Assembly: GCA_937927755.1 (NCBI GenBank) | Contig: CALBDB010000029.1 | Span: 1 to 38,199 of the forward strand | Origin: an uncultured Lysobacterales bacterium | Lineage (GTDB): Bacteria; Pseudomonadota; Gammaproteobacteria; Xanthomonadales; SZUA-36 | DNA: 38,199 nt | Direction of reading: 5' to 3' | Shown here: one piece after another, positions 1-38,199 of the stretch | Position numbering within the stretch: position 1 is the stretch's first letter | How the letters are laid out: each line of letters begins with the position of its first letter | The notes under the pieces: generated by a model | What the model was told of the DNA's origin: nothing | Seen by the model: the letters and a program-made list of their open reading frames with translations, nothing else | Databases searched by the model: none | Program-made: the position numbers and the translations under genes

Positions 1-86
1 ACCGGCAACCCTACAAGCACCTCCTTATGCACCTCCCACACACATATTCTTTGTCCATATGATTCAAAACACCTAAACTATCCCCA

Positions 87-905
87 ATGAAACGCCTTCT
101 GCCCTTTATCCTGTTGTTGCTCTGCAGCTCTGCCCTGGCAGAGTCCGGGGCTTACCGTGTCGAGGTCGTCGTGTTCCGAAACCTGGCGGTTATCGCCGAG
201 GCAGAGGAGGTCGAGGAGCTTCGCAGTTTCTCGCATTTTCCGGCTCTCGAAGAAAAACCACTTCCGGAAAACCGGCCTGAAAGCGGATCACCGAAAGTGC
301 CAGCCGGAGATTTACCGGTGTCCTACCGCAGCGACCTGCCTGATGATTTGAAGGTTATCACCGATAAGGGTGCGCAAATGGACGATGTCTGGAGACGCCT
401 GAGATCCAGCAAAAATTACCGGCCATTGATTTATTCGGCCTGGGAACAAAACCGGACTGACTACTACCCGCCGATGCGTATCCATGACCAGCAGATCATT
501 GACACCCAGTTACGCCCGCCAATGGATATCATGGTCGCTGACCTTTCAGCGGACGATCCGTTGGCGGCTTACCGCAGCGTTTTTTACCAGATTGACGGTG
601 GCGTCCAACTGAAGCGCAGCCGTTTTTTGCACCTGTACCTGGACCTGGAGTACCGCGAGCTCAAACCCCGCACTGTGCGGGATACCGGCCTGCTCGGTGA
701 TGATGCAAACACTGATGTGATCGAAGCGGACAATACCGAAACTGGTAATCTCGGGGCCGGCAATACTACTGATTACCAGGTTTTCAGCCTTAAACAAAAC
801 CGGCAGATACAGACAGGCCGCCTGCAGTATTTTGATACGCCCCATTTCGGCGTGCTGGTTCTTGTATCGGCAATAGCAGCTGACCCTACTGGCAGGCGCG
901 ACTGA
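87..905 (+). CDS. csiV: CsiV family periplasmic peptidoglycan-binding protein
   Basis: The 272-aa product has a clear Sec signal peptide (about residues 1-18, ending SALA before ES). The mature part starts with a YRVEVVVFRN strand, includes YRPLIYSAWEQNR near residue 115, and ends in the pattern QNRQIQTGRLQYFDTPHFG. This layout is typical of the CsiV family, known in Vibrio as a periplasmic factor needed for cell-shape integrity and interacting with peptidoglycan synthesis. The acidic, Asn/Gly-rich stretch around 210-225 looks like a loop. No strong ribosome site precedes the ATG, but the signal peptide begins exactly there. It is followed 45 nt later by a membrane-protein gene on the same strand. 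Family assignment comes from overall pattern recognition; the role is inferred from the Vibrio homologue. Confidence 0.8.
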   Translation: MKRLLPFILLLLCSSALAESGAYRVEVVVFRNLAVIAEAEEVEELRSFSHFPALEEKPLPENRPESGSPKVPAGDLPVSYRSDLPDDLKVITDKGAQMDDVWRRLRSSKNYRPLIYSAWEQNRTDYYPPMRIHDQQIIDTQLRPPMDIMVADLSADDPLAAYRSVFYQIDGGVQLKRSRFLHLYLDLEYRELKPRTVRDTGLLGDDANTDVIEADNTETGNLGAGNTTDYQVFSLKQNRQIQTGRLQYFDTPHFGVLVLVSAIAADPTGRRD

Positions 906-950
906 TTAGGATTATTCTTAACTGCAAAACCGATTGGGAGAATAACCACC

Positions 951-1334
951 GTGAATTTTGAAAAAGTAATGTTCGCCTTTTTTATCGTCCTGGCACTGAC
1001 GCTGAATTTCGGTTTTTTTATTGGCGATATCGATAACCCGGCCCACCACGATGGCCTCGAACTGGCAGCAGCATTGGCTGTCAGCCTGATCGCAACCATC
1101 ATGAAATTCGGTGACCGATCACAAATGGGCGCCGTGTTGCTCGCCACCAGCCTGGTGGCAGACCTCCAGTTACTGATTGCCGCCGGCACCTGGGTCTGGG
1201 CGGTTAACGTTTCTGATATGGGCAACGTCTCTGCGGTTATACCCCGCATTGTTTCGCTGTCCGGCGGCGCCCTGTTAGCCAACCTGGTGTCTGTGACCCT
1301 GTTGATCGCCGAAACAATCAGTATCCGCCGCTGA
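951..1334 (+). CDS. Small four-helix inner-membrane protein (DUF6394-like)
   Basis: This 127-aa protein is almost wholly hydrophobic. Predicted membrane spans lie near residues 6-26, 36-52, 61-85 and 97-122. The N-terminus (KVMFAFFIVLALTLNFGFF) and the segment IATIMKFGDRSQMGAVLLAT resemble the uncharacterised DUF6394 family; I recall the family from its pattern, so the number is moderately certain. The start is GTG, with GGGAG ending 10 nt upstream. The stop lies 24 nt before a potassium-channel gene, so the two are probably co-transcribed. The charged FGDR loop between spans may be functionally important. A channel accessory role is only an inference from the linkage. Confidence 0.75.
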   Translation: MNFEKVMFAFFIVLALTLNFGFFIGDIDNPAHHDGLELAAALAVSLIATIMKFGDRSQMGAVLLATSLVADLQLLIAAGTWVWAVNVSDMGNVSAVIPRIVSLSGGALLANLVSVTLLIAETISIRR

Positions 1335-1358
1335 TGATCACTGATAAAGGATAGCCCC

Positions 1359-3071
1359 TTGCCCCGCCAGGCTCCCAGGAATGATTTTGTCTGGATGACG
1401 ATGCGGCGTATGCGTACGCCGATCATTACCCTGATACTGGTTTATTTCTTCTCTACGCTGGCAATGATCTCGGTGCCCGGCATGGACGATGCCGGCAACA
1501 CCTATTACATGAGCTACATGGATGCGGCGTATTTCATCGCCATCATGCAGACAACCATCGGTTTTGGCGAGATACCCTACAGCTTCACCGATACCCAGCG
1601 GGTGCTCGTCTATATCCTGCTGCTGCCAAATGTGGTCGCCTGGCTTTATTCGATTGGTACCCTGCTGGGCCTGGTTCTCGACAAGCAATTCCAGTCAACA
1701 TTGAAGATTGCCAAGTTCATCAGGCATGTTGCACGTCTGAAAGAGCCATTTTTTATCGTTTGCGGTTTTGGGAATACCGGCTCAATGACGGTGTCGGGAT
1801 TGCTGGCCCGCGGCATCCATGCAGTTGTTATCGAAAGTGACGAGAGCACCGTCCGCTCGATGGCGCTGGAAGACGAGTATGCCCATGTTCCAGCCATTGT
1901 CGGTCGCGCCAGGAGCCAACAAGTCCTGGAAATGGCCGGTTTGCGTCGTGAAAATTGCAGGGGAGTCATAGCCACCACCAATAGCGACCAGGTCAACCTG
2001 ACCATCGCCATTACTGCCAAACTGCTGTGTCCAAAACTCGAAGTGCTCGCACGCAGTGAGAATAAGCGTGTCTGCGACAATATGGCCTCCTTTGGCACGG
2101 ATGCCATCATCAACCCCTATAGTATTTTTGCAAAGCGATTATCCCTGGCCTTGAGCTCACCGATGAAATACCTGGTGCAGGATTGGCTGATCAGCGTACC
2201 CGGCAGCGAATTGCGCAAGGTTCTGGAGCCCCCAAAAGGCCCGTGGATTGTATGCGGTGTGGGGCGGTTCGGGGCACTAATGGTTGAGCAACTGGAGGCA
2301 AACGGGCTGCCGGTAACCGTTGTTGATGTGCACCCTGACCGCTTGCCAAAATATAAAAATGCCGTACTTGGCAGGGGCACGGAAGCACATGAACTCGAGG
2401 CTGCTGATATCGCCAATGCCGAGGGCATTATCGCGGGGACCGGTGATGATATTGACAACCTTTCCATCATCATGACGGCCCGTCAACTGAACCCAAAAGT
2501 CTTCGTCATAGCAAGAGAGGAAAGACGTCAGCATGGCGGGCTTTTTGACAGCTCCGGGGCTGACCTTGTCGCACGCCGCAGCCTGATCGTCGCGCGCAGA
2601 ATCCTGTCCATCGTGTCCACCCCGTTACTGTTGTCATTTATGGAGCACCTGATCCGAACCGAGGAGAGTTTTGCAGAACGCACCGCAGCAAAATTGAAAG
2701 AGGTACTGGAGAATCGGGCGCCCAGCATCTGGGTGTTCGAATTAAGGGGTGAGATTGCCAGGAATCTGCGTTTTGTACGGGCGCAGACGGGCCGGGTTCA
2801 GCTAGAGCACATTTCACGCAACAGCCGCAGCGAAGAGAATGAATATCTCCCTTGTGTATGCCTGACGCTGGAACGCGGCGCACAAAGACTTTTCCTGCCT
2901 GATGGGAACACCGAACTGCAGATTAATGACCGCCTGTTATTTGCAGGCCGGGATCATGCCCGCCGGCAAATGACCTGGACCCTGATGGACTCCCATTCGC
3001 TGATGGGCAATATTTTCGGCAAGCAACTGCCGCGTGGCGCCTTGTGGCGGTGGCTGTCCAAACGCAATTAA
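1359..3071 (+). CDS. Two-TM potassium channel with tandem TrkA-N (RCK) domains
   Basis: The 570-aa inner-membrane protein has one membrane span near residues 20-40, a pore loop with the filter TTIGFGE (about 62-68, in place of the usual TVGYG), and a second span near 82-107. Two cytoplasmic RCK/TrkA-N domains follow, each opening with a Rossmann glycine motif: CGFGNTG near 134 and CGVGRFG near 299. A C-terminal TrkA-C-like part (about 460-545) contains LQINDRLLFAGR. Such channels pass K+ and are gated by ligands or nucleotides bound to the RCK ring. The start is TTG with AAAGG 8 nt upstream; an in-frame ATG at 1395 (residue 13) is the alternative. Its tail overlaps the convergent amidase gene by 4 nt. 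Confidence 0.88.
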   Translation: MPRQAPRNDFVWMTMRRMRTPIITLILVYFFSTLAMISVPGMDDAGNTYYMSYMDAAYFIAIMQTTIGFGEIPYSFTDTQRVLVYILLLPNVVAWLYSIGTLLGLVLDKQFQSTLKIAKFIRHVARLKEPFFIVCGFGNTGSMTVSGLLARGIHAVVIESDESTVRSMALEDEYAHVPAIVGRARSQQVLEMAGLRRENCRGVIATTNSDQVNLTIAITAKLLCPKLEVLARSENKRVCDNMASFGTDAIINPYSIFAKRLSLALSSPMKYLVQDWLISVPGSELRKVLEPPKGPWIVCGVGRFGALMVEQLEANGLPVTVVDVHPDRLPKYKNAVLGRGTEAHELEAADIANAEGIIAGTGDDIDNLSIIMTARQLNPKVFVIAREERRQHGGLFDSSGADLVARRSLIVARRILSIVSTPLLLSFMEHLIRTEESFAERTAAKLKEVLENRAPSIWVFELRGEIARNLRFVRAQTGRVQLEHISRNSRSEENEYLPCVCLTLERGAQRLFLPDGNTELQINDRLLFAGRDHARRQMTWTLMDSHSLMGNIFGKQLPRGALWRWLSKRN

Positions 3072-3850
3072 TTCAGAACAAAGTCATCTGCATCCTGCTG
3101 GAACGGCAGTTCACTCCTGATCTCCACAACCTTTGCAATCTCTATCGTGGCCGCGCCGCTGCCCTCCCCGCTCCCGAGGTCCAGCACGGTCTCGCCCAGC
3201 GGACCGTAAATCGCACTGCGGCCGGAGTACTCAAGCCCCCGCGGGTCTTCGCCACTGCGATTGACGCCAATCACGTAACTTTGATTCTCAATCGCACGCG
3301 CTTTCAGCAAGTTGGTCCAGGCGGTGGTGCGTGGCTCCGGCCAATTGGCGACAAATAGCAGGACATCGTAATCATCACGGTTGCGGCACCAGGCCGGGAA
3401 CCTCAGGTCGTAACAGACCTGCGGACAAATTCGCCAGCCATGATAATGGAAAACTTTTCTCTCGGTACCCGCAACATAGCGCCGGTCTTCCCCGCCATAA
3501 GAAAACAGGTGGCGTTTGTCATAAAACTGCACGACGCCATCGGGCTGCACCCATAAAAACCGGTTTGCCCTGCCCCTCGTTGTGGCGATTGCCACGCTGC
3601 CGCAAATAACGGCATCCAGATCTTTGGCCAGCGCTTTCATCCAGCTGAGTGTCTCGCCATCCATTTCCTCGGGCTCTGCCCGGACATCACCCAGAAAGCC
3701 GCTGGTGAAGGTTTCCGGAAAGATGACAAGCCCGCAATCAGCACCCTGCCTCCGCGCAATGGTTTCCAGCGCTTTGCGGTTTGCAGCCGCATCGGCCCAA
3801 AACAGCTGGGCCTGTATCAGCAGGCATTTGAGTTCTTTGATATTTTGCAT
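3068..3850 (-). CDS. Nitrilase-superfamily omega-amidase (YafV/Nit2-like)
   Basis: From the ATG at 3850 the product has 260 aa and shows the full nitrilase catalytic triad: Glu46 in FPETFTSGF, Lys112 in YDKRHLF and Cys146 in QVCYDLRFP. The FPETFTSGF and QVCYDLRFP contexts and the W-P-E-P segment after the cysteine are typical of YafV/Nit2 omega-amidases. These hydrolyse alpha-ketoglutaramate or ketosuccinamate in the cytoplasm, linking to methionine salvage by glutamine transamination. A TTG start at 3874 would add eight residues and overlap the upstream glycosyltransferase gene; I prefer the ATG because homologues begin close to the first beta strand, but neither start has a convincing ribosome site. 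The pair with the glycosyltransferase looks co-transcribed. Confidence 0.85.
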   Translation of the reverse strand: MQNIKELKCLLIQAQLFWADAAANRKALETIARRQGADCGLVIFPETFTSGFLGDVRAEPEEMDGETLSWMKALAKDLDAVICGSVAIATTRGRANRFLWVQPDGVVQFYDKRHLFSYGGEDRRYVAGTERKVFHYHGWRICPQVCYDLRFPAWCRNRDDYDVLLFVANWPEPRTTAWTNLLKARAIENQSYVIGVNRSGEDPRGLEYSGRSAIYGPLGETVLDLGSGEGSGAATIEIAKVVEIRSELPFQQDADDFVLN

Positions 3851-3863
3851 GGCGGTGATTCTA

Positions 3864-4871
3864 TCAGGCAACAAACAGGTAATCTTCTCCTTCGTTCAAT
3901 TCGGTCCCGGACATAAAGCCGGCAATATCCTCACGTGCGCCCGCTGCCCCGACGGCGACCAGGATCATTGGTAAACCCGGCTCCTTACACTTGTCCATAG
4001 CCCATACCGGCAGACCACGTTTCTCGCCACCGATGCGGCGCGGGTGCACGTCAATGAAACCGACAACTGTCGTACCCTCTTTGGTCAAAAAGTCATGAAT
4101 CTTCTGTCCTGTCGGGCCTGCGCCCCAGATAATCACCCCACGGCCTTTCAACCTGTGATGTGCCAAAAAATGCGTTTTGGCCTGCATAAAATTTTCATGG
4201 CTGTAACGCGTGCCAGTATGTGTCAGGCGGGTATCATGTTCACGCCAGCGAAGCAGGATCGGCTCTGGCTTACCCATTTGCATACCAACTGCATCCGCAC
4301 GCAGCAGAAGGTCATAATCCTCAGCCCAGACCATTTCCCGGTAGCCTTTCAGTTCCCGCAAAGCGCTGCGGCGGAGCATTATACCCGGGTTCGGTAATGG
4401 GCTTTCTATGAATATTTGCCGGTGTACCTGCTCCGGCTCGCAAACGGAATTTAACCAGGCTTGATAGCGCTGGAGACCGCCCTGTATTCCTTCATCTGAA
4501 AATATTTCGACGCGACAGCCTGCTATATCAATTTCCCGCCGCTGAGCGAGGTAATCAAGCTGACACTCCAATCGTCCCTCGAGAGAAATGTCATCGGCAT
4601 CCATCCGTGCAATGTATTCACCTTCACAATGTGTAAACCCGGTATTGCTGGCAGCTACAACGCCACGACATTCGCTGGCAATAATCTTCAATCTTCGATC
4701 AGATTTGTTTAATGTTGTGATTGCATCATCTGTACTGTGATCGTCAACCAGGATCAGCTCAAGATTGGCGTGTGACTGAGTCAGGATGCTTTCCACAGCG
4801 GCAGCAAGGTATGCCCCACCATTGTGGACAGGCATGACAACAGAGACCAGAGGGTTCAAAGCAAAGACCAT
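3864..4871 (-). CDS. GT2 glycosyltransferase with C-terminal NAD-binding-like domain
   Basis: Residues 1-235 of this 335-aa protein form a family 2 glycosyltransferase: the opening VSVVMPVHNGG strand, the LVDDHSTDD nucleotide-binding loop (42-50), the metal-binding RMDADD (DAD at 91-93) and the catalytic-base region WAEDYDLLLR (ED at 184-185). There is no signal peptide or membrane span, so it acts in the cytoplasm on a nucleotide sugar, probably building a surface polysaccharide. Residues 243-315 add a Rossmann-like piece, VIIWGAGPTGQKIHDFL, followed by GFIDVHPRRIGG. This resembles the N-terminal half of PglD-type sugar acyltransferases and the domain fused to some capsule enzymes. AAGGGA stands about 6 nt before the ATG. 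Donor and acceptor cannot be told from sequence. Confidence 0.82.
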   Translation of the reverse strand: MVFALNPLVSVVMPVHNGGAYLAAAVESILTQSHANLELILVDDHSTDDAITTLNKSDRRLKIIASECRGVVAASNTGFTHCEGEYIARMDADDISLEGRLECQLDYLAQRREIDIAGCRVEIFSDEGIQGGLQRYQAWLNSVCEPEQVHRQIFIESPLPNPGIMLRRSALRELKGYREMVWAEDYDLLLRADAVGMQMGKPEPILLRWREHDTRLTHTGTRYSHENFMQAKTHFLAHHRLKGRGVIIWGAGPTGQKIHDFLTKEGTTVVGFIDVHPRRIGGEKRGLPVWAMDKCKEPGLPMILVAVGAAGAREDIAGFMSGTELNEGEDYLFVA

Positions 4872-4950
4872 TAAATTCCCTTAAACTGCTATCATTCTAA
4901 CTTATGAACTGAATTCATCGACGATTAGGGCCGTAGAGAAAACCATTCCC

Positions 4951-5853
4951 ATGAAACTCAAATCAAGTATTGCAATCAATTTTGTTTTCGTAATCATATT
5001 GCTGCTGCTCGCTTTGCCAGCAGCTGCACAAGACAGCGATGCAGCAGGTGAAGAAGAGGCACCCAGTCTTGACTTGTTTGATGACGATGCGGAACGCACA
5101 AAACAAGGCTGGGTCCAGTTTTATGTATCCCTTGGGGTCACATACCTGGATGCCGACGGCAGCATGGGTGTACAGGTGCCTGACGACGACTATGTGACCA
5201 TTATTGATTTTGACCGGGCCGGTTTGGATGAAACCGACGCCTCTTACTGGTTATCGCTCAATTGGCGTTCTGCAAACTCCCGCTGGGGTGCATGGTTTGG
5301 CTCCTGGCGGTATGACGTTACGGGCTCCCGCGCCTGGGAAGATACTGTTGAAATACCGGGTAAAGATCCGGTGCCTGCAGGCGCATTTGTGCGAACCACC
5401 TTCGATGCAAAGTGGTACATCCTGGAAGGCACCTACTCATTTTACCGCTCAGAAACCATTGATACCGGTATCGGCTTTGGTCTCCACACCGTCGATCTCA
5501 GCACCGAGTACAAAGCGCGGATAGAATTGGCTGATACGGCTGTAGAAGTGGTTTCTGATCGACTTACCACGCTTGCGCCCCTGCCAAACGTATTGGGCTA
5601 TCTGCACTGGAAATTTGCACCCAACTGGAGTTTTGTTGGCCGTTATGGGTGGTTTGGACTGGATTACAAGGAATACAGCGGCCAAATGACAAATGCCCAC
5701 GCCATGGTTAACTACCAGTTCTCGCCACGCTGGGCACTGGGGCTGGGTTACCAGTTCGTCAACCTGGACCTGGAAATAGATAAAACTGATTATGTCCAGG
5801 ATTACAACATCGACTTCTCGGGGCCGATGGCGTTTCTCCGTTTCCATTTCTGA
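4951..5853 (+). CDS. Outer-membrane beta-barrel protein, function unknown
   Basis: The 300-aa product starts with a long signal peptide (about 1-27, ending PAAAQ), then an acidic linker (DSDAAGEEEAPSLDLFDDDAE). From about residue 50 onward it alternates amphipathic strands rich in Tyr, Trp and Gly, and it ends in AFLRFHF, a C-terminal aromatic signature recognised by the BAM machinery. Strand turns such as FAPNWSFVGRYGWFGLDY and FSPRWALGLGYQFVNLDL suggest a small barrel of eight or so strands. Substrate and role are not evident. It is divergent from the glycosyltransferase across a 79-nt gap and convergent with the phosphatase gene; no strong ribosome site was seen. Confidence 0.7.
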   Translation: MKLKSSIAINFVFVIILLLLALPAAAQDSDAAGEEEAPSLDLFDDDAERTKQGWVQFYVSLGVTYLDADGSMGVQVPDDDYVTIIDFDRAGLDETDASYWLSLNWRSANSRWGAWFGSWRYDVTGSRAWEDTVEIPGKDPVPAGAFVRTTFDAKWYILEGTYSFYRSETIDTGIGFGLHTVDLSTEYKARIELADTAVEVVSDRLTTLAPLPNVLGYLHWKFAPNWSFVGRYGWFGLDYKEYSGQMTNAHAMVNYQFSPRWALGLGYQFVNLDLEIDKTDYVQDYNIDFSGPMAFLRFHF

Positions 5854-5912
5854 GCCGGTGGGTTTTCTATTCGGACAATAAAATTCTCCGCTGCCTGCAG
5901 CTTTAAAAAGCG

Positions 5913-7604
5913 TCAGTCGATAATTTCTGTCATCACCCTTCCACGTGTGCCACTTGGGTATTTCACTCCCAGGTAGGCTGAAATTGTGGGCGCCACGTCA
6001 ACAGTCTCGGCTCGCCGGCCAACCCGTCCGGGTTTGACCCCAGGCCCCATCCAGATTACCGGCACATGGGAGTCATAGAACCAGGGCTGGCCATGCGAAC
6101 CACTCACTGCCATTCCATCAAACTCCCCCACGAACCACTGCGGATTGAAGACCACGTAGATATCACCGGACCGGTCCTCGTTGTAGTTTGCCAATATGGC
6201 CGCAGTGACTGGTGTGTCAACGACTGCGCCGGCTCGCAAGTCATAACTCGAAACTGCATAAGCGATACCGGGTAGTTTGCGAAGTTCTTCAGCGACCCGC
6301 CTTGCCACCACTGAAATATCAAAATCCAGCTCTGCAATTGCTTCGTGGTTCAGGTAGAAATAAGGCTGGAAAAACTGATCGACCAGCTCTTTAGCGACAC
6401 CGAACTCCGCCTTCAAGGCGGCTATGCCTTCCGTCTTATCGACGTTTTCGAAGTTGAAGTAGTTGCTATCGACACCAAGTGACTGCAAGTATCCGGGTGC
6501 TTCCGAGCCACCATGGTCGGCTGATAGCACAACCAGTGTTTTATCAAGGCCCACCTTTTTGTCGACAAAGGCAAAAAGCTCGGCCAGTGTGCGATCAAGC
6601 TGGTGCAGGTTGTCCTCGGCTTCGAGACTGGACGGTCCGAAAAAATGACCAACATAATCGGTTGACGAGAAACTGATTGCCAGGTAGTCCAGCACATCAT
6701 CCGTGCCGATGCCCTCTGCAGTCATCAGGTCCTTGGCAAAATCAAGAACGATTTCGTCACCGGCCGGAGACAAGGTCAGGAGCGTGGTGAAGTACGGACT
6801 GTCAGCCTTGCCAAAGGGATGAGGAAAGGTTCGTCCATAGCCCGGAAAATCGACCTCCCACTCCTGATCGTCAGCGTTGCCGAAGAGGTAAGCGGATGGC
6901 TTCTTGGAGAGTTCCCATGACTTGCCCTCGTAAGCGTTCGGAACTCCCTTGGCGTTCCAGGCCTCCACCCAGTCAGGATATTCATCCTTGTAAAAGGTAC
7001 TGGTGACCATCTGGCTGGCGGACTTCGAAAACCAGTAGGCGGTGCCGGCATGGCCAGCCATGGTGATAGCACCACGGTCCTTGATCGAGACACCGAAAAC
7101 CTTGGCTTTTGGGCCGGCAGACAAGATAATCTCGTCGCTAATCGTCGTGGTCCGGATCGCACGCGGCGAGCGCCCCTGCGTGGTGGCGACCTTTTGAGTC
7201 GGATCGATCTCGGTGCTAGCGTCGACACCACCACCCTCACCGAGCAACGGATGGTCAGCATCCTCGACATTGTAAATAAGCTGGCCTGTTAAGCGGTCAA
7301 GCCAGACGTTGCCGACCATGCCGTGAATCGCAGGGTCAGTACCTGTGGCAAGGGTTGTGTGGCCAACCACAGTTTCGGTGTTGGCATGGCGGTGATGTGC
7401 GTCAACATAGAACGCACCCGTATCCAACAGTAGCTGGAAACCGCCCTCGCCGTATCCTGCGGAGTAGCGGTCGATCAAATCGCCTCGCAACTGGTCGACC
7501 GTGATCTGCAGTACCAGATTAACTGGCCGTTCGGCGTTCTGGGCCCAGGCTGTTACTGATGACACCAAAACCGTAGTTGCTATCGCTGCTCTTATCCTGT
7601 TCAT
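5913..7604 (-). CDS. Secreted PafA-type alkaline phosphatase (phosphate monoesterase)
   Basis: The 563-aa protein carries a signal peptide (about 1-21) and the complete alkaline-phosphatase-superfamily zinc site: Asp37 (VDQLRGD), Thr78 as nucleophile in TVVGHTT, Asp316 and His320 (DYVGH), Asp363-His364 (SADHGG) and His504 (GSHGQPW). Asn99 (VGNVWLD), Lys176 and Arg178 (KDR) match the substrate-binding residues of PafA, which favour phosphate monoesters over diesters. The protein would release phosphate from organic esters in the periplasm. GGAGGT sits 4 nt before the ATG, predicting strong translation. PafA enzymes are often calcium-activated and not repressed by phosphate; no Pho box was recognised here. 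A nucleotide pyrophosphatase is less likely because of the KDR motif. Confidence 0.88.
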   Translation of the reverse strand: MNRIRAAIATTVLVSSVTAWAQNAERPVNLVLQITVDQLRGDLIDRYSAGYGEGGFQLLLDTGAFYVDAHHRHANTETVVGHTTLATGTDPAIHGMVGNVWLDRLTGQLIYNVEDADHPLLGEGGGVDASTEIDPTQKVATTQGRSPRAIRTTTISDEIILSAGPKAKVFGVSIKDRGAITMAGHAGTAYWFSKSASQMVTSTFYKDEYPDWVEAWNAKGVPNAYEGKSWELSKKPSAYLFGNADDQEWEVDFPGYGRTFPHPFGKADSPYFTTLLTLSPAGDEIVLDFAKDLMTAEGIGTDDVLDYLAISFSSTDYVGHFFGPSSLEAEDNLHQLDRTLAELFAFVDKKVGLDKTLVVLSADHGGSEAPGYLQSLGVDSNYFNFENVDKTEGIAALKAEFGVAKELVDQFFQPYFYLNHEAIAELDFDISVVARRVAEELRKLPGIAYAVSSYDLRAGAVVDTPVTAAILANYNEDRSGDIYVVFNPQWFVGEFDGMAVSGSHGQPWFYDSHVPVIWMGPGVKPGRVGRRAETVDVAPTISAYLGVKYPSGTRGRVMTEIID

Positions 7605-7721
7605 GGTTACCTCCGGTTTAAATGGTTTTGCTTGTGAGCATGGTTGCGATTCTACAAGTGAACTGTCATTTCCTCATAGATTTTCTTTGCGGCTCAATTT
7701 GAAATGACTGGGACTCGCACG

Positions 7722-7748
7722 AAAACCCGGCTTTATGCCGGATTTTTT
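7722..7748 (-). terminator. Bidirectional-looking hairpin terminator after the AraC gene
   Basis: A CCGGC / GCCGG stem (7727-7731 with 7737-7741) closes a 5-nt loop. It is flanked by AAAA on one side and six T on the other, so each strand ends in a T-run; the minus-strand run has four T. It lies between the AraC regulator and the downstream phosphatase gene and probably ends the regulator transcript. The rest of 7605-7853 shows no gene; it must also hold the phosphatase promoter, which I could not place. Confidence 0.6.
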
Positions 7749-7853
7749 ACTTTCGCGGAATTACAGGTTCCTGAAATACAGACTCTTCAATTTCCCATCA
7801 AAATAGCCGGTACCGCAGTCGCGCAAGCCAACGGGCTTTAGGGTCATCCTGTT

Positions 7854-8852
7854 TCACAGGCTCAGCCGAAATTCCTGTGGTGAAACTCCGTTTCTGAGTC
7901 GAAAAGCCCTGGTGAAATTGGAAGCGTCGGTATACCCGAGGTCAAATGCGATATCAGCGATGTGTTCGTCGGAGTCACGCAAGCGTTTAACAGATTCCTG
8001 ATTTCGGGTTTCTGCCAACAATTGTGAGTAGGATGTGCCATGTTCGGAGAGCACGCGCTGCAGCGTGCGCCTGGTCATCGCCAGGGATTCAGCAACGTAA
8101 TCAATATGCAGCTTGTGCTCATAAAGCAGCGACACTATCTGCAACTGCACAAGGTCGGAGATGTCCTCGGGCAAGCGCTGTGCCGCGATGGATTCCTCCA
8201 TTTGCTCAAAATGAAAGCTGGAGTTCGAAAACGGCATTCCCATGGCTGCACGGGGAATCACCATGTAACTCCCTTCGGCTCCTTTCACGATTTGCGATTC
8301 CGCAAAGCAGCTATTTTCCGGAAAGGCTTCTTCACTTTTGTAAGTCAGGCAGAGTTTTCCAGGTGACCAATCCCTGCCCAGAGCCCTTCTGAGTGCCATT
8401 GTCGTTGTAGCCAGGGTTTCCAATTGCGACTGGTAGGGGCCGATTCCAGGCTCGCCGACCGTAGCCACGTTGAGATGAATCTCCTCGCCATGGTAGGACA
8501 GCCATATACGCTGACCCGTGATGAGCATATCGTAAAGCTCGATGCCCTTGCGGAGGTAGTCATAGACGGTCGTTGAGCGTCTCAGCCGTTTGCCAACAGG
8601 TCCGAGATCACGCAAATGATTACTCATGCCCATATACAGACCAAGATGCTCGGTACCTGTGGCCTCACAGGCCAGTTCCGCAAACCTGAAAATGCTTTTC
8701 ATACAAATCGCAGCTTCAGGGTGATCAAGCAGCTCTTCGGGGATGTGAGATTCTGCCAACAGACGTTCCAGCGATGCACCCAGGTTATCCACTAACTTTG
8801 CATAGCGCAGTAAAAACGCCACCCTCGTCACCGGTATTGATCTGTCGATCAT
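7854..8852 (-). CDS. AraC-family transcriptional regulator (OruR/ArgR-like architecture)
   Basis: This 332-aa protein has an N-terminal arabinose-binding-like domain (about 20-205) of the type seen in OruR/VirF-like regulators, with AELACEATGTEHLGLYMG near residue 57. The C-terminal double helix-turn-helix includes DYVAESLAMTRRTLQRVLSEHG and the AraC signature IADIAFDLGYTDASNFTRAFR. It binds DNA in the cytoplasm, probably with a small-molecule ligand. AGGTG precedes the ATG by 5 nt. It is transcribed away from the row of exported-protein genes starting at 9157, so it may regulate them and itself through the 304-nt gap. The ligand is unknown. Confidence 0.85.
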   Translation of the reverse strand: MIDRSIPVTRVAFLLRYAKLVDNLGASLERLLAESHIPEELLDHPEAAICMKSIFRFAELACEATGTEHLGLYMGMSNHLRDLGPVGKRLRRSTTVYDYLRKGIELYDMLITGQRIWLSYHGEEIHLNVATVGEPGIGPYQSQLETLATTTMALRRALGRDWSPGKLCLTYKSEEAFPENSCFAESQIVKGAEGSYMVIPRAAMGMPFSNSSFHFEQMEESIAAQRLPEDISDLVQLQIVSLLYEHKLHIDYVAESLAMTRRTLQRVLSEHGTSYSQLLAETRNQESVKRLRDSDEHIADIAFDLGYTDASNFTRAFRLRNGVSPQEFRLSL

Positions 8853-9156
8853 TTAAGCACCTGCCATTCTTGATGAAATCGCAAGGTTTTATGACTTACA
8901 TCATAACCTGAGCGGGGGTTTGGCACCAAATGACAGGTGGTTTTCCTGGACAGGGGATATAGTTAATCTCGGTAGGCTGCAATGTTATTGCGCGAGTTAC
9001 AGAGATCACCGATATCTTCAAGTGAACTCTTACATCGCCATCACTGTATTGACCGATACCTGGATCTCAAAGCGGTCGGTACGCGTTGCCCGAAATCAAT
9101 TGACATCATTGCAGCCTGACCACGGGTAACAAAATTCAACCCTTCAGGAGAGAGAG
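8853..9156 (+). other. Divergent intergenic region between AraC regulator and glycine-zipper gene
   Basis: The 304-nt gap holds no convincing gene. Its clearest element is an inverted repeat, TTATGA-N6-TCATAA, at 8889-8906, 37 nt upstream of the regulator start; it fits a dimer-bound operator or an autoregulatory site. A TTGACA hexamer at 9100-9105 has no acceptable -10 partner at normal spacing. AGGAG near 9143-9147 serves the gene at 9157. Confidence 0.5.
8889..8906. promoter_or_regulatory. Inverted repeat, candidate operator of the AraC regulator
   Basis: The two 6-nt arms TTATGA and TCATAA are exact reverse complements around a 6-nt centre. Flanking GGTT and CC bases extend the symmetry imperfectly. 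It lies in the upstream region of the AraC gene. AraC proteins usually bind direct repeats, so a different dimeric factor is equally possible. Confidence 0.35.
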
Positions 9157-9546
9157 ATGATCAAAGTAAGCAATATCTCGATTGCCATTCTGATCTCGGG
9201 ATTGCTCATCTGTTTTCCAGCGCAATCTGCCAGTAAGAAAACAAAGAACGCAGCCGCGGTCGGTGCCGGGGTCGGTCTGGTTACCGGCGGTGGCAAGGGA
9301 GCAGCCAAAGGTGCGGTACTCGGCGGCGGCGCAGGCGCCATAGCTGCCAGCGATAAAGGCGACGAGACGAGAAAGCAAGCGAAAAAAGGCGCGGCAATTG
9401 GTGCCGGAGTTGGCCTGCTCACTGACGGCGTAAGCGGAGCCGCCAAGGGTGCGGTTTACGGTGGCGCCGGCGGTGCAATGTATGGAGACCATAAAGACAG
9501 CAAAAAGAAAAAGAAGAACAAGAACAAGCCCGAAATTAATCAATAG
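9157..9546 (+). CDS. Exported glycine-zipper protein
   Basis: The 129-aa product has a signal peptide (about 1-23, ending PAQSA). It then carries two blocks of glycine/alanine zipper: AAAVGAGVGLVTGGGKGAAK near 32-51 and a second copy near 84-112 (GAAIGAGVGLLTDGVSGAAK). Each is followed by a KGAV-type segment. The C-terminus is very lysine-rich (KDSKKKKKNKNK). Glycine zippers of this YMGG/OmpA-associated type pack in or on membranes. Strong AGGAG lies upstream. It is the first of a row of exported genes, and a second glycine-zipper protein is encoded at 10140. Exact role unknown; the duplicated zipper is a direct observation. Confidence 0.75.
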   Translation: MIKVSNISIAILISGLLICFPAQSASKKTKNAAAVGAGVGLVTGGGKGAAKGAVLGGGAGAIAASDKGDETRKQAKKGAAIGAGVGLLTDGVSGAAKGAVYGGAGGAMYGDHKDSKKKKKNKNKPEINQ

Positions 9547-9622
9547 GGTTCCAGCTATTGAATGACCATCAGACATTTCATGAAAAGAATTTGAGGTTTT
9601 GAAAATTCAACGGAGACAGACA

Positions 9623-10039
9623 ATGAGTTTAAATATGCAAATCAAGAAATCCTGGGTATTGACCGGATTGGCGGGGCTTTTGCTAAGTTCCTTTACCTAT
9701 TCCCTATTTGCCGGTGAGGAAAAAACGATCGAGCAATATGTCGAGGAAGCCCGGCCTTACCTGCACCTCAGTTGCCAGGGGGCATGGGATGCATCCGGTG
9801 AAGATCCGGACGAGTACATTGCCATCATGAACCGGTTCGTATCCATCGCATTCATCAATCACGATTTTGACGTAGAGCGCATTTACTCGGCGCCACAGGC
9901 AGACCAGGACGAACTCAGCGTTCTGTTCTACGATGAGATCGGCCAGCGCTGTAAAGAGAACCCAGAAAAACTGCTCGCCGGCGTCGTCGAGAGATCGCTG
10001 GAATCCGCACTCACCACGATGGACAAGAAGAGCGATTGA
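9623..10039 (+). CDS. Small periplasmic two-cysteine protein, unknown function
   Basis: I chose the ATG at 9623 because GGAG lies 7 nt upstream; an in-frame TTG at 9599 lacks such a site. The 138-aa product has a hydrophobic signal segment (about 10-30, ending LFAG). The mature part is charged and helical, with two cysteines, LSCQGAW and QRCKENP, about 60 residues apart and suited to a disulfide. This resembles small periplasmic helical proteins in general layout, but I recognise no family. It sits between two glycine-zipper genes, 76 nt after the first and 100 nt before the second. Confidence 0.65.
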   Translation: MSLNMQIKKSWVLTGLAGLLLSSFTYSLFAGEEKTIEQYVEEARPYLHLSCQGAWDASGEDPDEYIAIMNRFVSIAFINHDFDVERIYSAPQADQDELSVLFYDEIGQRCKENPEKLLAGVVERSLESALTTMDKKSD

Positions 10040-10139
10040 CACTCATCAGGAAACCACTTGCTGGTGGCAGAAACCCATCTCCGCCAGCAGGTGTCTTCCT
10101 CGAACATACATCTCGATACCAGAAAGGCAGGTTACTGAA

Positions 10140-10541
10140 ATGACCATGAAAGACAAATATGGATTACATTCTGCGGTTTTTGCAATTGGGGCGAGCTTGC
10201 TCTGTCTGTCGCTTGTCACTGCTTGCGGTGATTCTTCCGAAGAAAGAATGGCGGCCGATATCGACTGTGCACAAATTGCCGCCTCCAGGTCGGGATATAA
10301 GCCCGCCGGTTCGGACAGTTCAGTTGGCAAGGGTGCCGCCATAGGAGCCGCCGGAGGCGCTGTTGTTGGCGCGGTGAGCAGTAAAAAAAGCAAGGATGTC
10401 GCAAAGGGTGCTGCCATTGGCGCTGCTGCCGGCGCGGGAGCAGGCGCATTAAAGGACAGTGAGGACAGGAAAAAGGCCAAACAGGCCCAGAAAGCCTATG
10501 ACATGGAATATCAGCATTGCATGAAGTCCAAGGGCTTTTAG
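10140..10541 (+). CDS. Glycine-zipper lipoprotein
   Basis: The start is set at the ATG at 10140, just before a signal sequence ending LVTAC-GDSS, which is a lipobox; upstream in-frame sequence lacks signal character. The 133-aa protein has a lipid-anchored N-terminus, a short CAQIAASRSGY segment, then two glycine-zipper blocks (GKGAAIGAAGGAVVGAV and KGAAIGAAAGAGAGAL). It ends in a charged helix, KKAKQAQKAYDMEYQHCMKS. The final part resembles the C-terminal helix of other Gly-zipper lipoproteins with a YxHCMxxKG tail. It is probably an outer-membrane lipoprotein affecting envelope integrity. It looks like a distant paralogue of the protein at 9157. Confidence 0.75.
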   Translation: MTMKDKYGLHSAVFAIGASLLCLSLVTACGDSSEERMAADIDCAQIAASRSGYKPAGSDSSVGKGAAIGAAGGAVVGAVSSKKSKDVAKGAAIGAAAGAGAGALKDSEDRKKAKQAQKAYDMEYQHCMKSKGF

Positions 10542-10647
10542 CTGTTCACACACCAGGGACCGAAGATTGATCGGTAACTGAAAAGAGAACTTTTAGCGCG
10601 TTCGCTTCCGTGAGCGCTCCAGACTCCATCTCAGCAAGGAGAGAATT

Positions 10648-11685
10648 ATGACCACCATGGCTTTAGCAAAGAAGCTCTGCACTTCGCTGCTCGTAGCCGG
10701 CATCCTGATCAGCAGCAACCTTGTAGCCGCCGAGTTCAGTTATGACAAAAAGGCCTTTTCCGGTGAGAAGCCGTGGACTTCTGAGGCGTTTCAGAATAAC
10801 CCTGAGGCGTTTCAATTTGTCGTCATCGGCGACCGTACGGGCGGTGCTAACCAAAAAGAAACTTTCAAACTGGCCGTTGGGCAGCTTAACCTGTTACAAC
10901 CGGAGTTTGTCATCAATGTCGGCGATCTGATCGAAGGATACAGTGATGACAAAGCTGAGTTGAATGCCGAGTGGGATGAACTCGACAAGATGTTGGCGGA
11001 GCTAAAGATGCCATTCTTCCGCACACCGGGTAACCACGATATCGCAAACGAAGTTGCTCAAGGTCTATGGCGTGACAGATACGGCGCAACCCGCTATCAC
11101 TTCGTCTACAACGATACCTTGTTCGTGGTTCTCGATAGTGAGGACCCGCCCCGCGAAGCCCCGGAGGGTATCAAGGAAAAGCTCGAATTATACAACGAGC
11201 TACAGGTAACAGATCCCGCCAAAGCACAGGCCATGCTGGCTGAGTTCATGGCGGACGAATCAGTGGTCGCCGGACTCGCCAAAGAGATTGATTTCGGTGA
11301 AGATCAGCTTGCCTGGATCAAAGACACATTGGCTCAAAACGCCGATGTTCGCTGGACTTTCCTGTTCCTGCACGAACCCGCCTGGGAAAATGCATCGGAT
11401 AGCTTCAAGGCGATCCAGGGCATGCTCAAAGACCGCAAACACACCTTCCTCGCAGGGCATCTTCATTATTATGACTACGACCTGCTCGATGGTCATGAAC
11501 ACATCACGATGGGTCCTGCAGGCGCTTCCTTCCATCACGAGGGTCCGGGCAACGTGGATCACATCATGTGGGTGACGATGACCGAAAACGGGCCTGAAAT
11601 TGCCAACATAGCGCTGAAAGGGGTGTTTGATCGCAAGGGTCTGGATCCCTCCCTGTTTGGCGCCTATGACCGCAAAGGAGAGTAG
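10648..11685 (+). CDS. Secreted metallophosphoesterase (calcineurin-like)
   Basis: The 345-aa product has a signal peptide (about 1-28, ending NLVAA) and the metal-binding motifs of the calcineurin-like family in order: GDRTGG (61-66), GDLIEGY (92-98), GNHD (128-131), HEP (242-244) and GHLHYY (270-275). Normally the first motif is GDxH; here the histidine is replaced by Thr64, a variant I have seen in a subfamily of exported phosphoesterases. The enzyme is predicted to be periplasmic and to cleave a phosphoester of unknown identity. AAGGAG precedes the ATG at good spacing. The glycine-zipper gene ends 106 nt upstream, and a GC-rich hairpin lies downstream. Confidence 0.83.
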   Translation: MTTMALAKKLCTSLLVAGILISSNLVAAEFSYDKKAFSGEKPWTSEAFQNNPEAFQFVVIGDRTGGANQKETFKLAVGQLNLLQPEFVINVGDLIEGYSDDKAELNAEWDELDKMLAELKMPFFRTPGNHDIANEVAQGLWRDRYGATRYHFVYNDTLFVVLDSEDPPREAPEGIKEKLELYNELQVTDPAKAQAMLAEFMADESVVAGLAKEIDFGEDQLAWIKDTLAQNADVRWTFLFLHEPAWENASDSFKAIQGMLKDRKHTFLAGHLHYYDYDLLDGHEHITMGPAGASFHHEGPGNVDHIMWVTMTENGPEIANIALKGVFDRKGLDPSLFGAYDRKGE

Positions 11686-11731
11686 GAATAAGACCACCAG
11701 GCTGAAGAAGTGATTTCTCGCTAAAGCCAGA

Positions 11732-11765
11732 CCATCCCCCCGGTTACAAAAGACCGGGGGGATGG
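11732..11765. other. Perfect 13-bp GC-rich intergenic hairpin
   Basis: CCATCCCCCCGGT (11732-11744) is exactly complementary to 11753-11765, with an 8-nt loop. No T-run follows on either strand, so it is not a standard intrinsic terminator. It could stabilise the 3' end of the phosphoesterase message or block read-through partially. Confidence 0.55.
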
Positions 11766-11832
11766 GCAAGACAAGTGATGTATCAGGTTTGAACATCAGT
11801 TAAGTCAGTAACGTTAACGGGAGGGTACTGTA

Positions 11833-12612
11833 ATGATCAGGTCATTAAAGGTGGTAAGTAGTAGCAGTCCGGTACGTGGTCTTCGTCAACTATGCACCGT
11901 GTGTGTTTTTTTCTGCATTGTCTTTGGTGCAGAGTGGGCGGAAAGCCAGGAGTCAATTCAGTGGTCTGTCACACCCTATATCTGGGCGTCGGATACCAAG
12001 GTCGACCTGACCATTCGGGATGAGTCGCTTGGCGGCGACAAGATCAGCTTTAAAGACCTGCTCGACGTCCTTGATTCAGCCTTCATGATCAACGTGGAGG
12101 GCGGCAAGGGGCATTGGAGCCTGTTTGGTGACCTTACCTACCTGGAAACTTCAGATACCAACGAGCGGACCTTGCTTGTCATCGATACCAATAGCAAACA
12201 GACCGTACTCGATACCGGGGTAGCCTACTGGCCCAACGGTGTCGGTTCACGCTTGAGCCTGATCGGCGGCTTGCGTTACAGCGGCTTCGAGGATCGCTAC
12301 ACATTTATCATCGATGACACACCGGTAAGCAAGCAACGAAATTCAAATGATTATTACGATGCCCTGCTGGGGGTCCGTTACCGGTTTGATATGAGCGAAC
12401 GCTGGTCACTGCTGACACATGCAGATTTCAGCTTTGGGGATTCCGAAGGTACGTTCCTGTTGCGGGCCAACTTCGCCTATACCGTCGGCAAACGCCAACA
12501 AAATCGACTCCTTTTTGGCTACCAGTACAAGCAAGCCGAGTTCAGGGACGGCGATTTGACAACAGACTTCAGCTACCAGGGACCGATGGCCGGGTTTAAT
12601 TTCCGCTGGTGA
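11833..12612 (+). CDS. Small outer-membrane beta-barrel protein
   Basis: The 259-aa protein has a long, somewhat atypical signal region (about 1-38: charged start, then a hydrophobic run with several Cys, ending in AESQ). The mature sequence begins WSVTPYIWAS, the common first strand of a family of about 250-residue barrels. It proceeds through alternating amphipathic strands and ends FNFRW, a BAM-type C-terminal aromatic. Eight strands is the likely number. GGGAGGG lies near 11819 before the ATG. Neighbouring genes encode a phosphoesterase and a DUF1254 lipoprotein. Function unknown; a nutrient pore or a structural barrel are both possible. Confidence 0.7.
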   Translation: MIRSLKVVSSSSPVRGLRQLCTVCVFFCIVFGAEWAESQESIQWSVTPYIWASDTKVDLTIRDESLGGDKISFKDLLDVLDSAFMINVEGGKGHWSLFGDLTYLETSDTNERTLLVIDTNSKQTVLDTGVAYWPNGVGSRLSLIGGLRYSGFEDRYTFIIDDTPVSKQRNSNDYYDALLGVRYRFDMSERWSLLTHADFSFGDSEGTFLLRANFAYTVGKRQQNRLLFGYQYKQAEFRDGDLTTDFSYQGPMAGFNFRW

Positions 12613-12677
12613 TGTTGTTGACAAGGATCCCGGAGGACGCTTCAAACCAGCACTGAACCACTAAAGAGGATATGTCC

Positions 12678-14108
12678 ATGAAGATACTGACCAAACTGCT
12701 GATAGCAGGAACAACTGCCGTGCTGGCAATGGCGACAGTTTCGTGCAAGGTTGAACAGAATGACACCAGCGCTGCCGTTGGTGTTGACACAAAAGTTGAC
12801 GTGGCCGCTGACCTGGACCTGGACAACCTCGTCCGTCGTTCATACCAGTATGTCGCGATGTACAACGTGAACAACAAGTTTGCGATGAAGCAGGGAGGCT
12901 GGAACACCTGCGTTGCCGATACCCAGCTAAAAGATCACACGATGCGTGAGATCGCGCGCCCGAACAATGACACGCTCTATATTTCGTGTCTGCTGGACCT
13001 GCGCAGAGATCCGGTAATCCTTGAGATGCCCGACTTCGACTCAAAGTATGTATCGCTGATGATCACCGGCTACGATCACTATGTGAATGTGCCGATGGGG
13101 ACGCGGCTGGGTGATTTCGACAGGCCTGAAAACCTGCTTATATATACCGCACGCACCGAGGGTTATAACGGTGAACCAGTCGAAGGTGTCGATGATATTT
13201 TCGAGGCAAGCGGCGACTTTGTTTCGGCCGTACTGCGTATCATGCCGCATGCGAATGATCCTGAGCGGTTCCAGCGCATCGTCGGGCAGATGGAGGCCGT
13301 GAAACACATCACGTTGGCAGAGTACCAGGGCGGCGAGTCCAAGCCAATCGATGACATCGAATTCCCGGCGGTCGGTGAGAGGGATGCCGATACTTTCGAG
13401 AATAATCTGCTTGAGGTCATGCAATTCGTCTTCAATCACACCACCTTCGACACCCAGGATCAACTCGACCAGCAAGTACTTGCCGTCTACGAACCTCTCG
13501 GTGTCGTACCGGGCAAGGCCTTTGACCCTGCGCAGGTGACGCAAATCGATGGCGCCGGCGTGCGGAAAGTCTCTGAACAGATCTTTGCCGACGAGATGGC
13601 AAGATCGACCGACCCGGACTTCAAGGAGACGGGTACGTTTGGCTTGTTCCTGCCAAAGGGAGAAATAAGCCTGGAAGCCCTGGTGAACCAATCGGTCATG
13701 GGTCCCATCGGGTTACCCGCAGTGGAAGCGATCTATCCGGCCGTCACGACGACAGACGGGGGAATGATGAATGCGCAGTACGATTACGTGCTTCGTATGA
13801 CGGCTGAAGAACTGCCGCCGTTCGGACCCTTCTGGTCGGCTACGTTGTACGACATGGAGAACGGCTTTTTCATCCCGAATGATCGCAAGAAATACAGCGT
13901 GGGAGAGAATGGCGGTATGCAATTGAATGAGGATGGCGGTATTGAGATCTACGTCGCCGCCGAACAACCCGAGGGCGTACCCGAAGATAACTGGCTGCCA
14001 ACCGAAAGAAAGGACGAAGACATAGGTATCATCATGCGGGTTTACGTGGCTGACCTGGAAAAAATGAAGACCTGGCAGGCGCCGATGGCGGAGAAATTAT
14101 CTAAGTAA
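12678..14108 (+). CDS. DUF1254/DUF1214 exported lipoprotein
   Basis: I prefer the ATG at 12678 to the one at 12672 because GAGGA ends 7 nt before it. The 476-aa product has a signal sequence with a cysteine at the cleavage region (ATVSC, residue 23), fitting a lipoprotein, though Thr at -3 is weak. DUF1254 covers roughly 55-185 (RPNNDTLYISCLLDLRRDP is its characteristic segment) and DUF1214 roughly 350-460 (FGPFWSATLYDMENGFFIPN, NWLPTERKD, MRVYVADL). These paired domains occur in many exported proteins of environmental bacteria. No enzyme activity is established. It follows the barrel gene after 65 nt, suggesting co-transcription. Confidence 0.82.
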   Translation: MKILTKLLIAGTTAVLAMATVSCKVEQNDTSAAVGVDTKVDVAADLDLDNLVRRSYQYVAMYNVNNKFAMKQGGWNTCVADTQLKDHTMREIARPNNDTLYISCLLDLRRDPVILEMPDFDSKYVSLMITGYDHYVNVPMGTRLGDFDRPENLLIYTARTEGYNGEPVEGVDDIFEASGDFVSAVLRIMPHANDPERFQRIVGQMEAVKHITLAEYQGGESKPIDDIEFPAVGERDADTFENNLLEVMQFVFNHTTFDTQDQLDQQVLAVYEPLGVVPGKAFDPAQVTQIDGAGVRKVSEQIFADEMARSTDPDFKETGTFGLFLPKGEISLEALVNQSVMGPIGLPAVEAIYPAVTTTDGGMMNAQYDYVLRMTAEELPPFGPFWSATLYDMENGFFIPNDRKKYSVGENGGMQLNEDGGIEIYVAAEQPEGVPEDNWLPTERKDEDIGIIMRVYVADLEKMKTWQAPMAEKLSK

Positions 14109-14125
14109 GCAACAATCCGGGGTTT

Positions 14126-14148
14126 GGGCACCGTGAATTGCGGTGCCC
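14126..14148. other. Hairpin after the DUF1254 gene
   Basis: GGGCACCG (14126-14133) pairs fully with CGGTGCCC (14141-14148) around a 7-nt loop. No T-run follows, so at best this is a Rho-type or 3'-stabilising structure. It lies 17 nt after the stop codon. The rest of the 14109-14304 gap has no gene. Confidence 0.45.
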
Positions 14149-14265
14149 ATCCTGGGAAAACATCTGCTTTGAGTGAAATGTGGCTGAAGTTTCACAATGT
14201 TGCTGTTCGTATGCGACAGGGTTGGCATTTTCATACACATCCATGGAAGCTACAATGTCATGAAA

Positions 14266-14271
14266 TATAAT
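14266..14271 (+). promoter_or_regulatory. Possible -10 element for the bax-type gene
   Basis: A consensus TATAAT occurs 33 nt before the ATG at 14305. No good -35 hexamer is found at 16-18 nt spacing, so this is only a candidate. Confidence 0.3.
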
Positions 14272-14304
14272 ACGAATAATATTGAGTCATTGGAGTAAAC
14301 AGAG

Positions 14305-15318
14305 ATGCGAACCGCGTATGCCATCTGTCTTGCCGCCCTGCTCTTCCCGCTAAACGTCGCCGCGCAGGAAGTAACTGTACTGCCGGGTTATGAGGCGGCC
14401 ATCGAATGGCTCCAGTCAATCGATTGGTGGGGCGAGGATCTGCGTAGCGAGCAATTAAAGACGCCGCGAACACTTTTGATCGCTACCTCCCCCCAATGGC
14501 GTAAATCAGCACCGCAGATGCCCGTGGCAATGAAGAAGGAGTTTTTCTATCGTAGCTTGCTACCATTGGTGGTTCACGCAAATACCATGGTAATGAAACG
14601 GCGGGAGCGACTGGGGCGTCTCGACAAAACCATTAACAGTGGCAAGAGTCCGGAACCCCAGGAAATCGAGTGGTTAAAGCAATTGAGCGTGGCTCTGCGA
14701 ATCCGGACTGTGGATGAGGCCGGGCAGATATCCGACCCAGGGGACTGGCGCAAGGTCATAGCCGAAGCACTGTACCGCCTCGATGTGATTCCTGCCGGAC
14801 TGGTGCTGGGCCAGGGAGCCTATGAGAGCGGTTGGGGTACGTCCCGGTTTGTCGAGGAAGGCAACTCACTGTTTGGCCAATGGAGTTTCAGTGGCGAAGG
14901 CATAAAACCCGCGCAACAACGCAAAGAACACGGTGACCACCGGATTGCTGCGTTCGAATGGCCTTTCGACAGCGTGCGTGGTTATTTCCTGAATCTCAGC
15001 TCACATCCTGCCTACGAGGACTTCCGGCGTATCCGCGCTGAACTAAAAGCAGCGGGAAAGCCGGTCACTTCACTGGCACTGGCTGATGGCTTGCTGAAGT
15101 ACTCCGAGCGAGGTCAGGTATACGTAGATGAACTCAAGGGCATTATTCGCGCAAATCATTTTGACGTCGCTGACGTCGCCACACCACGAGACGAACCAAT
15201 CGGGTTTACGTTCCTTGTCAATGGTGAGGAGGCTGCAAAGAGCGCACGGTCAGAGTATGAAAAATTGCGAAAATCCGGTGAACTCGCCAAGATCCTCGAC
15301 CGCATGCAGCTTGAGTGA
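14305..15318 (+). CDS. bax: Bax-type glucosaminidase domain protein
   Basis: The 337-aa protein has a signal peptide (about 1-20, ending NVAA). Its glucosaminidase-like fold covers roughly 150-290: the catalytic glutamate is Glu174 in GAYESGWGTSRF, followed by GNSLFGQWSF (187-196), an AAFEWPFDSVRGYFLNLSSHPAYE segment and LLKYSERGQVYVDELKGII. These are typical of E. coli Bax, a peptidoglycan N-acetylglucosaminidase-family protein. It would act on the cell wall in the periplasm. TGGAG lies 9 nt before the ATG. The stop is 9 nt before the next barrel gene, so the two form an operon. Enzymatic activity of Bax proteins has been little tested, so I claim the domain, not turnover. Confidence 0.85.
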   Translation: MRTAYAICLAALLFPLNVAAQEVTVLPGYEAAIEWLQSIDWWGEDLRSEQLKTPRTLLIATSPQWRKSAPQMPVAMKKEFFYRSLLPLVVHANTMVMKRRERLGRLDKTINSGKSPEPQEIEWLKQLSVALRIRTVDEAGQISDPGDWRKVIAEALYRLDVIPAGLVLGQGAYESGWGTSRFVEEGNSLFGQWSFSGEGIKPAQQRKEHGDHRIAAFEWPFDSVRGYFLNLSSHPAYEDFRRIRAELKAAGKPVTSLALADGLLKYSERGQVYVDELKGIIRANHFDVADVATPRDEPIGFTFLVNGEEAAKSARSEYEKLRKSGELAKILDRMQLE

Positions 15319-15327
15319 CCGTCTCAA

Positions 15328-16245
15328 ATGAACAATAAGAAAGTATGGCGGCTGGCACTGATTTGGGCAGTGTGTGGTCTGTGGGCAACTGAAATAGCCG
15401 CACAGGAATTGACACCACGTTTGTACTGGCCGGCACCCAAGGGCACCAAGGTTTTTATAACCGGTTACTCATATCTTTCTGGAGACGTAATTTTTGACCG
15501 CACGATTCCGATAAGCGATGCGGATTCAAGCGTTAATTCCAGTATTCTCGCCTACCTGCAAACCATCAATCTATGGGGACGTTCATCCAATTTGATGGTG
15601 GAGTTGCCCTACGCCTGGGGAAATACCAAGGGTAACCTTCTGGGCCAACCGGCGCGACGTGACTTTACCGGCTTTGGTGATCTCGGATTCACCCTGACGG
15701 TCAATCTGCTGGGTGCGCCGTCGATGACCCTGGAAGATTTCCTGGCATTGCGTGCCGACCCGCACCCGATTATCGGCGCGAGCCTGAAGGTCGTGGCCCC
15801 CACCGGGGACTATGATGAGAACAGACTGATCAATGTCGGACTCAATCGCTGGGCGACAAGACTGCAACTTGGATCCATCATTCCGCTCAAACCCAGCTGG
15901 CTTTTGGAGCTTTCTGCCAGTGCGTGGTTCTTTGGTGACGATGATGAATTCCTTCCGGGCAAGAGGGTCCAGGAACCTATTTATGCAGCACAGGCCAATC
16001 TAATTAAACGTATCCGTCCGGGACTCTGGGCTTCACTGGATTTCACTTTCTTTGGGGGTGGCAGGCAAACGATTGGCGGAGGCGAGCTAAGCGATGTGCA
16101 GAAAAATTTCAAACTCGGCGGCACACTCGTCGTTCCGTTCAAGGGCCGTCATGCCATCAAACTAGGTTATGCCAACGGCCTGAAAACCAAGTATGGCTCG
16201 GACTACGACCAGCTTTTACTGACCTACCAGGCACTTCTTAATTAA
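15328..16245 (+). CDS. MetA-pathway-of-phenol-degradation family outer-membrane protein
   Basis: The 305-aa product has a signal peptide (about 1-25, ending IAAQ) and resembles the Phenol_MetA_deg barrel family: an early P-x-GTKVFITGYSY strand, the middle FGDLGFTLTVNLLG, a repeated ASLKVVAPTGDYDENRLINVG segment that is the best signature, and GLNRWATRLQLGS. Such proteins are predicted porin-like barrels, often beside degradation or envelope genes. It follows the bax-type gene after 9 nt and converges on an AraC regulator gene across 47 nt. It ends in LTYQALLN, without a terminal Phe/Trp, slightly unusual for a barrel. Substrate unknown. Confidence 0.78.
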   Translation: MNNKKVWRLALIWAVCGLWATEIAAQELTPRLYWPAPKGTKVFITGYSYLSGDVIFDRTIPISDADSSVNSSILAYLQTINLWGRSSNLMVELPYAWGNTKGNLLGQPARRDFTGFGDLGFTLTVNLLGAPSMTLEDFLALRADPHPIIGASLKVVAPTGDYDENRLINVGLNRWATRLQLGSIIPLKPSWLLELSASAWFFGDDDEFLPGKRVQEPIYAAQANLIKRIRPGLWASLDFTFFGGGRQTIGGGELSDVQKNFKLGGTLVVPFKGRHAIKLGYANGLKTKYGSDYDQLLLTYQALLN

Positions 16246-16292
16246 GGCCCGCAATTTTCCGGAAACCCCACTCTGCCAGATAAAGTGTACTT

Positions 16293-17291
16293 TCAGGCCG
16301 CCCTGTTGCGCTCACGGGCTTGCGTGGGTGAATGCCCAAACCAACTCCTGAATGCACGGGAGAACGCGCTGCTATCGGTGTAACCCAGCAGAAACGCAAT
16401 CTCTGTAAAGCTATAATCGTCGTCCGAAATGTAGCGTTTGGCAAGATCCATTCTGACCTGCGCTAACAATGACCGGAACGTCTCATCATTTTCACGCAGC
16501 TTGCGGTGCAATGTTCGTTTACTCATGTTGAGAACGTCGGCCAGGGTGTCCTGGGTGACACGGCCGGAAGGCAGTTGCTCCATGATTCCCAGCCGGCTTC
16601 GGTTAAGAACACTATTTCGGTCCAGTTTCATCAGGTGTCTCCTGATGACATCCTCATGTACGGTCACGAGTTCCGAGTTGGATCCTGTCAGAGGTGTGTC
16701 TGCGTCCCTTGCACTGATGGCAAGACTGTTTTCGGGCTGTTCAAATTGGACCTTCACTCCGAAATATTCAAACCAGGGAGAAGGATCGGGTGGCAGCGGT
16801 CGTTTTAACCTGACCTCGACGGGCTCCAGATCCATACCAAAATTCATCCTGCACAACTGCAACAAACTGGCCAGCAGGGCGTCCCCCATCAGGTTGGGAT
16901 GGGTGGGCTGCCGCAACATCCGGTAGGTGACACGGACGCGGTCTGATAGCTCCTCCACCTGCATGTCGATCTGCTCATTGAACATCCGGTGAAATCTACT
17001 GGCACGCAGCAGCGCAGTACGCAGGCAGGCGCTGGCCAGCCAGGCGTGCCCGAAGGCCCCCAGGTGTGAGGGATGCAGGTACTGTGCGGAGCGAATACCC
17101 ACCGTTGGATCGTTGATCAGCGAAGCCGCATGGGCCAGCGCGGCATCGTATTCAGCAAAGCTGACGCGTTCGACATATGCCGAGTCATTGCCGGGTCGAA
17201 AAAGCGACTGGTCGATAACTTGCCCCGGATCCAGGCTGTATGACTCCAACGTGCGCCACAGGTTGCCGAGCAAGGGAGCATAAACAGACAT
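16293..17291 (-). CDS. AraC-family transcriptional regulator
   Basis: This 332-aa protein has the same architecture and length as the regulator at 7854 but is clearly different in sequence. The N-terminal arabinose-binding-like domain has HPSHLGAFGHAWLASACLRTAL near 69. The C-terminal double HTH contains LADVLNMSKRTLHRKLRENDE and FTEIAFLLGYTDSSAFSRAFRSWFG. It starts 208 nt from the divergent secreted matrixin pair, so control of that pair is a reasonable inference. The start ATG at 17291 has AGGA about 8 nt upstream. Ligand unknown. Confidence 0.85.
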   Translation of the reverse strand: MSVYAPLLGNLWRTLESYSLDPGQVIDQSLFRPGNDSAYVERVSFAEYDAALAHAASLINDPTVGIRSAQYLHPSHLGAFGHAWLASACLRTALLRASRFHRMFNEQIDMQVEELSDRVRVTYRMLRQPTHPNLMGDALLASLLQLCRMNFGMDLEPVEVRLKRPLPPDPSPWFEYFGVKVQFEQPENSLAISARDADTPLTGSNSELVTVHEDVIRRHLMKLDRNSVLNRSRLGIMEQLPSGRVTQDTLADVLNMSKRTLHRKLRENDETFRSLLAQVRMDLAKRYISDDDYSFTEIAFLLGYTDSSAFSRAFRSWFGHSPTQARERNRAA

Positions 17292-17441
17292 GTGATCTAT
17301 CCTGATGGAAGTGGCTCTTCATTTTCATTAAAAAAGTCGAAATCGTCAAACGACTGGCTTGATTTGCACTGCGGCGGATTCGGCAAAGCCATAACCTCGC
17401 GCCACCGCTTCGGGTGCAGTTCGCCGTATCCGGGCATCCAG

Positions 17442-17465
17442 CCCGCAAGTGTTGCGCAGTGCGGG
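17442..17465. promoter_or_regulatory. Inverted repeat upstream of the matrixin pair
   Basis: CCCGCA (17442-17447) is the reverse complement of TGCGGG (17460-17465), around a 12-nt centre, 34 nt before the start at 17500. It could be an operator or a leader hairpin. The gap 17292-17499 otherwise shows only a weak AGTCG/CGACT stem with a T-run on the minus strand near 17330-17355. No promoter was placed. Confidence 0.3.
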
Positions 17466-17499
17466 ACATTAATCAGAAGTCAAACCACAGGAGTCAATA

Positions 17500-18141
17500 A
17501 TGAATAACGCAATTCATAGGGCCTTCCGCGGTGTAACAATTTTTGCCTCCATTGCCATCACGGCATTGAGCCTGAACGTTGCCCATGCGAAGAACATAAA
17601 GAAGCAGAACCTACTGGAACTGATGACACACACCGACTCAATCATGGTCGGCACCGTCTCCGGGATAACAGACGGTTTCCACAAAGGTCTTCCCTTTACC
17701 GAGATCTCACTGGATGTCGGCCAGAGCATCAAGGGTGACCATGGTTCTACATACACCTTCCGCCAGTTTGGCCTGATCGAACCCAAATCCATGGGTGACG
17801 GCCGTGTCAACCTGATGGTCACGCCCGCTGGCTGGCCGACATACGTCAAGGGCGAGCAGGTTATGCTGTTCCTGCACAAGCCAGCTTCCGAGACAGGCTT
17901 CCAGACTACCTCCGGCCTGACCCAGGGCAAGTTCACCATCAAGGGCTCTCAAATTGCCAATGACATCGGCAATGACGGCATGTTTGCCGGTGTGAAAATC
18001 AACGGCAAGATGACCGCGACCCAGCAGGACCTGGTCAACCAGCCCGGTGGCGCCTACGCGGCCGAAGCATTTCTTACGCTGGTAAAAACCGCGGTCGAGA
18101 ATAACTGGATCGAAAATGGAGTTATGACCAATGAAGACTAA
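17500..18141 (+). CDS. Secreted small beta-rich protein paired with matrixin
   Basis: The 213-aa product has a signal peptide (about 1-30, ending VAHA). The mature domain has the layout DSIMVGTVSGI ... FTEISLDVGQSIKGDHGSTYTFRQFG ... PTYVKGEQVMLFLHKP ... LTQGKFTIKG. That layout (VxGTV, KG..., GExVLLFL, GxxQGKF) recurs in small secreted proteins found next to matrixin-like proteases in other bacteria; I recall the pattern but no family name. AGGAG lies 7 nt before the ATG. The gene overlaps the protease start by 11 nt, so translation is probably coupled. A partner, prodomain-like or substrate-binding role for the protease is inferred only. Confidence 0.7.
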   Translation: MNNAIHRAFRGVTIFASIAITALSLNVAHAKNIKKQNLLELMTHTDSIMVGTVSGITDGFHKGLPFTEISLDVGQSIKGDHGSTYTFRQFGLIEPKSMGDGRVNLMVTPAGWPTYVKGEQVMLFLHKPASETGFQTTSGLTQGKFTIKGSQIANDIGNDGMFAGVKINGKMTATQQDLVNQPGGAYAAEAFLTLVKTAVENNWIENGVMTNED

Positions 18142-20689
18142 TAAATTACTGAAAAAGTCGATGGCAGCCGGCATTGCAATCGCCGGATTGACCAGCATCG
18201 CGGCCCAGGCTTACGGGCCACTCTATATTTTTGACTATACCGACGGCACACCCTATCGCTGGGACGTGACGGAGCCGGTACAGGTATACACCGATGGCGG
18301 CAACTTTGCTTCCGGTACCGTTACCTTGTATGACTCGAACCTGCCGACCTGCAATGCCGAAGGTGGCTGGCAGTGTTACTACGACCTCTATGTCGAGTTC
18401 ACCAACGAGCAAGGTGTGGCAAGAGTTGCAGAATCACTGGCATCCTGGTCAGGCGTGGCAACATCCTCCTTCCAGGCGGAAATTGCGGGCACCTTTGCAG
18501 ATATCGGTATCGGTGGTGATGATGGCGATATCACGGGAGCTGAGGAAGAATTCAGCACCGATGAAAACGGTGAAATCGTCCATGAAATCCTCGGCACCGT
18601 GAACAGCGGTGGCATCCACGTGGTCTTCGATGAGCATGGTGACGTGATGCGAAATGTGTTGGGTGTGCCTTACGGTGTACTGGGCGTCGCATCGCCTGAA
18701 TGGGCCGACGAATCAACCGGTACTATCACAGAAGGCTGGGTCTTTATCGGTGGTGCTGAAACCTATTACAACGACACTGAACTCGAACAAATGGCGGGTG
18801 TTATTACCCATGAACTGGGCCATTCTTTTAACCTGGCGCACACCCAGACCAACGGTCACCTGGTGATGTATAGCTGGGGCATTGTGTCAGCCGGCCCGAT
18901 TGATTGTTCTGCTCACTATGAAGTCGGCGGTGAATACCAACTGCCATTTCCGCAGTTCTCGGGCCCTAACCCGGAACACATGTCAGTCATGTATCCGTAC
19001 ATCAATAACAACCCGGATTCATGGAACAGCACTGGTGCGCACCAGGCGACAGCCAGCACCGCAGAAGACTTTGCGGCGATTTCATCAATCTACCCCACTG
19101 CCAGTTTCGCCTCTGACACCGGCACCATTTCCGGCTCTGTCACCTATCCGTTCACTAGCGAAGGCGTCATCGGTATCAATATCGTGGCGCGTAACATCGA
19201 CAATCCATTTGAAGATGCCATCACGGTAATGAGTGGCGATTGGAACGACGGCGCCCCGGGTGCTGCACAGGGTACCGGTGAATTCACCATGCGGGGCCTG
19301 ACACCCGGCGCACGCTACGTCATCCACGTGGAGAACATTTTTGCCGGTGGCTTCCCGACACCCCAGGTCGCATTGCCTGGGCCGGAAGAGTATTTCAGCG
19401 GCTCTCGTGAAAATGATGACGCCAATTCAGACAATGCCTGTGACTACGAGGAAGTCATCGTTGCTGCAGGTGCAAACCAGGCTGGTATCGACATCCAGAT
19501 GAATGGCATGAAAAAGGGTCTGAACCTGGTGATCAACCCTGCGCCGAACGGCAACAATGTGACCGAAGACGGCCACGTTATGGCGGGTAACGTTGATAAC
19601 AGCTACGGCAACGCCATCAGCTGGGTTCATCATGATGGGAATGACCAATACACCATATTACCTATGGGTGGCATTAGGCTCAGTGACAATGGCTCCATAA
19701 TTGCAGGCCGGGTATCTGTTGATGATCAGTATCTGCCGGCGCGACTGCTACCGGGCAAAGACATCGAGATTCTTCCCCCAGCGGGCAATAATGCCTGTGA
19801 CCAGGGCGGTGGAATCGATGAATACTATTCCAACTTTGCCATCTCACCCAATGGCGACACCATGGGCGGCTTCTTGTGGAATTGTGACTATGTTGAAGGC
19901 CTGAAAAACTACAAGGTTTCCGCCGCCACATACAGTGATGCGGATGGCTGGACCATTCTGAACGACCATTACGACAACCGCAGTGCACGCGTGAACTCGC
20001 TGGCAAATGACGGAACCGCCGTTGGCTGGTCCGAAACGTCTGTAGGATGGTGGGAAGGTACTGTCTGGAAGAACGGTGAAGAAATCAGCATGCAGAATGT
20101 TGCCCCCGCAAATATCATGGATATCGGTGAGGCGACAGCAGTGAGTTCCGACGGTTCAATGGTCGTGGGTATCAACTCATGGGATGACCAGTGGAACCAG
20201 CGTGGATACACCTACAACACCCTCACCGGTGAGCTGACAATCCTGGAAATGTCCGAGGAATGCCCCTGGTGGGATTGGTTCTGCTTTGGTTCGAAACCAT
20301 TCAACCCTTACGATATCTCCGATGACGGCACCATGGTCGGTGCATTTGGTACAGCCAGTGGTGCTGGTGCGACCATCGTCAGTGATGTGCTGGGAACGCA
20401 GAAACTGGTTGAATTCCTGAAAGCACAGGGTGTGATGAACGCCAACGACCTTGGCATAGCCTCCACTGCCAACAAGATCTCCAGCAACGGCAAGCATATT
20501 GTCGGCTGGACAGCGGTTGACGGTTACTTTGGCAGCTTCAAGCTGACACTTGACCAGCTTTATGTTTGCCGCAAAGGCAAAACCAGGCAGGTGGGTTACC
20601 CCGGTGGTGTTGCAGACCAGCTGATGCAAGGCGCGACCCTGGGTATGTGTGAAGCAGACCTGCCCTTGCAGTACAAAGGCAACTTCTGA
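18131..20689 (+). CDS. Secreted matrixin-like metalloprotease with HAF-type repeats
   Basis: The 852-aa protein has a signal peptide (about 1-27) and a metzincin zinc site, HELGHSFNLAH (227-237), with Glu228 as base, and a Met-turn MSVMYP (Met287). After the catalytic domain (about 30-325), a Gly/Asn-rich beta segment (330-460, GTISGSVTYP start) leads to at least six short repeats of the form S-x-D/N-G-x-x-V-x-G (for example ISPNGDTMGG, SSDGSMVVG, ISDDGTMVGA, ISSNGKHIVG). These are HAF-like extracellular repeats, perhaps a beta-propeller. The end, YVCRKGKTRQV...GATLGMC, resembles a cysteine-bounded motif seen at the C-terminus of some secreted proteins. The start overlaps the upstream gene with GGAG 9 nt before it. 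Probable role: extracellular protein degradation or remodelling. Confidence 0.82.
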   Translation: MKTNKLLKKSMAAGIAIAGLTSIAAQAYGPLYIFDYTDGTPYRWDVTEPVQVYTDGGNFASGTVTLYDSNLPTCNAEGGWQCYYDLYVEFTNEQGVARVAESLASWSGVATSSFQAEIAGTFADIGIGGDDGDITGAEEEFSTDENGEIVHEILGTVNSGGIHVVFDEHGDVMRNVLGVPYGVLGVASPEWADESTGTITEGWVFIGGAETYYNDTELEQMAGVITHELGHSFNLAHTQTNGHLVMYSWGIVSAGPIDCSAHYEVGGEYQLPFPQFSGPNPEHMSVMYPYINNNPDSWNSTGAHQATASTAEDFAAISSIYPTASFASDTGTISGSVTYPFTSEGVIGINIVARNIDNPFEDAITVMSGDWNDGAPGAAQGTGEFTMRGLTPGARYVIHVENIFAGGFPTPQVALPGPEEYFSGSRENDDANSDNACDYEEVIVAAGANQAGIDIQMNGMKKGLNLVINPAPNGNNVTEDGHVMAGNVDNSYGNAISWVHHDGNDQYTILPMGGIRLSDNGSIIAGRVSVDDQYLPARLLPGKDIEILPPAGNNACDQGGGIDEYYSNFAISPNGDTMGGFLWNCDYVEGLKNYKVSAATYSDADGWTILNDHYDNRSARVNSLANDGTAVGWSETSVGWWEGTVWKNGEEISMQNVAPANIMDIGEATAVSSDGSMVVGINSWDDQWNQRGYTYNTLTGELTILEMSEECPWWDWFCFGSKPFNPYDISDDGTMVGAFGTASGAGATIVSDVLGTQKLVEFLKAQGVMNANDLGIASTANKISSNGKHIVGWTAVDGYFGSFKLTLDQLYVCRKGKTRQVGYPGGVADQLMQGATLGMCEADLPLQYKGNF

Positions 20690-20715
20690 ACACGATCTAA
20701 AACGAAGTACGAAAG

Positions 20716-20744
20716 AAGACGGCTCGCAAGAGCCGTCTTTTTTT
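20716..20744 (+). terminator. Intrinsic terminator of the matrixin transcript
   Basis: AAGACGGCTC (20716-20725) pairs perfectly with GAGCCGTCTT (20730-20739) around the tetraloop GCAA, and a T-run continues to 20744. It lies 27 nt after the protease stop codon. It is a strong factor-independent terminator on the plus strand. Confidence 0.93.
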
Positions 20745-20765
20745 ACAGCTTTACTAAAGGGCTTT

Positions 20766-21926
20766 TCAGAACTTGTGCCCTCCGCCGAGCACGCGCCGGG
20801 TTGGCTTGAACATGGGTTTATCGTACCTCTCGGCAAGCATGTCCAGGTTATCGATCAGGTCAAGTTTCGATATCTGGCGACCCAGTGAAATTGGCCCGAA
20901 AGGCATACCGGATGAGTTGACCATCGCCAGGTCGACTTCATCAAGTGTATCAACCACGCCTTCCTGAATCAGCTTGGTCGCTTCGTTGATCTGCACAAAG
21001 AAGGTCCACAGGAAATTGAATTTTCTCGTGGCCTTTGAGAAATCAATCTTCGGGCGTTCACCATTGGGCCATTCGAAGTAACCCTGGCCTGATTTTTTAC
21101 CCAGCTTGCCCTCTTGCACCATCTTCAACAGGTGGGCCGGCGGCCCATAATCCGGACCGAGGGTTTCTGCAAAGTATTTGCTAACATTGACCGCCACATC
21201 CACACCGACGTAATCGGTGAGTTCGCAGGGGCCCATGGCCGAGCCCATCAGGCGCACAAAAGCATCCAGCTCTTCGGGCTCGATTTCACCGCGCTCCAGG
21301 ATTTCACCGATCAACACGGCTGGTGCCTGGTTGACACGGTTGGCGATAAAACCAGGGGTATCACGTTTCACGTATACCCCGACCTTCTTTTCCCGTGCGG
21401 CAAAGTCCATACCAATCTGCATGGTCTCATCCGAAGTTTTCTCCGCCCTGATAACTTCCACCAGGCGCATCAAAACTGCCGGATTGAAATAATGCAGGCC
21501 GAACACTTTCTCGGGCCGGTTGGTTGCCTGCGCGATCTCTGTAATGCTCATGGTCGAGGTATTTGACGCGAGCAGTGTGTGGGCCGGCGCCAAGTTGTCT
21601 ATCTCGGCAAACACCTTCTTCTTGAGGTCCATGATCTCGGGGATCGCCTCGATAACCAGGTCAGCATCTCCAACCGCTTCTGCCAGGTCAGTCGTCGTCG
21701 ATAAAAGCTGCTCACGCATCGCCGTATCCAACTCCTGCGGAATCTTACCCTTGCCCAACAACAGGTCAAGGCTCTCAAAAATCCGCTTCTTACCGAGTTC
21801 TACAAACTCGTCCTTGATGTCGTACAGGTTGACTTTGTAACCGGCCAGCAGGGCCACTTCGGCTATGCCATGCCCCATATCACCGGCGCCGATCATTGCA
21901 ACTGTCTTGATGTCGTTAATGTTCAT
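20766..21926 (-). CDS. 3-hydroxyacyl-CoA dehydrogenase
   Basis: The 386-aa enzyme opens with an NAD-binding Rossmann motif, GAGDMGHG (13-20). The substrate and catalytic elements follow: SNTSTMSITEIA (121-132), His145 in FGLHYFNP and Glu157 in RLVEVIR. A first C-terminal dehydrogenase domain follows (RDTPGFIANRVNQAP), then a shorter second one (FVQINEATKLIQEGVVDTLDEVDLAMVNSSGMPFGP). At 386 aa it is longer than the usual 280-290-aa single-domain enzyme and has no hydratase part. It oxidises 3-hydroxyacyl-CoA to 3-ketoacyl-CoA in fatty-acid or related oxidation, feeding the thiolase encoded 10 nt upstream in the same operon. GAGGAA precedes the ATG. Chain-length preference unknown. Confidence 0.9.
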   Translation of the reverse strand: MNINDIKTVAMIGAGDMGHGIAEVALLAGYKVNLYDIKDEFVELGKKRIFESLDLLLGKGKIPQELDTAMREQLLSTTTDLAEAVGDADLVIEAIPEIMDLKKKVFAEIDNLAPAHTLLASNTSTMSITEIAQATNRPEKVFGLHYFNPAVLMRLVEVIRAEKTSDETMQIGMDFAAREKKVGVYVKRDTPGFIANRVNQAPAVLIGEILERGEIEPEELDAFVRLMGSAMGPCELTDYVGVDVAVNVSKYFAETLGPDYGPPAHLLKMVQEGKLGKKSGQGYFEWPNGERPKIDFSKATRKFNFLWTFFVQINEATKLIQEGVVDTLDEVDLAMVNSSGMPFGPISLGRQISKLDLIDNLDMLAERYDKPMFKPTRRVLGGGHKF

Positions 21927-21936
21927 TGCCAGTTCC

Positions 21937-23127
21937 TCAGTAATCTTCGTTTTCGATGATCATGGCCACACCCTGGCCACCGCCGACGCACATGGTGGCA
22001 CAACCGTAACGGCCACCCTCCTGCTGGAGAATTCGTGCGAGTGTTCCCACCAGCCTGCCGCCGGTGGCGCCCAGCGGATGACCAATGGCAATACCGCCGC
22101 CCTTGACGTTGACCTTGTCCGGGTCGATACCCAGCTCCTTGATTGCGTACAATGCAACCACGGCGAAAGCCTCGTTGATTTCCCAGAAATCGATATCCGA
22201 GGCTAGCAGGCCGGCGGCCTTCAGCGCCCGCTGTGTGGATGGCACCGGGCCAGTGCCCATGATGTTGGGTTCAACACCTGCAAAACCGATGGAAACCACC
22301 TTTGCAAGTGGCTTGATACCCTTTGCTTCGGCGGTCTGCCTGTCCATCAATACCAAAGCGCTGGCGCCCGCGTTCAGTGGTGAAGCATTGCCGGCGTGGA
22401 TCGTGCCGTTCTTCTTAAAGGCGGGCCGCAAGTTGGCCATGTCCTCCGCAGTGGCGTCCGAGCGTACTGCCTGGTCGGTATCAACGGTTTTGACCGAACC
22501 GTCACCCTGCAGAACATCGACAGGAATTATTTCGCCTTCAAAAAAACCCTCCTGCTGAGCCTTGTAGGCCAGTTGATGAGAACGGGCACCCCAGGCATCC
22601 ATATCCTCACGCTGATAACCCATGTCTGCGATTTTTTCTGCGGTCAGACCCATATTCATCGCGGTCATGAAGTCCCAGTGGAGCAAGGAGGGTTCGCTAA
22701 ACAGACGTAGGTTGAGCTCAATGTTACCGCCGCCCCCCATTGGAATACGGCCCATGTGCTCCATTCCACCGCACATCACGACATCGGCAAAGCCCTGGGC
22801 GATTTCCATGAAGCCGATCTGCAATGCCGCCATGGTTGAGCCGCACTGTTCATCCACCATTTTGCTGGAAGTGCGTTTGTCGAGATTGGCCAACAAGGTC
22901 GGTACACGACCGCCGATTGAGAAATTTTCCCCGACCGCCTGTGCGCAACCCACAATGAAATCATCGACATCCCCTGCTTCGATTCCGGCACGGCTGATCG
23001 CCTCGGGCAGCAATCTGGCCAGCAGGTCATCGGAACGAATTTTAAAAAGCCAGTCGCGCCCCGGATCATTGGGGCGGCAACGGGACTGGGCGGATCGAAC
23101 GTAACTTGCAATAACGACTTCTCGCAT
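21937..23127 (-). CDS. Acetyl-CoA acyltransferase / thiolase
   Basis: The 396-aa protein has the thiolase nucleophile Cys95 in DEQCGSTMAAL, then GNASPLNAGASALVLM, NEAFA, the base motif GHPLGATGG and CVGGGQG near the C-terminus. It cleaves 3-ketoacyl-CoA to acetyl-CoA and a shortened acyl-CoA, or condenses acetyl-CoA units. The nucleophile surrounding DEQCGS differs from the common NRxCSS, so substrate range may be distinct. GGAG stands 8 nt before the ATG. Two palindromes lie in the upstream region (23151-23169 and 23176-23189). It is the first gene of a two-gene operon with the dehydrogenase. Confidence 0.9.
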   Translation of the reverse strand: MREVVIASYVRSAQSRCRPNDPGRDWLFKIRSDDLLARLLPEAISRAGIEAGDVDDFIVGCAQAVGENFSIGGRVPTLLANLDKRTSSKMVDEQCGSTMAALQIGFMEIAQGFADVVMCGGMEHMGRIPMGGGGNIELNLRLFSEPSLLHWDFMTAMNMGLTAEKIADMGYQREDMDAWGARSHQLAYKAQQEGFFEGEIIPVDVLQGDGSVKTVDTDQAVRSDATAEDMANLRPAFKKNGTIHAGNASPLNAGASALVLMDRQTAEAKGIKPLAKVVSIGFAGVEPNIMGTGPVPSTQRALKAAGLLASDIDFWEINEAFAVVALYAIKELGIDPDKVNVKGGGIAIGHPLGATGGRLVGTLARILQQEGGRYGCATMCVGGGQGVAMIIENEDY

Positions 23128-23150
23128 ATCAAGTGCTCCATCAGGGAATC

Positions 23151-23169
23151 AAAATCATCGGATGATTTT
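23151..23169. promoter_or_regulatory. Perfect 9-bp palindrome, candidate operator of thiolase operon
   Basis: AAAATCATC and GATGATTTT are exact reverse complements around a single G. It starts 24 nt upstream of the thiolase ATG, overlapping where a -10/start region would be expected. This is the position of a repressor operator. The cognate regulator is not identifiable from this window. Confidence 0.6.
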
Positions 23170-23175
23170 AAAACA

Positions 23176-23189
23176 ATACGCACGCGTAT
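23176..23189. promoter_or_regulatory. Second palindrome upstream of thiolase operon
   Basis: ATACGC-AC-GCGTAT is an exact inverted repeat with a 2-nt centre, beginning 7 nt beyond the first palindrome. It would lie between the -35 and -10 regions of a weak minus-strand candidate promoter whose -10 is TAAAAT at about 23165-23170. TetR-type repressors of acyl-CoA genes bind sites of this size. Confidence 0.5.
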
Positions 23190-23249
23190 GGAAGAATCCC
23201 AAGTACGATTTCTGACGGGTTTCTGGCAATTGAACTACAGCAAGAATCC

Positions 23250-23603
23250 TTACATTGAGCGAAGCGCCCTTTTTCTTAGAATACGTATTGCCTTTACAGA
23301 AAGTAAAAGCACACCAGCGATATTGTTGACCGGTGATAATGCCCAGGCCACCCATCCATCACCCAGGTCAAACAGGCTGATCGTAAAGACTAATGAGACC
23401 TGCTGTACCATTTCCCAAACCGGAACATTGAACACCCATATGCAAATGGCCAACACCAGCGCCATGCCGGCGATTCCGGCAATCAGGCGATTTCTCCGGC
23501 TAAGAGTTCCCGCCACTACCCGGCCTGTAAAACCCTCACCATCCAATTCATTTTTTGAGTCGGCGAAAAGGGTTTGCAATTGTGCGTCCCATTCATTTGT
23601 CAT
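23250..23603 (-). CDS. Two-TM membrane protein following the sigma factor
   Basis: The 117-aa protein has a soluble N-terminus of about 37 residues (TNEWDAQLQTLFADSKNELD...), then a membrane segment near 41-59 (IAGIAGMALVLAICIWVF) and another near 88-103 (SPVNNIAGVLLLSVKAI), and a basic end. It overlaps the sigma-factor gene by ATGA, so its production is coupled. A short cytoplasmic domain plus membrane helices is the general layout of membrane anti-sigma factors or of their partners, but no HCCXXC zinc motif is present. Role as anti-sigma factor is inferred from position only. Confidence 0.6.
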   Translation of the reverse strand: MTNEWDAQLQTLFADSKNELDGEGFTGRVVAGTLSRRNRLIAGIAGMALVLAICIWVFNVPVWEMVQQVSLVFTISLFDLGDGWVAWALSPVNNIAGVLLLSVKAIRILRKRALRSM

Positions 23604-24166
23604 GAAGTTTTCTCCGCTGTGTTTTCTCTATACGGCGACAGTATCTCTTTCAACCTCTGCGAACCGCGGTTGATGTGCGATTTCACCGTACCCAGTGGCG
23701 TATCCGTTATTTCTGCAATCTCCGCGTGGGTCATGCCTTCCTGGTAAGAGAGGACAATACATAATCGAACCGTGTTTGGCAGTGTTGCCAGCGCAAGATC
23801 GAGGTCCATCCCCATACCGGTGGTTTCGTTGTGTGCATGGTCGGGTTCTTCCAGTTCATCGGCACCCCGGAGTGCATCGTTCTTGCGCAGATACTGAAGC
23901 CAGATCGAGACCGCCACCCTTTTAAGCCAGCCACCCAGTGCACCCGCCTGCTTCAACGTGTGGATTTTGCTCCACAGTTGTAAAAACACCTGTTGCGCCA
24001 GGTCGTCAGCCAGGGTGATATCACCACAACAACGCCTCATCAGGTTTCGTACCGATGACTGCCTGCGCCTAACCAACTCTTCAAAAGCTGCGCGGTCACC
24101 CGTACGTGCCAGGCTGACTATGATTGGCTCAGGGCACTTTGGATAGTAGTCCTGTGCTTTACGCAC
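23600..24166 (-). CDS. ECF-type RNA polymerase sigma factor
   Basis: I place the start at GTG 24166: an AAGGA ribosome site lies 7 nt upstream, and longer in-frame sequence overlaps the previous gene and has no sigma character. The 188-aa product has sigma region 2 (AFEELVRRRQSSVRNLMRRCCGD ... DLAQQVFLQLW) and region 4 with helix-turn-helix (MTHAEIAEITDTPLGTVKSHINRG). It would direct RNA polymerase to a small regulon. It is flanked by two membrane-protein genes, 11 nt after the first and overlapping the second by 4 nt, so the three are one cassette. Target promoter unknown. Confidence 0.85.
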   Translation of the reverse strand: MRKAQDYYPKCPEPIIVSLARTGDRAAFEELVRRRQSSVRNLMRRCCGDITLADDLAQQVFLQLWSKIHTLKQAGALGGWLKRVAVSIWLQYLRKNDALRGADELEEPDHAHNETTGMGMDLDLALATLPNTVRLCIVLSYQEGMTHAEIAEITDTPLGTVKSHINRGSQRLKEILSPYRENTAEKTS

Positions 24167-24177
24167 GGTCTGATCCT

Positions 24178-24600
24178 TCAGATATCCATTTGCGAATTGT
24201 TGTCTGTGTACCAGCGCCCCACTATCTTTGAGGCCAACAGGAATCCCAGCCCGAGAACCGCCAGAAGCCCTGCAGCACCCAATAATGGGCCATAAACCTG
24301 TGGGTAGAAACGACCCATAATGAGTCCGAAAACTACCATTCCCACAGAAACAGGCAGCACCCACAGACCGGTTAAAAAGAAAACCCTGTCCGGGCGCTCA
24401 CTCTTGCCATCGGTCAGGGTCACCAACTTATCCATCAGCTCTGCATCTATCTTTTGGCCATTTTCCACCAGGCGACGGACTGTTTCATGTTTTGCCTCGC
24501 GTTTTTTGATGCCATCCCAGACACCTGCTACCACGGCTGTGGCAACAAATCCCCAGAAAGCCAATGTGGCCAGACCTGCACCTATTCCTATGTCTTGCAT
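24178..24600 (-). CDS. Small membrane protein (DUF6249-like), first gene of sigma cassette
   Basis: This 140-aa protein has a membrane span near 5-27, a charged cytoplasmic stretch (KKREAKHETVRRLVENGQKIDAELMDKLV) and two more spans near 74-95 and 103-124. The charged stretch is characteristic of proteins I know as DUF6249. AGGAG lies 6 nt before the ATG. The gene is closely followed by a sigma-factor gene. It could sense or modulate membrane signals for the sigma factor; this is speculation. A TATAAA-like -10 element lies about 40 nt upstream, but its -35 is weak. Confidence 0.65.
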   Translation of the reverse strand: MQDIGIGAGLATLAFWGFVATAVVAGVWDGIKKREAKHETVRRLVENGQKIDAELMDKLVTLTDGKSERPDRVFFLTGLWVLPVSVGMVVFGLIMGRFYPQVYGPLLGAAGLLAVLGLGFLLASKIVGRWYTDNNSQMDI

Positions 24601-24732
24601 GTCATTCTCCTGCTAAAACTTTTTGGTTCTATTTATAAAGATGGTTTTTATTCGGTTTTAGATGCAGCTGAACAAAAATAAACCGAATGGGTCCTATAAT
24701 TGAAGTTCCAATTGTTAGAATATGCAAACAAA

Positions 24733-24746
24733 TTGACATCAGTCAA
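24733..24746. promoter_or_regulatory. FNR/DNR-type box upstream of ygbA-like gene
   Basis: TTGAC-ATCA-GTCAA has perfectly symmetric half-sites and matches the CRP/FNR-superfamily core TTGAY-N4-RTCAA used by FNR, DNR, NNR and FixK. Its centre is 41.5 bp before a start predicted from the -10 at 24769-24774, the typical class II activator position. This fits oxygen or NO control. Confidence 0.65.
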
Positions 24747-24768
24747 ATCAATAGATAAAAATATCCAT

Positions 24769-24774
24769 TATAGT
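24769..24774 (+). promoter_or_regulatory. -10 element of the ygbA-like gene
   Basis: TATAGT places +1 at or within a nucleotide of 24781, which is also the A of the first in-frame ATG. The message may therefore be leaderless. A competing TATAAT at 24695-24700 lies upstream of the FNR-type box and lacks a good -35. Confidence 0.45.
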
Positions 24775-24780
24775 GATCTT

Positions 24781-25146
24781 ATGGAACCATTAAGCGGTAG
24801 ATTGAAGAGCGAACACCAGACCCTGGTGAAGATGACGGTCATTTATTGCAAGGACCATCATGGAAGAGACGATGGCAGTTTGTGCGAAGACTGTTCGAAA
24901 TTGATGCAGTATTCAGAGCGGCGTCTGGCCAAATGCCCCTATGGACAGGCTAAGCCGACCTGTGCCAACTGCCCTATCCATTGCTACAAACAGCAACAAC
25001 GTGATCATGTCCGCGATGTCATGCGCTATTCCGGTCCACGGATGATCCGTCATCACCCCTGGGACGCGATAGTCCACATTTTCGACAAGATGCGCCGTGC
25101 GGTGCATCCGATGGAATTACGCCGCGCGCGTTCTAAAAAAAGCTAG
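24781..25146 (+). CDS. ygbA: YgbA-like nitrous oxide-stimulated promoter family protein
   Basis: The 121-aa protein has seven cysteines: [22 protein letters not shown] and [11 protein letters not shown], followed by [27 protein letters not shown]. This is the signature of the nitrous-oxide-stimulated promoter family (YgbA in E. coli, a nitrosative stress gene under NsrR). The cysteine set suggests a metal or iron-sulfur site in the cytoplasm. I chose the ATG at 24781 because the family similarity begins at [10 protein letters not shown] soon after it. No ribosome site is seen, consistent with a leaderless message. A TTG at 24700 is rejected because it overlaps a -10-like sequence. The gene ends 4 nt into the convergent lysS. 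The gene symbol is by family resemblance. Confidence 0.85.
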
Positions 25147-26666
25147 GCTTCAGGCCGCATATAGGGGAACAACAGAACGTCCCGGATAGAGGGTGAGTCT
25201 GTAAACAGCATCACCAACCTGTCGATACCAATACCCTCACCGGCCGTCGGCGGCATGCCGTATTCCAGCGCACGGATATAGTCGGCATCGTAATGCATCG
25301 CCTCCAGGTCTCCGGCGTCCTTTTGTGACGCCTGTTCCTTGAAGCGGGCGGCCTGGTCTTCCGGGTCGTTTAACTCCGAGAAGCCGTTGGCAATTTCACG
25401 GCCCGAAATAAACAGCTCAAACCGGTCCGTGATCAGCGGGTTGGCATCATTACGGCGTGACAACGGGGAAACCTCTGTCGGATATGATGTAATAAACGTG
25501 GGGTTCACAAGGTTTGCCTCGACCGTCGCTTCGAACAACTCGATCAGGATCTTGCCTTCACCCCATTTTTCATTGATATGGATATCACGCTCAGCACAGG
25601 CCGCCTTGAGGCTTGCCCTGTCCCATAAATCGGCATCGGCAAGATCCGGGTTGTATTTGTGCACCGATTCTTCCACGCTCATACGTTCGAAAGGCGCAGC
25701 AAAATCGATTTCCTGGCCTTCGTGAACCACGGTGGTCCCACCGCTTACCTCGACGGCCAGACCCCGTAGCATATCCTCGGTCAGGTCCATCAGGTCGTTG
25801 TAATTCGCATAGGCCCAGTAGAATTCCAGCATGGTAAATTCAGGGTTGTGCCGTGTGGACACACCCTCGTTTCGGAAACTGCGGTTGATCTCATAGACGC
25901 GGTCAAGTCCGCCAACGGTGAGCCGTTTCAGGTAGAGTTCCGGCGCGACCCGCAGATACATCTGCAAATCCAGGGCGTTATGGTGAGTTACAAATGGCCG
26001 GGCCGTTGCACCGCCCGGTATCGGGTGCATCATCGGGGTCTCGACCTCGAGGAATTCCCGTCCGGGCGCTTCCATGAAGTCGCGGATAAAACGGATAATT
26101 TTTGAGCGTGTAAAAAAGACCTTCTTTGAATCTTCGTTCATGATCAGGTCTACATAACGCTGCCGATAACGAGTCTCGGTATCGGTGAGGCCGTGGAATT
26201 TCTCCGGTAATGGCCTGAGCGATTTCGTCAGCAGGCGCAGTTCGCTTGTTTTAACCGACAACTCGCCTTTCTGGGTACGGAATATGGCACCGCTGCCACC
26301 GATAATGTCGCCGACATCCCACTGCTTGAATTGCTGATACAGGCCTTCGGGCAGGTTGTCACGCTGCACGACAAACTGCATGGTTCCGGTACCATCCAGA
26401 ACCTTGACGAAGGCGATCTTGCCCATAACCCGCTTGGCCATCATGCGACCGGCCAGCGCAAAGGTTTCATCGACCTGAACCAGTGTCTCGGTATCGTCAT
26501 CTGCGAAGCGCTCATGCAGTGCGGCCGAGTTGGTATTGGGGTGAAAATCGTTGGGATAGGCGTTTGTCTCTGCTCTCAACGCGTTCAGTTTCTCCCGCCG
26601 TTCTGCAATCAGGCGGTTTTCGTCCATTGATGTGTCAACATTATCTTTGGGGTCTTGTTTGCTCAC
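25143..26666 (-). CDS. lysS: Lysyl-tRNA synthetase, class II
   Basis: The 507-aa cytoplasmic enzyme charges tRNA-Lys. An N-terminal OB-fold anticodon-binding domain (about 70-150: [20 protein letters not shown]) is followed by the class II catalytic domain. Motif 1 is [17 protein letters not shown], motif 2 is [21 protein letters not shown], and motif 3 is [21 protein letters not shown] near the C-terminus. Length and order match bacterial LysS. The start is GTG, with AGGA about 8 nt upstream. It follows prfB by 26 nt in the same direction, the usual gammaproteobacterial order. Its stop overlaps the convergent ygbA-like stop by 4 nt. Confidence 0.96.
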
Positions 26667-26676
26667 GCGTCATTTC

Positions 26677-26698
26677 CTGTACTAATACTGTACTAATA
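26677..26698. repeat. 11-bp perfect tandem duplication at the prfB end
   Basis: CTGTACTAATA is repeated exactly twice in a row at 26677-26687 and 26688-26698. The second copy contains the prfB stop codon and the first lies in the spacer before lysS. It looks like a recent replication-slippage event. Confidence 0.85.
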
Positions 26699-27800
26699 TT
26701 CCGTACTGAGGCCCTGCTTCAGGGATGCTTCAACAAATTGGTCCAGGTCGCCATCAAGCACGGCCTGGGTATTGCCGGTTTCAACATTGGTACGCAAATC
26801 CTTGATGCGGGACTGGTCCAGCACATATGAGCGGATCTGGCTTCCCCACCCGATATCTGATTTTGAATCTTCCAGTTGCTGGCTTTCCGCATTGCGTTTC
26901 AACAACTCGAGCTCATACAGTTTAGCGCGCAATTGCTTCATCGCGTGGTCTTTGTTCTTGTGCTGCGAACGATCATTCTGGCACTGCACGACCGTATTGG
27001 TAGGTATATGCGTGATACGCACGGCCGACTCGGTGCGGTTTACATGCTGCCCGCCGGCGCCCGAAGCCCGGTAGACATCGATCCTGAGGTCCGCCGGGTT
27101 GATATCGATCTCAATATTGTCGTCAACTTCCGGTGAAACAAAAACGGCGGCAAATGACGTGTGACGGCGGTTACCCGAATCAAATGGCGACTTCCTGACC
27201 AGCCGGTGCACTCCGATTTCCGTCTTGCACCAGCCATAGGCGTAGTCACCGGTTATATGAATGGTGGCGCTTTTGATACCGGCCACGTCACCTGCCGATA
27301 CTTCAATCAACTCGCCCTTCCAGCCGCGCCGTTCAATCCAGCGCAGGTACATACGTAACAGCATTTCCGCCCAGTCCTGGGCCTCTGTACCACCTGAGCC
27401 CGCCTGGATATCAAGATAACAGGGGTTGGCGTCGACCTCGCCGCGAAACATGCGCTGAAATTCCAGCTTGTCGACTTCGGCCTCAACATCATCAAGCTCG
27501 GAAACAACGGACTCTAGGATATCTTTGTCCTGTTCCTCGATGGCCATTTCCAGCATTTCGGAATTGTCGGAGAGAGTTTGTGAGATCCGGTCCAGCGTTC
27601 CGACGACGCCGTCGAGTAACGCGCGCTCACGACCCAGGTCCTGCGCCCTGGCCGGTTCATTCCAGATTCCGGGGTTTTCCAGTTCGCGGCTTACTTCTTC
27701 GAGGCGGTCTTTCTTGCCGGCATAGTCAAAGATACCCCCTGAGCGCTTCGGAGCGCTGCTGGAGATCTTCAAGCTGATTACTTATCTGGTTGGTTTCCAC
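26693..27800 (-). CDS. prfB: Peptide chain release factor 2, with programmed +1 frameshift
   Basis: Release factor 2 reads UGA and UAA. Translation begins at GTG 27800 and reaches UGA at 27728-27726 after 24 codons. The ribosome then shifts +1 and continues to 26693, giving about 368 aa, the usual size. The main frame shows the SPF tripeptide anticodon (RKSPFDSG) and the GGQ motif (GAGGQHVNR) that triggers peptidyl-tRNA hydrolysis. The leader peptide before the shift reads [20 protein letters not shown] and then RGYL. A weak AGGG lies about 11 nt before the GTG. It is followed by lysS. The frameshift lets RF2 levels control their own synthesis. Confidence 0.95.
27726..27740 (-). promoter_or_regulatory. 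prfB: RF2 autoregulatory +1 frameshift site
   Basis: The message reads AGG-GGG-TAT-CTT-TGA-C: an internal Shine-Dalgarno-like AGGGGG, the slippery CUU and the in-frame UGA followed by C. This is the conserved RF2 recoding signal. When RF2 is scarce, the ribosome slips forward one base and reads GAC. Confidence 0.97.
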
Positions 27801-27829
27801 GTTAACGGACCCTGGTTACGAAGCGCTGC

Positions 27830-27860
27830 ATTTTACACTAAGCCTGCGACACAAACTCAA
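27830..27860 (-). promoter_or_regulatory. Weak candidate promoter before prfB
   Basis: On the minus strand, TTGAGT (27860-27855) is followed 19 nt later by TAAAAT (27835-27830). The spacing is long, so this is a low-confidence internal promoter between recJ and prfB. Confidence 0.3.
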
Positions 27861-27862
27861 GC

Positions 27863-29599
27863 TTAATCGAGAATTTGCTCTACCATCAACTGACAGGTTC
27901 TCTGGCCGCGAAAATGGTTGATATCCAGCCTGTATACAAACCCGGCAGTGTCTGAGTCAGGCAGGTCTTCCGGCAGGCGTCCAAACGCGATGGCATCAAC
28001 CCGGCCACGCCCGTCTACCGGTCTGAGGACCATTTTAAGATGTGCGCCACCAACCACCCTCTTCTCTTCCACAACGAAGCGCCCTTCGAATACCGGTTCG
28101 GGAAAATGCTGCCCCCAGGGACCCAGGTCACGGAGTTGCTGGGCAAAGTCCAGGTTAATCTCATCCGGTGACAGTTCACCATCCGTCAGTATTTCATTGT
28201 CCAGTGTTTTTCCCTGCAGAAAGAACCCGACCGATTCATGCAAGGCCTGTTTGAATGGTTCCAACTGGTCGACCGTCAGTGTCAGTCCCGCCGCCATTGC
28301 ATGGCCGCCAAAGGCCATCATCATCTGCGGATGGAGTGCGTCGATCCTTGCCAGAACGTCGCGAATATGCAGACCACTGACCGAACGTGCCGAGCCTTTC
28401 AGAACGCCGGAACCTTCCGATTCGGGTGCGAACGCCAGTACCGGGCGATGCACGGCATCCTTGATACGTGATGCAACCAGGCCCACTATGCCCTGGTGCC
28501 AGGCCTCGTCGTAAAGACACAAGCCGGCCGGAAGATCATCCCCCTGCAAGGTTAATACAAGTGACTGCAACTGCTCGAGTGCCTCACTCTGCATTCTCGC
28601 CTGCCTCGCCCTGCGGTCATGGTTCAGGTTATCCAACTGCGTTGCCAGTTCCATGGCTTCTTCACGGTCATCTGTCAGCAGACAACGGATACCGACACCC
28701 ATATCCTCCAGCCGGCCGGCGGCATTCAGACGCGGAGCTACCGCAAAGGCCAGGTCGGATGCCACCAGGTGGCGGAAATCCCGTTTACCCAGTCGCAGTA
28801 AAGCCAGCAAGCCGGGGCTGCAAATGCCCCGGCGAATTCGGTCCATACCCTGGCGGACAAGGATGCGGTTGTTGTTATCGAGGGAAACCAGGTCAGCGAC
28901 AGTGCCGAGGGCGACCAGGTCGAGCAGATGCCCCAGGTTGGGCTCGCTGCGGGGCAAGGTGAACCAGTTGCGTTCGCGCAATGCGCTTCTGACCACGCTT
29001 ACCAGGTAAAAAACCACGCCAACGCCCGCCAGGGACTTGCTCGGAAAATCGTCACCGGGGCAATTGGGATTGACGATGGCATCGGCATCGGGCAGCACGT
29101 CACCGGGCAGGTGGTGATCGGTGACTACCACCTTGCAGCCCAGGTCACGTGCGCGCTGCACACCTTCAATTGAACTGATACCCGAGTCGACCGTGACCAG
29201 TACATCGGGAGGGTCGGCGGCTAAAGTTTCAACCAGGCCGGTACTGAGACCATAACCAAACTCGAAGCGGTTGGGTACACGGAAGTCCACATTAGCCGCA
29301 CCCATCATTGCAAGCGCCCTCATGGCGACGGCCGTACCGGTTGCGCCGTCCGCATCAAAATCACCGACGATCAATATCCGTTGCCCGGAAACCACGGCGT
29401 CCGCCAATATCTCTGCAGCTTCGTTGATGCCTGACAAGGCAGCCGGTGACTGCAAATACTTGAGCTTCAGGTTAAGGGATTTTTCGTCCGTGACACCACG
29501 CGCCAACAGGATACGCCGGATAGCCGGGTGTAGTGTTTCCGGCAAGCTGTCTGATGGAGATGCAGGCTCCCGCTGCCTTACCTTACGGCTGGCGTACAT
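27863..29599 (-). CDS. recJ: Single-stranded-DNA-specific exonuclease RecJ
   Basis: The 578-aa enzyme degrades single-stranded DNA 5' to 3' in recombination and mismatch repair. The DHH-family motifs are in place: GDFDADG (79-85), VTVDSG (135-140), TDHHLPGD (160-167) with the DHH triad at 161-163, and a later GGHAMAAGL of the DHHA1 domain. The C-terminal OB-like region includes LGPWGQHFPEPVFEGRF. Length matches the family. No ribosome site was seen before the ATG. It lies 9 nt after greA and 62 nt before prfB, all on the same strand, as in many gammaproteobacteria. Confidence 0.95.
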   Translation of the reverse strand: MYASRKVRQREPASPSDSLPETLHPAIRRILLARGVTDEKSLNLKLKYLQSPAALSGINEAAEILADAVVSGQRILIVGDFDADGATGTAVAMRALAMMGAANVDFRVPNRFEFGYGLSTGLVETLAADPPDVLVTVDSGISSIEGVQRARDLGCKVVVTDHHLPGDVLPDADAIVNPNCPGDDFPSKSLAGVGVVFYLVSVVRSALRERNWFTLPRSEPNLGHLLDLVALGTVADLVSLDNNNRILVRQGMDRIRRGICSPGLLALLRLGKRDFRHLVASDLAFAVAPRLNAAGRLEDMGVGIRCLLTDDREEAMELATQLDNLNHDRRARQARMQSEALEQLQSLVLTLQGDDLPAGLCLYDEAWHQGIVGLVASRIKDAVHRPVLAFAPESEGSGVLKGSARSVSGLHIRDVLARIDALHPQMMMAFGGHAMAAGLTLTVDQLEPFKQALHESVGFFLQGKTLDNEILTDGELSPDEINLDFAQQLRDLGPWGQHFPEPVFEGRFVVEEKRVVGGAHLKMVLRPVDGRGRVDAIAFGRLPEDLPDSDTAGFVYRLDINHFRGQRTCQLMVEQILD

Positions 29600-29608
29600 C
29601 AGGGGCGC

Positions 29609-30091
29609 TTATACATATTCGATACTGATTATTTCATACTCCAACTCGCCACCAGGCGCGTTGACAATAATTTCATCCCCTTCTTGTTTACCGATCATGG
29701 CGCGGGCGATCGGGGAGGTGATCGCGATGCGGTTTTCCTTGATGTCCGACTCAAGGTCGCCAACAATCTGGTAGGCGATCTCGACGTCCTTGTGCGTGTC
29801 GTACAAGGTCACGGTGGCGCCGAATACAACTTTTCCACCCGCGTTCAGCTTGGTGATATCGATGACCTGCGCACCGGAAAGCTCGGATTCCAGGTGACGG
29901 ATACGTCCCTCGGTAAAGCTCTGCTGCTCCCTGGCCGCATGGTACTCGGCGTTTTCTTTCAAATCGCCGTGCGCCCTGGCCTCGGCAATGGCAGCGATGA
30001 TTGCCGGCCGCACGACCTTTTTAAGATGTATCGCCTCGGCCCGCAGACGCTCCGCCCCGGCTTGTGTCAATGGTGTTCTCTTCATGCTCAT
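29609..30091 (-). CDS. greA: Transcript-cleavage factor GreA
   Basis: GreA rescues backtracked RNA polymerase by inserting its N-terminal coiled coil into the secondary channel and inducing RNA cleavage. The 160-aa protein has the coiled-coil tip [16 protein letters not shown] (about 42-57, with the conserved acidic residues) and the C-terminal FKBP-like domain ([36 protein letters not shown]). Two ATGs are possible, at 30091 and 30085; I keep the longer. It follows carB after 20 nt and precedes recJ by 9 nt, in the usual carAB-greA order. Confidence 0.95.
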
Positions 30092-30111
30092 AATATGTTT
30101 ATGCAGGGTTC

Positions 30112-33100
30112 TTATGCCCCGTTTGTATTCCTTCCGTGTAATTCTTGCAGACTTCTTACCTTTCGATCAAATTCATGGTCAATGGCTTGTAAAGTCGCCC
30201 AGCCGCGTGCAATCGTCGTTGTATAGCTGACTTTGTACTGCAGTGCCTCCCGGCGAATGGAAAATGAATCGGAAATCGCAAGCCTGCCCTCGGTGGTATT
30301 GACGATAAATTCTACCTCACCATTCTTGATCGCATCGACGATATGCGGCCGGCCTTCGTCAACCTTGTTGATACGCTCACAAATATAACCATTCTGCCGC
30401 AGAAAACGGCAGGTACCACCGGTCGCAATCAACGAATAACTGCGTTCAACCAGGTCCTCGGCGATCGGCAGCAGGGCTTCCTTGTCCGCGTCCCTGACAC
30501 TTAAGAATGCCTGCCCGGGCCTGGGGATACCGTATTTCGCAGCCTGCATCGCACGCGCGCATGCTTCGCCGAAACTTTCCCCGACACCCATAACCTCGCC
30601 GGTGGACCGCATCTCAGGCCCCAGGATCGGATCGACTCCCGGGAATTTAAGGAACGGCAGAATGGCCTCTTTGACAGAATAGAAATCAGGTACTATTTCT
30701 TCTGTAACGTTTTGTTCTTTAAGTGTTTTACCCGCCATACATAATGCAGCAATGGATGCCAGCGGCCGCCCCGTGGCCTTGGATACAAAGGGCACGGTAC
30801 GCGAGGCGCGCGGGTTCACCTCGAGGATATAAATTTCATCATCACGCAAGGCAAACTGGGCGTTCATCAGCCCCACAACACCCAATTCGATCCCCATCAT
30901 CTTCATTTGCCTGCGCAGTTCGTCCTGGACTTCCGCAGACAGGCTATATGGCGGTATCGAACAGGCAGAATCACCCGAATGCACACCGGCCTGCTCAATA
31001 TGTTCCATGATGCCGCCGATCAGCACGTCCTTGCCATCACAGATCGCATCCACGTCAACCTCGGTCGCGTGGTCCAGGAAACGGTCAAGCAGCACCGGCG
31101 AATCATTGGAAACCCTGACCGCGTCAGTCATGTAACGACGCAGGTCTTTTTCACCGTGCACCACGTCCATGGCGCGCCCGCCCAATACATAAGAGGGCCG
31201 GACAACCAGCGGGTAGCCGATCTCTTCGGCCAGACCGACGGCCTGCTCCACGCTGACCGCCGTGCGGTTGGGAGGTTGGCGCAGACCCAGTTTTTGCAAC
31301 ATTTGCTGAAAGCGTTCGCGGTCTTCGGCGAGGTCGATGGAGTCGGGCGACGTGCCAATAATTGGAACACCGGCGGCTTCGAGTGGTCGGGCCAGGTTCA
31401 AGGGCGTCTGGCCGCCGTACTGGACAATGACACCTTCCGGGTTTTCACGGTGGACGATTTCGAGTACGTCTTCAAGCGTCAACGGCTCAAAATAAAGCCG
31501 GTCGGAGGTGTCATAATCGGTAGATACGGTTTCAGGGTTGCAGTTGACCATAATGGTCTCGTAACCATCGTCGCGCAGCGCCAGTGCAGCGTGCACGCAG
31601 CAGTAATCAAACTCGATACCCTGCCCGATCCGGTTCGGTCCGCCGCCCAGCACCATAATCTTGCGGTTATTACTTGGCTGCGACTCGCACTCTTCCTCAT
31701 AGGTGGAATACATGTACGCGGTGGTGGTGGAAAATTCCGCCGCACAGGTATCTACGCGCTTGTAGACCGGGCGCACATTCAACTCATGGCGCCGGGCCCG
31801 TAATTCCTGTTCGCTGCAACCGGCCAGCTTTGCCAGGCGGGAATCGGAAAAACCTTTTTGTTTCAGCACGTACAGACGCTTGTTGTCGAGTGCCGCCATG
31901 CCCTGTTGCCGCACTTCCGCCTCGGTGCTGATCAAGTCTTCTATTTGCGCGAGGAACCATGGGTCAATTTTCGTCAGTGCATGGATATCTTCTGCGCTCA
32001 ATCCCTCGCGGAAAGCATCGGCCACGTACAACAACCGTTCTGCGCCCGCTTCACGCAGTTCGCGTTTCAACACCGAGGCCCGTTCATCCGGGTCTTCGAT
32101 ATGCAATACCGGGTTAAAGCCGTCACGGCCTGTTTCAAGGCTACGCAAGGCTTTTTGCAGCGACTCCTGGAAAGTCCGGCCGATGGCCATGGCCTCCCCT
32201 ACTGATTTCATCTGCGTTGTCAGGCGGTCATCTGCCGCAGGGAATTTCTCAAATGCAAAACGTGGGATCTTGGTCACGACATAATCGATGGCAGGTTCGA
32301 ATGATGCCGGTGTTGCGCCACCCGTGATCTCGTTGCGGAGCTCATCGAGTGTGAAGCCTACCGCCAGCTTGGCGGCGACCTTGGCTATCGGGAACCCGGT
32401 TGCCTTGGATGCCAGCGCTGATGAACGCGACACCCTTGGGTTCATCTCGATAATAATGACCCTGCCGTCTTCCGGGTTGACCGCAAACTGTACATTGGAA
32501 CCACCGGTGTCCACGCCAATTTTGCGCAGCACAGCGATCGATGCATCCCTCAGCCGCTGGTATTCCTTGTCAGTCAGGGTCAGGGCCGGTGCGACCGTGA
32601 TGGAATCACCCGTATGGATACCCATCGGGTCGAGGTTTTCGATCGAACAGATAATGATGCAGTTATCCGCATGATCGCGCACCACTTCCATCTCGTATTC
32701 TTTCCAGCCCAGCACGGACACCTCGAGCAGCACTTCCGTTGTCGGTGACTGCTCCAGACCGCGCTTGACGATCTCGACAAACTCTTCACGGTTATAGGCG
32801 ATTCCGCCGCCGGAACCACCCATCGTGAACGATGGCCGGATAATTGTTGGGAAGCCAATATCATCCAGTGCCTCCAGCGCATCTTCCAAGCTGTGGGCGA
32901 GGCTTGCCTTCGGTGTGTCCAGGCCGATATCAGCCATGGCCTGGCGGAACAGGTCACGGTCTTCCGCCATGTCGATGGCTTCACGTGACGCGCCAATCAT
33001 CTCCACATCGAATTTTTCCAACACACCCTTGCGCACCAGGTCCAGCGCACAGTTCAGCGCAGTCTGGCCACCCATGGTGGGCAACAGGGCGTCGGGGCGT

Positions 33101-33342
33101 TCTTTTTCGATAATCCGCGCTACCGTACGCCAGTCGACCGGCTCGATATAGATCGAATCCGCCATCTCCGGGTCGGTCATAATGGTGGCAGGGTTGGAGT
33201 TGACCAACACCACGCGGTAGCCCTCTTCTCTCAATGCTTTGCAGGCCTGGGCGCCGGAGTAGTCAAATTCACAGGCCGGCCCGATCACGATCGGACCTGC
33301 ACCGATGATCAATATGGTCTTGATGTCAGTTCTTTTCGGCAT
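30112..33342 (-). CDS. carB: Carbamoyl-phosphate synthase, large subunit
   Basis: The 1076-aa subunit makes carbamoyl phosphate from bicarbonate, ammonia and two ATP, for arginine and pyrimidine synthesis. It shows the two homologous ATP-grasp halves: [19 protein letters not shown] near the N-terminus and [17 protein letters not shown] near 560. [13 protein letters not shown] and [12 protein letters not shown] are the paired GGQT motifs. A C-terminal MGS-like allosteric domain ([16 protein letters not shown]) binds effectors such as UMP or ornithine. The ATG overlaps the carA stop by 1 nt (TAATG), giving coupled translation. Length matches E. coli CarB. Confidence 0.97.
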
Positions 33343-34490
33343 TAGTCATCAAGCCCCATCGTTGTACTCTCTGCGGTCATCAACGAAATAAAACGGTCAA
33401 AAAGATGCGCTACGTCATGCGGACCGGGGCTTGCTTCCGGGTGCCCCTGGAAACCGAAGGCCCGCCCGCCGTTAAGTTCAATACCCTGCAGACTGTTATC
33501 AAATAAAGAACGATGCGTTGCCCGGATGTGATCCGGCAGTGATTCTTCGTCGAGCGCAAACCCATGATTCTGGCTGGTGATCAATACCTGTTTGGTATCC
33601 AGGTCCTGCACCGGGTGGTTGGCGCCGTGGTGACCAAACTTCATCTTGATGGTGCTCGCGCCGGCTGCCAGGCCCATCAACTGTACACCCAGGCAGATGC
33701 CAAATACGGGAAGTTCGGTTTGTAATATTTCCCGGATTGCCTCGATGGCGTAAGCACAGGGCTCGGGGTCACCCGGGCCGTTGGACAGGAACACGCCATC
33801 CGGATTCATTGCCAGCACCTCTGCAGCCGGCGTCGTGGCCGGAACAACGGTCACCCGGCAACCTCGGTCACTCAGCATGCGCAGGATATTGCGCTTGATA
33901 CCAAAGTCATATGCGACCACGTGAAAGTTCTGGGGCGTGACTTTCCAGTCTACCGAATCAAGCTCATAACTACCCTGGGACCACTCGTAGGCCAGGGAGG
34001 TGGTCACAACGCGGGCCAGGTCCTGGCCTTGCATTCCGGGAAAAGCCCTGGCTTTGGCCAGTGCGGCTTCCGCGTCAGCCTGTTTACCGGCCATAACACA
34101 ACCACCCTGGGCGCCTTTCTCCCTAAGTACACGCGTCAAGCGGCGGGTATCTATACCGGCAATCGCCACAATGCCATGACGGCGCAGGTAGTTAAAAAGC
34201 GACTCCTTGCCGCGCCAGCTGCTATAAAGCGTGGGTGCGTCTCGAACGATCAGCCCGGATGCCATCGGTGACCCGGATTCCTTATCGGCCGGGTTACAGC
34301 CGGTATTGCCAATATGGGGAAATGTCAGGGTAACAAGCTGTTTCGCATAAGAGGGATCGGTCAGGATTTCCTGGTAACCGGTCATCGAAGTATTGAAAAC
34401 CACTTCACCGGTCGTATCGCCGACAGCACCAATGCTTTGGCCGTAGAACAAACTTCCGTCTTCGAGTGCCAGCACTGCCTGCTGTGTCAA
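33342..34490 (-). CDS. carA: Carbamoyl-phosphate synthase, small subunit (UUG start)
   Basis: The 382-aa glutaminase subunit hydrolyses glutamine and passes ammonia to CarB. The class I amidotransferase triad is visible: Cys266 in GICLGVQ, His350 and Glu352 in GHPEASPGP. The N-terminal half carries [17 protein letters not shown]. Start: TTG at 34490, with GGAGG 7 nt upstream; the protein start aligns residue for residue with E. coli CarA (ALEDG at 8-12), which is also known to begin at UUG. It forms an operon with carB. Upstream is a hairpin and T-run that may attenuate it. Confidence 0.96.
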
Positions 34491-34510
34491 TTTCCTGCCT
34501 CCGGATACAC

Positions 34511-34540
34511 AAAACGGGAATGCTGTATCAGCAATTCCCG
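34511..34540 (-). terminator. Possible attenuator hairpin in the carA leader
   Basis: On the minus strand CGGGAAT-t-GCTG pairs with CAGC-ATTCCCG around ATA, with one bulged base, then TTTT. It lies between the predicted carA promoter and the ribosome site. The T-run is short, so termination may be partial. This is the place and shape of a pyrimidine- or translation-sensitive attenuator. Confidence 0.55.
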
Positions 34541-34547
34541 CTTAGAT

Positions 34548-34561
34548 TTGATGAGTATTCA
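34548..34561 (-). promoter_or_regulatory. Weak ARG-box-like site in carA leader
   Basis: Read on the minus strand, TGAATACTCATCAA resembles the TGAAT-N4-ATTCA ARG box, with the first half intact and the second half imperfect. carAB is ArgR-controlled in enterobacteria. With a second adjacent box not recognised, confidence is low. Confidence 0.3.
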
Positions 34562-34616
34562 CTACGATCTTTTAACCAAACCAGCAAAAACCGCAGATGT
34601 TGCTCTAAGCGTTAAG

Positions 34617-34646
34617 ATTTTACTGGAACTGGCCACCGCCTGTCTA
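34617..34646 (-). promoter_or_regulatory. Candidate carAB promoter
   Basis: TAGACA (34646-34641) and TAAAAT (34622-34617) are 18 nt apart on the minus strand, each one base from consensus. The predicted start near 34610 gives a leader of about 120 nt before the carA UUG codon. Confidence 0.6.
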
Positions 34647-34648
34647 AC

Positions 34649-34676
34649 AAAAAACCTCAATGATCTGCATTGTGAG
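34649..34676 (-). terminator. Intrinsic terminator of the dapB transcript
   Basis: CTCACAATG pairs with CATTGAG (one bulged C) around CAGAT on the minus strand, followed by G and six T. It lies 43 nt after the dapB stop and directly abuts the predicted carAB promoter, separating the two transcripts. Confidence 0.75.
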
Positions 34677-34718
34677 AAAATTCCACACGGATCACGCAGA
34701 TTTTGGCTGTACCAGCCG

Positions 34719-35483
34719 TCATCCCAGGTCAAGCCAATCGCTGGTTGAATAGTATCCTGCTGGTTGCCCGGCCAGCCATTCGCCGGCTTTGAGGGCGCCC
34801 TTGGCAAACACGTCGCGATTGAGCGCCTTGTGCGTGATTTCTATTTCTTCATCGGCAAGCCGGAAGCTGACCGTGTGTTCGCCGATGACTTCGCCTTCGC
34901 GGACACTTGAAAATGTAAGTTCGCCCTCGCCTTGTTCGATGGGCTTTTCCTGCTGCGCTGACTTCAGCAGGTCTTCGAGCGGCTCGCACCTGCCCTCCAT
35001 GACGGCTTCAGCCAGGGCCAGTGCTGTTCCCGAGGGGGCGTCCAGCTTGTGCTCGTGATGGGTTTCTGCAATGTGGATGTTGGCGCTGGCACCAAACGCA
35101 GACGCGGCCCGGCGAACCAGGCTTGTGGCGACGGCGACGCCGAAGCTTAGGTTTGGCGCCCATAGTACCGGCACTTTTTGCGCGGCTGTCTTTAAGGCCC
35201 GTCTTTCTTCAACAGACAAACCCGTGGTGCCCGTGAGCAGTGCGACACCATGACGGGCGCACCAATCGGCTGCCGCCGTGGTTCCTGCCGGCAGGGTGAA
35301 GTCTATCAGCAGGTCAATTTCGCCGGTGAACTCCTCCAAAGAGGCATACCAATCCATGGGGATTGTGTCTTTGGGTTTTGATCTTGATACCAGGCCGAGC
35401 ACTTCAACATTTTCTGACTGTGGCGCCAGGGCCAGAACTCTGCGTGCCATCCTGCCCGCCCCGTGCAAAAAAATCCGGGTCAC
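34719..35483 (-). CDS. dapB: 4-hydroxy-tetrahydrodipicolinate reductase
   Basis: DapB reduces hydroxy-tetrahydrodipicolinate with NAD(P)H in the lysine and meso-diaminopimelate pathway, which also feeds peptidoglycan. The 254-aa product has an N-terminal nucleotide-binding loop ([11 protein letters not shown]), [18 protein letters not shown] and the catalytic region [16 protein letters not shown] (His142/His143 and Lys146). It is slightly shorter than E. coli DapB (273 aa). The start is GTG, overlapping the dnaJ stop by 4 nt (GTGA), so the pair is translationally coupled. The nucleotide loop lacks the last glycine of the usual GRMG. Confidence 0.93.
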
Positions 35484-36607
35484 GAAGTCATCCGGTCAAA
35501 AAAATCCCGCACGCCATCGAGCCATGAACTGGATTTTGGGTTGTGTTCGGTATTGCTGGACTCATAGGAGTCCTGGAACTGTTTCAACAGCTCCTTCTGC
35601 TCTTTCGAGAGACTGACCGGTGTTTCAATAACCACCTTGCACATCAGGTCGCCCTGGCGGTGGCTGCGAACAGACTTGACCCCTTTACCCTTGAGGCGGA
35701 ACATTCTTCCGGTCTGGGTTTCAGGCGGCACCTTCAATTTCACCTGGCCATTGAGCGTGGGTATTTCGAGTTCACCGCCGATGGCCGCGGTAGTGAAATG
35801 TATGGGCACCTCACAGTAAAGATCGTCACCGTCACGCTCAAACAAGCGGTGCGGCTTGACCCGGACTTCGACATAAAGGTCGCCTGCCGGCGAGCCGGCC
35901 ATACCGGCCTCGCCTTCCCCGGCCAGCCTGATCCTGTCGCCCGTATCCACACCGGAGGGGATTTTTACCGACAAGGTCTTGGTCTCGCGAACACGGCCCT
36001 GGCCATGACAACTGCCGCAGGGATTCTTGATCACCTGCCCCATGCCCTTGCAGGCAGGACAGGTTTGCTGAACTGAGAAAATCCCCTGCTGCATACGTAC
36101 CTGGCCAACACCGCCACAGGTTGTACAGGATGTCTTTTCACCGTCTTCCGCACCACTGCCGTTGCATGTCCCGCATTCACCCAGCGTCGGAATGCGTATT
36201 TCACGCGTGATGCCTGCAACGGCCTCTTCCAGGTCAAGGTCCATGGCAAAACGCAGATCGGAGCCACGTTGTTGCTGGCGCGCACCGGCACGGCCGCCCC
36301 TGGCGCCAAATATATCGCCAAAGATGTCTCCAAAAATATCGCCTACATCACCATCAAAACCGGCTGGGCCGCGTGCCCCGTGATTCGTTGCCGCATGCCC
36401 GAACTGGTCATAAGCGGCACGCTTTTTTGCGTCCTTGAGAACTTCATACGCCTCCTGCGCCTCTTTGAAATGCTCCTGCGAGTCTGCGTCATCCGGATTG
36501 CGGTCCGGATGGTACTTCATCGCCAGCTTACGATAAGCTTTTTTGAGCTCAGCATCGTCAACATTACGCTGAACCCCAAGCACTTCGTAGTAGTCCCGTT
36601 TAGCCAT
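35480..36607 (-). CDS. dnaJ: Chaperone protein DnaJ
   Basis: The 375-aa co-chaperone stimulates the DnaK ATPase. The start is the ATG at 36607 ([12 protein letters not shown]), since upstream in-frame residues lack homology. The J-domain has the HPD triad (33-35), then a Gly/Phe-rich linker ([17 protein letters not shown]), four CxxCxGxG zinc motifs ([32 protein letters not shown]) and the C-terminal substrate-binding beta domain. It is coupled to dapB downstream. No dnaK lies immediately upstream; instead metB precedes it after a 63-nt gap, an unusual order. Confidence 0.97.
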
Positions 36608-36670
36608 ATTCCAAAAATTCAATTAGTAGTTATTGGTCTGCAGCAGATTTGAGGCCGGACTTCGGTTAAT

Positions 36671-37864
36671 TCAAGCGTAACGGGCTACTTTAAGCGGCAA
36701 CTCCCCGGATTTTTTTGCACGGTCCAGCGCCCGTGACAGGTCGCTGATCAAGTCGGGCAGATATTCAATGCCCACCGACAACCTCAACAGCGTCGCTTGT
36801 ATACCAGCTCGTTCGCGTGCTTCTTCGCTCATGGCCGCATGGGTCATGCTGCCCGGATGGGAGACAAGGCTTTCCACGCCGCCCAACGATTCCGCCAGCG
36901 TGAACAGGGACAAGCCATCAAGAAACGCCCGCACTTCGCATTCACCGCCTTGCAGCTCGAAACTTATGATCGCGCCAAAACCGGATTGCTGTGACTGGGC
37001 AAGATGGTGATCAGGGTGTTTGGTCAGGCCAGGGTAATGAACCCGCCGAACCGCAGCATGGCTATCCAGAACCCTGGCAATGGCCTGTGCATTTTCTTCA
37101 TGGCAACGCATCCTAGAGTGCAGGGTGCGCAAACCACGCATAGTCTGGCTGCAATCCCATGGCGAAGCGGTCGAGCCAATACAGTTCGCCCACCAGGCAA
37201 GGTCCTCCAACAAGGCCGGCGTTCCTGCAACAACCGCCCCGCCCACGACATCGCCGTGTCCGTTGATGTACTTGGTGGTTGAATGCACAACAATGTCGGC
37301 CCCTAAAGAAAGCGGCTGCTGCAGCAACGGCGTCAGGAACGTGTTATCCACCACCAGTAAGGCACCGCACTCCCTGGCTATAGCTGCCATTGCGCGGATA
37401 TCCGTGATTCGCAGCAAGGGATTACTGGGCGTTTCTACCCAGACGATTTTTGGAAGGTGCCGCAGGCAGGCACGCCGCACGGCATCGGTGTCGGTAAAAT
37501 CCACGAAGCGAGTATTAAAACGCCCTGCTTCGGCGAGCGCTGAAAACGCCCTGTAACACCCACCGTAACAATTGTGCGGCGCAATGATCGTGTCGTCCTT
37601 GCCTAGCAGCTGCGTAACCACTACCACGGCAGACATACCGGTATTCGTAATGACTGCACCGTGGCCGCCCTCCAGCCGGGTAATGGCTTTTGCGAGAATG
37701 TCACGGGTCGGATTTCCGCTGCGCGTGTAATCATACTCGCGCTTGCCACCGAGGCCGTCAAAGCTGAAATTGGAAGACAGGTAGAGCGGCGGCATCACGG
37801 CACCGAACTGCCCGTCAGTGTCAACGCCTGCCCGAACCGTACTGGTAATTTTTTGATGTTTCAT
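36671..37864 (-). CDS. metB: Cystathionine gamma-synthase
   Basis: MetB joins O-succinylhomoserine and cysteine to cystathionine, using PLP, in methionine synthesis. From the ATG at 37864 (MKHQKITSTVRAG) the product has 397 aa. The PLP lysine is Lys198 in STTKYINGH, matching E. coli MetB; other signatures are LSSNFSF, YTRSGNPTRD, TPSNPLLR and SLGGVESLVSHP. Longer in-frame sequence upstream overlaps the riboswitch leader and lacks homology. AAGG lies about 8 nt before the ATG. The gene is controlled by the SAM riboswitch at 37978-38091. It could instead use O-acetylhomoserine, but MetB is the better match. Confidence 0.95.
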   Translation of the reverse strand: MKHQKITSTVRAGVDTDGQFGAVMPPLYLSSNFSFDGLGGKREYDYTRSGNPTRDILAKAITRLEGGHGAVITNTGMSAVVVVTQLLGKDDTIIAPHNCYGGCYRAFSALAEAGRFNTRFVDFTDTDAVRRACLRHLPKIVWVETPSNPLLRITDIRAMAAIARECGALLVVDNTFLTPLLQQPLSLGADIVVHSTTKYINGHGDVVGGAVVAGTPALLEDLAWWANCIGSTASPWDCSQTMRGLRTLHSRMRCHEENAQAIARVLDSHAAVRRVHYPGLTKHPDHHLAQSQQSGFGAIISFELQGGECEVRAFLDGLSLFTLAESLGGVESLVSHPGSMTHAAMSEEARERAGIQATLLRLSVGIEYLPDLISDLSRALDRAKKSGELPLKVARYA

Positions 37865-37885
37865 GATGATCGCCTTATTTCCATT

Positions 37886-37906
37886 AAAAAGGTTTATTGC
37901 AAACCT
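37886..37906 (-). terminator. Weak terminator hairpin, likely riboswitch expression platform
   Basis: On the minus strand AGGTTT pairs with AAACCT around GCAAT and is followed by four more T. It sits between the SAM aptamer and the metB ribosome site, where SAM-bound RNA would be expected to stop transcription. The stem is only 6 bp, so it may also affect initiation. Confidence 0.5.
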
Positions 37907-37977
37907 CATTGGAAACTCCGGCGAAGCCGTTGGCGGGAGAACCGGCCCATCACAATTCTGACTGTGCTGCCTGCTCG

Positions 37978-38091
37978 CTCATTTTTCGGTAGCCCTGGAG
38001 GACCCCGCAGGAGTTAGCACCTTTACGGGATGGTTAGTCCCGAAGGTTGCCCCGGCGTCTAAGGGCCTGTCCCTCAGCCGGTCTCAATGAG
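37978..38091 (-). ncRNA. SAM-I (S-box) riboswitch controlling metB
   Basis: On the minus strand the closing P1 stem is CTCATT (38091-38086) with AATGAG (37983-37978). Inside are GCTGAGGGACAGGCCC, CGGGGCAACC and GGTGCTAACTCC, the conserved core and 3' segments of the SAM-I aptamer that bind S-adenosylmethionine. It begins a few nt after the predicted transcription start near 38094. In high SAM it should lower metB expression. Confidence 0.9.
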
Positions 38092-38100
38092 TGATCGTGC

Positions 38101-38128
38101 AGTCTAGCCTAAGTGATTGAGATGTCAA
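38101..38128 (-). promoter_or_regulatory. Promoter of the metB riboswitch transcript
   Basis: On the minus strand TTGACA (38128-38123) is followed 16 nt later by TAGACT (38106-38101). Transcription should start near 38094, just ahead of the aptamer. Confidence 0.7.
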
Positions 38129-38158
38129 GCACTTTATGATAAAGCCCGGATTAATGGT

Positions 38159-38199
38159 TCATTTTTTGCCGAGCCAATCGAGTCTGCCCACAAGCCAGG
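38159..38199 (-). CDS. Possible 3' end of an upstream gene (partial)
   Basis: An open frame runs from the window edge to a TGA at 38161-38159 and would encode a C-terminus reading WLVGRLDWLGKK. The composition (Trp, Leu, Lys-Lys ending) looks like a real protein tail, but the piece is too short for a call. Other frames also stay open across this stretch. Confidence 0.25.
   Translation of the reverse strand, partial: WLVGRLDWLGKK

Follow-up and report, generated by a model that had tools for sequence, protein, structure and literature searches.

The locus studied here has a gene for a small secreted protein running directly into a gene for a large secreted protease, and it raises the question of what the small protein does for the enzyme. 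It lies in a 38,199-nt window that is contig CALBDB010000029.1 of assembly GCA_937927755.1, from an uncultured Lysobacterales bacterium, and all coordinates below are counted along this window. A first-pass annotation had described a divergent AraC regulator, a small secreted protein and an 852-aa protease with an exact 11-nt overlap, and the open reading frames (ORFs) and the sequence bear out this arrangement. The AraC-family regulator gene (16293..17291, minus strand, ORF of 332 aa) is separated by a 208-bp gap between the divergent ORFs, taken as the divergent promoter region (17292..17499), from the gene for the small protein (17500..18141, plus strand, ORF of 213 aa), whose product has a signal peptide and a predicted TIMP/NTR fold. 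The next gene (18131..20689, plus strand, ORF of 852 aa) encodes a secreted metzincin, as judged from a signal peptide, a PF00413 match and a zinc motif. The small ORF and the protease ORF share 11 nt in two frames (18131..18141, plus strand), which read ATGAAGACTAA, and a Shine-Dalgarno-like GGAG stands immediately 5′ of the protease ATG. The overlap makes translational coupling of the two genes probable, while equimolar output of the two proteins is only suggested by it. Downstream lies a strong intrinsic terminator (20716..20744, plus strand; AAGACGGCTC-GCAA-GAGCCGTCTT-TTTTT; -23.2 kcal/mol, z -8.4), which we read directly from the sequence, a simple scan not having picked up 20716-20744. 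This predicted terminator closes the small gene and the protease gene as a two-gene unit. The studied stretch ends at 20744, the last base of the terminator.

The same three genes occur in the same order in a second Lysobacterales metagenome-assembled genome (locus L003), again with an 11-nt overlap, and are 78% (small protein), 72% (protease) and 51% (AraC) identical to those of the window. The recurrence of this triad and its overlap in L003, together with adjacency or fusion of the small gene and a metzincin at 45 of 49 loci (see below), indicates that the arrangement goes beyond chance. The AraC protein itself is a clear family member (Arabinose_bd PF12625, 108.9 bits; HTH_18 PF12833, 80 bits). 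We considered it as a constant part of the unit, as the label ‘AraC-linked’ in the first-pass annotation implied, and rejected this idea as a general feature, because the window and L003 are the only cases in which an AraC gene adjoins the pair, and the upstream neighbour of the pair at L015 is a Reg_prop/Y_Y_Y/LuxR regulator. By eye, similar-looking sensor proteins lie upstream at L014 and L040. The regulator of the pair thus appears to be exchangeable, and AraC is likely a local, lineage-specific regulator that would control the pair in these two genomes. Between the window and L003, the 208-bp gap is well conserved only beside the start of the small gene; within this region, no sigma-70-like sites were found above chance, and a search for AraC-binding repeats returned only weak repeats that are absent from L003.

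The part of the locus that is conserved more widely is the pair. When 101 relatives were searched with tblastn, seven genomes proved to encode homologues of the small protein, ten in all, of which nine are encoded directly 5′ of a metzincin gene. The tenth (L018) lies at a contig end, and the final bases of that contig encode the first residues of a metzincin like the other partners. Extending the search by profile to 300 genomes from the order, 398 from the phylum and 369 from the class brought the total to 49 loci; this number includes L003, loci reached via their metzincins, one locus from the order of a fusion-bearing genome and two Pseudoalteromonas megaplasmid copies. Loci were classified by script, except that L018 and L069 were counted as paired by hand and that the variant motif HEVGHSLLGQVH was accepted at L059. 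At 36 loci the small gene is directly upstream of a metzincin gene, at nine the two are fused (L043, L045, L046, L052, L059, L060, L073, L075 and L097), and at four there is no metzincin (L047, L053, L054 and L071). These last four belong with the poorest-scoring matches of the profile (genome E 6e-6 to 9e-4). (One of the 36 pairs, L106, depends on a doubtful metzincin motif.) In the pairs, the small gene always comes first and on the same strand, usually with an overlap of 1, 4 or 11 nt or a gap of a few nucleotides, and every fusion carries the small domain at its N-terminal end, with the metzincin C-terminal to it. The pairing of the small gene with a metzincin is therefore conserved, and the fusions support a physical partnership between the predicted proteins. 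A small gene found mostly without the protease had been named as the observation that would speak against a dedicated partner; with 45 of the 49 loci paired or fused, the opposite pattern was found, and the proposal of a dedicated partner of the protease is strongly supported by operon pairing and one-polypeptide fusions.

The dependence runs in one direction. The genome of the window has only one PF00413 match, and such matches occur in 36 of the 101 relatives. We read 30 of these loci and found a small domain at eight, among which L078 and L087 are new pairs and L079 and L097 are fusions. The idea that every metzincin has a small partner was discarded, because at 21 of the 30 a metzincin motif stands without any small domain in the surrounding 1.5 kb or so. 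The small protein thus goes with the protease (45 of 49 loci), whereas metzincins at large do without it (21 of 30). As for mobile elements, plasmid searches returned only three copies, on Pseudoalteromonas megaplasmids, of which two were read; plasmid searches with two other family members and a phage search with the small protein found none. The pair sits on gammaproteobacterial chromosomes or megaplasmids.

The small protein has 213 residues, a signal peptide up to about residue 30 and no cysteine, and a G-x-x-Q-G-x-F motif is near-invariant in its family. Searches of Pfam and NCBIfam returned no match for it, and a sequence search of the PDB returned no significant one; the family is genuine and widespread, and it is apparently unnamed. 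We modelled the protein with AlphaFold2 from 33 aligned sequences (two sequences from plasmid records were left out), which gave a confident model (pLDDT 94.2, pTM 0.83) of beta strands with a short helix at either end. In a Foldseek search of the PDB, the best matches of this model were four agrin NtA structures, two of which have titles that relate NtA to N-TIMP-1. Later matches include a TIMP-2/MMP-13 complex, TIMP-1 with MMP-3 and with MT1-MMP, the complement C3 C-terminal domain and the meteorin NTR domain. The scores are modest (E 3e-3 to 0.14; TM by target 0.28-0.53). Other OB-like folds, which are common, are also among the matches. Given these modest E-values and the other OB-like matches, a TIMP/NTR fold class is likely for the small protein, and its ancestry is unproven. 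The predicted TIMP/NTR-type fold is well supported, and the model shows the NTR/OB fold that is characteristic of the TIMP family (PF00965, I35). A link at the sequence level comes from one distant relative, since the small-family profile reaches L053, a CTCLPP-type protein that scores 25.9 bits with Pfam TIMP (cut-off 23.1) and aligns with TIMP-3. The PF00965 profile, run on 28 genomes of which nearly all carry the small gene, did not detect the small genes, just as the window protein has no Pfam match. Since the window protein lacks cysteine, the mature N-terminal Cys-x-Cys and the disulfides of TIMPs are missing from it.

A further resemblance to TIMPs concerns the mature N-terminus. With cleavage sites assigned by eye rather than by a signal-peptide predictor, the distance from the signal-peptidase site to the position of the Asp with which the first strand begins is 16 residues in 32 of the 33 aligned sequences, fusions among them, and 15 in the remaining one. 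The residue at -1 is Ala in 32 of the 33 and Ser in one, and the window protein has a signal-peptidase-I-like site, AHA|K. Numbering from Cys1 in the PDB sequence of TIMP-3 puts the corresponding Asp at residue 16, which equals the spacing in the small family. Within the domain, only the next block is as free of gaps as this N-terminal stretch, every other block of 15 residues being gappier, and the N-terminus of the protease itself differs in length by several residues among relatives. In TIMP-MMP complexes, the mature N-terminus of the TIMP coordinates the zinc. A constant spacing of 16 residues is expected if the mature N-terminus has to arrive at a set position, as it does in TIMPs. Family members outside the 33-row alignment deviate partially from this spacing. 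One paired homologue, L087, is lipoprotein-like and has a longer N-terminal segment; a role like that of Cys1 in a TIMP is therefore impossible for its N-terminus.

The protease had been called matrixin-like. The assignment is correct but, by Pfam, marginal, PF00413 (Matrixin, M10) scoring 26.2 bits in one search and 23.3 in another against a cut-off of 24. The zinc motif HELGHSFNLAH (residues 227-237) keeps the zinc ligands and the Glu of HExxHxxGxxH, with Asn replacing the usual Gly as in most paired proteases of the nearer relatives of the window, and the Met-turn MYP follows at 287-289; the catalytic residues are invariant across 17 aligned rows. The AlphaFold2 model is only fair (pLDDT 58), and with it Foldseek ranks 1-35 in the PDB are all MMP catalytic domains (E >= 0.019). 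The catalytic domain covers about residues 28-330 and starts directly after the signal peptide, so that there is no N-terminal prodomain with a cysteine switch as in animal MMPs. It is followed by a weak CarboxypepD_reg-like domain (residues 332-401) and a long C-terminal region without a Pfam match, which ends in a Cys motif and the final residues ADLPLQYKGNF; in the proteases of relatives, the C-terminal region is swapped for unrelated sequence.

The first-pass annotation had left the role of the small protein among partner, chaperone, inhibitor and adaptor. The predicted fold, being TIMP/NTR-like, points to an inhibitor, and inhibition itself is what we infer. Taken together, the gene order, the fusions, the fold, the fixed N-terminus and the missing prodomain are most simply accounted for by a TIMP-like inhibitor that serves as a prodomain in trans, and we give a probability of about 60% to the reading that a secreted, prodomain-less MMP-like zinc protease is held latent by this dedicated protein. 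Since an undescribed pairing recurs in many related bacteria, the small protein is most likely a private safety catch of the enzyme. The inhibitor, encoded first on the shared transcript and exported by Sec, would cap the protease in the periplasm and during its exit. Its free mature N-terminus would most likely lie in the active-site cleft, like the first residues of a TIMP, and would place its backbone amino group close to the zinc; inhibition would thus act through this N-terminus. The small protein would in this way substitute in trans for the missing prodomain, and in species with fusions the N-terminal small domain would do the same job in cis. Active protease would be released once the inhibitor is lost, diluted or cleaved outside the cell. 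Several observations count against an inhibitor: the modest Foldseek E-values (best 3e-3), the lack of cysteine and the failure of PF00965 to reach the family directly; the four distant relatives without a metzincin, the lipoprotein-like L087 and the protease pLDDT of 58; and the Listeria case, in which the protease is proposed to cut its TIMP-like partner and the effect requires both proteins (PMC8235301).

Other roles would fit parts of this evidence. Standing first in the operon and N-terminal in the fusions, the small protein occupies the places of folding-assisting prodomains, and the gene overlap suggests coupled synthesis. It could therefore be a dedicated chaperone or foldase, a trans-acting prodomain for folding or export of the protease, with inhibition secondary or absent. 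We regard this as unlikely, because the predicted fold resembles an inhibitor class and a free N-terminus of fixed length is a trait of TIMP inhibition that a chaperone does not need. That same constant distance is equally unneeded by a targeting or substrate-binding subunit guiding the protease to an extracellular substrate, a role suggested by agrin NtA and similar NTR-like domains, which bind matrix proteins (according to the titles of PDB entries 1jb3 and 1jc7), and by the variable C-terminal regions of the proteases; since these regions could already provide binding, such an adaptor seems quite improbable.

Agrin NtA and other NTR domains, being binding modules rather than inhibitors, would also suit a substrate or effector from which the protease frees a fragment active on envelopes or neighbours, the mechanism proposed for the nearest described pair, Mtz-Tim of Listeria (PMC8235301). 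However, the window protein lacks a lipobox, its gene comes first, and the fusions hold the small domain and the protease in one chain, so we consider this role very doubtful as well.

If the TIMP-like inhibitor reading is true, an unnamed and widespread bacterial family, for which there is no Pfam or NCBIfam model, becomes defined as the cognate partner of secreted matrixins, the latency of bacterial metzincins that lack a prodomain is explained, and nature offers one regulatory design in both a trans (operon) and a cis (fusion) version. The question of TIMP-style inhibition before animals is also made testable. It is a long shot that the MMP-TIMP partnership itself predates animals, with a bacterial matrixin and a homologous TIMP/NTR inhibitor made as an operon or one polypeptide, the N-terminus in the active site, and animals having inherited or acquired the split form. 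A 2025 paper on the horizontal transfer of MMP genes leaves TIMPs unmentioned (PMC12587646).

Among known systems, Listeria Mtz-Tim consists of a secreted metzincin and a TIMP-like lipoprotein that are conserved as a unit; the metzincin is thought to cleave Tim, and both are required for cell-wall effects (PMC8235301). The resemblance, as judged from the published description, lies in adjoining genes for a metzincin and a small exported TIMP-like protein. However, mtz comes first and tim second, whereas the small gene comes first in the window family; Tim has a lipobox, whereas the window protein has an AHA|K site and its family consists mostly of non-lipoproteins; and Mtz-Tim is phage-linked, Gram-positive and CI/Cro-regulated, whereas the window family is found on gammaproteobacterial chromosomes or megaplasmids. 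Fusions in cis are a further difference. In Tannerella forsythia, potempin genes directly precede the genes of KLIKK proteases, and the potempins inhibit these enzymes, one per protease (PMC7296668). The window pair likewise has the gene for a small exported protein immediately 5′ of a secreted protease gene, but potempins are lipoproteins whereas the window protein lacks a lipobox, and KLIKK proteases have a C-terminal secretion domain ending in KLIKK, which the window protease does not. With animal MMP-TIMP (MEROPS M10A/I35), the window pair shares a matrixin catalytic fold, a TIMP/NTR-like fold and the 16-residue N-terminal spacing; it differs in having no cysteine in the small protein, no CxC and no cysteine-switch prodomain, and the animal genes are not in an operon. 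Serralysins differ from the window protease in their RTX repeats and their export by the type I route. Pseudomonas alkaline protease, with its periplasmic inhibitor AprI, is also a metzincin with a small dedicated protein partner, in that case an inhibitor, and AprI has another fold (PMC8235301). The window family follows the logic of Mtz-Tim and the potempins but is set apart by its gene order or anchoring, its lineage, the build of its proteases and the occurrence of natural fusions.

The metzincin motif of the window's protease, HELGHSFNLAH (18809-18841), has Asn in the Gly position. This substitution is found in most paired proteases (those encoded directly downstream of a small gene) of the window's nearer relatives, whereas more distant paired proteases keep Gly; its carriers are the window and loci L003, L014-L017, L019, L020, L040, L048, L049, L051 and L055 of other genomes. 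The C-terminus of the window protease (20560-20689) includes VCRKGKTRQVGYPGGVADQLMQGATLGMCE, and a comparable Cys-bounded ending, to which a Pfam search assigned no name, also occurs in L003, L014, L015, L048 and L049.

Proteases fused to the small domain in one polypeptide have a short C-terminal tail: F-x-[DN]-G-F-[DE], or a close variant, forms the C-terminus of those at L043, L045, L046 and L097. Counted as a DNA pattern followed by a stop codon, this short tail occurs 30, 12 and 14 times in genomes G279, G253 and G118, respectively, and has zero occurrences both in the reversed control and in the window's genome. These counts make the tail a candidate tag for sorting or secretion at the C-terminus.

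In some genomes the module is present three times, as three pairs in G019 (L014, L017 and L020) and as three fusions in G997 (L060, L073 and L075), which suggests duplication with specialisation. Two tandem tyrosine-recombinase-like ORFs (L003 763-2669) share a small contig with the AraC/small/protease triad of a Lysobacterales genome, a hint that the module is mobile. The window itself encodes a second AraC-type regulator-like ORF (7854-8852), approximately 7.4 kb from the first and adjoining a phosphatase/phosphodiesterase-like ORF (5913-7604).

Three bacterial proteins match Pfam TIMP, two above the cut-off (L053 1444-1893, with no metzincin motif in the flanking sequence fetched, and G118:C7:39226-39507) and one just below it (G019:C13:39324-39632); all three are distinct from the small-protein family.
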